Source: Saprospiraceae bacterium (GTDB taxonomy: Bacteria; Bacteroidota; Bacteroidia; Chitinophagales; Saprospiraceae). From it: 64,000 nt of DNA. A model generated the notes under the pieces. That model ran no database searches, had not been told where the DNA came from, and was given only the letters and a program-made list of their open reading frames with translations. Where the stretch lies: the NCBI GenBank assembly GCA_022842725.1, contig JALHOZ010000008.1:1-64000 (forward strand), read 5' to 3'. Of this stretch, positions 1 to 64,000 are shown piece after piece. Each line of letters begins with the position of its first letter. Position 1 is the first letter of the stretch. The translations under genes and the position numbers were made by a program.

Positions 1-113
1 TCACTTTGATCCGGAATTAGTGGTTCACTTTACTCCGGAATTAGTGGTTCACTTTACTCCGGAATTAGTGGTTCACTTTACTCCGGAATTAGTGGTTCAC
101 TTTACTCCGGAAT
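1..113. repeat. 24-bp tandem repeat array, possible IS21-type end
   Basis: Four identical 24-bp units lie end to end at 13-108, each containing GGAATTAGTGG followed by TTCACTTTACTCC. A partial unit lies on each side (1-12 with GATCC instead of ACTCC, and 109-113). There is no spacer variation, so this is not CRISPR. Multiple short tandem repeats of this style are found at the ends of IS21-family elements, where they bind the transposase. That assignment is an inference from the pattern, and no transposase is visible because the window starts inside the array. Confidence 0.85.
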
Positions 114-198
114 ACTCAATGTACCTGGTATCATATTGCCTACATTAAATTTATCTGGACTTGAAAATGAATTAAGAGAAAACACTGCTCAAAAGTAA
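109..198 (+). pseudogene. C-terminal tail of an unknown gene cut off by the repeat array
   Basis: A reading frame runs out of the repeat array and encodes a natural-looking C-terminus, including the stretch PTLNLSGLENELRENTAQK, before TAA at 196-198. Going upstream the frame stays open through the 24-bp repeats (24 is a multiple of three) but meets TGA at 7-9. No start codon is visible. The next ATG is only 5 bases after the stop, the spacing of an operon, so this is probably the last part of a gene from the same restriction locus, truncated by the element on the left. I do not recognise the protein. Confidence 0.4.
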
Positions 199-203
199 AA
201 AAA

Positions 204-758
204 ATGCCAACTAGGAAAGCATATCAAACTCTGGAGGATAGGGACAATTATGATCATGTTGAGGAATATGGTCCTTTTAAGTGTAATCATAAAAATGCAT
301 GGCTTGGAAGTGGATATTACTTTTGGGATTCCTTTATTGAAAATGCACATTGGTGGGGAAAAGAAGGAGCAAAATATAAAAATGGATATTTGATATGTGA
401 GTCGTCATTTGAACTGAACGAAGAAGAGTGTTTCAACTTACTTGATAATCCCGATCATATAAGAACATTCAATCATATAAAGGAACTAATGAAGGAAAAT
501 AATCTTTACATTGAAGGAGAAACTACAGTAGCTCGTATTATACACCAAATAAAGGAAATCATTCAAGTATTTCATTATGAAGCCATAAGAGTATACGGTG
601 TAAATAGTGTTAGTTTTGGTTCAACATTTAGTCATAGAACCAATTTTACTTCAAATAGAATTCAATATCTTGATACTATGCCAGCTATTCAGATATGCTT
701 TTATAATAAAAATGGATTAAATCGAAAAGGGTTTAAAATTATTTATCCACCTGAATAA
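204..758 (+). CDS. Hypothetical protein with an ART-like WLGxGxYFW motif, beside hsdR
   Basis: This encodes a soluble 184-aa protein with no signal peptide or membrane segment. Residues 33-41 read WLGSGYYFW, followed by an alpha-helix-like stretch with HWWG. This W-L-G-x-G-x-Y-F-W signature recurs in proteins with an ADP-ribosyltransferase-like (PARP/DUF3990-type) fold, where it follows the NAD-binding strand. I cannot identify a full catalytic triad, so enzymatic activity is an open question. The gene ends 20 bases before hsdR on the same strand and probably shares its transcript. That position suggests an accessory or anti-phage component of the type I restriction locus. Base composition is AT-rich compared with hsdR. 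Sure of the gene; unsure of the fold. Confidence 0.7.
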   Translation: MPTRKAYQTLEDRDNYDHVEEYGPFKCNHKNAWLGSGYYFWDSFIENAHWWGKEGAKYKNGYLICESSFELNEEECFNLLDNPDHIRTFNHIKELMKENNLYIEGETTVARIIHQIKEIIQVFHYEAIRVYGVNSVSFGSTFSHRTNFTSNRIQYLDTMPAIQICFYNKNGLNRKGFKIIYPPE

Positions 759-778
759 ACTGAAGACTAGCTAACATC

Positions 779-3766
779 ATGGCAAAACAATCAGAACAGA
801 TTCTCGAAGAGCAATTGATCGTCCAATTACAGAAGTTGGGATATCAATATGTAAGCCTTCCTGACGATAAGATCATGCTTGTTAATCTAAAAGCGCAGCT
901 GGAAAAACATAATAATATCACCTTTACCGCCACAGAGTTTGATAAGGTTGTCAATCTGCTGAGTAAGGGTTCTGTATTCGAAAAAGCAAAGGTGCTCAGG
1001 CAAAAGCAACACATCATCCGGGACAATGGTGATAATCTTTATTTTGAATTTCTGAATACCGAACATTGGTGCCAGAATCAATATCAGGTGACCAATCAGG
1101 TATCTCAGGAAGGTACTTACAAAAACAGATACGATGTCACGATACTCATCAATGGCTTGCCACTGGTCCAAATAGAACTCAAACGCAAAGGACTCGAACT
1201 CAAAGAGGCATTCAATCAGGTGAATCGGTATCAAAGACATTCCTTTGGAGCTAATGCGGCACTATATCAATACATTCAGATATTTATCATCAGCAATGGC
1301 GTCAATACAAAGTATTACGCCAATAACCGCAATCAGAGTTTTAAGCAGACATTCTACTGGACAGATGTAGAAAACAAACGATTGACCAATATCCTGAATG
1401 GGTTTACAGATGTTTTTTTAGAGCCTTGTCATATCAGCAAGATGATATGTAAATATATTGTTCTGAATGAAGCGTACAAAATTCCCATGGTGTTGCGGCC
1501 TTATCAGTTTTATGCAGTGGAAGCCATCATAAAGCGTGTTACAGAGTCCGGTTTAAATCCGTCTGTTCCAACGAAAAACGGGTATATCTGGCATACTACC
1601 GGATCCGGTAAAACCTTGACGAGCTTTAAAGCGAGTCAGATATTGATGGTATTGCCACAGGTACATAAAGTAGTGTTTGTGGTAGACAGAAAAGATCTGG
1701 ACTATCAGACGATTAAAGAGTTTAATAGTTTTCAGGAAGGCTGTATCGACGGCACGGACAATACAACCAATCTCGTCAAACAGTTTACGGGTACATATTC
1801 AGATAAAAAAGGACAGGCCAAAAACAGTAAGCTTATTGTCACCACAATACAAAAACTCAATACGGCCATCAGTAAGCTCAAGTATGAAAAGAAAATGACA
1901 GATCTGAAAGATAAACGTATTGTTTTTATATTTGATGAATGCCACAGGAGTCAGTTTGGCGAAACACACAATCGTATAAAAGACTTTTTTAACAATGCTC
2001 AGATGTTTGGGTTTACCGGCACACCGATCTTTGCGGACAATGCCAATAAAAATGAATTGGGCAAAAGGACTACCAAAGACTTGTTTGAGGATTGTCTGCA
2101 TAAGTATGTGATCACGGATGCCATCCGGGATGAAAATGTATTGAAGTTTGCTGTAGAATATGTAGGCAGGTACAAACAAAAAGATATAGCTACGGAGATC
2201 GATATCGAAGTGGAAGACATCGACACACAGGAGTTGATGGAAGATCCGTTACGATTGGAAAAGATAGCAGATTATATCATAACCAATCATGGACGCAAAA
2301 CACATAATAAGGACTTCTCAGCGATGTTTTGTGTGGATAGTGTCAAGTCACTGATTAAGTATTATGATATTCTGAAAAGAAAAAAAATAGCAGGAGAGCA
2401 CAATCTGAATGTGGCTACCATATTTAGTTATGCTGCCAATGAAGAAGATGCCGATGCCAATGGATTGATCGGGGATGATTATCCTGTCATAGAAGACAGA
2501 TTGCCGATAGCAGCTGAACCTCAAGCCCAATATTATACCAGTAATCAAATCAGGTCTTTATCTGGTAATCCCATCAATAAAAACAGTCGGGAGAAACTGG
2601 ATGAGTGTATAGAAGATTATAATCAATTGTTCAATACCAAGTACTCTACCAAAACGGGTGAAGACTTTTACAATTATTATAATGATATTTCCAAAAAACT
2701 AAAGGACAGGGAGCGATCTCCTGAAAACATTGGCAATCGCATAGATATCTTGTTGGTCGTCAATATGTTTTTGACGGGATTTGATGCTAAAAAAGTCAAT
2801 ACCTTATACGTAGATAAGAATCTGAAATACCATGGACTGATACAAGCTTACAGCCGTACCAACAGAATCCTGAACGAAACGAAATCTCAGGGCAACATTG
2901 TAGTGTTCAGAAATCTGAAATCCAAAACGGATGAGGCAATCACGCTATTCAGCAATAAGGAAGCGATAGAAGTGATCATCATGCAACCTTACGAAGATTA
3001 TGTAGGAAAGTTTGACGATGCATACGACACACTAAAAAAGATTGCACCAACCATAGATGCAGTTAATGAACTGGTGACTGAAGAGGATGAACTCAATTTT
3101 ATCAAGGCATTCCGTGATTTGATGCGTATCAAAAACATCCTGGTGACATTCTCGGACTTTAAGTGGGAAGATTTTAAATTGGCGGAACAGGAGTTTGAAG
3201 ACTACAAAAGTAAGTATCTTGACCTTTATGAAAAAACAAGGGGAGACCGGGACAAAGAAAAGGTTTCTATAATTGATGATGTCGACTTTGAACTTGAACT
3301 GATCCATCGGGATGAGATCAATGTAACCTATATCATCCAGCTGCTCATCAAATTAAAGTCCAAAAAAGATAAGAGTGCTACCACCACAGAAAGGGACATC
3401 ATCAACCTGCTGAATACAGAAGTGACACTGCGAAGCAAAAGGGAATTGATCGAGAAGTTCATCTCTGAAAACCTGCCTAATATCCATGATGCGGATGATA
3501 TCACATCCGGGTTTGATCAATACTGGAGTAAGGAAAAACAAAATGCTTTCGATAAGCTGGTATCGCAAGAGAATTTATCTCCGGACCGTACGGAAAAGTT
3601 GATCGAAGATTATCTTTTTGCGGAGCGGGCTCCATTGCGTGATGAAGTTCTTGAGCTTATAGAAGGAGAAAAACCCAGCCTGCTGCAACGTAAGAAGACC
3701 GGTGACAGGATACTACAAAGGATATTGGATTTTGTAGAGACCTTTATTGACGGTATGATGGGGTGA
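779..3766 (+). CDS. hsdR: Type I restriction enzyme R subunit (HsdR)
   Basis: This 995-aa protein is the translocating and cutting subunit of a type I restriction-modification complex, acting on unmethylated foreign DNA together with HsdM and HsdS. The N-terminal PD-(D/E)xK nuclease is visible: Asp119 in RYDVTIL, then Glu133 and Lys135 in IELKRKG, followed by the QxxxY motif (Gln147-Tyr151). The superfamily 2 helicase motor follows: Walker A around 273-279 (TTGSGKT), DECH at 386-389, GFTGTP at 411-416, and a motif VI-like QAYSRTNR in the C-terminal half. The length is typical. hsdM and hsdS are not in the window and would lie to the left. No truncation is seen, so the subunit looks functional. 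Confidence 0.97.
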   Translation: MAKQSEQILEEQLIVQLQKLGYQYVSLPDDKIMLVNLKAQLEKHNNITFTATEFDKVVNLLSKGSVFEKAKVLRQKQHIIRDNGDNLYFEFLNTEHWCQNQYQVTNQVSQEGTYKNRYDVTILINGLPLVQIELKRKGLELKEAFNQVNRYQRHSFGANAALYQYIQIFIISNGVNTKYYANNRNQSFKQTFYWTDVENKRLTNILNGFTDVFLEPCHISKMICKYIVLNEAYKIPMVLRPYQFYAVEAIIKRVTESGLNPSVPTKNGYIWHTTGSGKTLTSFKASQILMVLPQVHKVVFVVDRKDLDYQTIKEFNSFQEGCIDGTDNTTNLVKQFTGTYSDKKGQAKNSKLIVTTIQKLNTAISKLKYEKKMTDLKDKRIVFIFDECHRSQFGETHNRIKDFFNNAQMFGFTGTPIFADNANKNELGKRTTKDLFEDCLHKYVITDAIRDENVLKFAVEYVGRYKQKDIATEIDIEVEDIDTQELMEDPLRLEKIADYIITNHGRKTHNKDFSAMFCVDSVKSLIKYYDILKRKKIAGEHNLNVATIFSYAANEEDADANGLIGDDYPVIEDRLPIAAEPQAQYYTSNQIRSLSGNPINKNSREKLDECIEDYNQLFNTKYSTKTGEDFYNYYNDISKKLKDRERSPENIGNRIDILLVVNMFLTGFDAKKVNTLYVDKNLKYHGLIQAYSRTNRILNETKSQGNIVVFRNLKSKTDEAITLFSNKEAIEVIIMQPYEDYVGKFDDAYDTLKKIAPTIDAVNELVTEEDELNFIKAFRDLMRIKNILVTFSDFKWEDFKLAEQEFEDYKSKYLDLYEKTRGDRDKEKVSIIDDVDFELELIHRDEINVTYIIQLLIKLKSKKDKSATTTERDIINLLNTEVTLRSKRELIEKFISENLPNIHDADDITSGFDQYWSKEKQNAFDKLVSQENLSPDRTEKLIEDYLFAERAPLRDEVLELIEGEKPSLLQRKKTGDRILQRILDFVETFIDGMMG

Positions 3767-4339
3767 GGGGGAAAACCAAACAAATTTTAATCTTTGTTGA
3801 TGTGCAGAATACTACTAAATACAGCATAGATAAACTTTTTGAAAAAATAATACCTTGAAAAAGACTACAATAAAAAAATATAATTACATTTGCCTTAAGC
3901 TTTCACGCAGATTTTTTTGAACCCGTTACGTTTTCTGTGGTAAGCGACAAATTGATAACCAACTAAATCACAGATGATGAATAACCTACATCAATTGTGC
4001 CTGAAAGGTATTTCTTCAATATCTTGTCAGGACCAAACAACGGGAGCAGTCAGAGGCTGCAATAATATACCTTCTTTTTCCTGTAAGAAAAATTCCATTC
4101 ATATTATACCGTACCGGCTCTGGTTTAACATACCCTGAGGGGCATATAACAAAAGTTATATGGTCGGGTACTAATGGGTGCCTTAGATTTGTAATACCAA
4201 AAAAATGTATCACTAAATCGGTAACAAAAGTGATGGCTAAAGTTACATAGTAAAATAATGTAAATTTTAGGTTTAGTGAGTGGGTTACTTTAGTTAGTTT
4301 TCTGCATTAATACAAAACAAAATCAAAAAACCAACCTTT
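3767..4339. other. 573-bp gap with a possible decayed short gene
   Basis: No intact gene is convincing here. A + strand frame from ATG 3974 gives about 54 codons ending IIPYRLWFNIP and TGA at 4136-4138. A second frame picks up at about that point (PEGHITKVIWSG) and runs to TAG near 4255. Together they look like one small gene broken by a frameshift, but the family is not recognisable. A TACATTTG sequence at 3885-3892 matches the Bacteroidota -7 element, with no well-placed -33 TTG. Confidence 0.3.
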
Positions 4340-5134
4340 ATGAATACTCCAATACCACCAAAAAGATTGACTTGGCTCTTAAGTTGCAATATTATATTAA
4401 CAATAATATTAGGCATTGGTATCCTAAAAATGCTGGAAGTAACGCAAAAAAAATACATCGTTGCGTTTAAAGAAGGTATTAAAATAGAAGAAATTAAAAA
4501 TCTTAAGACTGAATTAAATATTTTTCTGACAAAAAATGATACATCGCAAGTACGTAAATTAGAAGCACAAATCAAATCCAAAGAAAATGATCTTAAAGAA
4601 TCTGGTGAAGGTGTTACATTTTATTTCATAGTAATTCTTATGATATTGGCAGGTGGTTTGGGAGGTGTTTTATGTAATCTACGCGGATTTTTTATGCAAT
4701 TTCGTAAGGATGATGGTGGGTTTCCAGCTACCTTGGAAATTCCCTATTATGTCAGGCCATTTTTGGGAGCTGGTGCTGGGTTGTTTGTATATTTTGTAGC
4801 AAATTTTTTAATTACTTCCATTACTGTTACTTATGTCGCAACCAATATACCTTTCCAAGGTATGGTATCCTTTATGGCCCTAGCAATCTTGGCAGGTTTC
4901 GGCTCGTTAGAGTTTTTTGAAAGATTGAAGGAAACTGCGCTTTCACTCTTTGGACAAAAAGCTGAAAAAGATAAATGGCAAAAATTAGAAGAGTTATATG
5001 CATTATGGAAAAAGGAAGTAATAAGTTTAGAAGAATTTAACACAGAAAAGGCAAAAATTTTGGCATCCAATATTGATATCAACTCATTTTCATTTGATCA
5101 AGAGACAGGCCAAACAGAAAATCTATCAAAATAA
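4340..5134 (+). CDS. Membrane protein with C-terminal SHOCT-like domain
   Basis: This 264-aa integral membrane protein has a hydrophobic segment at about residues 11-31. A charged, probably coiled segment follows (about 40-90), then three further membrane segments at about 95-120, 130-160 and 165-190. The C-terminal 60 residues are cytosolic. They contain KLEELYALWKKEVISLEEF, which matches the SHOCT pattern (short helical hairpin, typically at protein ends, thought to mediate oligomerisation). It is the first gene of an AT-rich co-directional cluster with the next three genes. No enzyme motif is seen. The function is unknown; a membrane anchor or sensor for the cluster is a guess. Confidence 0.8.
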   Translation: MNTPIPPKRLTWLLSCNIILTIILGIGILKMLEVTQKKYIVAFKEGIKIEEIKNLKTELNIFLTKNDTSQVRKLEAQIKSKENDLKESGEGVTFYFIVILMILAGGLGGVLCNLRGFFMQFRKDDGGFPATLEIPYYVRPFLGAGAGLFVYFVANFLITSITVTYVATNIPFQGMVSFMALAILAGFGSLEFFERLKETALSLFGQKAEKDKWQKLEELYALWKKEVISLEEFNTEKAKILASNIDINSFSFDQETGQTENLSK

Positions 5135-5182
5135 AGTTTTATAAGATGGACAATTTTATTAATCTTTAGAAATAAATATAAG

Positions 5183-5500
5183 ATGGACAAGTTAAAAATC
5201 ACAATTTCAGGTATCGAAGAAATAACTGTTAAAGGTATATCTATTGGTGATGTTAAAAAGCGAAAAGTAAATTCCAAGTTTAATTATGATGCAAACAACA
5301 ACTATGTTGGGGAAATAGAACATGAAATTATTGATGGAACAAATTATGATTTGTTTATTGATGTAACAGGAAGAGAAAAACCAATAAGAGAAGATTGCAC
5401 TTGCAATATAATTAATGAGACAAAAACCCTTAACTATGGGACACAGAATGAGGCATTGTCAATTAATGGAGGTGTAAATTTTGTGTTTGATATTTATTAA
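5183..5500 (+). CDS. Small beta-rich hypothetical protein
   Basis: This encodes a 105-aa soluble protein with no signal peptide, predominantly alternating hydrophobic and polar residues (ITISGIEEITVKGISIG), which suggests a beta-sandwich or barrel. Two cysteines sit close together in EDCTCN. It lies 48 bases after the SHOCT membrane protein and 10 bases before the next start, so it is probably cotranscribed with them. The composition (Asn, Ile, Lys-rich) is as AT-rich as its neighbours. I do not recognise the family. Confidence 0.65.
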   Translation: MDKLKITISGIEEITVKGISIGDVKKRKVNSKFNYDANNNYVGEIEHEIIDGTNYDLFIDVTGREKPIREDCTCNIINETKTLNYGTQNEALSINGGVNFVFDIY

Positions 5501-5510
5501 TACTTTAATT

Positions 5511-6749
5511 ATGATACCTAAATATTTAATTCTAATTTTGATTGTTATTTCCACAAATGTTAGAGTATATACTCAGGGAATATTTAAATCTTCAAATAAT
5601 CTTATCATTCAGAATCAGACTGATACAATGGCAAAAGATGATGAAACTCCACGACAACTTTTAAATGCCTTTAATTTAGATCTAAATGCAAAAGCAATTG
5701 ATTATTCGTTTCTTCAGCCAATTGATAAAAAGAAAATGAAATTTTGGTATGGGTTTGGCATTGAAGGGAAGTCAAACAATTCTATACCTAAAATATTTGA
5801 GAATGGGAATTTAACTCCATCTTATAAGATAAATGGAACTTTGATTTATAATATACCATTATCGGGAACCCCAACAAAAATAATGCTTGATAACCGTAAT
5901 AAATTCATTAAAGCTGGTGTGGATATTCAAAAAATTTATAATGATTTGCAGGATTTATTAAAGAGACCAAAAAATATCTCATTGAGTTTAGATGCCAAGA
6001 TTGATTCACTAAAAAAGTATAAATATATGGAAAAAGAATTAAAGGAGCTAATAGGTTTAAGAGATACTTTTAAAGCTAATAACAGTAAACTCACTTTTGC
6101 TTATGACGGAATCCGGATAGGGATAAATAGCAGCTTTGAAGGTCGAGGCTTTTATCACTACATTCGGGATACAACTTTTGATAAAGAGTTGGTCGAAAGG
6201 AGGAAAAACATTCTAAATTTTAGTACCTTTATTAATTATTATACATTAAACTTATGGAAATGTGGCCCTTACATAGGCGGTTTTTCTTTCGGTTACTCTG
6301 AAACTGATAATTTTTCAAGGTTAGCCGAAGTATCGGTGACAAATACATGGAAATCTGAGGATACCACTGGTACATCAAGATCAACTTCACAAAAACTGAC
6401 AGCATTTGAAGGTAATTATATTGATAATATCAAACAATTTAAATTTGGTGTGGATCAATATTTTGTACCAGAGTTTTTAGAAAGAAAGATTGGGCTGAGT
6501 TTCAACTACACTTACAATTACTTTCCAAAAAATAAAATTGATAATCATCAGGATATTACGGTAGGAGTTTATTTTATCAAAGATTCTCCATTTGCCCCAC
6601 TCCAGGGATTTATTTTTTCATTTAGAGACATTGGAAAGCAACTTGAAATACCTGAAAATCAAACCAGATTTTCAATAGGATATACCAGACAATTAAATAT
6701 GTATAGAGTTTTAAGAGCGAGCACTAGCGAGGATAAACCAAATAAATAA
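5511..6749 (+). CDS. Exported protein, probable outer-membrane beta-barrel
   Basis: The start was placed at ATG 5511 (MIPKYLILILIVISTN) because this gives a clean signal peptide directly after the previous stop; the longer frame from 5481 would overlap it. The mature protein is about 390 residues. It has an N-terminal globular part, a Lys/Leu-rich probable coiled coil at about 140-190, and a C-terminal half of alternating-pattern strands (for example GPYIGGFSFGYSE, KIGLSFNYTYNYF). It ends with strands like RFSIGYTRQLNMY, typical of outer-membrane barrels. There is no sorting domain. It is third in the cluster and 6 bases ahead of the amidase gene. The barrel call is inferred from pattern only. 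Confidence 0.65.
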   Translation: MIPKYLILILIVISTNVRVYTQGIFKSSNNLIIQNQTDTMAKDDETPRQLLNAFNLDLNAKAIDYSFLQPIDKKKMKFWYGFGIEGKSNNSIPKIFENGNLTPSYKINGTLIYNIPLSGTPTKIMLDNRNKFIKAGVDIQKIYNDLQDLLKRPKNISLSLDAKIDSLKKYKYMEKELKELIGLRDTFKANNSKLTFAYDGIRIGINSSFEGRGFYHYIRDTTFDKELVERRKNILNFSTFINYYTLNLWKCGPYIGGFSFGYSETDNFSRLAEVSVTNTWKSEDTTGTSRSTSQKLTAFEGNYIDNIKQFKFGVDQYFVPEFLERKIGLSFNYTYNYFPKNKIDNHQDITVGVYFIKDSPFAPLQGFIFSFRDIGKQLEIPENQTRFSIGYTRQLNMYRVLRASTSEDKPNK

Positions 6750-6755
6750 TAAACC

Positions 6756-7604
6756 ATGCTTCAAATCATCAACCATAAATTGCTAGGTGTAACGTATTCC
6801 GATTTGGATAAGAACGATGGTAGTCTTACTCCAAAATATATAGCTGCCCATTATACTGCGGGTATTTCTGTAAGTGGATCGATCAGTCATTTAAGGGATA
6901 TAGTCAAATTAGGTTATCATATCATCATTGACAGAGATGGTGCAATCACACAATGTATTCCTTTTAACAAAATAGCAAGACATGCCGGAGTGAGTAATTG
7001 GAAAGGTATATCCGATCTTAATAAACATTCTATAGGGATTTGTTTGGCAAATCGTGGGTATGTGACTCGATTTGCCAATGGTAGTTATGGTTGGGTAAAT
7101 ACACATAACACTCCTATTGGCAATTTTCTTACTGAAGACCAGATTGTGAGGGAGGAACATTTTAATGGGGCAGAAACCAATTTGTATTGGGAAAAATTCT
7201 CTATTGCCCAGATGAATGCATTCAGGGAAGTTTGTCAGGTTTTAATACAAACTTACATGGGTATAAAGGATTTGATAGGTCACGATGAGATTGCAATGGG
7301 TCGTAAGTCAGACCCTGGTCCGGCTTTCCCTTTTACTAATATTTATCCATTGTTTCCAGATAGAGTCAATGACACAGGTCAAACATTCAGAGTGCAATCG
7401 CCTGATGGTAAATTGGATGTAAGAAGAGGGATGTCCGGGAATTTTAAGTTAATCAGACAACTCAATAATGGTGATAAAGTACACATAAGATCAGAAGGAT
7501 ATAAGTATGTTGGCAACAAGGCTGTGCTTAATGGGTGGGTATCCATAAGTCTTGAAGGTACGATGGATCATATAGGATTTGTAAATAAATTGTATTTAAT
7601 TTGA
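6756..7604 (+). CDS. N-acetylmuramoyl-L-alanine amidase (Amidase_2) with SH3b tail, no signal peptide
   Basis: This is a zinc amidase predicted to cut the bond between MurNAc and L-alanine in peptidoglycan. The Amidase_2/PGRP fold covers about residues 25-200. Zinc ligands are likely His32 (AAHYTA), His176 (LIGHDEIA) and Asp186 (RKSDPGP). Residues about 210-275 resemble a bacterial SH3 domain (DGKLDVRRGMSG, then LNNGDKVHI). The 282-aa protein has no signal peptide, as in phage endolysins and some effectors. It would therefore need lysis, an injection machine or a partner to reach the wall. It closes the four-gene cluster, 6 bases after the barrel-like protein. Enzyme call confident; biological role unknown. 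Confidence 0.9.
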   Translation: MLQIINHKLLGVTYSDLDKNDGSLTPKYIAAHYTAGISVSGSISHLRDIVKLGYHIIIDRDGAITQCIPFNKIARHAGVSNWKGISDLNKHSIGICLANRGYVTRFANGSYGWVNTHNTPIGNFLTEDQIVREEHFNGAETNLYWEKFSIAQMNAFREVCQVLIQTYMGIKDLIGHDEIAMGRKSDPGPAFPFTNIYPLFPDRVNDTGQTFRVQSPDGKLDVRRGMSGNFKLIRQLNNGDKVHIRSEGYKYVGNKAVLNGWVSISLEGTMDHIGFVNKLYLI

Positions 7605-7866
7605 ATTCCATATCCAATAACATCAATGGTTATGTAATATTGCTTTTGTATTGTTTTCCAATATAAAAAAGTACCCACTGGAAAAAAAGAAGGTGGTAAA
7701 TCCTGTATTACGATTGCCAATTTTGTGCAGTTAATCAACTATCCCATTGGTATTATGAGATGTTGTCAACCAGTCAAATCCCACCCCACCAAATACCCTT
7801 ACCAAGCCTTCAAAGGATTCGGAGGGTAGGTAAAGGTGTTATTTTGTAAAGAGGAAGAATATAAAA
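7605..7866. other. 262-bp intergenic region
   Basis: This lies between the convergent amidase and HD-domain genes. I see no gene. A G-rich inverted segment around 7797-7835 (ACCCTTACCAAGCC then GGAGGGTAGG) could fold weakly, but it is not a clear terminator. The region may hold the lost 3' part of the shortened HD gene, but no frame restores it. Confidence 0.4.
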
Positions 7867-8271
7867 TTACATGGCTTTGGACAAAAAGCTGTAATATTTT
7901 CCTTTTAAATCGGTGTAGATGCATATTTGGGTATCCATCCTGTCTCTCAGTCCGGTGTGGTTTTCAAAATGGATGTGCTGGATCGCTACAGGAAGATCCT
8001 GAGCATATTCAGCAATATGTTGACCAAAGGTATTAGAAAATTCATCAAAGGTGGTGTACGTATCTTCTAGAACGTCGTGTAATAAAGCTACCTGCACAGC
8101 AAATTCGATATCAAAATCAGGTGTATGTTGTCCACCCACCAATATCTCCATAGCGACATTGCTCAGGTGAAGGAGGTAGGGTAGATTGGTCCCGGGTATG
8201 GTTTGATTATTTTGTTGATGTTTTGTCGCAGCAAACAAAATGGTGGTTTGATAGGTATCCTGAATATTCAT
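7867..8271 (-). CDS. HD-domain phosphohydrolase, SpoT/MESH1-like, shortened
   Basis: The N-terminal 90 residues match metal-dependent HD hydrolases of the RelA/SpoT type: ATKHQQNN, then LPYLLHLSNVAM, then ALLHDVLEDT with the HD pair. Such proteins hydrolyse (p)ppGpp or related nucleotides. This one is only 134 aa, whereas stand-alone members are usually about 180-200. After FGQHIAEYAQ the sequence (HFENHTGLRDRMDTQICIY) no longer resembles the family, which normally continues with a conserved KxxDRxxN-type helix. I infer that a deletion or rearrangement replaced the 3' third, so the product may be inactive. A -7 element TATATTTG lies about 35 bases upstream of the start. Confidence 0.65.
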   Translation of the reverse strand: MNIQDTYQTTILFAATKHQQNNQTIPGTNLPYLLHLSNVAMEILVGGQHTPDFDIEFAVQVALLHDVLEDTYTTFDEFSNTFGQHIAEYAQDLPVAIQHIHFENHTGLRDRMDTQICIYTDLKGKYYSFLSKAM

Positions 8272-8305
8272 AGATTTTAGTTCAAAATTGTATACCTATA
8301 TCATA

Positions 8306-8313
8306 CAAATATA
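8306..8313 (-). promoter_or_regulatory. -7 element (TATATTTG) for the HD gene
   Basis: CAAATATA on the + strand reads TATATTTG on the - strand, matching TAnnTTTG. It is 34 bases upstream of the HD gene start. I did not find a good -33 TTG. Confidence 0.45.
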
Positions 8314-8335
8314 AGAATAAGAAGGTTTTGAGACC

Positions 8336-8370
8336 ATTCCCCTCCTTTGGATTTACCAAGGGAGGGGAAT
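8336..8370. terminator. Large GC-rich inverted repeat
   Basis: ATTCCCCTCC (from 8336) pairs with GGAGGGGAAT (to 8370), with an inner TGG/CCA pair around a short loop. It lacks a clean T-run, so it may be an intergenic palindrome rather than a terminator. Confidence 0.4.
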
Positions 8371-8392
8371 TATCATCTTATTACCCCTTCCC

Positions 8393-8440
8393 CTAAAACC
8401 TCCAATGCATCAATTTCCTCTGATATAATTTTTTACAGTC
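8393..8440 (-). pseudogene. Remnant of a T9SS sorting-domain 3' end (copy 1)
   Basis: On the - strand this reads DCKKLYQRKLMHWRF then TAG. It is identical in KLYQRKLMHWRF to the last residues of the 1070-aa protein ending at 16161, and the G-rich bases just after the stop are also shared. Nothing coding continues upstream, so this is the decayed 3' end of a lost paralogue. Confidence 0.75.
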
Positions 8441-8441
8441 C

Positions 8442-8480
8442 AAAAAAAATGTCAGGTTCCACCTTTTGGCAAAACCTGAC
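8442..8480 (-). terminator. Intrinsic terminator of the 264-aa secreted protein gene
   Basis: GTCAGGTT (8451-8458) and AACCTGAC (8473-8480) form a perfect 8-bp stem. On the - strand the hairpin is followed directly by a run of eight T. It lies 26 bases after the stop of the gene at 8507. Confidence 0.85.
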
Positions 8481-8506
8481 AAATAACAAAACTTCAAATT
8501 AATTTT

Positions 8507-9301
8507 TTAATCCGTGATATCCACCAATTCCCAAACTTCCTGGGAAACTACATCTCTCAGTTCATTCAACTTAGTTGAAAAATTGGTTATATCATCCTTA
8601 GGATATACTTTTTTGTATTCATCTGCCATTCCTGTTTTTCCACTTGCCCATGACAATGCCTGATCAACGGTGGTAAAGGTAAAACTAACCGTATAGTCAC
8701 TCTCACTGATATTGGTCGCATAGGTGCGTTTCCATACATTAAATCCTTTTAGTTCCCCTGCTTTTATACACTCTTCAAGCACCGGCTTTAAAGTTTCCAA
8801 TAGTTTTTCATAAGCATCATTGCTGCCTTTTTTGACATTCACAAGGTTAAGCTGTACATGTTCTCCCGGCAATATCCTGGATCCGACGCCCCACTTATAG
8901 GTATAAAGATCAGTGGCTATAGTGGTCCTTACATTGTTTAATGAAGTAAAAAAGTCAGCGATTTCTTTTACGCTCATGGCTTTAATACCCGTATCCCAGG
9001 TGCCTTCTGCTTTCATTTCGATACCGCTTGGAAATACAGAAAGGGTGGCATAATTAAAATCCATACTGCTACCACGTGGTAATGTTCTGCGGTATAGTTG
9101 CCAGGAAGTGATGGTTTTATTGGCAACTCTGGCATCGGCAAGTTTTTTTGATGTTTTCATGTCGATCAGAAAACTTTCATTCATATTTGGCAAGGTTTTT
9201 ATATAATTTACTTCACCAAAAGGGCCTTGTGCCTGACACACATTCAAAGAAAAAAATGTAGTCAAAAAAACTACCATGGATGTTAAAAAAAATGTCTTCA
9301 T
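8507..9301 (-). CDS. Secreted hypothetical protein
   Basis: This 264-aa protein starts with a signal peptide (MKTFFLTSMVVFLTTFF, cleavage near CQAQG). The mature part has two roughly similar halves. In each an aromatic/Arg segment (WQLYRRTLP, and FNVWKRTYA) is followed by beta strands, suggesting a duplicated ferredoxin-like or NIPSNAP-like fold. That is a weak pattern match only. Its leader, start and first ten codons are nearly identical to those of the next gene upstream, although the mature proteins are unrelated. A strong hairpin terminator follows. It has no sorting domain, so it is probably periplasmic. It may be a target of the nearby HTCS regulator, but this is inferred only from position. 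Confidence 0.8.
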   Translation of the reverse strand: MKTFFLTSMVVFLTTFFSLNVCQAQGPFGEVNYIKTLPNMNESFLIDMKTSKKLADARVANKTITSWQLYRRTLPRGSSMDFNYATLSVFPSGIEMKAEGTWDTGIKAMSVKEIADFFTSLNNVRTTIATDLYTYKWGVGSRILPGEHVQLNLVNVKKGSNDAYEKLLETLKPVLEECIKAGELKGFNVWKRTYATNISESDYTVSFTFTTVDQALSWASGKTGMADEYKKVYPKDDITNFSTKLNELRDVVSQEVWELVDITD

Positions 9302-9338
9302 GTTAAAAGATTTTTGTTGGTTAAATATTGATTTTTTT
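9271..9338 (-). repeat. Duplicated leader plus signal-peptide start, copy 1
   Basis: About 68 bp covering the 5' leader (GTTAAAAGATTTTTGTTGG on the + strand) and the first ten codons (MKTFFLTSMV). It matches 9916-9983 with about three mismatches and the same orientation. The similarity stops inside each gene. Confidence 0.85.
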
Positions 9339-9414
9339 AAATTAATTTTTGAATATCGGATACTTCAAATTTGTTGACAAGATTAGTCTGACTCCAAACA
9401 GATAGTACCTGTTG

Positions 9415-9945
9415 CTATTTTGTTGTTGATTCAGATGGTGTCAACTTAAATCCCAATTGTGTTGCTACGTATAAATTGTCAAAGTATATTTGAGAACCCA
9501 TAATTTTACCATCTGCGACTTTGGCAGTGAGTTGAAATGGAAACGTAATCGTCTTTCCGGCTTGTGTAAAAGTGTAATTGCCCCAAAGAGACACCCATTC
9601 ACCTTTGAATACCCCTGACAATACCTTGTGTGTCTGAGTTACAAATCTAACCTTACGGTCTGATTGTGTTTTATAGTTCGCCTGCCAGTTTGTTAAAGTT
9701 TTTTCTACATTGGCAGAATCTATGCTGCTAGGGCCTCTGCCGATGTAATCAGGGTCCATGAGTGATTTGGCTTTGTCCAGATCTCCCGATACCAGACTAT
9801 TTACAAAATCACCGACTATTTTAATATCGGCATCAGCATTTGGGTTTTCAACGATTACTTCCTTGTACGTAGTTTGTGACATACTCATGGTAGAAAAAAA
9901 TACAGAAAATATCGCTACCATAGATGTTAAAAAAAATGTCTTCAT
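9415..9945 (-). CDS. Secreted SnoaL/NTF2-like protein
   Basis: This is a 176-aa exported protein with signal peptide MKTFFLTSMVAIFSVFF and cleavage around MSMSQ. The mature domain has the order expected of an NTF2/SnoaL-like cone: helices (IVGDFVNSLVSGDLDKAKSLM), DPDYIGRGPSS, then long strands (VRFVTQTHKVLSGVFKGEWVSLW, TFPFQLTAKVADGKI). The family binds small hydrophobic ligands or has lost catalysis; no substrate can be inferred. It precedes the 264-aa secreted protein in the same direction, 113 bases away, with a duplicated leader in front of both. A -7-like TAACTTTG lies about 55 bases upstream. Confidence 0.8.
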   Translation of the reverse strand: MKTFFLTSMVAIFSVFFSTMSMSQTTYKEVIVENPNADADIKIVGDFVNSLVSGDLDKAKSLMDPDYIGRGPSSIDSANVEKTLTNWQANYKTQSDRKVRFVTQTHKVLSGVFKGEWVSLWGNYTFTQAGKTITFPFQLTAKVADGKIMGSQIYFDNLYVATQLGFKLTPSESTTK

Positions 9946-9983
9946 GTTAAAAGATTTTTGTTGGTTAAATGATGATTTTTTTT
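9916..9983 (-). repeat. Duplicated leader plus signal-peptide start, copy 2
   Basis: This is the partner of 9271-9338. It spans the 5' leader and first ten codons of the NTF2-like protein gene. It is probably the source copy, because the -7 promoter element lies just beyond it at 10000-10007. Confidence 0.85.
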
Positions 9984-9999
9984 GTGTTTAATAACACCG

Positions 10000-10007
10000 C
10001 AAAGTTA
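10000..10007 (-). promoter_or_regulatory. -7 element (TAACTTTG) for the secreted-protein genes
   Basis: CAAAGTTA on the + strand reads TAACTTTG on the - strand, 54 bases upstream of the NTF2-like gene. No -33 TTG at standard spacing was found, which would fit activator dependence. Confidence 0.4.
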
Positions 10008-10081
10008 GGAACGTAACCCCTCACGGTGCCGGGACATTTCGTGCAAAAAACCAAACATTTTTGTCTTTCGTACCAAAAAAA

Positions 10082-10111
10082 CTGAGCATTTACCGTAAAA
10101 TCTGAGCATTT
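10082..10111. promoter_or_regulatory. Direct repeat, candidate operator for the HTCS/AraC regulator
   Basis: CTGAGCATTT occurs at 10082-10091 and again at 10102-10111, exactly 20 bp apart (two helical turns) and in the same orientation. AraC-type regulators often bind such direct repeats. It lies in the divergent region between the secreted-protein genes and the HTCS gene. Confidence 0.4.
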
Positions 10112-10181
10112 TGGATCTTATCAGTCATTTAGTTATGTTTTTTTGCCCATGATTAAGGTCAACTTGATGTATCTTTAGTCC

Positions 10182-12662
10182 ATGATATCTCGCCTCGTTT
10201 ATATTATATCTTTTGCCCGCTGTTTCACCATAATCTGTATGTTGATAAGTAGCTCCGCATTCGGGCAGTTCAAATACGAAACCCTCTCCACCGCTCAGGG
10301 GCTATCCCAGGGGTATATCTGGGACATCATACAATGCAGGGATGGTTTTCTTTGGATGACGACCAAAGCAGGACTGAATCGTTATGACGGATACTTTTTT
10401 AAGGTGTATAGCCACGACGCCTTTGACCCTTATTCTATCTCGGACAATGCTACCTTATATCTTTATGAAGACAAAAAAGGCCGCATTTGGGTCGGAAGCG
10501 ATCATGGGCTCAATATTTTTGATAAAAAAACAGAAAGATTTTACCGGATTTTTCACGATGCTAAAAATCCGAACAGCCTGAGTGGCAACAAAGTCGAAGA
10601 ACAGATTACAGAATTGGCCGATGGTCGTTTTTTGGTCAATACGTCTCATGTTGTTTTTGATATCGTCACCCTTCCGGATGATTTTTTCGAAAATGAAGGT
10701 GGAATAAAAATTGAACACATCAACAAACCAAAAAACTCATTCAACCCCGGTAATTACCGCAATGAAATAATTTATACGGACGCTAAAAACATTACCTGGT
10801 ATAAATGTGATGAAAACTTATATCGTTTTAATGAAAAAACGTACCAATTTACATTACAAAAAACGGAAAACCTTACAGGCAATCAGATTATAAAAAATGA
10901 AGATGGCAGTGTTTGGTTTGGAAATGAATACGTCAGTCTGTTTGACGGGATCAATGTTTATCCCACGTTTTCCAAACCTGTTTTTAATGGTCACACAGGA
11001 TATGTTCTGAAAGAAGACAACGGGCGATTGTGGAGGTCCAATAATTCTTTGGGTTTTCTTGATATTTTTGATGTGTCTACATGGCAAAAAGGACAACCAC
11101 TCATTCCTGAAAAGGTTATTATTGCCAGTGATAAAAACGGGCCCGCTAATAAAATATTTAAAGACAGAACCGGTTTGGTATGGTTGGGTCTCAATGGCCA
11201 TGGTTTGCGGAAATATTCTTTTGAATCCGAAAAATTTAATCATCTGGCCAAAGGTAAAAGTCTTAGAAAAATCCAGGCAGATCCTCAAAACAACCTATAC
11301 GTACAAATTTGGGGCGGAGATTTTAAAATTGATGCTCAGGGTAATCTGATCAACAATGTCTGGCTTCAGCATAACCCTTTGGTCAAAGACAATTTTATTT
11401 CTGAAAAAGGAGATCTTTGGTTGACAAAAAGAATCGACGGAACATCATCTACCATTGTTTTTTTAGAACAAATCAACCTGACAACAAAACAAAATAAAAT
11501 CTATCCGGTAGATTTTAAAGGCACTTACAGCCATGAACAACATATCATTCAGGATCAGAATGGTCGCCTTTGGATTGGGGGATTTAATGGTTTTTTTGCT
11601 GTTTTTGATCCGAAAAATGGTCAATTCAAAGAATTTAATTTAAACAACCGTGTTGAAAAAAAACTTAGTTTGGATAATTATACGACGGCGCTCTATAATG
11701 ACAACAGCGGAACGGTTTGGATAGGCACTCAGGAAGGATTTGCAAAAATTGAGAGTAAAAATATTTTAACAACGGCTCCTGAAATCACCTGGTATAACAA
11801 TGACCCAAAAAATAAAACATCGCTCAATAATAATAACGTAAGTACCTTCCTGGAGGACCCGATAGATCAGAATTTGTTATGGATAGGTACTAAAGGGGGT
11901 GGACTCAATCTGATGGAAAAATCATCAGGCAAGGTCAGACATATCACCGTGAATCAAGGTCTGTGTGACAATACCGTTTATGGCATTCTCGATGATAAAA
12001 AAGGAAACATTTGGGGCAGTACCAACAATGGTCTTTTCTGTATATTGGGCAGTACGGATCGCAAAGGTAATTTTGAAATCCGCCACTTTACCGAAGCAGC
12101 AGGACTGCAGGCTGCCGAGTTTAATACAGATGCTTATGCCAAGCTGGCAAATGGACACCTGGCTTTCGGTGGTATCAACGGACTCAACGTTTTTGATCCT
12201 GCGGAAATATTGATTGATACGATAGTGCCCGATATTTTTATCACCAAACTTATAGTCGGTAATCAGGTGGTAAAACCAAATGATGAAAGTAAAATCTTAC
12301 AACAAGCGATTGAATTTACGCAATCCATCACATTACATCACGATCAGGATGTATTTACCCTGGAGTTTTCGTCGTTGGATTTCAGAGCGCCTGAACAGAT
12401 AAAATACAGGTATCAATTGGTCGGAATTGATGATGATTGGTTGGAAATAGGCAACAGGAGAAGCGTCACGTATTCACACTTACCGGCCGGTAGGTACACA
12501 TTCAGGGTACAAGGCAGCAACAGTTTAGGGATTTGGAATGAAAAGGTCAAAGAACTCACCATCAACATCCTACCGCCGTGGTATGCCTCGTGGTATGCCT
12601 ATCTGTTGTATGCGGTAATCCTTGTTTTGGGTATCCGTGCTTTTTATAAATACAAACTCTAA
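10182..12662 (+). CDS. HTCS sensor half: Reg_prop propeller, Y_Y_Y domain, TM; ends at an in-frame TAA
   Basis: This 826-aa ORF is the periplasmic sensor part of a hybrid two-component regulator. It has a signal/anchor segment (about 7-28). Many two-component-propeller repeats follow, for example DGFLWMTTKAGLNRYDG, GRIWVGSDHGLNIFD and GTVWIGTQEGFAKIE. A Y_Y_Y domain lies at about 700-790 (YRYQLVGIDDDWLEIGN), then a membrane segment at about 799-818, ending RAFYKYKL. The TAA at 12660-12662 comes just after the membrane segment. The kinase-bearing ORF resumes in the same frame 9 bases later. In intact HTCS proteins this juncture is continuous, so one codon appears to have become a stop. Ligand unknown; these sensors usually detect oligosaccharides or related compounds. 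Confidence 0.9.
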   Translation: MISRLVYIISFARCFTIICMLISSSAFGQFKYETLSTAQGLSQGYIWDIIQCRDGFLWMTTKAGLNRYDGYFFKVYSHDAFDPYSISDNATLYLYEDKKGRIWVGSDHGLNIFDKKTERFYRIFHDAKNPNSLSGNKVEEQITELADGRFLVNTSHVVFDIVTLPDDFFENEGGIKIEHINKPKNSFNPGNYRNEIIYTDAKNITWYKCDENLYRFNEKTYQFTLQKTENLTGNQIIKNEDGSVWFGNEYVSLFDGINVYPTFSKPVFNGHTGYVLKEDNGRLWRSNNSLGFLDIFDVSTWQKGQPLIPEKVIIASDKNGPANKIFKDRTGLVWLGLNGHGLRKYSFESEKFNHLAKGKSLRKIQADPQNNLYVQIWGGDFKIDAQGNLINNVWLQHNPLVKDNFISEKGDLWLTKRIDGTSSTIVFLEQINLTTKQNKIYPVDFKGTYSHEQHIIQDQNGRLWIGGFNGFFAVFDPKNGQFKEFNLNNRVEKKLSLDNYTTALYNDNSGTVWIGTQEGFAKIESKNILTTAPEITWYNNDPKNKTSLNNNNVSTFLEDPIDQNLLWIGTKGGGLNLMEKSSGKVRHITVNQGLCDNTVYGILDDKKGNIWGSTNNGLFCILGSTDRKGNFEIRHFTEAAGLQAAEFNTDAYAKLANGHLAFGGINGLNVFDPAEILIDTIVPDIFITKLIVGNQVVKPNDESKILQQAIEFTQSITLHHDQDVFTLEFSSLDFRAPEQIKYRYQLVGIDDDWLEIGNRRSVTYSHLPAGRYTFRVQGSNSLGIWNEKVKELTINILPPWYASWYAYLLYAVILVLGIRAFYKYKL

Positions 12663-12671
12663 CAAACCAGG

Positions 12672-14321
12672 ATGGCTTCGCAACTGCAATTTGAGCAAAA
12701 CGAAACCCTTCGGATCAAAGAACTCGACAAGGTCAAAACGGACCTGTATACCAATATGACCCATGAATTTCGAACACCTCTCACTGTCATCCTGGGCATG
12801 GTGCAACATATAAGGCGGTCAGCAGCCGATCACCTCGACAATGGTCTGGATATGATCGAACGCAACGGAAATAACCTTCTGCGTCTGGTCAATGAAATGT
12901 TGGATTTGTCAAAACTGGAAGCCGGCAAAATGGAGTTACATCTTGTCCAAGGTGACGTTATTAATTTTATTCGTTACATCATAGAATCATTTCATTCGGT
13001 AGCAGAAAGTCAGGATAAAAAAATGCATTATCTTTCCTCTATCGACACGATGTATGTAAAATATGATGAAGAAAAAATCCGCCAGATAGTCTCCAATTTA
13101 TTGTCCAATGCCTTAAAATTCACGTCTAAAAAAGGAGACATTTACCTCTCTATATCTCTGGACAATGATCATCATCTGTGTATCAAAGTCAAGGACACCG
13201 GCAAAGGTATACCGGAAAGTCAGCAACACCATATCTTTGACAGATTTTACCAGATTGACAGTACACATACCCGTCATGCTGAAGGTACAGGCATCGGATT
13301 GGCACTGACAAAAGAATTGGTTCAACTCATGAACGGCCGGATTTCTGTCAAAAGCCCGCCTACGGGATCCAAAATAGGTACAGAATTTACAGTCACCCTG
13401 CCGCTGGAAATGATCACAGATTATGTGGAAGAAACAGCAACCCCAAAACCTCCGGTAAACATGATAACTCCGGTAGACGATACATATCAAAAAACAAGTG
13501 TTGATTATCAAAACCAAACCAACTTGGATAAAGAGCTGATCCTTCTGGTAGAAGATAACGCTGATGTGGTGGCATATACGGCAAGTTGTCTCCATGATTA
13601 TCGTCTGGCTGTTGGCAAAGACGGACAGGAAGGTTTGGATATTGCCAGAGAACTCATTCCTGATCTCATCATCACAGATGTTATGATGCCGTTTATGGAC
13701 GGTTTTGAAATGACCCGAAATCTGCGTTTGGACGAGCGCACGAGCCATATACCTATCATCATGCTTACCGCCAAAGCTGATATGGACTCTAAACTCGAAG
13801 GGATAGAGTATGGTGCTGAAGTTTATCTGGAAAAACCATTTAATGTAGATGAACTTACTTTGCGTGTACGCAAATTGTTAGACCAAAGAATCATCCTGCA
13901 AAAAGCCTACGCCACCAGAATTGGGCTGCCGTCTGTTTCAGAAAAAATGGTTGGTGAAGAACAAGGGACACTTTATCATGATATTGTTATTCCGCAGCTG
14001 GAAAATAAATTTGTCAGAAAAGTGGCGTCAGAAATTGAAACGCATCTATCCGATGAAAACTTTGGTGTAGAGCAGCTTGCCAAAAATTTGTTTATGTCGT
14101 ATTCACAAGTACAACGTAAACTCAATGCACTCATTGGTTTGTCGCCCAATCTTTTTATACGTCACCTGCGCCTTCAGAAGGCCAAAGAACTGTTGAGAAC
14201 AACTGACGAAACCATCCAGAATATATCGATGAGCTGCGGGTTTACAGATCCCAGCTACTTTGGCAAGGTCTTCAAACAAGAGTTTGGTGTAACTCCGCAT
14301 GAATGGAGAAATTCTTTATAG
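12672..14321 (+). CDS. HTCS output half: histidine kinase, receiver, AraC-type HTH
   Basis: This 549-aa ORF is in the same frame as the sensor ORF. HisKA begins almost at once, with the phospho-accepting His31 in MTHEFRTPL. HATPase_c follows: N-box Asn142/Asn146 (SNLLSNAL), DTGKGIP at about 175-181 and GTGIGLAL at about 205-212. A receiver domain has Asp336 (LIITDVMMP) and Lys388 (EKPF). The AraC-family DNA-binding domain fills about 445-549 (SCGFTDPSYFGKVFKQEFG). All catalytic residues are present. The start ATG lies 9 bases after the upstream TAA, so translational reinitiation could give a separate soluble kinase-regulator. Otherwise the gene is a broken single HTCS of about 1379 codons, or the stop is a sequencing error. 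Confidence 0.93.
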   Translation: MASQLQFEQNETLRIKELDKVKTDLYTNMTHEFRTPLTVILGMVQHIRRSAADHLDNGLDMIERNGNNLLRLVNEMLDLSKLEAGKMELHLVQGDVINFIRYIIESFHSVAESQDKKMHYLSSIDTMYVKYDEEKIRQIVSNLLSNALKFTSKKGDIYLSISLDNDHHLCIKVKDTGKGIPESQQHHIFDRFYQIDSTHTRHAEGTGIGLALTKELVQLMNGRISVKSPPTGSKIGTEFTVTLPLEMITDYVEETATPKPPVNMITPVDDTYQKTSVDYQNQTNLDKELILLVEDNADVVAYTASCLHDYRLAVGKDGQEGLDIARELIPDLIITDVMMPFMDGFEMTRNLRLDERTSHIPIIMLTAKADMDSKLEGIEYGAEVYLEKPFNVDELTLRVRKLLDQRIILQKAYATRIGLPSVSEKMVGEEQGTLYHDIVIPQLENKFVRKVASEIETHLSDENFGVEQLAKNLFMSYSQVQRKLNALIGLSPNLFIRHLRLQKAKELLRTTDETIQNISMSCGFTDPSYFGKVFKQEFGVTPHEWRNSL

Positions 14322-14570
14322 TTTGTTTTTTTATCTTCTTCTTATATTGTCAAAACGAGGAATAAAATATATTTTTTAAACCATAAAATTCTTTGGGGGA
14401 ATATAAGTGCAGTCGTGAAGCGGACCCTTTGTATGCGTACGACAGAAAGGGCTCTTTCAGAAGCAACCATCCTTAAAAAGTTTGATAGCAAGGAACAATT
14501 TATTTCTTTTGAAGGCAAAAGACCTGAGATATCCGGTAATGGGCGTGAGTTTTTGTAGAGACTGCCGATA

Positions 14571-14605
14571 CAAACCTTATAGGTGTCAAAAACCTGTAAG
14601 GTTTG
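14571..14605. repeat. Inverted repeat, 14-bp arms
   Basis: CAAACCTTATAGGT (14571-14584) and ACCTGTAAGGTTTG (14592-14605) pair with one mismatch around a 7-base loop. Similar AAACCTTA/TAAGGTTT palindromes are common between genes in Bacteroidota (recollection, not searched). Confidence 0.75.
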
Positions 14606-14654
14606 CCGACATGACGCAGAAGTTGTTACGTTGAACTCCTTAGATCCCCCTTCC

Positions 14655-14732
14655 CTAAAACCTCCAATGTATCAACTTCTTCTGGTATAATTTTTTATTG
14701 CGGATATACAGAACTATTGGTGCCCCCTGGAA
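14655..14732 (-). pseudogene. Remnant of a T9SS sorting-domain 3' end (copy 2)
   Basis: On the - strand this reads GAPIVLYIRNKKLYQKKLI followed by HWRF and TAG, aligning with LYHILYIRDEKLYQRKLM-HWRF of the intact 1070-aa protein. About 25 codons are preserved, then stop codons and a frame break appear. Similarity continues a few bases beyond the stop. Confidence 0.8.
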
Positions 14733-14791
14733 TTTTTATCAGAATGATTGGGGTCTTTACTATTTTAACACAAATATTTCGGTCAGTAAGT

Positions 14792-15037
14792 AGGGTCTGC
14801 TGAAAAAGTCAGCAATGAATCAGATTCAAGGCGAAGGCAATGAAGATGTATAAAAATACCTCGATTTGCCTTTAACGCAGAAGATGGTTTATTGCTGGCT
14901 AACAAAAAACAATCTTAATAATGAACTTAAGTGCACTAAATTTGAATATAATGTTGTAAAAGCAATGCACTTACTAACTTAAAAATTGAACATAAGATGT
15001 TGAAGATAAATAATTTTTGTGTTTTTCAGCAGACCCT
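14792..15037. mobile_element. MITE, 246 bp, 16-bp perfect terminal inverted repeats, 4-bp target duplication
   Basis: AGGGTCTGCTGAAAAA (14792-14807) is the exact reverse complement of the right end at 15022-15037. The four bases outside each end are identical (AAGT at 14788-14791 and 15038-15041), as expected for target-site duplication. The inside has no transposase or long frame, so it is non-autonomous. The end sequence and 4-bp duplication resemble IS5/IS1182-type elements; the family is an inference. A small hairpin TGCTGA/TCAGCA sits at the left end. Confidence 0.9.
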
Positions 15038-15170
15038 AAGTAATCATAATTGACTGATGCGATTATATTTGTGCTTGATATAGTGCTTTTTGACGTCAAA
15101 CACTATGAAGGGACAAAATCGCCAAAACTTTTATTTTTATAACATTTATTTTGGATAGGTGTGTACTGTT

Positions 15171-15330
15171 ATATTACGCCCCTTCAGGGCTAGGGAAGGA
15201 AGTAGGGTTCATAACATATCGCGATGCGATATGTTATTATATTACGCCCTTTCAGGGCAATTTATATATTACTATTTGTTGTTTTGTTATATAAGAGCCC
15301 TTAAGGGGCGATCTATATTAACGATGGTCA
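15171..15330. repeat. REP/BIME block, left of the RAYT gene
   Basis: The block contains REP-type palindromes built on GCCCTTTCAGGGC or GCCCCTTCAGGGC, preceded by TATTAC. They lie near 15171-15192 and 15239-15262, with an inverted one near 15293-15315. A central hairpin at 15211-15237 has 12-bp arms ATAACATATCGC/GCGATATGTTAT. The block is a near copy of 15993-16140 on the other side of the transposase gene. Confidence 0.85.
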
Positions 15331-15347
15331 TAGGCCTTCGTTATAAA

Positions 15348-15418
15348 CCAACGATGGTCGCAGGCCATCGTATTATGAAGAAAGATCATCATCATAGCCC
15401 TGAAAGGGCGTAATACAT
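15348..15418. repeat. Hairpin and inverted REP just before the RAYT start
   Basis: ACGATGG and CCATCGT form a hairpin around the AGG-rich loop near 15350-15371. An inverted REP (GCCCTGAAAGGGCGTAATA) lies at about 15396-15415, ending only a few bases before ATG 15424. Confidence 0.7.
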
Positions 15419-15423
15419 TAGCC

Positions 15424-15876
15424 ATGGGACAGTCATTAGCACAAAATTACATCCACATCGTCTTCAGTACCAAGTACAGACAGCATCTGATTCACCCTCC
15501 GGTCGAAGAAGAACTTCACGCTTATCTCGGCGGCATCTGTAATAAACTCGAATGTCATGTTCTTAAGGTCGGAGGCTATACCGACCATATCCATATATTA
15601 TGTATGCTCTCTAAAAAGATAGCCCTCATGAAACTGGTAGAAGAATTAAAATCCCATTCATCTAAATGGATGAAGACCAAAGATCCTTCACTCTCCAATT
15701 TCTACTGGCAGGATGGGTATGGAGCCTTCTCCGTCAATCCGGCTGAAGTAGATGTGGTCATAAACTATATCACTAATCAAAAGGAGCACCACAGGAAGAA
15801 GACATATCAAAAAGAATATAAAGCCTTCCTCGATAAGTATAAGGTAAAGTATGATGAACGTTATGTGTGGGATTGA
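15424..15876 (+). CDS. REP-associated tyrosine transposase (RAYT, Y1/IS200-like)
   Basis: This 150-aa single-strand DNA transposase belongs to the TnpA-REP family. It carries the HUH motif as HIH in YTDHIHILCML (about residues 54-64) and the catalytic tyrosine in INYITNQKEHH, a Y-x3-Q arrangement typical of IS200/IS605 Y1 enzymes. RAYTs cut and join REP palindromes and are thought to have spread them. Here the gene stands alone with no TnpB, surrounded by about ten REPs in both orientations; a REP begins immediately after the stop. The frame is intact, so the enzyme may be active. The length and C-terminal basic tail are normal for the family. Confidence 0.95.
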   Translation: MGQSLAQNYIHIVFSTKYRQHLIHPPVEEELHAYLGGICNKLECHVLKVGGYTDHIHILCMLSKKIALMKLVEELKSHSSKWMKTKDPSLSNFYWQDGYGAFSVNPAEVDVVINYITNQKEHHRKKTYQKEYKAFLDKYKVKYDERYVWD

Positions 15877-15992
15877 TATATTACGCCCTTTCAGCATCCC
15901 GCTGCACAGGATGCTGGAGTATGACGCCCTTTCGGGGCCATCATGCTCTAAGATATTACACCCTTCCAGGGCTAATATGTATTAAGGTATTA
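15877..15992. repeat. REP cluster directly after the RAYT gene
   Basis: Three variant REPs follow the stop: TATTACGCCCTTTCAG (interrupted by CATCC-CGCTGCACA-GGATG, itself a hairpin), GACGCCCTTTCGGGGC near 15924-15940, and TTACACCCTTCCAGGGC near 15956-15972. The changes are scattered, suggesting older copies. Confidence 0.75.
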
Positions 15993-16140
15993 CGCCCCTT
16001 CAGGGCTAGGGAAGTGGGACGGGGTCATAACATACCGCGATGCGGTATGTTATTAAATTACGCCCTTTCAGGGCTATTTGGATATTACTATTTGCAGTTT
16101 TGTTATATAAGAGCCCTGAAGGGGCGATATACATTATCGA
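15993..16140. repeat. REP/BIME block, right of the RAYT gene
   Basis: This is a direct repeat of 15171-15330. It has the same order of REP, central hairpin, REP, a TATTACTATTTG spacer, and an inverted REP (AGCCCTGAAGGGGCGAT). The central hairpin at 16027-16053 has arms ATAACATACCGC/GCGGTATGTTAT, differing from the left block by a paired change that keeps the stem. Confidence 0.85.
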
Positions 16141-16160
16141 TGGGTTAATATCCCCTTCCT

Positions 16161-19100
16161 CTAAAACCTCCAATGCATCAACTTCCTTTGATATAATTTT
16201 TCATCGCGGATGTACAGGATGTGGTACAATCCGGAAGGTATTCCCGGAAGGGCAACGGAAAATTCTTTTTGGATGTCCTGGGTACCAAATATCATCCGGC
16301 CGGTATTGTCAAACAACATCAGGTTTTGGATGGCTTGGCCCTGATTGACTACAGAAAAGGTGCCGTCGGTCCAGCCAAACCAAACGGGAGGTTCTGTTTC
16401 GGTTTGGACTCCTGTGGTAAACGGATTGTTCAGGATCATAGAGACACAGGTATCCGGAGATTCGGCAAAACAGACTTTTACCGGGATGGTAGGGGTGTTT
16501 AACTTTTGGGTTGTGTGCCTGATGTATTGTTCAAAAACCAACATCTGCACCGGAACATTTTCGCCGACATACAGGGTCACATTTTGTGGTCCTTCACAAC
16601 TTCCGGTAAGGGTGTAATTAAACTCGAGCAACATCGTGTCCAGTGCCAAAATACCCGCTCTCGAGTCCATATTGTCGAGACTACATCTGCCCTGTGGCGC
16701 ACAAGGATTTAAAAAAGACCTTCCCCGGCAACATGCGGAATTGCCATGATCACAAAGGGTCATGATAAATTCTTCTGTCCCCGGGTCAGGAACTGTCAAT
16801 TGGTAGATGCTGTCAGGATCATTAGGTAAAAACATTACCAGTGAATCGTTGACAAAAACATCGTACCCGGTCATCGAAGTGTTCTGACCTATGATGATTA
16901 GCGAAGTAACAATTTGGCCGTTTTCACAAATGAGGTCACTTGTTTCTTCAAAAACGATATGGCATATATCCGATGGGTCAAAACACGGATTTTCAAAACT
17001 TCTTTCTCTGCAACATTCCGGATGGTCGTTGTCACATATGGTGATCACAAATTCAGGACCTTCGGGATTCGGAAATCCAAGTTCATAGAGACTGTCTGTC
17101 TGATAATGAAAAAAGGTCAGAAAGGTCCCGTTGAGGTAGACGTCAAATCCCGTTTCAGAAATATTTTGTCCGAACAATATCAGATCCATAAACACGGAAT
17201 CGTGGTTGCAAACGACATCCCCCAGTTCTTCAAAGATCACCTGACAGTCGATATTGGGTTCGTAACACGGATTGACCATTTCGCGGGTGCGGCAACAATC
17301 AGGACGGTCGTTGTCACAAATGGTCAGATTGTAATAAGGGGTACCCGGATCAGGCAAAACCACCTGATAGATGCTGTCTCCTTCGTACGGCAGAAAGGTC
17401 ACGATGGAACCGTTGAGGAATACGTCAAATCCCGTCATGGACAGGTCGTGACCGGAAATAAACAGGTTCATCAACACATAATTGCTGTCACACACGGCCG
17501 GACCGACCCTTTCGAAAACGACAGAACAATCATCTTCAGAAAGGTAACACGGATTTTCAAAGGTTCGGGTATGGCAACAATCCGGATGGTCGTTGTCACA
17601 TATGGTGAGGGTAAACGTTTCTGTGCCCGGATCGGTCAGGGTAAGCGCGTAGACACTATCCTGTTCGTACTGCAAAAATACCTGAACAGAGTCGTTGATA
17701 TAAACATCATATCCTGTCTGGGAAATATTTTGTCCAAAAAGGATGAGAGAGAGGTTGACGTGGTCGCCGTCACAAACCGGAGGGTGAAGCCCTTCAAATA
17801 CCACCAAACAATCGTTGTTTGGGGTATAACATGGGTTTTCGAATGTCCTTTCCCGACAACAGTTTTCATTAAAATCATTACAAACAGTCAGTACAAAAGT
17901 CTCACTACCAGGGTCCGGCAATCCAAGTTCGTACAAACTATCCTGCTCATATTGCAAAAAGGTAATCAATGAATCATTAAGGTATACATCAAAACCCTGC
18001 AAATTAATGTTTTGACCGATGATGATCAGGTTCATAAAAATACTATCGCCGTCACAAACCGGATTTCCGATCTCTTCAAATACCAGCGAACAGTCATTCT
18101 GTGAAAGGTAGCAGGGATTGGGTGCTTCAAAAGAAAAACAGGCTTCCACCGGTGATGTCGCACAAAATTCATAGGTGAGTACAGAATCCGGAAAGGAAAT
18201 ATCATCTATTCTGAAATATTCATCGCTGAGCCAGGTAAAGGGATAAATACTGTCATTGATTATCAGGGTCCATTCACTTCCAAAACAGGATCCGTTGACG
18301 TAGTCAAATTCGTGGACGGCATCAAAACTACCGTTTACACAAAGGGATTCTTCATGTATATTATAAAAGGCTTCACATGGACAACATGCCGGTCCATATT
18401 CAAAAGTTGCGCTACAATCCGGGTTGAGATTGTCCTGAAGGGTAAATACATATTCATCCGCACAGTCAGAAAAAACGTCAAAATACATTTGATCTCCTTC
18501 TTCAAATTCAAAGGTAAGTCCGGCTATATTTGAGGTGATGGTATAACCCTCGTTCCCGAAGTTTTGGGCGTCAAAATTAAAATACAACCGTTGATATTCG
18601 CCGCTACAACTTTCATCGTTGGTAAATATTTCAAAGTTGTTTATTTGGCATTCGCCGGGACAAGGATTGATGATAACAAAAGATTCTGATTCACCCAAAG
18701 GCAAAGGAAAGGTCATCGTAACCACTAATTCTTCGTCTGTTTCAGCTATATTATGTACTTTGTATTCGCCATTTGAAAGCTCTTCATAGCTATACACCTG
18801 ACCATTGATGGTTAAAACCCTGTCTTCCAAATATAAACCACAGGAACCCAGATACCAATAAAAGTAAAAGGTCATGTCAAAGTTACCCCCGTTACATTGG
18901 CTGTTTTCAACATGAGTAAATTCAAAACCGCATTCGCAACATTCAGGCTCAAAAGTATAGGTGTCGCTGCAGGTGTTGTTGTCATTGTCATAAATGGTGA
19001 ATTCCAATTCCTGAAGGCAATCAGCTGGTATAAATATGATTTTAAAGTCATTTAAGTCAAAAGTTTGCGACCAACCCAGATTATTGGTTAATGTATATCC

Positions 19101-19373
19101 GTTTAAGCCGAAGTCTGTTCCACTAAATGAAAATTCATAACCTTTACCATCAGAATCACAAGAAATAGGCGTAAGTATCAGATTGTCCACAGAACAGGCT
19201 GAGGTCGATGGAGTAGTTTGTCCACCGGGATTATGTGTGCCGGACGTAATTCCTGTGGGTAATGTGCCGGGTTTGGATTCAGGTCCGTTGGACGACGAAC
19301 TTCCGGATACCTGTACGGTACATAAAAGGGCATAAAATAGCAATGCCATTGCAGGATAAAGTCTGGTTTTCAT
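16161..19373 (-). CDS. Secreted cysteine-rich repeat protein with T9SS sorting domain
   Basis: This 1070-aa surface or secreted protein has a signal peptide (about 1-24) and a Ser/Gly/Pro/Thr-rich linker. Several Cys-rich beta modules follow, then five tandem repeats of about 94 residues. Each repeat has the pattern C-x-V-F-E...V-C...GQN...GFDVYLNDS...FLQYEQDS-Y...DPG...C-D...CCR-x-R-x-F-x-NPC. The repeats are encoded at roughly 16695-18105. The end (SVVNQGQAIQNLMLFDNTG to HWRF) looks like a type A C-terminal sorting domain for the type IX secretion system. Six or more cysteines per repeat suggest disulfides outside the cell. It is possibly an adhesin or matrix protein. The domain family is not recognised. 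Confidence 0.85.
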   Translation of the reverse strand: MKTRLYPAMALLFYALLCTVQVSGSSSSNGPESKPGTLPTGITSGTHNPGGQTTPSTSACSVDNLILTPISCDSDGKGYEFSFSGTDFGLNGYTLTNNLGWSQTFDLNDFKIIFIPADCLQELEFTIYDNDNNTCSDTYTFEPECCECGFEFTHVENSQCNGGNFDMTFYFYWYLGSCGLYLEDRVLTINGQVYSYEELSNGEYKVHNIAETDEELVVTMTFPLPLGESESFVIINPCPGECQINNFEIFTNDESCSGEYQRLYFNFDAQNFGNEGYTITSNIAGLTFEFEEGDQMYFDVFSDCADEYVFTLQDNLNPDCSATFEYGPACCPCEAFYNIHEESLCVNGSFDAVHEFDYVNGSCFGSEWTLIINDSIYPFTWLSDEYFRIDDISFPDSVLTYEFCATSPVEACFSFEAPNPCYLSQNDCSLVFEEIGNPVCDGDSIFMNLIIIGQNINLQGFDVYLNDSLITFLQYEQDSLYELGLPDPGSETFVLTVCNDFNENCCRERTFENPCYTPNNDCLVVFEGLHPPVCDGDHVNLSLILFGQNISQTGYDVYINDSVQVFLQYEQDSVYALTLTDPGTETFTLTICDNDHPDCCHTRTFENPCYLSEDDCSVVFERVGPAVCDSNYVLMNLFISGHDLSMTGFDVFLNGSIVTFLPYEGDSIYQVVLPDPGTPYYNLTICDNDRPDCCRTREMVNPCYEPNIDCQVIFEELGDVVCNHDSVFMDLILFGQNISETGFDVYLNGTFLTFFHYQTDSLYELGFPNPEGPEFVITICDNDHPECCRERSFENPCFDPSDICHIVFEETSDLICENGQIVTSLIIIGQNTSMTGYDVFVNDSLVMFLPNDPDSIYQLTVPDPGTEEFIMTLCDHGNSACCRGRSFLNPCAPQGRCSLDNMDSRAGILALDTMLLEFNYTLTGSCEGPQNVTLYVGENVPVQMLVFEQYIRHTTQKLNTPTIPVKVCFAESPDTCVSMILNNPFTTGVQTETEPPVWFGWTDGTFSVVNQGQAIQNLMLFDNTGRMIFGTQDIQKEFSVALPGIPSGLYHILYIRDEKLYQRKLMHWRF

Positions 19374-19605
19374 GATGCCTGATTTTGATTTATGTTAATG
19401 TTAAAACACCAAATGGGGTGTTAAAGGTATTGGGTGGAAAACAACTTTATAGACCCAAACATTTCTACATTCGTTGCCCCGCTGTGTAAAAAAGTTTACA
19501 AATTTTAGACAAACGTGTTCGAAAAAGAATCTTTTGTATAAAAAATCATAAGATTTTTTGTTTTTTAATATAAAATAAAGGGGGTTGTTTCACGTAATTA
19601 TAATT
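19374..19605. other. 232-bp intergenic region
   Basis: This AT-rich stretch lies upstream of the repeat protein and downstream of the methyltransferase gene. I see neither a convincing TAnnTTTG element nor a stable hairpin. Confidence 0.4.
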
Positions 19606-20442
19606 TTACATCTTCCGTTGATTTTTGTTTTTTTCCCAGGCGATCAACACACATTTTCTGTCGGGTCCCCACATGTATCCGCCAAGATCACCGTCGTTTC
19701 TGATGACTCTGTGGCACGGAATGAGATAGGCTACAGGATTGGCACCGATAGCAGATCCTACGGCCCGGGAGGCTCCCGGAGATTGGATGGACTTTGATAT
19801 GTTTTGATAGGTTGTCAGCTGACCTTCCGGGATGGACAATAAAGCATTCCAGACTTTTAACCGGAAAGGGCTGCCTTTGACGTGGAGTGTGATTTTGTTT
19901 TTTGTCGGTAATCCCTGGATTACATCCAAAACATCAAGATGAGACGGTACCTGTTTATTTTGAAAAATGGCTTCCGGATATTCATCTTGCAAGGTTGTAA
20001 AAGCTGGTTTTTCATTTTCATAAAAATGTACAAAACAAATGCCTTTGTCCGTCGAGGCGATCAACACATTGCCAAAGAGGGAAGGGTAGGAGTCATAATA
20101 AATGTTCAGATGTTGCCCGTTGTTTTTAAATTCTCCCGGTGTCATGCCTTCTATGGTCACAAACAAATCGTGCAATCTGCCTGTTCCACTCAGCCCTGTT
20201 TCGTTAGCAGTTTCAAAGAGGGAAAGTTGCCGGTCGCGCAACAGATATTTTGCATAGTTGACCGACACATGGCTTAAAAAACTTTTAGGCGACACCCCGG
20301 CCCAATCGGTAAAAAGTTTTTGAAAGTGGGAAGGACTTACATGAACGTGTTGCGCAATATCCTCCAGCGAAGGTTGATCTTTAAAATGGGTTCTGATGTA
20401 GCGGATGGCCTTTTCTATGGTGGAATAATGAAAATCCTTCAT
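19606..20442 (-). CDS. AraC-type regulator fused to O6-methylguanine-DNA methyltransferase
   Basis: This is a 278-aa Ada-like protein. Residues 1-100 form an AraC helix-turn-helix domain (SLEDIAQHVHVSPSHFQKLF). Residues about 110-190 are the ribonuclease-like N-terminal part of methyltransferases. Residues about 190-270 are the suicide methyltransferase domain with the acceptor cysteine in IPCHRV, preceded by the SPFRLKVWNALLSIPEG helix-turn-helix and GASRAVGSA. It repairs O6-alkylguanine by irreversible transfer to the cysteine and may switch on alkylation-repair genes. The zinc-bearing N-terminal domain of E. coli Ada that senses phosphotriesters is absent, which is usual for this shorter type. 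Confidence 0.95.
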   Translation of the reverse strand: MKDFHYSTIEKAIRYIRTHFKDQPSLEDIAQHVHVSPSHFQKLFTDWAGVSPKSFLSHVSVNYAKYLLRDRQLSLFETANETGLSGTGRLHDLFVTIEGMTPGEFKNNGQHLNIYYDSYPSLFGNVLIASTDKGICFVHFYENEKPAFTTLQDEYPEAIFQNKQVPSHLDVLDVIQGLPTKNKITLHVKGSPFRLKVWNALLSIPEGQLTTYQNISKSIQSPGASRAVGSAIGANPVAYLIPCHRVIRNDGDLGGYMWGPDRKCVLIAWEKNKNQRKM

Positions 20443-20505
20443 GAAATCAAATTTTTACAAAGGTCGTTTTTGTCCCTTATATACACAACCCGAAAATGGC
20501 GAAAA

Positions 20506-20546
20506 TAAAAAAGCCCCGGAATCAAAGAGGTTCCGGGGCTTTGTAT
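20506..20546 (-). terminator. Strong intrinsic terminator after hppA
   Basis: AGCCCCGGAA (20512-20521) pairs perfectly with TTCCGGGGCT (20531-20540). On the - strand the stem is followed by a T-run, 23 bases after the pyrophosphatase stop codon. Confidence 0.95.
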
Positions 20547-20563
20547 CATATCAGATCAATGGA

Positions 20564-22723
20564 CTATAAAAACGGTGCAATCACCAAAGCAACCACTGAC
20601 ATTAATTTTAATAAGATATTCAAAGATGGTCCGGAAGTGTCTTTGAAAGGATCACCTACAGTGTCACCTACAACGGTAGCTTTGTGAGGCTCAGAACCTT
20701 TGTAGTACATTTTACCCTGGATTTCAACGCCTTCTTCAAACATTTTTTTAGCATTGTCCCATGCTCCACCTGCATTTGATTGGAAGATCGCCATCAATAC
20801 ACCGGTTACGGTAACACCTGCCAATAAACCTCCCAACATCTCTGCTCCACCGGCAAAACCGACAACAACAGGAGAAACAACTGCCAAAAGACCCGGCATG
20901 ATCATTTCTCTGATAGAAGCTTTGGTAGATATTTCGACACATTTTCCGTATTCTGCTTTTCCATCAGCTGCATCAAAAACTTGTTTATCAGCATCAGACC
21001 AGTTTTTCATCTCTGTTCCTTCATTTTTTTTCATGACGGCCAAAGCATTTTTTAATTCCGGAATATCGCTGAATTGTCTTCTTACTTCCTGAATCATGTC
21101 CATAGCGGCTCTACCGACCGCATTCATAGATAGGGCAGAAAATAAAAACGGCAACATACCACCAACCAATAATCCAGCCATAACCACAGGTTGTGCAATA
21201 TCTATCGTCGCAATACCTGCAGTTGCCATAAAGGCAGCAAATAAAGCCAAAGCAGTCAATGCAGCAGAACCAATGGCAAAACCTTTTCCGATCGCTGCTG
21301 TCGTGTTACCTACTGCATCCAGTTTGTCTGTTTTTTGTCTGACTTCTTTAGGAAGGTCTGCCATTTCAGCAATACCACCTGCGTTATCAGATATAGGTCC
21401 GTAAGCATCTACCGCCAATTGGATACCTGTATTCGAAAGCATACCTACCGCTGCAATCGCAATACCATACAAACCACCAAAATGATGTGCTCCGATGATA
21501 CCTGCTGCTAAAACCAACACTGGAAGTGCTGTGGATTGCATACCTACGCCCAAACCTGCAATGATATTGGTCGCTGCTCCGGTCAATGACTGATTAACGA
21601 TAGATTTTACCGGTTTTGTACCTGTTCCGGTGTAAAACTCAGTGATGATACCGATCAACAAACCGGCAACCAATCCGATGATAACCGCAAAAAAGATACC
21701 GTTTGAAGTATATTCAAAATTATTCATCGTCCATGATGTAGGTAACATCCACTGAACGATGCCATAGGTTGCTGCAAGCATCAGAGCGGCAGAAATAAAT
21801 TCTCCTCTGTTTAATGCTTTCTGAGGATCTCCTCCTTCAGCAACTTTGACAAAAAATGTTCCGAGGATAGAAGTGACAATCCCTACACCTGCAAGAACCA
21901 TAGGAAGTAAAATAGCATTCAGACCACTAAAATCATTGGAAGTTTCAAATCCTCCCAAACCGATAAAAGTAGCACCCAATACCATAGTTCCGACGATGGC
22001 GCCAACATAAGATTCAAATAAGTCAGCTCCCATACCGGCTACGTCACCTACGTTGTCTCCAACGTTGTCCGCAATAGTGGCCGGGTTTAACGGGTGATCT
22101 TCAGGAATACCTGCTTCTACTTTACCAACAAGGTCAGCTCCAACGTCTGCTGCTTTGGTGTAAATACCACCACCTACTCTGGCAAAAAGGGCAATAGAAG
22201 ATGCTCCGAATGAAAATCCTGTCAGAACCGTGATCACTTTATTTGGATCCCAGCCCATTCCACTGTACAAAGCAAATAATGCTCCAAGTCCCAAAACTCC
22301 GAGACCTACAACACCCATACCCATGACACTTCCTCCTGCAAAAGCAACTTCTAATGCTTTTCCAAGGCTTGTTCGGGCAGCATTGGTGGTACGAACATTG
22401 GCTTTGGTAGCTACCTGCATACCGATATAACCTGCCAATGCAGAACAAACAGCTCCTACCACAAAAGAAAGAGCCACCAATGGAGAAGAATTTTCTGTAT
22501 TACCGCTGATAGCCAACAAAATCGCTACAGCAACAACAAAAATTGATAAAATTTTGTATTCTGCTTTTAAGAATGCCATCGCACCATCAGATATACTTTT
22601 GGCAATCCGTGCCATTTTTTCTGTACCTACCTCCTGATTTTTAACCCAGGCAGATTTCCAGAAAGTGAAAAGCAACGCAAGAATTCCAAATATTGGAATT
22701 AAATAAATGATACTTTGTCCCAT
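20564..22723 (-). CDS. hppA: Membrane-bound K+-dependent ion-pumping pyrophosphatase
   Basis: This protein of about 719 aa with 15-16 membrane segments couples pyrophosphate hydrolysis to H+ and/or Na+ export. Signature motifs are present: [11 protein letters not shown], then [19 protein letters not shown], and near the C-terminus the [15 protein letters not shown] loop. The [10 protein letters not shown] segment has Ala at the position where K+-independent enzymes have Lys, so this is the K+-dependent type. H+ versus Na+ specificity cannot be read with certainty. The start was set at ATG 22723 (MGQSIIYL). The longer frame to 22807 would run through a near-perfect promoter (TTG, 20 bases, TACCTTTG), so its extra 28 codons are not translated. 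A strong terminator follows. Confidence 0.97.
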
Positions 22724-22776
22724 TTCAGTTAATAAATTTTGTTTTGAATAAATGTAAAATGCGTATTGAACGGGCG

Positions 22777-22807
22777 CAAAGGTAATTGTAATTTCTTTAT
22801 ATGACAA
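22777..22807 (-). promoter_or_regulatory. Sigma-A promoter of hppA (TTG-N20-TACCTTTG)
   Basis: Read on the - strand, TTG at 22807-22805 is followed after 20 bases by TACCTTTG at 22784-22777. This is an excellent match to the Bacteroidota consensus. The predicted leader is about 50 bases. It decides the hppA start. Confidence 0.85.
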
Positions 22808-22914
22808 ATGAGAAAAGGATTTTTAATGAAATATGACTCAAAATTGTCATAGGTTTCATACTGTTTCAGCTATCGGAACCTTCTCCAACCCGATTTTTAG
22901 TAGAAACATTTTGA

Positions 22915-22922
22915 TACCTTTG
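22915..22922 (+). promoter_or_regulatory. -7 element (TACCTTTG) for the DUF4440 lipoprotein
   Basis: A TACCTTTG lies 41 bases upstream of the chosen ATG at 22964. No clear -33 TTG is present. Confidence 0.55.
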
Positions 22923-22963
22923 CAAAAAAAAGTAAATCTATGTTTCCGTATTTGTCTTACAAA

Positions 22964-23413
22964 ATGAATGTTTTGAAATATTTTTTTCCGGTTTTCCTCC
23001 TGATAACCACAGGATGTCACAGATCTATGGTGTCAGCAGATATGTTGTCTGCTGCTCAGGAAGAAGTGCTTTTGATTCATAAAAATAAATTTTCGTGGAT
23101 GGTCCAAAAAGATACGACCGCACTTTCGGATTTGCTGGACGAAAAAGTATCATACGTTCACTCCAATGGCTGGCAGGAAAGCAAAAAAGAAGTGTTACAT
23201 AATATTATATCGGGAAAACTTACTTACCAAAAGATAGATATTGAGTCTGCTTCCTGTACAGTGAGAGGATCAACAGCTATCGTAACCGGCAAAGGAGTTT
23301 TTTATGTGGCCCTGGATAATAAACCTATCGAAATCAATCTTTTTTACACCGAAGTCTACCACAAACAAAAAAATACGTGGAAACTTTTGGCGAGGCATGC
23401 TTGTAAAATATAA
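22964..23413 (+). CDS. DUF4440-type (NTF2-like) lipoprotein
   Basis: This is a 149-aa protein. The chosen start MNVLKYFFPVFLLITTGC gives a short signal peptide ending in a lipobox with Cys18; an alternative ATG 24 bases upstream would only lengthen the n-region. The mature part follows the DUF4440/SnoaL pattern: helix with LLIHKNKFSWMVQKDTTALSDLL, then DEKVSYVHSNGWQESKKEVL, then strands ending EVYHKQKNTWKLLARHACKI. In Bacteroidota such proteins are common small periplasmic or outer-membrane lipoproteins of unknown ligand. A TACCTTTG element precedes it. Confidence 0.88.
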   Translation: MNVLKYFFPVFLLITTGCHRSMVSADMLSAAQEEVLLIHKNKFSWMVQKDTTALSDLLDEKVSYVHSNGWQESKKEVLHNIISGKLTYQKIDIESASCTVRGSTAIVTGKGVFYVALDNKPIEINLFYTEVYHKQKNTWKLLARHACKI

Positions 23414-23440
23414 TATAATAATGAAATCTACGAATATCAT

Positions 23441-23448
23441 TACCTTTG
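23441..23448 (+). promoter_or_regulatory. -7 element (TACCTTTG) for purD
   Basis: The TACCTTTG ends 21 bases before the purD ATG. No TTG lies at the -33 position, so the match is half-site only. Confidence 0.55.
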
Positions 23449-23469
23449 CCTTACCATTAATATTTATCT

Positions 23470-24750
23470 ATGTCGTATAATATTTTATTGCTCGGAAGTG
23501 GTGGCAGAGAGCACGCTTTGGCGGCCAAAATGTCTGAAAGCCCCTTGTGTCGCACCTTATATATTGCTCCCGGAAATGGAGGAACCGGTTTGTACGGAAC
23601 CAATCTGGACGTTTCCTTGTCTGATTTTGCGACATTAGAAAGGTACATGTTGGATTTGAATATCCACATGGTCATGGTCGGACCGGAAGCACCTTTGGTG
23701 GATGGTTTTGTCGATTATTGCAAAAAACCAACCCTCAGTCATATCCGGGTAATTGGCCCGGATCAGTATGCAGCCGGTTTGGAAGGTAGTAAGGCTTTCG
23801 CCAAAAAGTTTATGAAAACGTACCAAATACCTACAGCCGGATATCTGGAGGTGACCCAAAACAATATCGACGCCGGATTGGAATTTTTGCAAAACAATCC
23901 GCCACCTTATGTGCTTAAAGCCGATGGTCTGGCTGCCGGAAAAGGTGTACTCATCATCGATGATCTGGAGGAAGCTTCTTTGGAACTCAAAAACATGCTC
24001 AACGGCAAATTCGGAAAAGCATCGGATACCGTTGTCATTGAGCAGTTTCTGGATGGCATTGAATTTTCTGTTTTTGCGCTTACCGACGGACAAAATTATG
24101 TAATTTTACCTCAGGCCAAAGATTATAAAAGGGTAGGTGAGGGCGACACCGGACTGAATACCGGAGGTATGGGTGCTGTTTCGCCGGTATCATTTTTTGA
24201 CGAAAGTCTGAAACAGAAAGTAGAAGAAAAAATCATCAAACCCACCATTGCGGGTTTGGCGGCTGAAAATATGTGGTACAAAGGTTTTGTTTTTTTTGGC
24301 CTGATCAAAGTGGGGGACGAACCTTTTGTTATTGAATACAATTGCCGTTTGGGCGATCCCGAAACCGAAGTGGTTCTTCCCCGGTTGGATGAAGATTTGG
24401 TACATTTATTTGAAAAAGTTTTTGACGGAAGTCTTGAAAACCGGTACTGCCATGAAAAACAGGATACCGCCGTGGCCATTATGTTGGTTTCCGGAGGATA
24501 TCCCGGCGATTTCGAAAAAGGCAAAACCATTACCTTTCCGGATATAATCCCCGATGATGTCAGGGTTTTTCATGCAGGCACCACCAAATCCGGTGATCAG
24601 GTAAAAACCTCGGGAGGAAGGGTGATTGCCGTAACTGCGTTGGCTCCTTCTATGGATGATGCAGTCGCTTCAGCATTACAAGTTGCCGGTCAGATAGATT
24701 TTGATGGAAAATATTTTCGCAGAGATATAGGATTTGATTTAAAAGATTAG
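23470..24750 (+). CDS. purD: Phosphoribosylamine-glycine ligase (GAR synthetase)
   Basis: This 426-aa ATP-grasp enzyme catalyses step two of de novo purine synthesis, joining glycine to 5-phosphoribosylamine with ATP. The N-terminal nucleotide-binding-like motif LLLGSGGREHALA is present, as are the GPEAPLVDG segment, the ATP-grasp stretch VLKADGLAAGKGVLI, and FGDPETEVVLPR-type metal ligands (here NCRLGDPETEVVLPRL). The length is normal. It is followed after 8 bases by the murF-alr fusion, so purine and cell-wall synthesis share a transcript. purC and purB lie elsewhere in the window as separate units. Confidence 0.98.
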   Translation: MSYNILLLGSGGREHALAAKMSESPLCRTLYIAPGNGGTGLYGTNLDVSLSDFATLERYMLDLNIHMVMVGPEAPLVDGFVDYCKKPTLSHIRVIGPDQYAAGLEGSKAFAKKFMKTYQIPTAGYLEVTQNNIDAGLEFLQNNPPPYVLKADGLAAGKGVLIIDDLEEASLELKNMLNGKFGKASDTVVIEQFLDGIEFSVFALTDGQNYVILPQAKDYKRVGEGDTGLNTGGMGAVSPVSFFDESLKQKVEEKIIKPTIAGLAAENMWYKGFVFFGLIKVGDEPFVIEYNCRLGDPETEVVLPRLDEDLVHLFEKVFDGSLENRYCHEKQDTAVAIMLVSGGYPGDFEKGKTITFPDIIPDDVRVFHAGTTKSGDQVKTSGGRVIAVTALAPSMDDAVASALQVAGQIDFDGKYFRRDIGFDLKD

Positions 24751-24758
24751 ATAGCACA

Positions 24759-27224
24759 GTGTACGATATTTCTGAAATAGCAGCCTGGACGGGCGGACAA
24801 CTCCGGCAACATCAACCCGGTTTCAAACGGATTCAACACCTTTCTCTTGATTCGAGAATCGTACACTTTCCGGAAGTAACCATTTTTTTCGCTTTGGTGG
24901 GTGATCTGCACGACGGACATGATTTTGTGGAAGAAATATTGTCAAAAGGAGTCAGAAATATTGTCGTTCACAACGGTTTTTTGCCCGGAGCATTAGAAAA
25001 AGAGGCAAACTGGATTTTTGTTGATGATACCCTGGATGCATTACAAACGGTTGCGGCACATCACCGGAAACGATTTGACCGGTTATTTTGTGTTGGTATC
25101 ACCGGAAGCAACGGCAAAACCACCATCAAGGAATGGTTGAGCAGTTTGTTGTTCAAACACCGGACCGTTCGAAGTCCAAAATCGTACAATTCTCAGACCG
25201 GTGTCCCGTTATCCTTGTGGTTGATTGAAAAACATCATGATCTGGGTTTGTTTGAAGCAGGTATTTCCACCACCGGAGAAATGGAAAAACTGGAGCGTAT
25301 GATCCGTCCTGACCTCGGTATTTTTGTCAATATCGGTGATGCGCACGCTGCCGGGTTTTCTGATATGCAACAAAAAATTGATGAAAAATTAAAACTTTTT
25401 GTGTCCTGTGAATCGATTATCTACGAAGAAGACGATTTATTGATTTCCGAAAGAATCAGACATTTTTACCCGGACAAAACTCTGCTTTCCTGGGGAAAAA
25501 CAGGAACGTATCTTCAGGTACAACGGATCGCAAAAGGAGAATTTTCTTCAACCCTGGATTTGAAAAAGGATCATGAATTGTATTCATTTATTGTCCCGTT
25601 TACCGATGATGCCTCCATTCAAAATATCATTCATTGTTTGGTTTTGTTGTTACACCTCAGGTATTCGGAAACTGAAATTCAGGAAAAAGTCCGCCAATTG
25701 CATAATCTGGCGATGCGACTGGAACTGAAATCCGGAGAAAACGGAATCATGCTCATCAACGATACCTACAATGCAGATTTACATTCCTTTCGGATCGCCC
25801 TCGAGTTTTTAGACCAACATGTTGGTGACCGGGAGAAGGTCGTATTTTTGTCAACCTTTGAGCAGACTGGAAAAAATGAAGCCCAGTTTGCTGAAGCAGC
25901 CGGCAATCTTCTCCTGCAGCACGGCGTCCGTTATGTTTACGGCATAGGAGATTCATTGCAAACATTGGCAGACAGACTTCAGGGCAAGATTCAAATGAAA
26001 CTGTTTGCTAACACTGCAGAAGTGATCACTGCGCTTCCGTCTTTGTCATTGGATCGCAAAGCCGTTCTGATCAAAGGAAGTCGCCGTTTTGGACTGGATA
26101 AACTGGCCAATGCACTTTCCCAAAAATGGCATGAAGCCGTCCTGGAAACTGATTTGATGGCCGTAGGACACAACCTTCGTTATTTTTCATCACTTTTGTC
26201 AGAAAGTACGGGTATTATTGCCGTGATCAAAGCTTCGGCCTACGGCAGCGGAAGCCACGAACTGGCAGCCTTCCTCGAATATTCAAAAGTGAATTATCTG
26301 GCCGTAGCTTATGTGGATGAAGGCATAGAACTGCGCAAAAACGGAATTAAAACACCCATTATGGTCCTGAATTCTTCCGCAGAACAATGGGAAGAGTGTA
26401 TCAATTGGCATCTCGAACCCGAAGTCTATTCTTTGGATTATATCCACAAACTATGGGCTGTCGAAAGTGACCGGCTGCTGAAAGTCCACATCAAAATAGA
26501 TACGGGAATGAACCGTTTGGGCATTTCAGTGAATGAGCTTACCGAAGCGGTGCACGCCATAAAAAACTGGCCTTCCAATATTCTGGTGGAAAGTATTTTT
26601 ACGCATCTCACCTCTTCCGAAGATGATGCGGATGATGATTTTACCCACGAACAGGTCATTAGTTTTGAAAAAGCTTATAAATACATCGTTGAATCGTTGG
26701 GATACCGACCCAAAAAACACGTTTTAAATACTGCCGGCATCCGACGATTTCCCGAATATCATTATGATTATGTCCGCCTGGGATTGGGACTTTACGGCAT
26801 TGACGTAACCGATCATTTTTCAGACGTTCTTGAAAAAGTACATACCTTAAAAGCCCGGATCATTCAGATCAAACCGGTCAGAAAAGGAGAAACAGTGGGT
26901 TACAACCGCAGAGGAATACTTCATGAAGACGGTAAAGTAGCCATTGTCAACATCGGGTATGCGGATGGATTTCTGAGACTCGCCGGAAACGGAAAATATC
27001 TGGTCAAAATCAGAGAAAAACTCTATCCTGTCATCGGAAATATCAATATGGATCTGACCATCGTGGCCATTGGTCAGACCGATGAAATCAAAGTCGGTGA
27101 TGAAGTCGAAATATTTGGCAAAAACGTAGCGGTGGAAACCCTGGCGGAAGCCTGTCAAACCATTCCATACGAAATATTGTGTCGTATAGCCCCACGGATA
27201 AAAAGGGTGTATATCAAAGGGTAG
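24759..27224 (+). CDS. murF-alr: Bifunctional MurF ligase / alanine racemase
   Basis: This 821-aa fusion makes D-alanine and adds the D-Ala-D-Ala dipeptide to UDP-MurNAc-tripeptide in the cytoplasm. Residues 1 to about 455 are MurF, with the ATP motif GITGSNGKTTIKEWL and the downstream MLINDTYNADLHSF segment. Residues about 460-821 are PLP-dependent alanine racemase: the Schiff-base lysine in AVIKASAYGSGS, HIKIDTGMNRLG, the catalytic tyrosine in TVGYNRRG, and NINMDLTIV near the end. It starts with GTG, 8 bases after purD. Such fusions are well known in Bacteroidota. The usual D in the racemase KADAYG motif is Ser here (KASAYG). Confidence 0.97.
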   Translation: MYDISEIAAWTGGQLRQHQPGFKRIQHLSLDSRIVHFPEVTIFFALVGDLHDGHDFVEEILSKGVRNIVVHNGFLPGALEKEANWIFVDDTLDALQTVAAHHRKRFDRLFCVGITGSNGKTTIKEWLSSLLFKHRTVRSPKSYNSQTGVPLSLWLIEKHHDLGLFEAGISTTGEMEKLERMIRPDLGIFVNIGDAHAAGFSDMQQKIDEKLKLFVSCESIIYEEDDLLISERIRHFYPDKTLLSWGKTGTYLQVQRIAKGEFSSTLDLKKDHELYSFIVPFTDDASIQNIIHCLVLLLHLRYSETEIQEKVRQLHNLAMRLELKSGENGIMLINDTYNADLHSFRIALEFLDQHVGDREKVVFLSTFEQTGKNEAQFAEAAGNLLLQHGVRYVYGIGDSLQTLADRLQGKIQMKLFANTAEVITALPSLSLDRKAVLIKGSRRFGLDKLANALSQKWHEAVLETDLMAVGHNLRYFSSLLSESTGIIAVIKASAYGSGSHELAAFLEYSKVNYLAVAYVDEGIELRKNGIKTPIMVLNSSAEQWEECINWHLEPEVYSLDYIHKLWAVESDRLLKVHIKIDTGMNRLGISVNELTEAVHAIKNWPSNILVESIFTHLTSSEDDADDDFTHEQVISFEKAYKYIVESLGYRPKKHVLNTAGIRRFPEYHYDYVRLGLGLYGIDVTDHFSDVLEKVHTLKARIIQIKPVRKGETVGYNRRGILHEDGKVAIVNIGYADGFLRLAGNGKYLVKIREKLYPVIGNINMDLTIVAIGQTDEIKVGDEVEIFGKNVAVETLAEACQTIPYEILCRIAPRIKRVYIKG

Positions 27225-27236
27225 CTTAGAAAAATA

Positions 27237-29249
27237 TTATATTTTTTTCTTCAGTGCCATCAATTCATCTCTCAACTGAGCTGCGGTAATGAAGTCAAGG
27301 TCTTTTGCCGCCTGTTTCATTTTGTATTCGGTATCAGAAATGAGTTTTTGAATCTGATCTCTGTTCATATATTCCACCACAGGATCTGCGGCTACAATCT
27401 GAATGGCTTCTTCCACGTAGGCAACCGGTTTTTTGCCCCGAATATCGAGAATCGATTTTTGGTTGAGAATTTCTTCCCTGGTTTTGGAAATGGTAGTTGG
27501 TGTAATACCGTGTTCTTCGTTGTAAGCTATCTGTTTTGCACGTCTTCTGTTGGTTTCGTCGATGGTATTTTGCATGCTGTCTGTGGTTTTGTCAGCATAA
27601 AAAATAACCATTCCATTTGAATTTCTTGCCGCACGTCCCGCTGTTTGGGTGAGTGATCTCGCATTTCTTAAAAAACCTTCTTTGTCTGCATCAAGCACCG
27701 CCACCAAAGAAACTTCCGGCAAGTCAAGACCTTCTCTCAACAGGTTGACACCTACCAAAACGTCAAATCCTCCCAACCTCAGATCGCGGATGATTTCCAC
27801 TCTTTCCATCGTATCGACTTCAGAATGGATGTATTTGACCCGGATTTCGAGTTTTTGTAAATATTTGGTCAGTTCCTCTGCCATTCTTTTTGTCAGTGTG
27901 GTTACCAGAACCCGTTCGTCTTTTTCGACTCTTAACCGGATTTCTTCCAGCAAGTCATCTATTTGGTTCAGGCTTGGACGTACATCGATCGGTGGATCAA
28001 GTAAGCCGGTAGGACGCACAATTTGTTCAACCACCAAACCTTCTGTTTCTGCCAGTTCGTAATCTCCCGGTGTAGCACTCACATAGACAACCTGATTGAT
28101 GACACCCAAAAACTCCTCAAAACTCAAAGGCCGGTTGTCAATAGCGGAAGGCAACCTGAAACCGAAGTTGACGAGATTGAGTTTCCTTGCCCGGTCGCCA
28201 CCCCACATACCTCTCACCTGAGGAAGGGTGACATGGCTTTCATCAACAATCATCAGATAGTCATCCGGAAAATAGTCCAACAAACAAAATGGTCGGGTTC
28301 CCTGCACTCTACCGTCAAAAAACCGGCTGTAGTTTTCGATTCCGGAACAATAGCCCAATTCGCGGATCATCTCAAGGTCGAAAGTGACTCTTTCTTTGAT
28401 TCGTTGGGCTTCCAGATATCTTCCTTCAGCGATAAAAAAGTTTTCATGAGCGTGCAATTCATCTTCGATGGCCCTGATCACCTGATTAAGACGGTCTTTG
28501 GGTGCAACATATAGATTAGCGGGAAATATTGCAGCATGATCAACGGCGATAATCCTTTTTCCGGATTGGATTTCTATATGTTCGAGGGCTTCTATTTCAT
28601 CCCCGAAAAAAATAATTCTGTATCCGTAATCGAGATAGGGAAGATGTACATCCACAGTATCTCCTTTTACCCGGAAGGTACCCCTTTTAAAATCCGTTTC
28701 CGTTCTGGAATACAAACTCTGCACCAATTGATACAACAATGCATTTCTGCTGATGACCTGACCTTTTTGCAGACGGATGATGCCCGTTTTATAGTCTTCA
28801 GGATTTCCCATACCATAGATACAGGACACGGACGAAACGATGATGACATCGCGACGGCCAGACAACAAAGATGTTGTGGCCCTCAGACGCAGCTTATCGA
28901 TTTCTTCATTGATTTGAAGGTCTTTTTCAATATAAGTATCAGAATGGGTAATATAAGCTTCCGGTTGGTAGTAGTCATAGTAGGAGACAAAATATTCGAC
29001 GGCATTATCCGGAAAAAATTCTGTCATTTCAGCATATATCTGCGCGGTAAGGGTTTTGTTGTGGGTCAGGATCAGTGTCGGTCTGCCAAGATTCTGAATG
29101 ACATTGGCCATGGTAAAGGTTTTTCCTGAACCGGTCACCCCCAGGAGGACCTGTGCTTTTTCTCCGGCCAATATCCCTTTAGTAAGTTGTTCGATTGCCT
29201 GAGGTTGATCACCTGTAGGAACATATTTGGAAGTGAGTTTGTATGCCAT
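27237..29249 (-). CDS. uvrB: Excinuclease ABC subunit B
   Basis: This 670-aa helicase-like damage-verification subunit works in nucleotide excision repair with UvrA and UvrC. Walker A is in LLGVTGSGKTFTMANV. The flexible beta-hairpin region lies in YFVSYYDYYQPEAYI. The DESH-type motif II is MIVDESHVTLPQ, with GVNLLREGLDLPEVSLV and QTAGRAARN as later helicase motifs. The C-terminal UVR domain (KMKQAAKDLDFITAAQLRDEL) that contacts UvrC is present. The length is standard. A TACCTTTG element ends only five bases before the ATG, so the message may have essentially no leader. It converges with murF-alr, leaving a 12-base gap. Confidence 0.98.
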   Translation of the reverse strand: MAYKLTSKYVPTGDQPQAIEQLTKGILAGEKAQVLLGVTGSGKTFTMANVIQNLGRPTLILTHNKTLTAQIYAEMTEFFPDNAVEYFVSYYDYYQPEAYITHSDTYIEKDLQINEEIDKLRLRATTSLLSGRRDVIIVSSVSCIYGMGNPEDYKTGIIRLQKGQVISRNALLYQLVQSLYSRTETDFKRGTFRVKGDTVDVHLPYLDYGYRIIFFGDEIEALEHIEIQSGKRIIAVDHAAIFPANLYVAPKDRLNQVIRAIEDELHAHENFFIAEGRYLEAQRIKERVTFDLEMIRELGYCSGIENYSRFFDGRVQGTRPFCLLDYFPDDYLMIVDESHVTLPQVRGMWGGDRARKLNLVNFGFRLPSAIDNRPLSFEEFLGVINQVVYVSATPGDYELAETEGLVVEQIVRPTGLLDPPIDVRPSLNQIDDLLEEIRLRVEKDERVLVTTLTKRMAEELTKYLQKLEIRVKYIHSEVDTMERVEIIRDLRLGGFDVLVGVNLLREGLDLPEVSLVAVLDADKEGFLRNARSLTQTAGRAARNSNGMVIFYADKTTDSMQNTIDETNRRRAKQIAYNEEHGITPTTISKTREEILNQKSILDIRGKKPVAYVEEAIQIVAADPVVEYMNRDQIQKLISDTEYKMKQAAKDLDFITAAQLRDELMALKKKI

Positions 29250-29254
29250 GACAA

Positions 29255-29262
29255 CAAAGGTA
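29255..29262 (-). promoter_or_regulatory. -7 element (TACCTTTG) abutting the uvrB ATG
   Basis: TACCTTTG on the - strand is separated from ATG by just five bases (TTGTC). Transcription would start at or next to the start codon, implying a leaderless mRNA. Confidence 0.55.
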
Positions 29263-29304
29263 TGGATTTAAAAACAAAAAAGGAGGTAAGTCGTCTACCC
29301 TTAA

Positions 29305-30771
29305 TCAGGATTTTTTGTTTTGTTGATGTTGAGGAATGGTGAGACGTTCTTTTGAACTCCTGAACAGGTATTCCCCGACTTTAGCGGCTACTTCCGAAGC
29401 CTGAGCCAAAGTTTTTGTTTTTTCTTCAGCATTCCAATATTTATCGACAAAATGGGTGTCAAAATTTCCGGTTATAAAAGCCGGGTGATTCATGACATAC
29501 GCACCAAAATTAAGGGTGCTTGCGATACCTTCGATTTCAAATCCCTGTATGGCAAGTTTCATTTTTTCGATGGCTGCGGCTCTGTTTGGCGCGTGTACGA
29601 CCAATTTGGCAAGCATCGGGTCGTAATATATAGGAACCATCATGCCTTCCGAAATTCCGTTATCCACACGGATTCCATCTCCTTCGTGAAAACGGTATTT
29701 AGATAATACATTGATACTCGGCATAAAACGATCTTCCGGATCTTCTGCGTAGATGCGCAACTCTATCGCGTGTCCGGTAAGGGTGAGGTCTTCCTGTGAA
29801 AAAGGAAGTTTTTCGCCACGGGCTACCCGAACCTGCCATTCTACCAGGTCCAGACCTGTGATACATTCCGTGACCGGATGTTCTACCTGCAATCGGGTGT
29901 TCATCTCCAGAAAGTAGAAGTTTTTATGTTCGTCGACAAGAAATTCAACAGTTCCTGCTCCTTCATAAGAACAGGATTGAGCTACTTTAACAGCAGCTTC
30001 ACCCATGGCTTTACGCATAGTCGGTGTTAGTGCAGAACTTGGTGCTTCTTCCACTACTTTTTGATGACGGCGCTGGATACTACATTCTCTTTCGAAGAGG
30101 TAAAGCGTATTTCCATGCTGGTCCGCCATGATTTGGACCTCAATATGTTTAGGTGAAGTGATATATTTTTCAATAAAAACAGATCCGTCTCCGAACGCTG
30201 CTTTTGCTTCATTCATAGCCAGTTGGATTTGTTCGACCATTTCAGAAGATTCCCGTACAATCCGCATCCCTTTACCTCCTCCTCCGGCGGAAGCTTTGAT
30301 CAAAATCGGATAGCCTATGGATTCCGCTATGGTCACTGCTTCATCAAAATCAGAGATAGCAGTGTCCGTTCCGGGTACCATAGGAATGTCAAAATGTTTT
30401 ACTGCATCTTTGGCTCCCAGTTTGCTACCCATAATCTCCATTGCTTCTGCTGAAGGCCCGATCAGTTTGATACCTTCTTCTGCACATCGTCTGGCAAAAG
30501 TTGCGTTTTCACTGAGAAAACCATATCCGGGATGGATAGCATCCACACCATGTGTTTTACATGTGTCAATAATGACATCCTGATTGAGATAAGACAAAGC
30601 GGAAGGGGCAGGACCTATCAAAACCGCCTGGTCAGCATATTTGACGTGTAGTGCTTCTTTGTCGGCCTCAGAATACACAGCGACCGTTTGAATACCCATT
30701 TTTTTCAGGGTTTTTATTACTCTTATGGCTATCTCTCCTCTGTTTGCAATCAGAACTTTCTGCATGATCAT
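29305..30771 (-). CDS. accC: Biotin carboxylase subunit (acetyl/propionyl-CoA carboxylase)
   Basis: This 488-aa ATP-grasp enzyme carboxylates biotin carried on a separate BCCP. It has the N-terminal VLIANRGEIAIRVI, IHPGYGFLSENA, the glycine-rich ATP loop KASAGGGGKGMRIV, ERECSIQRRHQKVVEE, and FLEMNTRLQVEHPVTE with the catalytic residues. It ends without a biotinyl domain. No BCCP or carboxyltransferase gene lies alongside, so it could serve acetyl-CoA, propionyl-CoA or another acyl-CoA carboxylase; accC is the family symbol rather than a proven substrate. The start is MIMQKV, where either ATG (30771 or 30765) is possible. Confidence 0.95.
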   Translation of the reverse strand: MIMQKVLIANRGEIAIRVIKTLKKMGIQTVAVYSEADKEALHVKYADQAVLIGPAPSALSYLNQDVIIDTCKTHGVDAIHPGYGFLSENATFARRCAEEGIKLIGPSAEAMEIMGSKLGAKDAVKHFDIPMVPGTDTAISDFDEAVTIAESIGYPILIKASAGGGGKGMRIVRESSEMVEQIQLAMNEAKAAFGDGSVFIEKYITSPKHIEVQIMADQHGNTLYLFERECSIQRRHQKVVEEAPSSALTPTMRKAMGEAAVKVAQSCSYEGAGTVEFLVDEHKNFYFLEMNTRLQVEHPVTECITGLDLVEWQVRVARGEKLPFSQEDLTLTGHAIELRIYAEDPEDRFMPSINVLSKYRFHEGDGIRVDNGISEGMMVPIYYDPMLAKLVVHAPNRAAAIEKMKLAIQGFEIEGIASTLNFGAYVMNHPAFITGNFDTHFVDKYWNAEEKTKTLAQASEVAAKVGEYLFRSSKERLTIPQHQQNKKS

Positions 30772-31015
30772 ATTTTGGTGTAAATGTAGTGAATTTCTGA
30801 AAATTCAAGATTGTGAAACAGATAAAAAGTGAGTTTTTATGGTTGATTTTGCAAAGATTTTGCTTAGGTGTTGTTTTAGAAACAATCTAAAAGTACTGTA
30901 AAACAATAAGTAAATGACGTTATATGGAGTAAAAACCTGTTCGAACCTGTCAGAGGTTTTTTGACTGGTGCCCGTTAACAGATAGGTTCAAAGTCAATGT
31001 TTAGCTTGGCCATTC
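30772..31015. other. 244-bp intergenic region
   Basis: This lies between the biotin carboxylase gene and the antitoxin gene. A weak hairpin (GAACCTGTCAGAGGTTTTTT region near 30940-30965) could end transcription from the toxin-antitoxin operon. No gene was seen. Confidence 0.35.
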
Positions 31016-31330
31016 TTATTCACTGATCATTAATTTTTGTTCGTCGATTTCAACACTAAATGTCACCTTGGCATCTAAAGCATCGAATACCCTTAGAATG
31101 GTTGCAAATCTTGCATCTGTGGCAGAATTCTCCACTTTTGAGATTTGTGCTTTTTGGACGCCTACAAGTTCACCAAGTTGTTCTTGTGTTAAATTTTTGG
31201 CTTTTCTCGCTTTTTTGATGGCATCACCTAAAAGTTCGATTCGTAATTCTTGCTCAAATTTTTCACGTTTTTTAGTACCACGTTTGCCTAGGTGCATGTC
31301 TAAAACTTCATTGAAACTTGTGGTTTGCAT
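31016..31330 (-). CDS. higA: HigA-type antitoxin, XRE helix-turn-helix
   Basis: This DNA-binding antitoxin of about 104 aa neutralises the adjacent toxin and represses the operon. The XRE/Cro HTH is at about residues 38-92: IKKARKAKNLTQEQLGELVGVQKAQISKVEN. The start was set at ATG 31330 (MQTTSFNEV), one base after the toxin stop; the longer frame uses TTG inside the toxin gene. The toxin-first order is typical of HigBA. A decayed relative of this gene lies about 500 bases upstream (31830-32009). Confidence 0.9.
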   Translation of the reverse strand: MQTTSFNEVLDMHLGKRGTKKREKFEQELRIELLGDAIKKARKAKNLTQEQLGELVGVQKAQISKVENSATDARFATILRVFDALDAKVTFSVEIDEQKLMISE

Positions 31331-31331
31331 T

Positions 31332-31670
31332 TTACTGTTTTTTTGATTCAAAATATTTATCTTTTATTGCTTTAGCCTTTAAAATTTCTGATTTTTCTGG
31401 TTTATCACTTTTTTTGATGATCCCATGTGTTGCAATTACCAGAGTATCAATTTTGTTAGTTTTGTCCCAAAATGCAAAAATTCTGTAATGAATACCAAAG
31501 TGCTGAGCCCTGAAATACCATATTCCATCTTGCAATGGCTTGAATAACTTAGGATCTTTCTTGTACTTTGCCATAGCCATATTGAAAAGGATTTTGTCCT
31601 TGGCTTTAATGGGAATTTCATTTAGATATTCCAAGGCTTCCGGTAAAAACTCTATCTCAAAAAGTTCCAA
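31332..31670 (-). CDS. higB: HigB-type toxin, RelE/ParE fold (Gp49-like)
   Basis: This encodes a 112-aa probable ribosome-dependent mRNA interferase. The pattern matches the phage-derived Gp49/HigB family: ALEYLNEIPIKAKDKILFNM, then LFKPLQDGIWYFRAQHFGIHYRIFAF, then IDTLVIATHGIIKKSDKPEKSEILKA. The last segment is the family's conserved HGFxKKxxKTPxxEI-like motif, with K-x-x-K present. It is first in the operon with higA directly behind. Frame and motifs are intact, so it is likely active and held in check by HigA. Confidence 0.92.
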   Translation of the reverse strand: MELFEIEFLPEALEYLNEIPIKAKDKILFNMAMAKYKKDPKLFKPLQDGIWYFRAQHFGIHYRIFAFWDKTNKIDTLVIATHGIIKKSDKPEKSEILKAKAIKDKYFESKKQ

Positions 31671-31829
31671 ATCTTAAACGTTTGAGCAAAGATATTAGTT
31701 TCTTATTTGCGATACAAATAAATTTTTAAAGAACTTTAACTTTTGGTCGATCAAAAATCGTTCAGATCAAGATGGTGTCGAAATGGCCAAACTTCCCTTA
31801 TAGCCGTTATTTTACGCTGCTCTTTCATT

Positions 31830-32009
31830 TTATACTAATTGTACAAATTCATTTTCAATTTTTACCCGGAAGTTAATTTCAGCCTTCAGTGCTTTAAAAA
31901 CTTTGATTATAGTATCTATGGTTGCACTGTTTACACTGCTTTCAAGTTTTGAAATTTGTGACTTTTGAACACCGATTAGGTCACCTGATTGTTCTTGCGT
32001 TAAGTTTTA
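31830..32009 (-). pseudogene. Decayed second HigA-like antitoxin
   Basis: On the - strand a frame reads LTQEQSGDLIGVQKSQISKLE and continues to KIENEFVQLV and TAA at 31830-31832. It clearly parallels LTQEQLGELVGVQKAQISKVE of HigA and ends at the same place relative to it. A TAA interrupts the frame two codons before LTQEQ (K-Y-stop-N), and no start or cognate toxin remains upstream. This is the 3' remnant of a duplicated or replaced toxin-antitoxin module. Confidence 0.85.
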
Positions 32010-32132
32010 ATATTTGGCAACTATTTGTTGTAAGTGAGGAGCGGAACAATTCTTGAGACAATATTATAGACGTTATAATACCATATAAGGATCGGAACGG
32101 TTTTTTTTTAAAAATCAAACGCAACCGTTTTT

Positions 32133-32459
32133 CTACAACATTTTTTCAAGAAAATGATAGGTTTCTTTTTCAAGTGTTGAAAAATCATCATCAGCCAGAA
32201 ACAGTTTTTTCATGTTTTCCAAAATTTCTTCTTTTTGTTCTGTCGTAGGAAAATAAGCACCCTTGTAGCTCAATATGGTTTGAAATGCCTGAAAGTCTGA
32301 CATACCTTCAAAGTCTTTCAGTACTTTTTCCATAGCCTGATTGCCGATTTTTTGTTTGATCAGGTTTTTTTCTTCCGGAGAAAACTCCATATCCACATGC
32401 GCCACGTAAATAAGTAATAAACCTAAAAATTCATTGTAACTATAGGTAAGTTCTGACAT
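32133..32459 (-). CDS. Small helical protein, TerB-like
   Basis: This protein of about 108 aa starts MSELTYSYNEFLGLLLIYV. The pattern of an N-terminal helix, AHVDMEFSPEEKNLIKQKI with an acidic centre, and further amphipathic helices resembles the TerB/tellurite-resistance-like fold (helical, metal-binding in some members). This is a weak match. The longer frame to 32531 would start upstream of the TACCTTTG element at 32478-32485, so the shorter start is preferred. It stands alone between the toxin-antitoxin region and a divergent TonB-dependent receptor gene. Confidence 0.8.
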   Translation of the reverse strand: MSELTYSYNEFLGLLLIYVAHVDMEFSPEEKNLIKQKIGNQAMEKVLKDFEGMSDFQAFQTILSYKGAYFPTTEQKEEILENMKKLFLADDDFSTLEKETYHFLEKML

Positions 32460-32477
32460 AAATAAACTTTTGTACCT

Positions 32478-32485
32478 CAAAGGTA
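32478..32485 (-). promoter_or_regulatory. -7 element (TACCTTTG) for the TerB-like gene
   Basis: CAAAGGTA on the + strand. It lies 18 bases upstream of the chosen start and inside the longer alternative frame, thereby deciding the start. Confidence 0.6.
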
Positions 32486-32639
32486 AAAAGATATCATGAA
32501 GGTAAAGTAACAAAGTTTCTTTTTTGTTCAATTATATTTTCAATCACTTATCTGATGATGTTTGAGTACCCGGAATAGTACCCAATTGTCAAATCAAAGA
32601 TAATTTTATCAATTTTTTCAATAAAACGGAAGAAAAATT

Positions 32640-32647
32640 TACCTTTG
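32640..32647 (+). promoter_or_regulatory. -7 element (TACCTTTG) for the TonB-dependent receptor
   Basis: The TACCTTTG ends 17 bases before the ATG at 32665. No good -33 TTG was found. Confidence 0.55.
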
Positions 32648-32664
32648 CAGCCTCAATTTTAAAA

Positions 32665-34941
32665 ATGCGTCAATTAGTATTTCTTTTTATATTTTTGATT
32701 CCTTTTGCAGGGATTTTTGCTCAAAGCGGAACCATCCGGGGATTTGTTTACGAAAAAGAATCAGGTAATCCTGTCATGTTTTGTAATGTGTTTGTAGACA
32801 ACTCCCAATTAGGAGGAACGACCGACATCAATGGTTTTTACACCATCAGTAATGTTCCGGAGGGAAATGTCACCATATCAGCAACCTATATCGGTTTTGA
32901 TACTGCCAAAGTTAATGTTGTGGTAAAAAAAGGTGGTATCGTGCTTCAGAATCTATACCTGAATGAAACTTCCATCACCTTGGGAGAAGTAAAAATTTCC
33001 GCAGCAAGAGAACAGCAGAAAACAACGGTTAGTATTTCTCAGATTACGGTTACCCAAAAACAAATAAAAGTATTGCCATCCGCAGGCGGGGAAGCTGACA
33101 TTGCACAATATCTTCAGGTACTTCCCGGGGTAGTCACTACCGGTGACCAGGGAGGTCAGATTTTTATCAGAGGAGGATCGCCGGTTCAGAATAAAATTTT
33201 GCTAGACGGGTTGAATATTTATAATCCCTTCCACTCCATTGGTTTTTATTCGATTTTTGAAACGGAATTGATCCGAAGTGCAGATGTATTGACCGGAGGT
33301 TTCAGTGCAGAACACGGAGGAAGGGTTTCTGCGATTGTTGATATTAAGACGCGGGACGGAAACAAACAGAGATTTGGCGGTTTTGTGAGCGGTGGTCCTT
33401 TTATGGCCAAAGCCATGCTAGAAGGTCCTCTCGGAAGATACAAAGAAAAAGGAACCAATGTGTCCTATGTATTGACAGGTAAAAAATCATTAATTGAAAA
33501 TACTTCCAAAAATCTCTATTCTTTTGTCGCCGAAGACCCTGAAAAAGGACTTCCTTTTTCTTTTGGTGACTACTACGGTAAAGTATCTGTCAATACAGCA
33601 TCGGGAAGTAAATTTAATTTTTTCGGATTTAATTTTAACGACCGTTATCTGGATGAAAATATTACAGATATCGGTTGGACAAATTCAGGGGGCGGAGTTA
33701 ATTTCAGCATTGTACCCGAAGGTTCGAATGTAATAGTCAGTGGTCTTTTGGGACTATCGACATATGAAATTCAAATCGATGAGTCCTCAGCTACCCCGAG
33801 ACGATCTGCTATTGATGAACTGACAGGAAATGTGGATTTTTCATTTTTCGGAAATAAAAATGAAATTAAATATGGACTGGAACTAAAAAGTGTAAGAACC
33901 GACTTTGAATTTCTGAATCCTTTTAAAGTGAGATTACGGGAAGAACAAAATACCACGGAAGTAGGATTTTACGGAAAATATAAACAAATCATAGGCAAAT
34001 TGATCATTGAACCTTCCCTCAGACTTCAGTATTATTCATCAATCGGAGGTATTTCTATCGAACCAAGATTCGGATTCAAATACAATATGCTGGATAATTT
34101 CAGAATCAAAGGAGCCGGAGGAAGATATTCACAAAATATATTAAGTACATCCAGTGACCTCGATGTTGTCAATCTTTTTTCAGGCTTCCTCACGACACCT
34201 GAAGATCAGATTCTCGGACTGGACAATACGTTTATTACCAATAAACTACAGGAATCCTATCATGCTATTTTTGGTTTTGAATACGACCTGGGAGACGACT
34301 TGCAGTTTAATCTGGAAGGATATTATAAATCATTTCCGGGCGTGATTGTCATCAACCGAAATAAAACATCTGCCAGCCAACCCAATTATGCTGTCGAAGA
34401 CGGTGAAGCTTATGGTGTGGATTTGTCAGTCAAATATGACCTGAAAAGAATTTATGTTTGGGCTACCTATTCCCATGGTTATGTTAAAAGATGGGACGGC
34501 AGACAGGAATACCCGACCAATTTTGACCGGAGACACAATGCCAACCTTTTGGTTTCTTATGAACTCGACAAAAAAGGTACATTTACTGTAAGCGGTCGTT
34601 GGAATCTGGGTTCAGGATTTCCTTTTACACAGACCAGAGGATTTTATAATTATCTGAATTTTGAAGATGGCGTTTCAACGCCGATTCTTACGGAAAATCC
34701 GGATAATGTTGGGGTTCTTTATTCTACCGACAGAAATGGAGGTCGATTACCTTACTATCACCGGTTAGATCTTTCTTTACAGAAAAATTTTAGCTTTACA
34801 AAATATTCAGGTTTGGAACTCGTAGCCAGTGTTACCAATGCTTATGACAGACCCAATATATTTTATTTTAACCGGATTACTTACAAAAGAGTCAATCAAT
34901 TGCCCATTATACCAAGTATGAGTGCAAAATTTTATTTCTGA
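32665..34941 (+). CDS. TonB-dependent outer-membrane receptor with CarboxypepD_reg domain
   Basis: This 758-aa outer-membrane transporter has a signal peptide (to about residue 19, IFAQS). A carboxypeptidase-regulatory-like beta-sandwich follows at about 22-105 (TIRGFVYEKESGNPV, GTTDINGFYTISNVPEGN). The plug domain is at about 120-230 (LQVLPGVVTTGDQGGQIFIRGGSP, LDGLNIYNPFH, GRVSAIVDIKTRDG). The remainder is a 22-strand barrel ending IIPSMSAKFYF. There is no SusD partner gene, so it is not a typical polysaccharide-utilisation pair; the substrate cannot be told. It is followed by rpsP with its own promoter. Confidence 0.95.
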   Translation: MRQLVFLFIFLIPFAGIFAQSGTIRGFVYEKESGNPVMFCNVFVDNSQLGGTTDINGFYTISNVPEGNVTISATYIGFDTAKVNVVVKKGGIVLQNLYLNETSITLGEVKISAAREQQKTTVSISQITVTQKQIKVLPSAGGEADIAQYLQVLPGVVTTGDQGGQIFIRGGSPVQNKILLDGLNIYNPFHSIGFYSIFETELIRSADVLTGGFSAEHGGRVSAIVDIKTRDGNKQRFGGFVSGGPFMAKAMLEGPLGRYKEKGTNVSYVLTGKKSLIENTSKNLYSFVAEDPEKGLPFSFGDYYGKVSVNTASGSKFNFFGFNFNDRYLDENITDIGWTNSGGGVNFSIVPEGSNVIVSGLLGLSTYEIQIDESSATPRRSAIDELTGNVDFSFFGNKNEIKYGLELKSVRTDFEFLNPFKVRLREEQNTTEVGFYGKYKQIIGKLIIEPSLRLQYYSSIGGISIEPRFGFKYNMLDNFRIKGAGGRYSQNILSTSSDLDVVNLFSGFLTTPEDQILGLDNTFITNKLQESYHAIFGFEYDLGDDLQFNLEGYYKSFPGVIVINRNKTSASQPNYAVEDGEAYGVDLSVKYDLKRIYVWATYSHGYVKRWDGRQEYPTNFDRRHNANLLVSYELDKKGTFTVSGRWNLGSGFPFTQTRGFYNYLNFEDGVSTPILTENPDNVGVLYSTDRNGGRLPYYHRLDLSLQKNFSFTKYSGLELVASVTNAYDRPNIFYFNRITYKRVNQLPIIPSMSAKFYF

Positions 34942-34944
34942 TAA

Positions 34945-34976
34945 TTGGAAAATATTAATAATTAATTGTACCTTTG
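34945..34976 (+). promoter_or_regulatory. Sigma-A promoter of rpsP (TTG-N21-TACCTTTG)
   Basis: TTG at 34945-34947 is followed after 21 bases by TACCTTTG at 34969-34976. It starts right after the receptor stop codon and gives a leader of about 70 bases. Confidence 0.8.
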
Positions 34977-35051
34977 CGGCCGTTAAAAACCAGATAGGTG
35001 ATTTTTCCCATATTTTGGTTTGATATTCAAATACTTATAAAATTTTAACAC

Positions 35052-35801
35052 ATGCCAGTAAAAATGAGATTGTCCAGGAAAGGACGTTCAAAAGCACCTT
35101 TTTATCATATTGTTGTAGCTGATGCCAGATCACCAAGAGATGGAAAATTTATCGAAAAAATCGGAACCTACAACCCGATGACCAAACCTGCGACCATCGA
35201 ATTAGACAGAGATGCCGCTTATGATTGGTTGACAAAAGGAGCACAACCTACCGACACCGTAAGAGCTATTTTAAGATTCAAAGGCGTTTACTACAAAAAA
35301 CACCTTATGAGAGGTTTGAAAAAAGGAGCTCTTTCTCAGGAACAGGTTGATACCTTATTGAACGAGTGGATCACAAGCAAAGATTCTAAAGTCCAATCAA
35401 GAATCGAGAAAAATAAAGCAGACCTTGAAGCTTTCAGAAAAGCAGTTTCAGGTGAAGCTAAAAAAGCGAAAGCTCCTGTGGCTGACGAAAGTACCAAAGA
35501 AGCAGCAGATGCCTTTTTCCATGCCGGTGAAGAAGCTGCAGAAACAACCACAGCATCTGTAGTTGAAGAAACAGCACCTGAAACAGCCGTTGAAGAAGTT
35601 GTAGAAGCACCTGTTGTAGAAGAAGCACCGCAAGCTACCGAAGCACCTGCAGAAGTTGAAGCACCTGCTGAAGTAGCTCCGGCTGAGGTTGAAACACCTG
35701 CAGAAGTTGAAGCTCCGGTTGAAGAGGTTGCTGAAGCAGCAGCAGAAGAAACCCCTGCAGCAGAAGAAACCACTTCTGAAGAAGGTACGGAGGAAGCGTA
35801 A
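35052..35801 (+). CDS. rpsP: 30S ribosomal protein S16 with very long acidic tail
   Basis: Residues 1 to about 80 are classical S16 ([31 protein letters not shown] with the KIGTYNP core). Residues 80-150 are a helical, lysine-rich extension seen in Bacteroidota S16. The rest, to residue 249, is low-complexity Ala/Glu/Val/Pro sequence with repeated APAEVE-like units and net negative charge. Typical bacterial S16 is 80-90 aa, and Bacteroidota forms are about 150-190 by recollection. The tail is in frame with no sign of misassembly. It may be disordered and exposed on the small subunit. The gene has a strong promoter and its own terminator; rimM and trmD are not adjacent. Confidence 0.97.
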
Positions 35802-35850
35802 GCTCTATTTTTTTTAAAGATTGTATCGGTTTACACCGAAAAATATAAGA

Positions 35851-35887
35851 AAACCTGGTAAAATACGTTATTTTACCGGGTTTTCAT
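35851..35887 (+). terminator. Intrinsic terminator after rpsP
   Basis: AAACCTGGTAAAATA (35851-35865) pairs with TATTTTACCGGGTTT after a CG turn, and further T follow. It is about 50 bases after the rpsP stop. Confidence 0.9.
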
Positions 35888-35997
35888 TTTAAAATGCAGA
35901 TTTATACAACATCAAAACCTAACCATTTTTAATGCTGTTATAATCAATATCCCTGAACCTATCTCTTTTATTAGGTAACCTTAAATTTTGAAAAATC

Positions 35998-37368
35998 ATG
36001 GAAGTATTAGCACCGGAGTATAAAAGCCATCTCGAACAATTAAAAATGGCTTTGGTACATTCTGAAATTTTGACCACTTATCTCGAGTCTGAAGAAGCCG
36101 GAGATTACAAAACATTATATGAAACGTTTGAACCTCATATTCTGGAATTGTACGAATTGGTAGCTAATAAACATCCGATGCAAATCATTTCTTTGGAAAA
36201 AGAATTACTCGATGAAGCTTTTGAAGGGGTTTTTCTTCCGAAAGTTTTGGGTTTTTCTGTCTTAAGACCTGAAATAGACGAGCAATACAAATATAAGAAG
36301 CCACAGGAACATTTTAAAGAGGTTTTACTCAATATTTCCAATTCAGCCAACTTTGAGTCTATCAAACAAAGAATAGGACAAACCATTCAAATTGGTTTTG
36401 CCCTGAGCAGTGATATATGGTTGACCAACCTGATGAACCAGGTGACCAACAAAAAAGTGAAAACTTTTTTACAAAGTATGATGAATGATAAGTTCCGCGA
36501 CCTCGAACACCGCAAAACAGCTTATCATAATTATGCCGTACAATTCAAATCATACAATTTTAAGACAGCTGATTTTCCGACAACTTTACCTGAATTAAAA
36601 GTTGATGCTTCTGCATTGCTGGATTTTTTGATTTACCGTTCCAACAGAAAATTTGATAATACCAGCCTTACACCTCATTTGGTCAAATTGATCGAAAATG
36701 AATTATTTTCCAAAGAAGATGTATACATTGACCTGATGATGATTATCGGTTTGTTTTATCCTTTGGAAGCAGAACATCAAAAAAAATACACCAAAGCATT
36801 GGATAGCCTCAGGGCCAATGTACCGGGATTTTCAGAAAAATATTTTGATAAACTGATTTTGTTATATCAGAATAATGTACAGATTTCTCCGGAAACAGAA
36901 AAAAAGATTTCCAGTCTGGTCAACAAAACAGTCAAAGACGAGTTGGCAAAGTACTACAACCTGATGGATGTCATTCATACTAAAGGATTTGTTCATGAAG
37001 AATCTATCGAAGCAGCACGTCAATATTACGACCAACATAAAGGATTAAGCCCTGAAAATGAATGTCTCAGAGACAGTATTTTCGGATACTTCAATACTTT
37101 CCTGTCAAATCTTGACGAGGCTTCTTATACCGAATATTTTGAAATCAATAAGGTAATGGTTTCTTATATCAATGTGTTTTCAAACCAACGATTTAATCAG
37201 AATATTAAAGAATTGAGTCTGACATACATCCAAAAGCTGATCAATCATTACAGCGACAAAAGAAGCAAAGATTATCAGGATATTAAAAAGTTTGTCACCG
37301 CTACTTTTCTGGATTTGGGTTTCAAAACAGATAAGGAGTTGGCTGAGATGTTTAAAACCAAAAAGTAG
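35998..37368 (+). CDS. Large helical cytoplasmic protein of unknown function
   Basis: This 456-aa protein has no signal peptide, no membrane segment and no recognised catalytic motif. It is almost entirely predicted helix, rich in Lys, Glu, Leu, Tyr and Phe, beginning MEVLAPEYKSHLEQLKMALVH and ending ELAEMFKTKK. The helix-turn-helix spacing suggests an alpha-solenoid or scaffold, perhaps protein-binding. It stands alone between two terminators. The balanced codon use and composition argue for a conserved core gene rather than an acquired one. I do not recognise a family. Confidence 0.85.
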   Translation: MEVLAPEYKSHLEQLKMALVHSEILTTYLESEEAGDYKTLYETFEPHILELYELVANKHPMQIISLEKELLDEAFEGVFLPKVLGFSVLRPEIDEQYKYKKPQEHFKEVLLNISNSANFESIKQRIGQTIQIGFALSSDIWLTNLMNQVTNKKVKTFLQSMMNDKFRDLEHRKTAYHNYAVQFKSYNFKTADFPTTLPELKVDASALLDFLIYRSNRKFDNTSLTPHLVKLIENELFSKEDVYIDLMMIIGLFYPLEAEHQKKYTKALDSLRANVPGFSEKYFDKLILLYQNNVQISPETEKKISSLVNKTVKDELAKYYNLMDVIHTKGFVHEESIEAARQYYDQHKGLSPENECLRDSIFGYFNTFLSNLDEASYTEYFEINKVMVSYINVFSNQRFNQNIKELSLTYIQKLINHYSDKRSKDYQDIKKFVTATFLDLGFKTDKELAEMFKTKK

Positions 37369-37437
37369 TCAAATCATCTTAAGCATCAGATAGTAAAAAC
37401 ACATGGTTTACTATTTGATTCAGAAAATATAGTCGTA

Positions 37438-37464
37438 ATCCCGGATTTTATAAAAAATTCGGGG
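37438..37464 (+). terminator. Intrinsic terminator after the 456-aa protein gene
   Basis: CCCGGATTTT (from 37440) pairs with AAAATTCGGGG, followed by a run of nine T at 37455-37463. It separates convergent genes. Confidence 0.85.
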
Positions 37465-37490
37465 TTTTTTTTTGGTCTTTTCCTCAGGAT

Positions 37491-38663
37491 TTATTGTTGT
37501 TTCCTGCCTTTCCAGGAATAAGCGGAAGGGAATAGGGCAGTAAGACCCATCAATATAATATATAACAAATAGGTCAGGAAGGAAAGCGGATAATATTGTA
37601 ATGCCGGACGAAGATTCCATTTTTTGCTAAGGCCGGACAAAAACAAGTAGTCAACGACGGCTTTGATCAGTAGAATCAGCATGGAGATGTACAGCATGCC
37701 GGCAGAAAAGATCAAACCATACAACATAAATCCGATAATACCTGCAGAAAGCAAAAAAGTCAATGCCTGAAAAGACCATAACGTTCCGGAAGCGTATGTT
37801 TTTGATTTTGTAGCCCATCTTTTCCTTTGTTCCCACAATGTTTCCCAACTTTTTTGAGGTGTTGTGACAACCGCTGCATCGGGATCATGTAAAAACATAA
37901 GGGTTTTGTTTTTTTGTTCAGCCATTTTTTTAATCAAAAATACATCATCTCCCGAAGCGATATGTTCGTTTCCCTCGTAACCGCCAACATCTTCAAATGA
38001 CGTTTTTCGGAAACTCATATTCGCACCATTTGCAAGATAAAAATATTGATTTTTTATGCCCCAGGCTGTCAATGCCATATTGGCCATAAAATCCAGAGAC
38101 TGAAATCTTGACAGAACATTTTGGTGATCCTGGATACTTACCAGACCTGTGGTAAATATCAGAGATTTTTGGTCAACATACTGTTTACCAACCGACCTTA
38201 TCCAATTTTTTTCCGGAATACAATCGGCATCTGTCAGGGCAATGACCGGAGCTTTGGCAAGTTTTACACCCAATGTGATGGCCGCTTTTTTTCCGGTCAG
38301 CGATGCAGGCAGTGATATACATCGAATCAGCGGATTGTTTAGATTTTCTACCATTTCCCGGGTGCTGTCGGTAGAGTGATCGTCCAAAACCAAAATTTCT
38401 TCGATATTATGGCTGTCATTTTGGGACAAAATGGCATCAAGGCACGCTTTCAGATGTTTTTCTTCATTTCGGGCAGGGATTAAAACACTGACTTTTAATG
38501 AAGAATGGGTAGGCAACAAATCATTTTGTGAAATCCTGTCAACGGACTTTTGAGCCCGAAAAAGAATCACAACGTAAGCGATAAAACATACCAACCACAA
38601 TAAAACAAAAAATAATTCCACAGGGTGGAAGGAGAGGGAGAGAATTTTTTCCCAAAATTCCAT
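37491..38663 (-). CDS. Family 2 glycosyltransferase, membrane-bound
   Basis: This 390-aa processive-type glycosyltransferase has one N-terminal membrane segment (about 14-34). The GT-A domain includes VSVLIPARNEEKHLKACL, the nucleotide-binding VLDDHSTDST, the DxD-type ALTDADCIP, and the acceptor-site QRKRWATKS motif (QxxRW type). Three or four C-terminal membrane segments lie at about 295-385. The architecture resembles cellulose-synthase-like and N-acetylglucosaminyl transferases that build surface glycans. The acceptor and sugar are unknown. No polysaccharide gene cluster surrounds it. Upstream, in the same direction, lies a small membrane protein gene. Confidence 0.93.
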   Translation of the reverse strand: MEFWEKILSLSFHPVELFFVLLWLVCFIAYVVILFRAQKSVDRISQNDLLPTHSSLKVSVLIPARNEEKHLKACLDAILSQNDSHNIEEILVLDDHSTDSTREMVENLNNPLIRCISLPASLTGKKAAITLGVKLAKAPVIALTDADCIPEKNWIRSVGKQYVDQKSLIFTTGLVSIQDHQNVLSRFQSLDFMANMALTAWGIKNQYFYLANGANMSFRKTSFEDVGGYEGNEHIASGDDVFLIKKMAEQKNKTLMFLHDPDAAVVTTPQKSWETLWEQRKRWATKSKTYASGTLWSFQALTFLLSAGIIGFMLYGLIFSAGMLYISMLILLIKAVVDYLFLSGLSKKWNLRPALQYYPLSFLTYLLYIILMGLTALFPSAYSWKGRKQQ

Positions 38664-38707
38664 AGGGTCAAATTACATGATGTAAAAAAGGAAAGTTCAC
38701 ACAGGAT

Positions 38708-39190
38708 CTATTTAAAAACATCATCATAAGGATTGGGATTTGTTTTGGGTCTTGGTTCCGTCTTTTGAAGTTGAGGCAATTCCAGAAATTGATCATCTTC
38801 TTTTACTTCTTCAAATTCATCAAATCTGTTTTTTTCTTTTTCTATAGCTTCAATTTTTTTGCGGATGGTTCTGCCGGCAAGTGCTTTAAAAAACAGATAA
38901 CCCGCAACAAACGGATAGGCAAAAAATGCAAAAACAATAGCCAATATACCCAACAATGGATTGTCTTTTAATAAGCTAAACAGGAAAACAAAATAGTTTT
39001 TCACCACTTTGTAATCAATAATTAAAGTGAGAATCAAAAGAACCGGTGCGGCATAACTGAGTACGGTAAACAATCCTTTAAAAAAGAAATACAGGAGCAC
39101 AAAAAAACCTGCCAATATCATGATAGGGACGATAAAACCAAAAGGGTTATTGGGATTTCCACCCACCCTGAATTCTCTGTAAACGGTCAT
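38708..39190 (-). CDS. Small membrane protein with cytosolic charged tail
   Basis: This protein of about 160 aa starts at ATG 39190 (MTVYREFRVGGNPNNPFG). It has three membrane segments at about residues 18-38, 45-63 and 80-103, then a highly charged C-terminal tail (KKIEAIEKEKNRFDEFEEVKE) ending NPYDDVFK. The longer ATG at 39226 lies upstream of a TATCTTTG element (39207-39214), so the shorter start is used. No enzyme motifs were seen. It may be cotranscribed with the glycosyltransferase 44 bases downstream. Family not recognised. Confidence 0.8.
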   Translation of the reverse strand: MTVYREFRVGGNPNNPFGFIVPIMILAGFFVLLYFFFKGLFTVLSYAAPVLLILTLIIDYKVVKNYFVFLFSLLKDNPLLGILAIVFAFFAYPFVAGYLFFKALAGRTIRKKIEAIEKEKNRFDEFEEVKEDDQFLELPQLQKTEPRPKTNPNPYDDVFK

Positions 39191-39206
39191 GTAAATAAAA
39201 TTTTTA

Positions 39207-39214
39207 CAAAGATA
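39207..39214 (-). promoter_or_regulatory. -7 element (TATCTTTG) for the small membrane protein
   Basis: CAAAGATA on the + strand, 16 bases upstream of ATG 39190. The -33 is not clear. Confidence 0.45.
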
Positions 39215-39457
39215 CGTTGAAAACAAGGTAAATCACATAGTTTTTCTACAAATCAAGTAGAAAGAACGTCTGAAATTGTCAATATTACGACAGATTACGG
39301 ATAAAATCTAAAGGATCATGAATCATTTGGATGATATTAATATGTAGTACGAATGACCAAAAAAATAATTCGTTTTTTTGCTTAAAATTTATTTCATTTG
39401 ATTCATAATCAATTCAATATAAAAATGATTTTTTATGATAATTATTGCCTGTATTTC

Positions 39458-39488
39458 TTGTTCTTTAGCTTAAAATTGCGTATTTTTG
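39458..39488 (+). promoter_or_regulatory. Sigma-A promoter of gyrB (TTG-N20-TATTTTTG)
   Basis: TTG at 39458-39460 is followed after 20 bases by TATTTTTG at 39481-39488. It lies 29 bases before the ATG. Confidence 0.8.
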
Positions 39489-39499
39489 CACCCTTATAA

Positions 39500-41479
<1,980 letters not shown>

Positions 41480-41490
41480 GCGTAACCCAA

Positions 41491-41524
41491 AAAAAGCCTT
41501 GAATTTACTTCAGGGCTTTTTTTG
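41491..41524 (+). terminator. Intrinsic terminator after gyrB
   Basis: AGCCTTGAA (41495-41503) pairs with TTCAGGGCT (41509-41517), followed by seven T. It lies 15 bases past the stop. Confidence 0.95.
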
Positions 41525-41677
41525 TTTTTTTATAGGTTGGATACTTATTAACCTGTAAAAATATAAAAGGACATAGTTTTATATAAAAAGTTCTTTTTAT
41601 TAACCTGCTACATGTCACCATTGGCCATTTTTAAACAGAAACTGTTCAAACCATTTTTAAATATTTAATACCATAAA

Positions 41678-42019
41678 ATGTCAGTTATACCTCCCTGTCC
41701 AAAATGCAAAAGTCCTTACGTCTATGAAAGCGATGAGTTGTTGATTTGTCCGGAATGTTTTTATGAATGGAATCCGGTTGATGATGAAAAACCGGCTGAT
41801 GATACCCTGAGGGTTTTTGATTCAAACAATAATGAATTGTTTACCGGAGACTCAGTTATTGTCATCAAAGATTTGCCGGTCAAAGGTATGCCAAAACCTG
41901 TCAAAGCCGGAACTAAAGTAAAAAATATCAGGCTTACAGACGGAGATCACAATATTGATTGCAAAATTGACGGATTTGGTTCCATGGGGCTGAAGTCTGA
42001 GTTTGTCAGAAAAGCCTAA
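41678..42019 (+). CDS. PhnA/YjdM-type zinc-ribbon protein
   Basis: This 113-aa protein has an N-terminal zinc ribbon with two Cys pairs ([13 protein letters not shown] and ICPECFYEW). A PhnA domain follows ([16 protein letters not shown], then [21 protein letters not shown]). The E. coli homologue YjdM was once called PhnA because it lies near phosphonate genes, but it is not itself a phosphonate hydrolase. No phosphonate genes are nearby. The role is unknown; the fold call is secure. Confidence 0.93.
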
Positions 42020-42034
42020 AAAAAATTGGATTAA

Positions 42035-42985
42035 TTATCCTCTTAGATATTGTTCGATATTGTTTTTGACCCTTTCTTTGATTTGAGAGGTATCTGCTTT
42101 GTCAAAGGGTTTTCCCGTTACTTTTTCATACAGGTCGATATATCTGTTGGATACAGACCAAACAAAATCATCCGGCATTTCCGGCATTTTTTGACCATCT
42201 TTTCCCTGAAAACCGTTGGTTATGAGCCATTCGCGGACAAACTCCTTGGAAAGTTGGTTCATCGGTACGTCTTTACCGAAATCTCTGTGGTAATCTTCCG
42301 CTAAAAAATATCTCGAACTATCAGGCGTATGGATTTCGTCTATCAGAATGATTTCTCCATTGATCTTGCCAAATTCATATTTTGTATCTACCAGAATCAA
42401 ACCTCTTTCAGCGGCCATTTCACTGCCTCTTTGAAACAATGCGTGCGTATACTTCTCCAGAATTTCATAATCCTCTGCGGATACAATTCCGGAGTTAATG
42501 ATGTTTTTTTTGCTGATGTCTTCGTCGTGACCTTCAGATGCTTTGGTCGTAGGTGTTATGATGGGATGATCAAACTTTTGGTTTGGCAGGAGTCCATCCG
42601 GCAGATCGACACCACACAAAACTCTTTTACCTTCATTATATTCACGTAATGCATGACCGGTCAGAAAACCGCGGATCACCATTTCAACTTTAAAAGGTTC
42701 AGCTGCTTTCCCGACAGAAACATTCGCATCAGGACTTGCCATCAACCAGTTCGGAACAATGTCTTTTGTTGCCTGCAAAAAATGAACGGCCAACTGGTTC
42801 AAAACCTGCCCTTTGTAAGGAATAGCCCTTGGAAGTATATGGTCAAATGCTGATATTCTGTCTGTTGCCACCATGACCAGTTTTTCGCCAATGGTGTAGA
42901 CATCTCTTACTTTGCCGTGATAAACAGCCGTTTGTCCTGAAAATTCAAAATCGGTACCTGGTAAGGAATAGGTTTCGGGATTCAT
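42035..42985 (-). CDS. purC: SAICAR synthetase (phosphoribosylaminoimidazole-succinocarboxamide synthase)
   Basis: This 316-aa enzyme couples CAIR and aspartate with ATP in purine synthesis. Motifs include [31 protein letters not shown] at the start (ATP site), [36 protein letters not shown] with the metal-binding acidic residues, and HTPDSSRYF. The length is of the longer (yeast-like) class, usual in Bacteroidota. It is cotranscribed with the gene at 42991, which ends only five bases upstream of its start. It converges with the PhnA-domain gene. Confidence 0.98.
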
Positions 42986-42990
42986 GTGTG

Positions 42991-43416
42991 TCAGATATTC
43001 GTAACCGAATTTCGGTCAAATAAAATGTCTTTTAGTTCCTTGAGTGCTTTATATTCCTGTGGAAGGACTTTTTTAAATGCTTCTTTGATAGCAAAAAAAC
43101 CGCCTTTTTCGATTCCCGGAAGATTTTCTTTTACGATGGATTTTACCAGTTTAACATCGTGTTTCAGCATACCTCTGATGGACGGAATATCATGCCAATC
43201 TCCTTCAATAGCCAGGGTTTTGACCGTCCTGCCATCTTCTGTAACCACAGCATCAAGATTGATGGTTTTGAGTTTTTCTTCCAAAGCAAGGAGCGCTCCT
43301 TCAGGAATTTTCCATACTTCAGGGTCATTTTCCATTTCATTTTGAATAAGAAAAATTTCCAAACCTTTTTCGTGAAAACGGTAAATGACTACTCTGGCTA
43401 AATCTAATACACTCAT
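42991..43416 (-). CDS. NUDIX-like hypothetical protein upstream of purC
   Basis: This 141-aa soluble protein begins [18 protein letters not shown] and has [22 protein letters not shown], which looks like the first strands of a NUDIX fold. The NUDIX box itself (GX5EX7REUXEEXGU) is not present, so hydrolase activity is unlikely or the resemblance is superficial. The C-terminal half is helical ([29 protein letters not shown]). It is the promoter-proximal gene of a two-gene unit with purC, preceded by TATTTTTG 17 bases upstream, so a link to nucleotide metabolism is possible. Confidence 0.8.
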
Positions 43417-43433
43417 GTCAATAATTATCGGTG

Positions 43434-43441
43434 CAAAAATA
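43434..43441 (-). promoter_or_regulatory. -7 element (TATTTTTG) for the NUDIX-like/purC operon
   Basis: CAAAAATA on the + strand, 17 bases upstream of ATG 43416. No clear -33. Confidence 0.5.
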
Positions 43442-43590
43442 GAAAAAAAAAAGAAGTTTTAAAACATTTTATCGTAACGGTTGAGGAAAAAAATTGTTTT
43501 GATTCTACGACAAATATTCATGCTTTCGTCAAACATAAAGCCAAATGGGAATATTCTTCTAAACTTAATCTTTTCTAAGGTTAAAATATT

Positions 43591-43598
43591 TAATTTTG
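43591..43598 (+). promoter_or_regulatory. -7 element (TAATTTTG) for ppk1
   Basis: It lies 18 bases before ATG 43617 and overlaps a TTG that would otherwise be read as an upstream start, thereby deciding the ppk1 start. Confidence 0.55.
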
Positions 43599-43616
43599 CA
43601 CCACAGGAATATTGTT

Positions 43617-45710
43617 ATGACAAACCAAAATAAGTATATCCATCGCGACGTGAGTTGGCTTTCGTTCAACTACAGGGTTTTGCAGGAGGCAAAGGACCTT
43701 TCCGTGCCATTGTTGGAAAGATTAAAATTTCTCGCTATCTATTCTTCCAATCTGGATGAATTTTTTAGGGTTCGTGTGGCTAACCACCGTGGACTGGCCA
43801 GAGCAGATAAAGCAACCCGTAAAACGCTGGATTTTAATCCGGAAGATATTTTAAAAGAAATCCTCACCCTGGCGAATCAGCATCAGATAGAATTCAGCCA
43901 TATTTTTGAAAAAACCATCGTTTCGGAGCTGAAAAAACACAATATTCAACTTGTATCCAGAAAAAATCTGACAAAAGAACAAATCGAGTTTATTGATACC
44001 TATTTTAATGAAAACATGTTGCCTTTTGTCCAACCGGTGGTACTATTGGGCAAAAAAATCAAACCTTTTCTAAACGACGGCGCTTTGTATCTGGCGTTGC
44101 ACTTGTTAAGTAAAGAAGACACCAATCCGACTCCGGAATATGCTCTGGTCAAAATACCATCGGATCATATGTCCCGCTTTTTGGAATTACCATCCAGAAG
44201 CACGACGGTCAAACAAATTATCATGTTGGACGACGCCGTCAGACATAGTGTACGATTGATTTTTCCGGGTTATGATATTCAGGATTCTTTTTCTATAAAA
44301 CTGACCCGCGACGCAGAGTTGTATATTGATGACGAATATAAGGGAGACCTGATCGCCAAAATTAAAAAAAGTGTTTCCAAAAGAAGCACAGGTATTGCCT
44401 CCAGAATGGTGTATGACAGGACGATGCCGAAACACTTTTTGGAATATCTGATGTATGTATTCGATCTGGAAAAGCTGGACCTTTTGCCGGAGGGCAGGTA
44501 TCATAATAATTCTGACTTTTTTAAATTTCCTGACTTTGGCATGCATGGTATCAAGGATCAGAAACTTTTGCCGGTAGGCATTGAAGAATTGGAAGAAAGT
44601 GAGTCGGTTTTTGAAAAAATTGCCGAAAAAGACTACATGATTCATGTTCCTTACCACAATTATGAAGCTGTGATCAAGTTTTTTGAAGATGCAGCTTTTG
44701 ATCCCGAAGTGACCCATATCAAGGTCATTCAATACCGGGTAGCGAAGGTTTCCAGAATTATGTTGGCATTGAAAAATGCCGTCAAAAACGGAAAACAGGT
44801 CAGTACCTTTATCGAAGTAAAAGCCAGATTTGATGAAGAAGCCAACTTAAAATGGGGCGAAGAACTTGAAAAGGCCGGTGTAACGGTACATTACAGTATG
44901 CCCGGCTACAAAGTGCATTCAAAGCTGGCATTGGTTCGTAGGTTGGAAAACGGAAAACCAAACTTATTTACCTATCTGAGTACAGGAAATTTTCACGAAG
45001 ATACAGCCAAAATATATTCAGATTTTGGTTTGTTTACGTCCGACAAACGAATCACTTCTGAAGTAGCCAGAGTTTTTACTTTTTTGGAAACAAAACAAAG
45101 GCCTCAGCAGGAATTTATCCATCTGGGTATCGGATTGTTCAACCTGAAAGAAAAATTTATTGCCCTCATCAGACGGGAAATTGATAACGCCAAAAGTGGT
45201 AAAAATGCCTCTATGATCCTGAAAATGAATAGCATTCAGGATAAAGAAATGATTGACTTGTTGTACGAAGCCAGTCAGGCCGGTGTAAAAATCAAATTGA
45301 TCATCCGGGGTATATGTTGTATCATTCCCGGTATCAAAGGTCTGAGTGAAAATATAGAAGGTATTTCTATAGTGGACAGATATCTGGAACATGCCAGGGT
45401 TTTTGTTTTTCATAATAACGGTCAGGAGGAAGTGTATCTTTCTTCAGCTGATTGGATGGTCAGAAATCTGCATTTCAGGGTTGAAACGTTATTTCCGGTC
45501 TATGATCCGGATATTTCGAAAAACATCATAACCTGCATGAATATTCAGCTGAATGACAATGTGAAAGCAAGAATGTTGGATGAAAAGCAGGAAAATAAAT
45601 ATAAAAAAAATACCAGCGACATTGCTGTCCGTTCGCAGGTTGAAACCTATTACTACATCAAACGTAAAGAAGAATCCAAACATTTGATGGACAAAATTAA
45701 CAAGCCTTAA
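43617..45710 (+). CDS. ppk1: Polyphosphate kinase 1
   Basis: This enzyme of about 697 aa reversibly polymerises the ATP gamma-phosphate into polyphosphate, at the inner face of the membrane. The N-terminal domain starts YIHRDVSWLSFNYRVLQEA with SSNLDEFFRVRV. The two phospholipase D-like C-terminal domains carry the catalytic His434 (GYKVHSKLAL) and His592 (YLEHARVFVF), the same positions as in E. coli PPK. Also seen is the substrate-binding THIKVIQYRVAKVSRI. The start is the ATG at 43617, because an upstream TTG overlaps the -7 promoter element. It is followed after 9 bases by purB. Confidence 0.97.
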   Translation: MTNQNKYIHRDVSWLSFNYRVLQEAKDLSVPLLERLKFLAIYSSNLDEFFRVRVANHRGLARADKATRKTLDFNPEDILKEILTLANQHQIEFSHIFEKTIVSELKKHNIQLVSRKNLTKEQIEFIDTYFNENMLPFVQPVVLLGKKIKPFLNDGALYLALHLLSKEDTNPTPEYALVKIPSDHMSRFLELPSRSTTVKQIIMLDDAVRHSVRLIFPGYDIQDSFSIKLTRDAELYIDDEYKGDLIAKIKKSVSKRSTGIASRMVYDRTMPKHFLEYLMYVFDLEKLDLLPEGRYHNNSDFFKFPDFGMHGIKDQKLLPVGIEELEESESVFEKIAEKDYMIHVPYHNYEAVIKFFEDAAFDPEVTHIKVIQYRVAKVSRIMLALKNAVKNGKQVSTFIEVKARFDEEANLKWGEELEKAGVTVHYSMPGYKVHSKLALVRRLENGKPNLFTYLSTGNFHEDTAKIYSDFGLFTSDKRITSEVARVFTFLETKQRPQQEFIHLGIGLFNLKEKFIALIRREIDNAKSGKNASMILKMNSIQDKEMIDLLYEASQAGVKIKLIIRGICCIIPGIKGLSENIEGISIVDRYLEHARVFVFHNNGQEEVYLSSADWMVRNLHFRVETLFPVYDPDISKNIITCMNIQLNDNVKARMLDEKQENKYKKNTSDIAVRSQVETYYYIKRKEESKHLMDKINKP

Positions 45711-45719
45711 GTTAAACAT

Positions 45720-47054
45720 ATGTTACACGCAATTTCACCGGTAGACGGAAGGTACGCCGAGAAAACCCGCTCACTCAGTCCGTATTTTTCAGAATTCGGT
45801 CTCATACATTTCAGAGTAAAAATTGAAATCGATTATTTTATAAGTTTATTGACTTATCTGCAGAATAAAAACATACTGTCCTTTGATGAGAACGGGCTGG
45901 AAGATTTAAAAGAAATCTACCAATACTTTTCTGAAGAAGATGCGGTCAGAATCAAAACCATTGAAAAAACAACCAACCACGATGTTAAAGCGGTAGAGTA
46001 TTTTATTAAGGAAAAATTGGAAAATACTCCTTTTGCGGGCTTCAGAGAATATGTTCATTTTGGACTGACTTCGCAGGATGTCAATAATACAGCTATTCCG
46101 CTTTCTCACAAAAGTTGTCAGGAAAATATTTTGATTCCGGCCATTACAAACGTGATCCGGTTGATCAAAGAACACGCTGAAAAATATCACGGATTTCCCA
46201 TGCTGGCCAGAACACATGGTCAGCCGGCTTCACCGACGACCCTGGGAAAAGAGTTTATGGTATTTGTTGAAAGACTCGAAAATCAGCTTACCGTCCTGCG
46301 AAATACAACCATACTTTGTAAGTTTGGGGGCGCTACCGGCAATTTTAACGCGCACAAAGTTGCCTACCAGACATGTGACTGGCCAACATTTGCAGACGAA
46401 CTCTGTGCCTCATGGGGACTAAAGAGGTCACATTATACAACACAGATTGCTCATTATGATGACCTGGCGGCATTGGCGCACGTATATTCCAGAATCAACA
46501 CTATTCTGATAGATCTTTGCAGAGATATATGGTCATACATTTCTTTGGAATATTTTACGCAAAAAGTTGTAGCCGGTGAAATTGGATCTTCTGCCATGCC
46601 TCACAAAGTCAATCCTATAGATTTTGAAAATGCAGAAGGCAATCTGGGGATGGCCAATGCGATTTTAGGTCATCTGGCTGAAAAACTACCTATCTCCCGG
46701 TTGCAAAGAGACCTTACCGACAGTACGGTCTTGAGAAATTGGGGCGTTCCTTTCGGACACATCATGACTGCCATGGCATCCCTCGAAAAAGGACTGTCTA
46801 AAATTGTAGTCAACACAAAAAAAATGGAGTATGACCTTGACCAAAACTGGGCAGTGGTAGCTGAAGCCATACAAAGTGTTTTGCGGAAGGAAGGTATACC
46901 CAATCCTTACGAACTGCTCAAAGATCTTACCCGGGGCAAAACCAGTATCACAAAAGAAGATATTCATCATTTTGTCGATGGACTACCGGTTTCGGATACT
47001 TTGAAAAACGACTTAAAAAACATAAGTCCTTTTAATTACACCGGATATTATTAG
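45720..47054 (+). CDS. purB: Adenylosuccinate lyase
   Basis: This 444-aa member of the fumarase/aspartase superfamily cleaves SAICAR and adenylosuccinate, releasing fumarate in two purine steps. It has the N-terminal AISPVDGRYAEKT, the general-acid region KTTNHDVKAVEYFIKE, HFGLTSQDVNNTA, ARTHGQPASPTTLGKE, and the flexible signature loop SSAMPHKVNPIDFENAEGN. The order and length match the E. coli-type subgroup. It sits in a unit of ppk1-purB-histidine kinase-response regulator with gaps of 9, 1 and 12 bases, an unusual mix of purine, polyphosphate and signalling genes. Confidence 0.98.
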   Translation: MLHAISPVDGRYAEKTRSLSPYFSEFGLIHFRVKIEIDYFISLLTYLQNKNILSFDENGLEDLKEIYQYFSEEDAVRIKTIEKTTNHDVKAVEYFIKEKLENTPFAGFREYVHFGLTSQDVNNTAIPLSHKSCQENILIPAITNVIRLIKEHAEKYHGFPMLARTHGQPASPTTLGKEFMVFVERLENQLTVLRNTTILCKFGGATGNFNAHKVAYQTCDWPTFADELCASWGLKRSHYTTQIAHYDDLAALAHVYSRINTILIDLCRDIWSYISLEYFTQKVVAGEIGSSAMPHKVNPIDFENAEGNLGMANAILGHLAEKLPISRLQRDLTDSTVLRNWGVPFGHIMTAMASLEKGLSKIVVNTKKMEYDLDQNWAVVAEAIQSVLRKEGIPNPYELLKDLTRGKTSITKEDIHHFVDGLPVSDTLKNDLKNISPFNYTGYY

Positions 47055-47055
47055 G

Positions 47056-47994
47056 ATGAGAATACTGACTTATTCTGTCATGTTTTATATGTCGCTGGCA
47101 TTAATCTGGTGGACGATATTGTTGAGTAAAAATAATGCGGAACTTTTTTCTGCCAAAGCAGCTCAGCTTGACAAAAATTTGGCGGGATATAACGAAGCAT
47201 ACCACTCACTCAAAGTGTTTCACGACAGGAAAGCCAAAATGATCCTTGGTGAAGGGTTTGTTTTCGGCTGTATGTTGATCATCGGTTTGTATGTTTTGCA
47301 AAGAATGTTCAACAAAGAACTCGATGCAGCGCAACGCCAAAAAAACTTTTTATTATCCATAACCCATGAGTTGAAATCGCCCATTGCTTCAGTCAATCTC
47401 ATCACGGAAACCTTGCAAAAAAGGGAACTCGATAAAGAAAAAAGACACGTTTTATTGGATAATATACTTTCAGAAAGCAAACGACTTGAAAAACTGATCA
47501 ATAACCTTTTGCTTTCAGCCAAACTCCAGACCGCTTATCAATACAATTTTGAGCCCACAGAAATGAATGATTTTGTCGACCATCAGATCAATCGGTTCCG
47601 TACATTAAATCCCGGACTGACCATTCGTTTTGAGCGTCAGAAGGAGATATTTTATCCCGTTGACAGAGAGGCATTTGACTCAGTTTTGGTCAACATTCTG
47701 GAAAATGCAGTCAAATACGGTGGAGACCAACCTGTCATTGATGTTGCCCTTACAGAAAATGAAGAAGCCGTGATTTTTCAATGTATGGATTACGGAATTG
47801 GTATTTCTAAAGAAGATAAAACCAAAATTTTTGAACCTTTTTTTAGGGTTGGCAGTGAAGATACACGCAAAACAAAAGGAACCGGTTTGGGTTTATATAT
47901 CGCTGGTCGTATCGTAAGAGCCCACAAAGGAAGGATCGAAATATCTGAAAATCAACCGACAGGCAGTATATTTAATGTAATTTTACCAAAATAA
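47056..47994 (+). CDS. Membrane sensor histidine kinase
   Basis: This 312-aa kinase has two membrane segments (about 4-24 and 68-86) and a short periplasmic loop of about 40 residues. HisKA follows with the phospho-accepting histidine in SITHELKSPIASVN, then HATPase_c with N-box VLVNILENAVKYG, DYGIGISKED and GTGLGLYIAGRIV. The loop is too small for a typical ligand domain, so it may sense the membrane or a partner. It starts one base after purB and is followed by its response regulator. Confidence 0.95.
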   Translation: MRILTYSVMFYMSLALIWWTILLSKNNAELFSAKAAQLDKNLAGYNEAYHSLKVFHDRKAKMILGEGFVFGCMLIIGLYVLQRMFNKELDAAQRQKNFLLSITHELKSPIASVNLITETLQKRELDKEKRHVLLDNILSESKRLEKLINNLLLSAKLQTAYQYNFEPTEMNDFVDHQINRFRTLNPGLTIRFERQKEIFYPVDREAFDSVLVNILENAVKYGGDQPVIDVALTENEEAVIFQCMDYGIGISKEDKTKIFEPFFRVGSEDTRKTKGTGLGLYIAGRIVRAHKGRIEISENQPTGSIFNVILPK

Positions 47995-48006
47995 AATACG
48001 GATATT

Positions 48007-48687
48007 ATGAGAATACTTTTGGTTGAAGACGAAGAAAGCCTCAACAGAATCATCAGGATGAACCTGGAAATGGAGGGCTATGAAGTCGTCTCCTGTGATC
48101 ATGGAAAAGTAGCTCTCGACATAGCTGAAAGTCAGTATTTTGACCTGCTGATACTCGATGTTATGTTGCCTGAAGTCAGTGGGTTTCAGATTTGTGAAAA
48201 AGTCCGTCTCCAAAATAAAAAAGTAGGAATCATTATTATTTCTGCAAAAGACACGTCAAATGACAGGATTTTGGGTTTGAAACTCGGAGCTGATGACTAT
48301 CTCACCAAACCCTTTCAATTGGAGGAATTGTTGCTCAGGGTCCACAATATCCTGCGAAGAAGTTCTGACGAAAAGGCCCATGAGGCGGTGACTTATGCGT
48401 TTGGGGGTTTTGAAGTAAACTTTGCCACGTACGTCGTTCAGGGACCCGACGGTACCTTTGAACTGACCAAAAAAGAAGCACTTTTATTACAACTTTTGGT
48501 TGACAAACAAAATGAAGTTGTCTCCAGAAATCAAATATTGCAGGCAGTTTGGGGTTATGATGTTTTTCCATCAACAAGAACCATTGATAATTTTATTTTA
48601 GCTCTGCGAAAATATTTTGAACCGGATATTAAAAATCCCAGGTATTTTCATTCCATCAGATCTGTAGGGTATAAATTTACTCCTTAA
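48007..48687 (+). CDS. OmpR/PhoB-family response regulator
   Basis: This 226-aa protein has a receiver domain with acidic pocket LLVEDEESLNR, phospho-acceptor Asp in DLLILDVMLPEVSG (about residue 53), and Lys in YLTKPFQ. A winged-helix Trans_reg_C domain follows at about 128-224 (ELTKKEALLLQLLVDKQNEVVSR, AVWGYDVFPSTRTIDNFI, SIRSVGYKF). It is cognate to the kinase 12 bases upstream. The targets are unknown; the operon position suggests a link to phosphate or purine state, which is an inference only. Confidence 0.96.
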   Translation: MRILLVEDEESLNRIIRMNLEMEGYEVVSCDHGKVALDIAESQYFDLLILDVMLPEVSGFQICEKVRLQNKKVGIIIISAKDTSNDRILGLKLGADDYLTKPFQLEELLLRVHNILRRSSDEKAHEAVTYAFGGFEVNFATYVVQGPDGTFELTKKEALLLQLLVDKQNEVVSRNQILQAVWGYDVFPSTRTIDNFILALRKYFEPDIKNPRYFHSIRSVGYKFTP

Positions 48688-48694
48688 AAAAATA

Positions 48695-48970
48695 TCATTT
48701 CATCCAACTGAAGGCGAAATCATCCAGCCAACAAAATATCAGAGCCCAAACCAAAGGGATAAAACCCATCCAAAACATAAAAGAAAAAAAACTACCGTGA
48801 ACATTTGATTTTTCAATCCATTCAGAAATTTTGGCAATAATAAAAACAGCCATAAATATCGGCGCGAGTACTACGGTAAGCAGCCATGCGAGATATGGAT
48901 TAATCAACCAGAAAAATAAAAAAAATACCGATTCTCCGGCAAGTAGGTAAGGCCACCAATTTTTTTCCAT
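48695..48970 (-). CDS. Small membrane protein behind thyA
   Basis: This 91-aa protein has three hydrophobic segments (about 7-24, 28-46 and 62-85) separated by a short charged loop (KISEWIEKSNVHG). Its ATG directly abuts the thyA stop codon (TAG then ATG), so it is translationally coupled to thyA. No family is recognised. It ends seven bases from the convergent response regulator gene. Confidence 0.8.
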   Translation of the reverse strand: MEKNWWPYLLAGESVFFLFFWLINPYLAWLLTVVLAPIFMAVFIIAKISEWIEKSNVHGSFFSFMFWMGFIPLVWALIFCWLDDFAFSWMK

Positions 48971-49765
48971 CTATACAGAAACTGAAGCTTTGATGTGAGC
49001 TTGCGGATGGTATTCTTCTATCTCAAAATCTTCATATTCAAAATCAAAAATAGACGAAACCTGACGTTTGATCTTTAACACCGGCAGTTTTCCCGGTGTT
49101 CGGGACATCTGTTCTTTGGCTTGTTCGATGTGATTATTATACAAATGTACATCACCAAAAGTATGTACAAACTCTCCGACACCCAGACCACAAACGTGTG
49201 CTATCATGTGCGTCAGTAAAGCGTAAGAAGCTATGTTAAAAGGTACGCCCAAAAATACATCTGCCGATCTTTGGTACAACTGACAGGATAATTTCCCGTC
49301 AGCCAAATAAAACTGAAACAAACAGTGGCAAGGAGTGAGCGCCATTTTGTCAATATCACCAACATTCCAGGCATTTACAATCATCCGGCGTGAATCAGGA
49401 TTATTGCGGATTGTATCCATCAGGTTTGAAATCTGATCTACTGTGGTGCCGTCGGTTTTTTCCCACGAACGCCATTGTTTGCCATAAACCGGCCCGAGAT
49501 TTCCTTCGGCATCAGCCCATTCATTCCAGATTCTGACACCATGGTCAGTCAGGTATTTGATATTGGTATCGCCTTTGAGAAACCATAACAATTCATAAAC
49601 AACGGATTTAAAATGTATCTTTTTTGTGGTCAAAAGAGGAAAACCTTCAGCAAGATCAGTTCTCAACTGATATCCAAAACAACTGATCGTTCCTGTGCCT
49701 GTTCTGTCGGATTTTTGGGTTCCGGTATCGACTATGTGTCGCAAAAGATCCAGATATTGTTTCAT
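48971..49765 (-). CDS. thyA: Thymidylate synthase
   Basis: This 264-aa enzyme methylates dUMP to dTMP using methylenetetrahydrofolate in the cytoplasm. It has the catalytic Cys in [27 protein letters not shown] at the N-terminus, [10 protein letters not shown], the dUMP-binding [18 protein letters not shown], and [13 protein letters not shown]. The length is identical to the classic bacterial ThyA. folA is not adjacent. A TATCTTTG -7 element lies about 30 bases upstream. Confidence 0.99.
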
Positions 49766-49795
49766 GCTGTATTGTCAATTTTTGAATGAAGAATA

Positions 49796-49803
49796 CAAAG
49801 ATA
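49796..49803 (-). promoter_or_regulatory. -7 element (TATCTTTG) for thyA
   Basis: CAAAGATA on the + strand, 30 bases upstream of the thyA ATG. No convincing -33. Confidence 0.5.
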
Positions 49804-49865
49804 TAAATAAAACATAATTCAAAATTGTTTTCAGGAGTTCCTCACAAATCAATACAAATAAGGAC

Positions 49866-49912
49866 AAAAAAAAACATCTTTTCCGCTGCAATAGTGAAAA
49901 AGATGTTTTTTA
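49866..49912 (-). terminator. Terminator after parC
   Basis: AAACATCTTTT and AAAAGATGTTT form an 11-bp stem flanked by A/T runs on both sides (about 49871-49911). It lies 18 bases beyond the parC stop and could work in both directions. Confidence 0.85.
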
Positions 49913-49929
49913 TGTGTCAAAACCGGGTT

Positions 49930-52647
49930 TTAGACGTCAAATTCTATTGTGTCTCCGGTACTGAGTTTGTCTTTTTTATCTTTATCTGTCTCCTCCGGAG
50001 GTTCCATATCAAATAAAGACGCTTGTTTGACCTGTGTGTCAGGTTTTACCACAGCATCTGTTTTTTGTACAAAATCTTCCTCCTTGGATTCAGCTTCTTC
50101 AGAAGTGATTTCAGCATCTGCAGAGACAAAGGTAACCTTCATCAATTTGCCTTCAAATAATTTATTGCCGAGGGCTTTCCAACCTTTTACCTCAATAAAT
50201 TGTGCTATTTCTAATGTTTTTTCGACATTTTGACCACCGATTTTATAGGTATATTGTACCACCGGATTTTTTAAAATGGTCACATAATACAATTTTGTTC
50301 CCGGTGATTCAGGCAAATAACTGAATTTCTGGTCCTGGGTACTGGTTTCGACTTTAAAACGTTTGACCATAGACCATCCTTTTTCCCCTTCATGATAGAC
50401 GACATTAACAACGGTGTCTTCTTCGTACTTTCCAATTTCGACGATGTTGTTGACATCAAATTTTTTGGTCAGGTCGAGGTCATTGATTTCGTAAGCGCCA
50501 TCTTTATAAAGAGTAACCAACTTACATCCGGTATCAAAAGCACCCAGGTATTTACCTCTTTCATCCTGATTCAATTTGCCGGAGACTTCATCCAGCCAGA
50601 TTTTCATAGCACCCAAAGAAGATTTCCCTACGGAAACCTGAGTCACTTTTTTGACCGGATATTTGGTAACCAGATTTCCTTGAGAACCGCGACCTTTTAT
50701 CGCCAATTCAGCAAAATCAAAATCGAAAATTTTCTTTTTTGCTGACGATCCTGGTGAAAGCTGGATGTTGACAATTTCTGATTCACCATTTGGATTTACG
50801 GTAAAATACAAAACCTTACTGCCTTTGGTTCCCATGGTCAGGTCGTACTCTTTGTCCCGTGTTATTGCCGTGACGTTAAATCTTTTTGCCATGGCTTTAC
50901 CGGACGTTCCGTCAAGATAAATCATATTGTACGTCGTTCGGTCATCTGATTTTAACCAAACGTCGACATGGATTATATCTTTTCCGACAAAAACCTTATC
51001 GGCTACCTTGACAACTTTAAACTTACCGTCTTTGGTGAAAGCGATGATGTCTGCTATATCTGAACAATCACAGACAAATTCATCCTTTTTCATTCCCATA
51101 CCGATAAAACCTTCTTTACGATCAACATAAAGTTTGGCATTATTGGCGACAACTTCTTTGATTTCGATAGATACAAAATTGGTGATTTCTGTTCTTCTTT
51201 CTTTGCCTTTACCATATTTGGTCAGCAAATTTTCAAAATAGGCGATGGCATACTCGGTCAGATGAGCCAGATGATGTTTTACCTGTTCGAGTTCGCTCAG
51301 CAATCCTGCCATCAACTCATCTGCTTTGAATGAATTGAATTTAGAGATCCGTTTAATTTTGATTTCAGTCAACTTGATGATATCGTCTTCGGTAATATCC
51401 CGCATCAACATGAGTCTTGTATCCCCTTTTGATAAAGGATCTGAAGGAGTTGCGACATATTTTTTGAGCCCGATATCGATGGTTTTGATGACATCATCCC
51501 AGGTTTCGCATTCTTCAATATCGCGATAAATTCTGTTTTCGATAAATATTTTTTCCAATGACGCCAAATGCCATTTTTCTTCCAGCTCAGCTTTGCGTAT
51601 TTCGAGTTCTCTGCGTAGAAGTTCCTTGGTTTGCATCGTTGACACTTCAAGGATTTCAAGCACATCGAGAAACAAAGGTTTGTTGTCCACGATTACACAA
51701 GCATTCGGTGAGTAAGAAACCTCACAATCTGTAAAAGCATACAAGGCATCCATGGTGACGTCAGGAGAAACGCCGGGCATGAGTTCCAACAGGATTTCGA
51801 CATTTTTTGCCGTGTTATCGATGACTTTTTTGATTTTTATCTGTCCTTTATCATTTGCTTTGAGGATAGACTCAATCATGGTATTTGTCGTCACACCAAA
51901 AGGCAGATCCACGATTGAAATATTGGATTTATCGACAATTTTGATTTTGGCTCTGACCTTAACTCTTCCTCCGCGTTTTCCGTCGTTGTATTCGCTGACA
52001 TCAATCATTCCTCCCGTTTGGAAATCCGGGTAAATTTTGACCTTTTTCCCCTCGAGAATTTTTATGGAAGCTTTGATCAGTTCGATAAAATTGTGAGGCA
52101 GGATTTTGGTAGATAGACCTACGGCAATACCTTCGACACCTTGGGATAAAACCAACGGGAATTTTACCGGTAAGGAGACAGGTTCTTTTTTACGACCGTC
52201 ATAAGACAATTGCCATTCAGTAGTTTGCGGATTAAAAAGTACTTCAAGGGCAAACTTTGTCAAACGGGCTTCTATATATCGGGGTGCAGCCGCGGAATCA
52301 CCGGTACGAACATCTCCCCAGTTTCCCTGACAATCTATCAATAAATCTTTTTGACCCAAATTGACCAATGCATCTCCGATAGCTGCGTCACCATGTGGGT
52401 GGTATTGCATGGTTTGACCTATGATATTAGCTACTTTGTGGTATCTGCCGTCATCCATTTCTTTCATAGCATGGAGAATCCTTCGTTGGACGGGTTTTAG
52501 TCCGTCATCAATGTCAGGAACTGCTCTTTCCAGGATGACATAAGACGCATAATCCAGAAAATATTCTTTGTACATATGGTTCAGCGTCACCAGATCGCTT
52601 CCTTCGCCATCGGTATCTGTTACCTTATTTTTAATTTCGTCACTCAT
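49930..52647 (-). CDS. parC: Topoisomerase IV subunit A
   Basis: This DNA-cleaving subunit of about 905 aa works with ParE to unlink daughter chromosomes. Motifs are ILERAVPDIDDGLKPVQRRILHAM, the quinolone-pocket segment YHPHGDAAIGDALVNLGQ, and the active-site tyrosine in DSAAAPRYIEARLTKFA. A coiled-coil tower and a beta-pinwheel-like C-terminal domain follow. A Bacteroidota-type acidic/Gln tail ends TGDTIEFDV. The ATG at 52647 (MSDEIKNK) is chosen; the longer TTG start overlaps the transcription start implied by TATATTTG at 52673-52680. parE is not adjacent in the visible region, which departs from the common parE-parC pairing. Confidence 0.95.
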   Translation of the reverse strand: MSDEIKNKVTDTDGEGSDLVTLNHMYKEYFLDYASYVILERAVPDIDDGLKPVQRRILHAMKEMDDGRYHKVANIIGQTMQYHPHGDAAIGDALVNLGQKDLLIDCQGNWGDVRTGDSAAAPRYIEARLTKFALEVLFNPQTTEWQLSYDGRKKEPVSLPVKFPLVLSQGVEGIAVGLSTKILPHNFIELIKASIKILEGKKVKIYPDFQTGGMIDVSEYNDGKRGGRVKVRAKIKIVDKSNISIVDLPFGVTTNTMIESILKANDKGQIKIKKVIDNTAKNVEILLELMPGVSPDVTMDALYAFTDCEVSYSPNACVIVDNKPLFLDVLEILEVSTMQTKELLRRELEIRKAELEEKWHLASLEKIFIENRIYRDIEECETWDDVIKTIDIGLKKYVATPSDPLSKGDTRLMLMRDITEDDIIKLTEIKIKRISKFNSFKADELMAGLLSELEQVKHHLAHLTEYAIAYFENLLTKYGKGKERRTEITNFVSIEIKEVVANNAKLYVDRKEGFIGMGMKKDEFVCDCSDIADIIAFTKDGKFKVVKVADKVFVGKDIIHVDVWLKSDDRTTYNMIYLDGTSGKAMAKRFNVTAITRDKEYDLTMGTKGSKVLYFTVNPNGESEIVNIQLSPGSSAKKKIFDFDFAELAIKGRGSQGNLVTKYPVKKVTQVSVGKSSLGAMKIWLDEVSGKLNQDERGKYLGAFDTGCKLVTLYKDGAYEINDLDLTKKFDVNNIVEIGKYEEDTVVNVVYHEGEKGWSMVKRFKVETSTQDQKFSYLPESPGTKLYYVTILKNPVVQYTYKIGGQNVEKTLEIAQFIEVKGWKALGNKLFEGKLMKVTFVSADAEITSEEAESKEEDFVQKTDAVVKPDTQVKQASLFDMEPPEETDKDKKDKLSTGDTIEFDV

Positions 52648-52672
52648 ATAATCAGGTTTATCCTTCAAAGCG

Positions 52673-52680
52673 CAAATATA
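52673..52680 (-). promoter_or_regulatory. -7 element (TATATTTG) for parC
   Basis: CAAATATA on the + strand, 25 bases upstream of ATG 52647. It argues against the TTG start. Confidence 0.55.
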
Positions 52681-52781
52681 GTAAATATATATGAAATTGT
52701 AATATGTTTTTGAAAAGCCATGCGGGAAAGATGTTCCGTGTCCGGTTGGTAAATAAATTTTTTTTATTCGATATTTGATGG

Positions 52782-52789
52782 TACCTTTG
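52782..52789 (+). promoter_or_regulatory. -7 element (TACCTTTG) for the B12 uptake unit
   Basis: The TACCTTTG lies about 25 bases upstream of the riboswitch, so the aptamer would be at the very start of the transcript. Confidence 0.55.
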
Positions 52790-52814
52790 TTTTATAAATA
52801 CTTTCCGGCTTTTG

Positions 52815-52967
52815 TTTTTTAAAAAGGACAGTGCGCTTTTAAAACAAAGTGGAAAAGGGGAATCACGTGCGAATCGTGAGCTGTTGCGCAACTGTAATTG
52901 ATGTCAAAATCATAAGCCAGATCGCCTTCCGGACAAGTGTGGATATTGCCTTCGCACAAAAGGCAAT
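52815..52967 (+). promoter_or_regulatory. Cobalamin (B12) riboswitch
   Basis: The conserved aptamer core is readable: GTGGAAAAGGGGAATCACG, the P3 hairpin TCACG/CGTGA, the invariant GAGCTG then GCGCAACTGTAA, and AAGCCAGATCGCC (the B12-box AGCCAG). It is followed by an 8-bp hairpin, ATTGCCTT/AAGGCAAT (52945-52967), with loop CGCACAA. The CGCA of this loop can pair with the TGCG of the earlier loop, as in the known L5-L13 kissing interaction that blocks expression when B12 is bound. It controls the receptor and DUF4465 genes downstream. Confidence 0.93.
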
Positions 52968-53065
52968 GCTACGGACGAAAATTTGTGGTTTTACCTAATT
53001 AGGTAGAATCCCTTAATGTTCAGGCTGCATTGTTTTCTGTGTGTTATTTTTCAGCAGTCTTGATC

Positions 53066-54982
53066 ATGTCAAAATACATCAGATATACTTTATTATTTTT
53101 ATGGTTTTTTGCCGGAGGATTTTTGATTTCCGGCAGTGCTCAGGTGTGGGCTGATACCACCATTTTGACCGAAGAAGTGGTCATCACCGATCAGAATATC
53201 CGCACAAAACATACCGGAACTATTGTCGGGACATGGTCGGTTGATACCTTGACAAGTCGCAATATCAACAACATTGCAGAATTATTAGGTGTTGAAACCG
53301 GAGTGTATGTTAAAAACTATGGTCCCGGATCATTGGCTACTTCTGCCGTCAGAGGCGGTAGTGCAGGTCATACCTTGGTCCTTTGGAATGGATTGCCGGT
53401 TCAAAGCCCGATGCTTGGTTTACTTGATTTGTCTCTATTGCCGACTTCTTCTGTAGAAACAGTTGAATTTGTGGCCGGAAGCAATGCTGCCATGTGGGGT
53501 TCAGGTGCCATCGGAGGTTTGGTGAGTCTCAAAAACGAACCTGATTTCAGGCTAAGAACCAAAGTTTCCGCAAGAGTTCAGTCTGGAAGTTTTGGACATT
53601 TTTTGTATGAAAATAAGATCAGTCTGGGGAATAAAAAATGGCAAAGTGTCAGCAGGTATGCTGATCAAAAAGCGGAAAATGATTTTTTATACCCTTTGGC
53701 CCCTGGATTGCCTCTGAGGCGTCAAACCAATGCCGCTTACCGGCAACAGTCATTTTTACAGGATTTTTATTGGAATATAACAAAAAAACAAAGGTTGACG
53801 CTGCATTATTGGTTTCAAAAAGCCAACCGACAGATTCCGCCTACCAATGTTCAGTCAAAAAGTGGAGCAGAACAGGCAGACCTGTCGCACCGGATCATGT
53901 TTGATTATAAAATTTTTACAAAGCGCGGTTTTTGGTTGTTCAAAAGTGGTTTTTTTTCAGAAAAACTAAACTATGAAGACCCTATAAATTTGGAAAAAGC
54001 GGAAAATGAATTTTTTATCCTTTTGAATGAATTTTCCGGCCAATGGTCATGGCAAAACAAACATTTTTTACAATTAGGTACTACCCACAGCCATACTAAA
54101 GCCCGGGCAAACGGTTACAGATCCGTGGTTCCGGAAGAAAACCGCTTATCATTTTTTGCCTCATGGAAGATGTTGGTAAAAGAATGGACATTTCAGACAG
54201 GATTGAGACAGGAATGGATCGGTCAACAAAAGGCGCCTTTTTTACCATCGTGGGCCGCAGAATATCAGGTACAAAAAAATGGACATTTTTTTGCAAAAAT
54301 CAACCGTAATTATCGTTTCCCGACACTCAATGACCGGTTTTGGCGACCGGGAGGCAACCCGGATCTCTTGCCGGAGTCCGGATGGAGTGGGGAAGTCGGG
54401 TCTGTTTATGAATTTCGGTTTGACCGTTTAAAAATCAGAACAACCATGGCGTGGTATTACAGAAATATTAACCAATGGATACTGTGGAGCATTCAGGAAG
54501 GGGCATTTTTCTTTTCTGCCAATAACATCACCAGAGTGGTCAGCAGAGGTTGGGAACCAAGGATGATAATGGAATATAAAAAAAAATCAATGGTTTGGTC
54601 TGCATCAATGGGATATGATTACATCCGGTCTACCAATCAGGTTGCGGTTAAAAATCCCAAAATTGAAGCCGGTAGCCAATTGATATATACACCTGTTCAT
54701 CAGGGTTTTATAAACTTACAGACCAGCCATAAATATTTCAGTTTTATGTATCAACATCGTTTTACCGGAGCGTCACAAGGGATAAATGAACGAATACCTT
54801 CTTTTTTTGTCGGCAATGTACATTTGGCTTATTATCTCAATCAAAAACGATGGACAGGGTCATTGTTTTTACACATCAATAATGTGTGGAATAAAAATTA
54901 CGTCATTGTTGAGAGGAGGCCGATGCCGGGTATTCATTTCCAGGGAGGGTTTTCGTTTCAGTTTTTACAAAAACAACCATAA
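53066..54982 (+). CDS. btuB: BtuB-like TonB-dependent vitamin B12 receptor
   Basis: This outer-membrane transporter of about 638 aa has a signal peptide (MSKYIRYTLLFLWFFAGGF, cleavage near SGSAQ). It has a TonB-box-like TILTEEVVITD. The plug domain is at about 40-150 (NIAELLGVETGVYVKNYGPG, SAVRGGSAGHTLVLWNGLPV, MWGSGAIGGLVSLKN). A 22-strand barrel follows, ending GIHFQGGFSFQFLQK. There is no carboxypeptidase-like N-terminal domain, in keeping with BtuB. The cobalamin riboswitch in the 5' leader is the main evidence for the substrate. The ATG at 53066 is preferred to an upstream TTG. It is cotranscribed with the DUF4465 gene 30 bases later. Confidence 0.92.
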   Translation: MSKYIRYTLLFLWFFAGGFLISGSAQVWADTTILTEEVVITDQNIRTKHTGTIVGTWSVDTLTSRNINNIAELLGVETGVYVKNYGPGSLATSAVRGGSAGHTLVLWNGLPVQSPMLGLLDLSLLPTSSVETVEFVAGSNAAMWGSGAIGGLVSLKNEPDFRLRTKVSARVQSGSFGHFLYENKISLGNKKWQSVSRYADQKAENDFLYPLAPGLPLRRQTNAAYRQQSFLQDFYWNITKKQRLTLHYWFQKANRQIPPTNVQSKSGAEQADLSHRIMFDYKIFTKRGFWLFKSGFFSEKLNYEDPINLEKAENEFFILLNEFSGQWSWQNKHFLQLGTTHSHTKARANGYRSVVPEENRLSFFASWKMLVKEWTFQTGLRQEWIGQQKAPFLPSWAAEYQVQKNGHFFAKINRNYRFPTLNDRFWRPGGNPDLLPESGWSGEVGSVYEFRFDRLKIRTTMAWYYRNINQWILWSIQEGAFFFSANNITRVVSRGWEPRMIMEYKKKSMVWSASMGYDYIRSTNQVAVKNPKIEAGSQLIYTPVHQGFINLQTSHKYFSFMYQHRFTGASQGINERIPSFFVGNVHLAYYLNQKRWTGSLFLHINNVWNKNYVIVERRPMPGIHFQGGFSFQFLQKQP

Positions 54983-55012
54983 AAAATAAAACACATTATA
55001 AATATTTTTAAT

Positions 55013-55966
55013 ATGAAGTGCTTTTTTACTTTCTTTTTAGTTTTGAATGTAGGAATTATTCATGCCCAGGTCACGTGGAACTTTGAAGAGTTTAATCTTC
55101 CGGAAAACACTTATCTGAATGATGCAGGAAATGAAGGAGGGTTTACGAATGGGTTGGTTTTTTTGCCAAATTATTATGACAGTGAATTTTTTTACTGGAC
55201 AGGGTGGGCTGTTTCTAATGTCACCGATAAGACCACGCCCGGGTTTGGTAATCAGTACAGTGCTATAACGGGCAGCGGTTACAACGGTTCGAAACACTAT
55301 GTGGTCAATTCTGCATTTGGTAATAATAATATGGTTTTGCGTAATGAGGCAGCCGGCAAACCAATCAGTGGTATGTACATTACCAATTCTACCTATGCAT
55401 ATCTGAGTATGAAAGATGGAGATGGTTTTGCTAAAAAATTCGGGGGTGTGTCCGGAAATGATCCTGATTATTTCCTGGTGACAATTAAGGCCTATTCAGA
55501 AGGGAATATCAAAAGTGACAGTGTCAATTTTTATCTGGCAGATTATCGCTTTTCGGACAATAATCAGGACTACATTGTAAACACATGGGAATGGGTGGAT
55601 CTGAGTTCTTTAGGCAATGTGGATAGTTTGTCTTTTGCACTTTCTTCTTCGGATACAGGACAGTTTGGCATGAATACGCCGGCCTACTTTTGTGCCGATT
55701 ATATGGTCACTTCAGGCACAGTAAATAATAATGATATTGATGTACCGAAAGTGTTGGTTTTTCCTAATCCGGCACGTGATTATATAAACATAAACCTTCA
55801 AAATGGTGAGGGACCGGGTTTTTATCAAGTATTAGATGGTGCAGGAAATATTTTGATGACTAAAGAAATTCGCTATGTAACTGACAAAATATATTTGGAT
55901 AATCTGCAAAACGGTCAATATTTTATTCAAATGGAAAAAACATTAATTCCTTTTGTTAAATTTTAA
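55013..55966 (+). CDS. DUF4465 surface protein with T9SS sorting domain
   Basis: This 317-aa protein has a signal peptide to about residue 18 (IIHAQ). The beta-sandwich domain at about 20-235 has the DUF4465 pattern: GWAVSNVTDKTTPGFGNQYSA, NGSKHYVV, YLSMKDGDGFAKKFGG, FYLADYRF. The end (VLVFPNPARDYININ to FVKF) is a type A sorting domain, so it should be exported by the type IX system to the surface. DUF4465-type proteins next to B12 receptors in Bacteroidota are reported as B12-binding surface partners (BtuH-like, from recollection). The riboswitch-controlled operon here supports that role. Confidence 0.88.
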   Translation: MKCFFTFFLVLNVGIIHAQVTWNFEEFNLPENTYLNDAGNEGGFTNGLVFLPNYYDSEFFYWTGWAVSNVTDKTTPGFGNQYSAITGSGYNGSKHYVVNSAFGNNNMVLRNEAAGKPISGMYITNSTYAYLSMKDGDGFAKKFGGVSGNDPDYFLVTIKAYSEGNIKSDSVNFYLADYRFSDNNQDYIVNTWEWVDLSSLGNVDSLSFALSSSDTGQFGMNTPAYFCADYMVTSGTVNNNDIDVPKVLVFPNPARDYININLQNGEGPGFYQVLDGAGNILMTKEIRYVTDKIYLDNLQNGQYFIQMEKTLIPFVKF

Positions 55967-56003
55967 AAGCATCAATATTTTGGTGGTTTTCCACAGTATG
56001 GTA

Positions 56004-56036
56004 CAAAAAAAAAGCACCGGAATTTCCGGTGCTTTA
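56004..56036. terminator. Bidirectional terminator between the B12 unit and tRNA-His
   Basis: AAAGCACCGGAA and TTCCGGTGCTTT form a strong stem at 56011-56035, with a run of nine A on the left that acts as a T-run for the - strand. It lies immediately beyond the tRNA 3' end and 45 bases after the DUF4465 gene. Confidence 0.9.
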
Positions 56037-56038
56037 TG

Positions 56039-56113
56039 GGAGACTAATGGGACTCGAACCCACGGCCCTCGGTACCACAAACCGATGCTCTAACCAACTG
56101 AGCTATAATCTCC
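56039..56113 (-). tRNA. tRNA-His (GTG)
   Basis: The cloverleaf folds fully. The acceptor stem GAGATTA pairs with TAGTCTC, with an extra encoded G-1 facing C73, the histidine identity pair. The D arm is GCTC/GAGC. The anticodon stem TCGGT/ACCGA holds loop TTGTGGT with anticodon GTG. The T arm has GTTCGAGTC. CCA is not encoded. A terminator hairpin follows directly on the 3' side. Confidence 0.97.
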
Positions 56114-56266
56114 GTCAATGATTTTTTAAAATCGAATGCAAAAATAATATTTTCCCCTGAATTCAAATTACTTTTTTGGAAAAAGTTTTTTAATTTTGTT
56201 TTCAGGGGAAAATGAAATGGTTTGTTTACAATGCCTGATATATTATGGAAATACACCCATTGTCAT

Positions 56267-57667
56267 CTAGTCATTGGCTACTTTTTCCAAGGCATTGACG
56301 AAAGCAGCCGATCTGAGGCTTCTCATCTTTGGTTGGTTTTTCCAATAAACTTCCATGATATTTTCGTAGGCGTTGACCATGGTTTCTTCCAAACCTGATC
56401 TTACCAGATCTACTTCATCTGCTCCTTTGGTCAGAATGGCTTTTTCACGTTCATCGATGGTTTTTCCGGTGAGTTTTTCGACCAGACTGACAAGGTTGCT
56501 GTATGTGTTTTGGTTGAATCTTTTGTCAATTCTTCCGAAACGCATGTGAGAAAGATTTTTTAACCATTCAAAATAAGAAACGGTTACACCACCGGCGTTG
56601 ATAAACATATCCGGGATGATCACAATATTGTTGTCCAACAATACTTCTTCTGCGTTGGCAGTTATAGGACCATTGGCAGCTTCACCGATAACTTTTGCTT
56701 TTACTCTGTGCGCATTGTCGATGGTGATGACAGATTCCAAAGCAGACGGAAGCAGGATATCACACTCGATAGCCACCCAATCTCCTCTGTCAGGCAGGGT
56801 TGTTGATCCCGGGAATCCCAAAATGGTGCCATTTTGTTTTCTGAATTCAAGAGCCTCTTTCATACTGATACCATCTGCTTTGTAGATCGTACCTTCAATT
56901 TCTGAAAGACCTATGATTTTGACACCACCTTCTTCTTCTGAAATCAAACCGGCATAAGAACCCACGTTACCCATACCCTGGATGACCATAGTTTTTCCGG
57001 CGATACCCATGGTTGAACCGATTTTTTCAACCATTCTTTTATCTTTGAAAAACTCTCTCAATGCATAATATACACCACGACCTGTTGCTTCTGTTCTTCC
57101 ATGGATACCGTTTTGTTTGACCGGTTTACCCGTTACGCAACCGGCAGCATCAATTTCACCGCCTTTGAAGGTCTGATAGGTATCAAGAATCCACGCCATT
57201 TCTCTTTCTCCTGTTCCGTAATCCGGAGCAGGTACATCTATAGATGGTCCGATAAAGTTTTTGCGGATCAACTCAACGGTATATCTTCGGGTGATTCTTT
57301 CAAGTTCTTCTTCCGTATATGAACGGGGACTAACTTTGACACCACCTTTTGCACCACCGAAAGGAACGTCTACGATAGCACATTTATAGGTCATCAAAGC
57401 TGCAAGTGCCATTACTTCTTCCTGATCTACCAGGTGAGAAAAACGGATCCCTCCTTTGGTCGGCAGTCTGTGGTGACTATGTTGCACTCTGTACGCCTCA
57501 ATTACTTCATAGTTTTCTCCAATTTTGACGGGAAAACGCATTTGATAAACGGCATTACATACTTTGATTTGTTCCAATAATCCGGGATGGATATCGGTGT
57601 AGCTCGCCGCAATGTCAAAATTGCGTTGAACACTTTCATAAAATTTTGCTTGTTTACTACTGCTCAT
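56267..57667 (-). CDS. gdhA: Glutamate dehydrogenase (Glu/Leu/Phe/Val family)
   Basis: This 466-aa cytoplasmic enzyme interconverts glutamate and 2-oxoglutarate plus ammonia. The N-terminal domain has the substrate site HRLPTKGGIRFS and the catalytic lysine in ALMTYKCAIVDVPFGGAKGGV, with DVPAPDYGTGEREMAW. The Rossmann domain has VIQGMGNVGSYAG, the NAD(P) motif. Near the end are EAANGPITANA and INAGGVTVSYFEWLKN. Substrate specificity within the family is not provable from sequence alone, but the catalytic pattern fits GDH. Its start overlaps the CcmD-like gene by 11 bases, placing it at the end of the haem-export operon. Confidence 0.94.
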   Translation of the reverse strand: MSSSKQAKFYESVQRNFDIAASYTDIHPGLLEQIKVCNAVYQMRFPVKIGENYEVIEAYRVQHSHHRLPTKGGIRFSHLVDQEEVMALAALMTYKCAIVDVPFGGAKGGVKVSPRSYTEEELERITRRYTVELIRKNFIGPSIDVPAPDYGTGEREMAWILDTYQTFKGGEIDAAGCVTGKPVKQNGIHGRTEATGRGVYYALREFFKDKRMVEKIGSTMGIAGKTMVIQGMGNVGSYAGLISEEEGGVKIIGLSEIEGTIYKADGISMKEALEFRKQNGTILGFPGSTTLPDRGDWVAIECDILLPSALESVITIDNAHRVKAKVIGEAANGPITANAEEVLLDNNIVIIPDMFINAGGVTVSYFEWLKNLSHMRFGRIDKRFNQNTYSNLVSLVEKLTGKTIDEREKAILTKGADEVDLVRSGLEETMVNAYENIMEVYWKNQPKMRSLRSAAFVNALEKVAND

Positions 57668-57884
57668 TTTTAATATGATTTTCTAATTTAGTAAGTTTGT
57701 TGTCTAAACGAATTAAATATATGGCGAGGCCAATAAATATAATGGCGATTACAACCACGACTGTATAAATTTTTCCCGTGCTTCTCAGGAAATCCATAGC
57801 CTGCGCCTGAACGGTCACAGGTATCAACAACATAATCCATGTGAGATTCAACAATAAATTGTACAAAAATGATTTGAATTTCAT
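57657..57884 (-). CDS. ccmD: CcmD-like small membrane protein
   Basis: This 75-aa protein has a leader-like hydrophobic segment (LYNLLLNLTWIMLLIPVTVQAQ). A second segment follows, MDFLRSTGKIYTVVVVIAIIFIGLAIY, then a short basic helix with LIRLDNKLTKLE. This is the Bacteroidota CcmD pattern. CcmD helps haem loading and release by the CcmABC complex during cytochrome c maturation. It lies 4 bases after the ccmC-like gene and overlaps the glutamate dehydrogenase start. Confidence 0.85.
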   Translation of the reverse strand: MKFKSFLYNLLLNLTWIMLLIPVTVQAQAMDFLRSTGKIYTVVVVIAIIFIGLAIYLIRLDNKLTKLENHIKNEQ

Positions 57885-57888
57885 GATA

Positions 57889-58950
57889 TCAGGATTTTTT
57901 TAAATAAAAATGATCTTTGACCCGTTCAAAGCGGATAGTCAATTCTGCGATCCACTTTCCGATAAGGAACAAAGCCAGGATAGACGGATAAAAAAACATC
58001 CGTAATGTATGATCGAGATCTTCTCCTCCGAGGGCAGGGTTGCCTCCATTTCCCGGATGAAGACTATCTGTCATTCTTGGGATTACAAAAACCAGGGGAA
58101 TCAATGCGATAAAAGCAAAAATATTGTAAATCGCTGCCAGTCTCGCTCTTTTGTCCTGGTCGTAATTCATACCTCTCAATATTATATAAGCCAGATATAT
58201 CAATAGTGCAATGGCTGTCATATTGAGTTTGACATCATTGGTCCAAAAGGTATTCCATGTGAATTTTGCCCAAACCGAACCGGTTAATATTCCGAATATT
58301 CCATACAAAACAGCGATGTTTGTATAAGCTGAGGCCTTTCTGTCAAATTCGTAGTCTGATGTTGACAAATACCGTATGGAATAAACCACACCAAAAATCA
58401 ACAATAAAAACATGGCAAACCACAAAGCCACATGAAAAAAGGTATTCCTTATGGTTTCATTTAAGATGCTTCTGTATGGAAACTGAATGCCCTGATGATC
58501 GTTAAATTGGCCTAATTCGTGTTTTGTCCATGGTATTGCATCAAAAGAAAGTGTATCGGTTGATGAAGACAAAAACAAAGCATTGGGATGTACAAAAGCT
58601 CCGTCGGTTTCATTGTCTATAATCAGATGCAAAGGAAAAACCTCTGTGGCATTGGGCAGAGTCTGAGGCAAAATAAATCTGAATGTCACCTCATTATTAT
58701 TTTCTGACTGCCAGTTCAATGCTTTAATCGCGTGAACAGAATCCAGTTTTAACCAGGCCCGGCCATTACGTACAGATGCAAAATGAGTATTGTATCCGGT
58801 AGCTTTCAGTTCGATGGTATCTCCGGTTTTGGCCGATGAAGGGTTAATAGATGTAATCCCCGGACGCAGGGGAATCGTCATTCCTCCCCACAATACATAG
58901 AGAAAGAGGATTATCCCGGAAAGTTTCCACCACATTCCTTTTTGTATCAT
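57889..58950 (-). CDS. ccmC: CcmC-like haem handling protein with periplasmic TIG-like insert
   Basis: This membrane protein of about 353 aa takes part in cytochrome c maturation. The first membrane segment (about 6-26) is followed by a soluble insert of about 130 residues that starts ITSINPSSAKTGDTIELKATGYN, an IPT/TIG-like beta-sandwich pattern. The remaining five segments carry the haem-binding core: SVWAKFTWNTFWTNDVKL (Trp-rich WWD-type motif) and histidines at HVALWF and in the TDSLHPGNGGNP loop. E. coli CcmC has no such insert. The ATG at 58950 gives a 13-base gap from ccmB; the longer frame would overlap it. Confidence 0.9.
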   Translation of the reverse strand: MIQKGMWWKLSGIILFLYVLWGGMTIPLRPGITSINPSSAKTGDTIELKATGYNTHFASVRNGRAWLKLDSVHAIKALNWQSENNNEVTFRFILPQTLPNATEVFPLHLIIDNETDGAFVHPNALFLSSSTDTLSFDAIPWTKHELGQFNDHQGIQFPYRSILNETIRNTFFHVALWFAMFLLLIFGVVYSIRYLSTSDYEFDRKASAYTNIAVLYGIFGILTGSVWAKFTWNTFWTNDVKLNMTAIALLIYLAYIILRGMNYDQDKRARLAAIYNIFAFIALIPLVFVIPRMTDSLHPGNGGNPALGGEDLDHTLRMFFYPSILALFLIGKWIAELTIRFERVKDHFYLKKS

Positions 58951-58963
58951 ATATGTTTTGATT

Positions 58964-59614
58964 TTATGATCGCCATAAGAAAGGAAATAAAACAATAACG
59001 GTACCGAGCATTATGGCGTCAATTCCGGCCAACATCCAAACGTCCTGATCTACAGAAGTATCTGATATCAAACGCAGACTCACGGCTGTTATTTTTAATA
59101 ACAACATCATTATGGGTAATATCAGGGGAATCGATAAGACAGACATCAGGGTGCTTCCCGATTGTTCAGAATTGGCAATCAAAGAAACAAATGTCAGTAT
59201 AATAGCAATTCCTGTAAGACCAAGGGAAGAACCCATAAAAAACAAAGCCGGATCTTTGACCGGAAAGCCAAGAAACAAGGACATAAATATCAAAATGGAT
59301 ATAAAAAGTAACCCCAGGAATAAAATATTGTAAATCAGTTTGGCAGTTATCAGTTCTAATGGATCGAAAAGGCAATAATAATATAAATAGGTTTCTTTTT
59401 TTTCCTGAACAAAACTTTTAACAATAGCGTTCAACCCGGCAAATAAAGTTATAATCCACAACATGATCGACCACTCAAGTCCGGAGACCTGATTAAATAC
59501 TTTATAAACCAGAAAGACGATGGTTGCTGAGAATAAAAATATTCCTCCTAATGCATATTTTTGTCTGAATTCAACGACAAGTTCTTTGAGAAATATTTCA
59601 GATATTCGATTCAC
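58964..59614 (-). CDS. ccmB: Haem exporter protein CcmB
   Basis: This 216-aa permease subunit with six membrane segments belongs to the CcmAB ABC complex that drives release of holo-CcmE in cytochrome c maturation. It begins with a GTG start (MNRISEIFLKELVVEFRQKYALGG, the conserved cytoplasmic N-terminus). It has the ETYLYYYCLFDPLELITAKLIYN segment, equivalent to the conserved family loop, and ALFFMGSSLGLTGIAI. A TACCTTTG element lies 22 bases upstream. ccmA is not visible nearby. It is first in an operon ccmB-ccmC-ccmD-gdhA. Confidence 0.93.
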   Translation of the reverse strand: MNRISEIFLKELVVEFRQKYALGGIFLFSATIVFLVYKVFNQVSGLEWSIMLWIITLFAGLNAIVKSFVQEKKETYLYYYCLFDPLELITAKLIYNILFLGLLFISILIFMSLFLGFPVKDPALFFMGSSLGLTGIAIILTFVSLIANSEQSGSTLMSVLSIPLILPIMMLLLKITAVSLRLISDTSVDQDVWMLAGIDAIMLGTVIVLFPFLWRS

Positions 59615-59636
59615 CGGAGGGCTTTAATTACCGGCT

Positions 59637-59644
59637 CAAAGGTA
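59637..59644 (-). promoter_or_regulatory. -7 element (TACCTTTG) of the ccmBCD-gdhA operon
   Basis: CAAAGGTA on the + strand, 22 bases upstream of the ccmB GTG start. No -33 TTG seen. Confidence 0.55.
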
Positions 59645-59860
59645 CAATATTTTTTATGGTGAAAAAACATTATGTATAAATAAATTTAACATGTACTTCC
59701 TGTCAAAATGACGTTAAGTTTTCGGTTTTTTATCAATCTTTATCATTAAATACAGCATTTCTGAACAAATCCGGAGCTTACATCAAACAAAATACCTGTC
59801 TGCTTTCGTGATTCAGGAATGTAAAGTGAAGGTCTTCTGTTCGTTTAGAACATTCCCAAG
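59645..59860. other. 216-bp intergenic region
   Basis: This AT-rich stretch lies between the ccmB promoter and the end of the putative anti-sigma gene. No gene, palindrome or RNA structure was recognised. Confidence 0.4.
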
Positions 59861-60265
59861 CTACATTTGGTGTTTATAACGCAGATACCAGTCATCCATC
59901 TTCCTGCTGATGAGCCAGGTATGTAATAATACGAAGATTGCGGTAATTACGATACTAACAACAAATATTCTGCTTTCAAATATGGAAAAATAATCGTGTA
60001 ACATTTCTGTTTCAAAAGAAATAACAAAAGGTAGCTTGTATTCTGAATCAGTAAGCAGGACCGTTACCAATAGTAAAGACACAATACCCCCGATTAACAA
60101 CCATCCGTTGCGAGATATCAGGGCCTCATTTTTGATACGTACAGGGGCAACTTCTGTTTGTGTCTCAATTTTTGACATAACCGAGTGAAGAAAATCCTTT
60201 CCCGGTTTTTCAAGGCCAGCTTTTTTAATAGACATTCGTACAATTTTATCTGCTTCCCGGTCCAT
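59861..60265 (-). CDS. Membrane protein partner of the ECF sigma factor (putative anti-sigma)
   Basis: This 134-aa protein has a cytosolic N-terminal half of about 50 residues (MDREADKIVRMSIKKAGLEKPGKDFLHSVM) and two membrane segments at about 53-72 and 98-118, ending in a basic tail. It starts one base after the sigma gene stop, so the two are translationally linked. The layout fits an anti-sigma or sigma-associated membrane protein, but no zinc-binding HxxxCxxC motif is present. The regulatory role is an inference from position. Confidence 0.8.
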   Translation of the reverse strand: MDREADKIVRMSIKKAGLEKPGKDFLHSVMSKIETQTEVAPVRIKNEALISRNGWLLIGGIVSLLLVTVLLTDSEYKLPFVISFETEMLHDYFSIFESRIFVVSIVITAIFVLLHTWLISRKMDDWYLRYKHQM

Positions 60266-60266
60266 G

Positions 60267-60839
60267 TTAGTTGGTTTGTATAATTGATGTAAACAACGAA
60301 TATTGATCTTTTAAAACTTCATAAAGTTTTTGTCGGCTTCGGAATAATTTTGTTTTGACATTGGTTTCGGTCATATCTGTGATGGTTGCAATATCTTTGA
60401 TGGACATTTCATCATAATAATACAACGTAACCATGACTCTTTCGGTTTCAGATAATGTCAATAAAGCTTGCTGAACGATTTTTTTTTCTTCATCAGATTC
60501 AAGATTTTGGTTCTGGTCGTAAAATCCTGCGGTCAGACCTTCTTCCAGATTGACCATGGAGATTTTATTTTTTTTCGACCGGAGCCGGTTGATGGATTCA
60601 TTGCAGGTAATCCTGTAGATCCACGTTTTAAAGTTTGATTTTTGTTGAAAACCTGACAGCGAATGAAAAACTTTTACAAAAACATCCTGAGCTACTTCTT
60701 CGGCTTCTTCATGATGGTTTAATACTCTGACAGCCAGTGTAAAAACCATATCCTGGTATTTACGTACAAGATGTTCAAAAGCAGCGGTGTTCCCTGCTAA
60801 TACTTGTGTTATAAAAAGTTGATCTTCTGAAGTAACCAT
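60267..60839 (-). CDS. ECF-type RNA polymerase sigma factor
   Basis: This 190-aa sigma-70 family factor has region 2 (about 20-90: LVRKYQDMVFTLAVRVLNHHEEAEEVAQDVFVKVF, then SNFKTWIYRITCNESINRLR) and region 4 (about 125-180: LLTLSETERVMVTLYYYDEMSIKDIATITDMTETNVKTKLFRSR). Regions 1 and 3 are absent, as expected for ECF factors. It controls an unknown regulon, probably in response to an envelope signal through the adjacent membrane protein. A TATCTTTG element lies about 85 bases upstream. A small membrane protein gene is transcribed divergently. Confidence 0.96.
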   Translation of the reverse strand: MVTSEDQLFITQVLAGNTAAFEHLVRKYQDMVFTLAVRVLNHHEEAEEVAQDVFVKVFHSLSGFQQKSNFKTWIYRITCNESINRLRSKKNKISMVNLEEGLTAGFYDQNQNLESDEEKKIVQQALLTLSETERVMVTLYYYDEMSIKDIATITDMTETNVKTKLFRSRQKLYEVLKDQYSLFTSIIQTN

Positions 60840-60923
60840 ATTTTTTTAGACAAACAATATGTGGAAACGGTTACAAAAAAGAAAAATTTATTTTTTGTGT
60901 AACCAAAACGAAGAAGTACTTGT

Positions 60924-60931
60924 CAAAGATA
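60924..60931 (-). promoter_or_regulatory. -7 element (TATCTTTG) for the sigma factor
   Basis: CAAAGATA on the + strand, 84 bases upstream of the sigma ATG, within the short divergent region. The half-site match is of moderate value. Confidence 0.4.
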
Positions 60932-60964
60932 CAAATAGTTTTTAAACATCATAATTATATTAAA

Positions 60965-61306
60965 ATGGAAGCAGTTTTGGTTTTTATCAGTTTGTTTTTA
61001 GTGATATTCGGTATATCCTATTTATATTTTTCAACAAGGCACAAGGAAAGACTCGCTCTTATTGAAAAAGGAGTGGACGCAGGAATATTTATCAGTCCTA
61101 AAGCACCACGTGCAGCACCTGTCTGGAAAATCCTGACCCTCAATCTGGCCCTGGTTATGATGGGAGTAGGTTTGGGAATTATCATTGGAGGCTTTTTGGC
61201 AGAACTTACCGTAATCGGAGATGCAGCCTATCCGGCATCAATCTTCATGGTCAGTGGTTTAGGCTTGTTGATCGGTCATTTTCAAACAAAAAAACTGGAC
61301 AATTAA
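60965..61306 (+). CDS. DUF6249-like small membrane protein
   Basis: This protein of about 113 aa starts at ATG 60965 (MEAVLVFISLFLVIFGISYLYF). It has an N-terminal membrane segment and a conserved cytosolic linker TRHKERLALIEKGVDAGIF. Two more membrane segments follow (LTLNLALVMMGVGLGIIIGGF and ASIFMVSGLGLLIGHF). The RxERLALIEKG pattern marks the DUF6249 group, often found beside ECF sigma genes in Bacteroidota. It is divergent from the sigma factor and may be part of its regulon. The longer frame from 60920 is rejected because it begins with TTG in the promoter area. Confidence 0.88.
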   Translation: MEAVLVFISLFLVIFGISYLYFSTRHKERLALIEKGVDAGIFISPKAPRAAPVWKILTLNLALVMMGVGLGIIIGGFLAELTVIGDAAYPASIFMVSGLGLLIGHFQTKKLDN

Positions 61307-61325
61307 TTTGTCCGGTTTTTTTGTT
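61288..61325. terminator. Bidirectional terminator between convergent genes
   Basis: AAAACTGGACAA (61291-61302) pairs with TTGTCCGGTTTT (61309-61320), with an A-run before and a T-run after. It overlaps the last codons of the DUF6249-like gene and serves the phosphorylase gene on the other strand. Confidence 0.92.
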
Positions 61326-62975
61326 TTATACAAACAACTTTCTGTAATATTCGTCTGCCATACGGTCGCTGTCAAAAGCAGGAGCCACCGTTTTTATACC
61401 TTCCCGAACGATGGCAGCCCATTTCTTTTTATTGTCGTAATAGGTAGGTAAAATTTCATTTTCCAACATATCCAACATTCGGGTTGCTTCATCTTCATTC
61501 TGTTTGTCAGAGGACAATGAGGCATCGGCCGGGTCAATCAGAAAACAATTTTTACCGTGTTTTGCAAATTCAGGAATCCATCCATCCGGAATGGAAAAAT
61601 TGACACTTCCGTTCATCGCAGCCGTCATGCCGCTCGTTCCGGATGCTTCACGGGTAATCTTGGGATTGTTGAGCCATACGTCAGATCCTCTTTTGAGTTT
61701 TGCTGACAAATTGAGTTCATATCCGGTCAATACCGTGGCGTTGGGATAGGGTAGGGTCAACCAAAACAGCTCGTTAAAAATTTCAATAGCACCGTAATCT
61801 TCGGGGTAAGGTTTTCCTGCCCAAATGATTTGAATCGGATATTTTGTGTTTTTCAGTAAAGCATCAAATCTTTCTTTGTGTAGGGTCAACAGATTGGCTC
61901 TTTTGTAACCTGCAAAACGTCTGGCCCAAACCAGCGTCAATACGTTGGGGTCAAACCATTTTCCGGTTTGATCAGCTACCGTTTCGAAAAGTTCCTTTTT
62001 CATGTCAATCTTTCTGGACAACATGGTTTTTGTATCGTTTTTTTCTGAAGCTTCTTCCAAAATATCATCTTTCCAGAATCGTTTGTTTTGCGCATTGGTG
62101 ATGTGGGTGATTTCGCATATATTTTCAAAACCGGACCACATTTCTCTGGAAACGTCACCGTGCATTTTAGACACGGCATTGGATATTTTTGCGGCTCTCA
62201 GTGCACACAAGGTATAATTGACCATATTGCCTTCCACGCCCCAGATTTTGCAGAATTCTTCTTTCGTAAGATGATAGAAAAAGGACATTTTATTCAATAA
62301 ATTGATATCTCTTTCTTCATTTCCTGCTTTTTCAGGTGTATGGGTTGTGAATACCAGTTTTTCGCGTACGGCTTCCAATGATCCGAGTTTATCATGCAGG
62401 TAAAAGGCTAAAGGTAAAGCGTGTCCTTCATTCATGTGGTAATAGTCCATGGGCATATCCAGAATTTCGAGCAATCTGGCGCCACCTATTCCCAATACGA
62501 TGGACTGAGCCACTCTCGTACTTTCGTTTGAGTCGTACAAACGATTGGTAATGGTTCGTGAAATGGCATCGTTTTGTTCGATGTCTGTGCTTAATAAAAA
62601 TAATGGTGCACTGCCGAATACATCAGGTTTTAGCAGGAAGGCTTTAACATAAACGATGGCACTATGCACTTCTACCGGAAATATGATGCCGGTATCAGTT
62701 AGGAAGGAATAATATTTTCGGGTATAATCAGATTTCATGGTTCCATTCATATCTCTGATCTGATCATAATAGCCGTATTTCCATAACATTCCGATGCCTA
62801 CCAGATTTTGTTTAAGGTCATAGGCACTTCTCATGTGCGAGCCTGCCAGAAAGCCAAGTCCGCCACTATATGTTTTCAAACTTTGGTCAATAGCAAATTC
62901 CATAGAGAAATATGCAACTGCCTTAGCGTATTTTTTATCGTGTTTGTAAGAAAAAACCTCTTCCTTCTTCAACAT
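61326..62975 (-). CDS. glgP: Alpha-glucan phosphorylase family protein (GT35, short form) lacking the PLP lysine
   Basis: This 549-aa protein resembles glycogen/maltodextrin phosphorylases of the short class. It has VAYFSMEFAIDQSLKTYSGGLGFLAGSH, YHMNEGHALPLAFYL, FTTHTPEKAGNEER and WARRFAGYKRANLL. Near the C-terminus, the segment REASGTSGMTAAMNGSVNFS aligns with the cofactor site. There, canonical enzymes have SGxxMK, with the lysine forming the pyridoxal phosphate Schiff base. Here the residue after Met is Thr. If the alignment is right, the enzyme cannot bind PLP in the usual way. From recollection this may be shared by Bacteroidota relatives. The role in storage glucan breakdown is therefore provisional. 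Confidence 0.88.
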   Translation of the reverse strand: MLKKEEVFSYKHDKKYAKAVAYFSMEFAIDQSLKTYSGGLGFLAGSHMRSAYDLKQNLVGIGMLWKYGYYDQIRDMNGTMKSDYTRKYYSFLTDTGIIFPVEVHSAIVYVKAFLLKPDVFGSAPLFLLSTDIEQNDAISRTITNRLYDSNESTRVAQSIVLGIGGARLLEILDMPMDYYHMNEGHALPLAFYLHDKLGSLEAVREKLVFTTHTPEKAGNEERDINLLNKMSFFYHLTKEEFCKIWGVEGNMVNYTLCALRAAKISNAVSKMHGDVSREMWSGFENICEITHITNAQNKRFWKDDILEEASEKNDTKTMLSRKIDMKKELFETVADQTGKWFDPNVLTLVWARRFAGYKRANLLTLHKERFDALLKNTKYPIQIIWAGKPYPEDYGAIEIFNELFWLTLPYPNATVLTGYELNLSAKLKRGSDVWLNNPKITREASGTSGMTAAMNGSVNFSIPDGWIPEFAKHGKNCFLIDPADASLSSDKQNEDEATRMLDMLENEILPTYYDNKKKWAAIVREGIKTVAPAFDSDRMADEYYRKLFV

Positions 62976-63062
62976 GTCCTTACCGTTTTGGTTAAAAAAA
63001 GGGCGAAGATAACAAATCGTGTCATTTTGACACGAATCAAAGACAGATTTTTGTTGGAATAC

Positions 63063-64000
63063 CTACATTTCCAAAATTTTGATTTCCACTCTTTGGTTTC
63101 GGATTCGGGAAGAAGCGGATTCACTTTGTGTAATTGGCTGGCGTTTCCCATAACCTTTATAACGGACTCTTTTGGTTTCGATACCGAGATTTGTCAGGTA
63201 GTCCGCCACATTTTTAGCTCTTTCAGCGGACAGTTTATCGCAATATTCATGCGGTGGTATGGTATTGGTATGACCGCCGATTTCAACTTCAACATTTTTG
63301 TGACTTGCCAAAAATGTATAGACTTCCTGCAAAACTTCAAAATTGGAAGGCGTTATTCTGCTGGAGTCAGCTTCAAAATTGAGTTCATTGATTCTCAAGG
63401 TTTGACCGACACTGATTTTGGTAATTTCAAGTTCAGGAATAAATTTTTCTTTATAAATTTCAACTTCCAGGCTTGCAATACATCCTTTGGTATCCTGAAC
63501 TGTCACTACGTAGACACCTGAATTCACCCGGGTCAGATTTGGACCTTTTGCTCCTGTAGACCATAGATACTTTAACGTTCCGGTGCCTCCGGTTGCTTTG
63601 ACCACGCTTGCCCCGTCAGCTGACACAGGCGAAGCTACTCTTTTATTTTCGACCACATCAATGACGATGGGTTTCGGGTCTTCGACTACTATTGATGCAG
63701 TGGCGGAAGTTTGATATTTATCAGTAACCGTCACGGTATATTCACCCGGAGCCAAACCGAAAAGTTGTGTCGACGTTTGATTATTGGTAGACCAAAGGAA
63801 AGTGTAAGGTTTATGTCCGCCGAAAGCCGAAACTTTAAGTTGCGCATCTTTGGTGTCTACACAACTGATGGGTTTTTCAAGAATGATGGTCGCATTTAAC
63901 TGTTCAGCAGCGATATCACCGAACAACAATTTATAAAATCCGGCACCTCCGGTTCCAATCCAGATGTTGTCATTTTTGTCACACGCAAGACTCAAAGCAG
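63063..64000 (-). CDS. SprB-repeat and OmpA-domain protein (5' end off the window)
   Basis: The open frame continues past the right edge; at least 310 C-terminal residues are visible. The first residues (DKNDNIWIGTGGAGFYKL) look like the last blade of a two-component-type propeller. Two SprB-like immunoglobulin-type repeats follow: GGHKPYTFLWSTNNQTSTQLF with LAPGEYTVTVTD, and GGTGTLKYLWSTG with SGVYVVTVQD. The last 120 residues are an OmpA peptidoglycan-binding domain (RINELNFEADSSRI, VEIGGHTNTIPP, LSAERAKNVADYL, VRYKGYGKRQPI). The architecture suggests an outer-membrane-attached protein gripping peptidoglycan, perhaps tied to gliding or type IX secretion. Confidence 0.93.
   Translation of the reverse strand, partial: ALSLACDKNDNIWIGTGGAGFYKLLFGDIAAEQLNATIILEKPISCVDTKDAQLKVSAFGGHKPYTFLWSTNNQTSTQLFGLAPGEYTVTVTDKYQTSATASIVVEDPKPIVIDVVENKRVASPVSADGASVVKATGGTGTLKYLWSTGAKGPNLTRVNSGVYVVTVQDTKGCIASLEVEIYKEKFIPELEITKISVGQTLRINELNFEADSSRITPSNFEVLQEVYTFLASHKNVEVEIGGHTNTIPPHEYCDKLSAERAKNVADYLTNLGIETKRVRYKGYGKRQPITQSESASSRIRNQRVEIKILEM

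Follow-up and report, generated by a model that had tools for sequence, protein, structure and literature searches.

A lineage-private in-frame TAA probably interrupts an ordinary hybrid two-component regulator in a Saprospiraceae genome

Does a stop codon that falls between the sensor and the kinase of a hybrid two-component system (HTCS) regulator create a new kind of split regulator, or does it simply disrupt a gene? HTCS-type regulators often sense sugars. The stop considered here lies in the window (the whole 64,000-nt stretch of DNA that was analysed), which is contig C8 of a 4.6 Mb draft genome of an uncultured Saprospiraceae bacterium. This draft consists of 87 contigs, and is 95.5% complete and 1.51% contaminated.

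An in-frame TAA between two halves of one regulator

Two open reading frames (ORFs) on the + strand share a single frame across the sequence CTC TAA CAA ACC AGG ATG at 12657-12674. ORF 1 (10182..12662, 826 aa) is the N-terminal half of an HTCS and ends at the in-frame TAA (12660..12662). It has a hydrophobic, signal-like segment near the N terminus and then Reg_prop beta-propeller repeats, a Y_Y_Y domain (Pfam PF07495, 12381..12572) and a C-terminal transmembrane (TM) segment. Hydropathy predicts the TM segment, which is the most hydrophobic run towards the C terminus of ORF 1 (residues 803-821, SWYAYLLYAVILVLGIRAF, 12588..12644), and the TAA is placed 5 residues past it. ORF 2 (12672..14321, 549 aa, computed mass 62.7 kDa) is the kinase-receiver-AraC half. 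Its first ATG follows the TAA after a gap of 9 nt, and the protein starts directly in the helix before HisKA. Pfam located the HisKA dimerisation/phosphoacceptor domain at 12735..12926 (ORF 2 residues 22-85), HATPase_c at 13065..13409 (residues 132-246), the Response_reg receiver at 13539..13868 (residues 290-399) and HTH_18, of the AraC-type DNA-binding kind, at 14076..14312 (residues 469-547). The matches above the cut-off were Reg_prop and Y_Y_Y in ORF 1, and these four together with HTH_AraC in ORF 2. All seven motifs sought in ORF 2 were found (THEFRTPL, NLLSNA, DTGKGI, GTGIGLAL, TDVMMP, LTAKAD and EKPF), and we take them to have catalytic roles. The initial annotation had described a TAA in the frame of both ORFs after the membrane segment, a next ATG 9 bases past it and intact catalytic residues downstream. 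Our reading of the sequence, the motifs and the Pfam domains agreed with this description.

ORF 1 had sequence relatives in four PDB entries (4a2l, 3v9f, 3ott and 3va6), which all carry names of two-component sensor kinases or hybrids. Pfam, hydropathy and these relatives indicated a Reg_prop/Y_Y_Y sensor, presumably periplasmic, with a TM segment after it. The domains beyond the TM segment (HisKA, HATPase_c, receiver and AraC HTH) come in the order of an HTCS, with their motifs present. An HTCS has its sensor and kinase-regulator in one polypeptide; here, the TAA at 12660-12662 intervenes.

The junction codon in relatives

Among 63 loci, 51 aligned across the junction and the 12 that failed to align were left out of the count. 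Two of the 51 were the window itself. The other 49, which represent 42 distinct places (34 strong homologues and 8 weak relatives only), all had a residue at the stop column, and a stop occurred there in none of the 42. The closest orthologue, L011/L012 (one 6793-base contig of genome G003, same genus), has GAG at this column. It is 77-78% identical to the window over ORF 1 and 86% identical over the available 359 residues of ORF 2, and its frame continues past the junction up to the contig end. The next orthologue, L013 (67% identity), has GAT within a complete ORF of 1385 aa. The remaining relatives have AAA, AAG, AGA, AAC or AAT; the AAT of the own-genome paralogue on contig C13 lies in a frame of 1363 aa. 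The initial annotation had suggested comparing this codon in related strains, where a codon such as AAA would make the stop an error or a private mutation. Every relative aligned there had a sense codon, AAA among them, which points to a private mutation.

The open-frame lengths reported by our searches may join across a stop between matched pieces. For example, 1057 aa was reported for a kinase on contig C4 that really consists of 403 + 653 aa. Therefore, we walked the frames of homologues directly, codon by codon. The junction was passed in all 34 distinct strong homologues; one of them, L049 (genome G194), loses its frame in a short repeat inside the kinase, well past the junction. As homologues cross the junction in one frame, a chance pairing of two ORFs was ruled out. 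The Met that would serve as the new start is already present in the closest orthologues (KMATQ, KMAAQ): the first ATG of ORF 2 is a coding Met in L011/L012, L013, L016 and L017, and L014, L015, L018, L019 and L002 have Ile or Leu at that position.

We also surveyed the family for other splits. The N-half search scored the top three candidates in each genome; 33 of 298 family genomes, counting the own genome, matched at 1e-100 or better. Outside the own genome 38 matches were listed, 34 of them in frames of at least 1323 aa, including one with a TGA inside (G125). The four shorter ones include those in G246 (L038/L017) and G137 (L041), both meeting contig ends, L049 in G194, and G286:C410. Of these 38 matches, 29 were fetched as loci, and the other nine did not enter the reading of the junctions. 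With the C half (four candidates per genome scored), at least 180 of the 298 genomes matched at 1e-90 or better. We inspected 18 of the C-half matches listed; 13 were picked because their frame was short and 5 because a stop was reported within it. No second split at the TM/kinase junction was found in these 18. Three (L065, L070 and L074) run into contig ends. Six (L064, L067, L069, L071, L072 and L075) are HK-REC-AraC proteins with, as judged by eye, an extra N-terminal receiver-like domain. The N termini of L068 and L076 are multi-TM in appearance, an in-frame TAG interrupts a TPR-like sensor in L073 (genome G272), and in L066 a TAA lies about 40 nt away from the contig end. Only L077 was truly interrupted among the five picked for a reported stop; in L078, L079, L080 and L081 the stop was the gene's own end. 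Outside the inspection were matches with short frames close to contig starts (G120, two in G066, G021), others with frames of about 740-1012 aa, and seven further rows with a reported stop. A fully scored search of 10 genus genomes gave eight C-half places, one of which (G004:C77, 744-aa frame) was left uninspected.

A split conserved among relatives, which would be expected of a functional two-protein system, appeared neither in the junction alignment, nor in the frame walk, nor in the N-half search, and with no stop at any of the 42 places it was ruled out. Our literature searches returned no relevant report of an HTCS regulator split by a stop, nor of two-component genes with in-frame stops in draft genomes.

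Selection, translation and rival explanations

Because dS to L013 was saturated, the L012 pair alone was used for dN/dS. Between the window and L012 (NG86), dN and dS were 0.139 and 1.03 for the N half and 0.074 and 1.08 for the C half; on these estimates, both halves are under constraint. With L013 as the outgroup, the window branch has 41 private replacements in the N half and 13 in the C half, and the L012 branch has 56 and 11, respectively (Fisher p = 0.36). For the C half, replacements and synonymous changes stood at 13:24 on the window branch and at 11:38 on that of L012, which is not a significant difference (p = 0.23). This tilt is in the direction of relaxation, but would neither demonstrate relaxation nor rule it out. 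Thus, in the window/L012 comparison there was no significant excess of change in the kinase half on the window branch. The C half contains no further stop or frameshift. As a sign of a kept product this is weak: the C half would have to accumulate about 75-96 neutral substitutions (0.045-0.059 per site) before one nonsense change became 95% likely. As both halves are constrained and the C half has no significant excess, either the stop arose recently or both products are still maintained. The selection data do not tell these two apart; a recent change would leave no mark.

Could ORF 2 be translated? Termination-reinitiation in E. coli is reported to drop by 40-80% at +14 nt, with (almost) none left at +38 nt (PMC10666635). 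According to the same study, reinitiation in Haloferax is reduced yet present at +13/+14 nt and nearly abolished at 22-23 nt. For Flavobacterium johnsoniae, initiation is reported to be favoured by A at -3, -6, -12 and -13 (PMC6847099). The ATG of ORF 2 has A at -3 and -6, and T and C at -12 and -13. L012 and L013 likewise have A at -3 and -6, where they are coding bases, so reinitiation is not what brought this start context about. Compared with shuffles, the RNA at the junction was not unusually structured (z 0.54). Incidental reinitiation at this ATG is physically possible, and from the spacing and context it is plausible that some occurs and gives a 62.7-kDa soluble protein without its sensor.

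Other sensors are interrupted as well. A second Reg_prop kinase of the own genome, on contig C4 (L007/L008/L088), has a private in-frame TGA that divides it into 403 + 653 aa. A search of 199 family genomes with it (six candidates scored in each) gave six matches outside the own genome, in five genomes, with frames of 1034-1068 aa; the TGA column is Trp in three of the six, with an adjacent Trp in a fourth. Nonsense-broken sensors are thus not unique to the HTCS locus, and this TGA fits ordinary gene decay or draft-assembly noise. PF07495 occurred above the cut-off at 10 places in the own genome, and at least two of these genes are interrupted (most of the other eight were not walked). In genome G009 of the same genus another HTCS, L077, has an in-frame TAA between kinase and receiver. 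Such varied stops at varied places fit sporadic nonsense changes or draft-genome noise rather than a programmed device. As a control, four long RND pump genes of the own genome matched a 1021-position family in one piece and free of stops, and a fifth matched in two pieces. Therefore, the assembly does not seem to be riddled with stops, although the sample is small.

Since no compared relative has the stop, an ordinary recent gene-disrupting change is most likely, and a novel type of split regulator less so. We consider that the locus is probably an ordinary HTCS with one lineage-private nonsense codon just after its TM segment. A recent nonsense change was one of the options in the initial annotation, and the sense codons in all relatives aligned at the junction support it, with the recency itself inferred. 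ORF 1 would then give a membrane sensor without output. ORF 2 would be poorly made, not made, or made at a reduced level by reinitiation at the ATG that follows 9 nt after the stop. As a result, ligand sensing would be uncoupled from transcription. Some points do not fit this nonsense reading easily. If the ancestor had GAG, the change to TAA would take two base changes. The C half is free of further stops and frameshifts, as a kept product would be, which is a weak point. The stop also sits where a split does least harm to both products. Residual or altered function is possible with this placement at a domain boundary; nothing in the sequences seems to favour an evolved split.

The main alternative, with a rather small chance, is that the TAA is not fixed and reflects an error in the consensus or a variant from a minority strain. 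A stop that is private among the relatives compared, in a fragmented draft with the completeness and contamination given above, would fit such an origin, as would the other interrupted HTCS/Reg_prop genes in the family (TAA in L077, TAG in L073, TGA in L007 and a frameshift in L049). However, the difference is a clean one of substitution type, the site contains neither a homopolymer nor a repeat, and the small sample of four RND pump genes is whole. We regard it as unlikely that the split is functional, with reinitiation 9 nt on yielding a membrane sensor and a soluble kinase-regulator that re-associate, or a kinase that is constitutive. The gap is within the reinitiation range reported in PMC10666635, the A at -3 and -6 agrees with the positive determinants reported for F. 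johnsoniae (PMC6847099), the local RNA is not unusually structured, and ORF 2 retains all its domains under purifying selection. Against this, the split is found in none of the relatives compared; the ATG and its two A bases were already coding in L012 and L013; the T and C stand where A is favoured; and 6 of the 18 C-half proteins have, by eye, the extra N-terminal receiver-like domain as a possible input, which ORF 2 is without. The genuine split with reinitiation offered in the initial annotation finds no support as an evolved system, being unshared and starting at a coding Met of the closest orthologues. It seems quite improbable that a small change has divided a membrane HTCS by stop-restart into two proteins that both work, one of them a free, soluble kinase-AraC regulator. 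Programmed readthrough of the TAA, or its reassignment, to give a full-length protein is extremely unlikely. The frame is open on both sides of the TAA, but no aligned relative has a stop at the junction, no unusual RNA structure was predicted, and the in-frame stops elsewhere are of differing kinds (TAA, TAG, TGA). In addition, TAA terminates 17 of the 31 window ORFs of at least 200 aa (ORF 1 counted). The initial annotation had named stop readthrough as well, and these observations count against it. Recoding was ruled out: TAA, TAG and TGA all terminate long window ORFs, and the four RND pump genes are free of stops.

Comparison with known regulators

In the HTCS proteins of Bacteroides, the domain order is Reg_prop, Y_Y_Y, TM, HisKA, HATPase_c, Response_reg and AraC HTH, and the order at this locus is the same. 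Such hybrid systems include BT0366 and BT1754 (PMC3404733). The difference is that an in-frame stop here parts the sensor and TM segment from the kinase-regulator, whereas the 34 strong homologues have a single frame. Should ORF 2 prove to give an active product, the locus would offer a naturally occurring test of whether an HTCS output module can work in the absence of its membrane sensor. A stop placed so neatly between sensor and kinase resembles a designed split, and calls for caution, as the comparison finds it in one draft genome alone.

The Reg_prop kinase on contig C4 is similar in having one private in-frame stop, in the same genome, and long unbroken homologues in relatives. It differs in that its TGA is within the sensor part, at a column that is often Trp, whereas the HTCS stop is a TAA at a domain boundary. 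L064 and L071 resemble the split locus in another way, in that a soluble HK-receiver-AraC protein is encoded apart from its sensor. Each belongs to a two-gene system in a genome of the family: the gene for a soluble REC-HK-REC-AraC protein directly follows a long ORF on the same strand whose end resembles that of a histidine kinase, and weak matches to ORF 1 (22-28% identity) fall within the span of the long ORF. Their extra N-terminal receiver-like domain, recognised by eye, is missing from ORF 2. The six proteins with this domain suggest that natural two-piece versions may take their input by phosphotransfer. If the stop-restart reading were true, the locus would be a snapshot of one-piece hybrid regulators turning into two-piece systems.

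Genes adjoining the split regulator

Two divergent genes were located upstream of the gene for the hybrid two-component system regulator (HTCS), on the minus strand at 8507-9945 of the window. One encoded a 264-aa protein without a Pfam match, and the other encoded a 176-aa SnoaL-like protein, whose match was below the Pfam cut-off. Their N termini were alike (MKTFFLTSMV). Relatives of both genes adjoined the HTCS orthologue in L012, the closest orthologous locus, which is from the same genus; they were not found beside the orthologue in L013, the next closest locus. It is possible that these two divergent genes are regulatory targets. About 1.1 kb downstream of HTCS, an IS200-like transposase (Pfam Y1_Tnp) was annotated on the plus strand at 15424-15876.

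Other interrupted sensor kinase genes

The same genome had another Reg_prop/Y_Y_Y sensor kinase on contig C4, at about 185539-188709 (L007/L008/L088), which was broken by one in-frame TGA. Three of the six relatives with long frames had Trp in the column of this TGA. HTCS-type genes were also interrupted in other genomes of the family. In G009, which belongs to the same genus, the HTCS at L077 (C24:44800-51000) had an in-frame TAA lying between HATPase and receiver, and no ATG preceded the receiver. The TPR-like sensor part of an HK-AraC-type gene, L073 (G272:C17), held an in-frame TAG, and the HTCS gene L049 (G194:C215) lost its frame at a short tandem repeat within the kinase part.

Frame length and two-piece relatives

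The open-frame length given by the genome search may run across a stop between two matched pieces. For the C4 kinase it was 1057 aa, whereas the real frames were 403 and 653 aa; at about 47314-48360 of contig C8, a value of 553 aa covered two genes lying side by side, one with 322 codons and the other with 230. This reported length alone is therefore insufficient for calling a gene unbroken.

Two further loci of the family, L064 and L071, encoded soluble REC-HK-REC-AraC proteins directly 3′ of a long same-strand ORF, the C-terminal end of which resembled a histidine kinase. These gene pairs represent a natural two-piece relative of HTCS.
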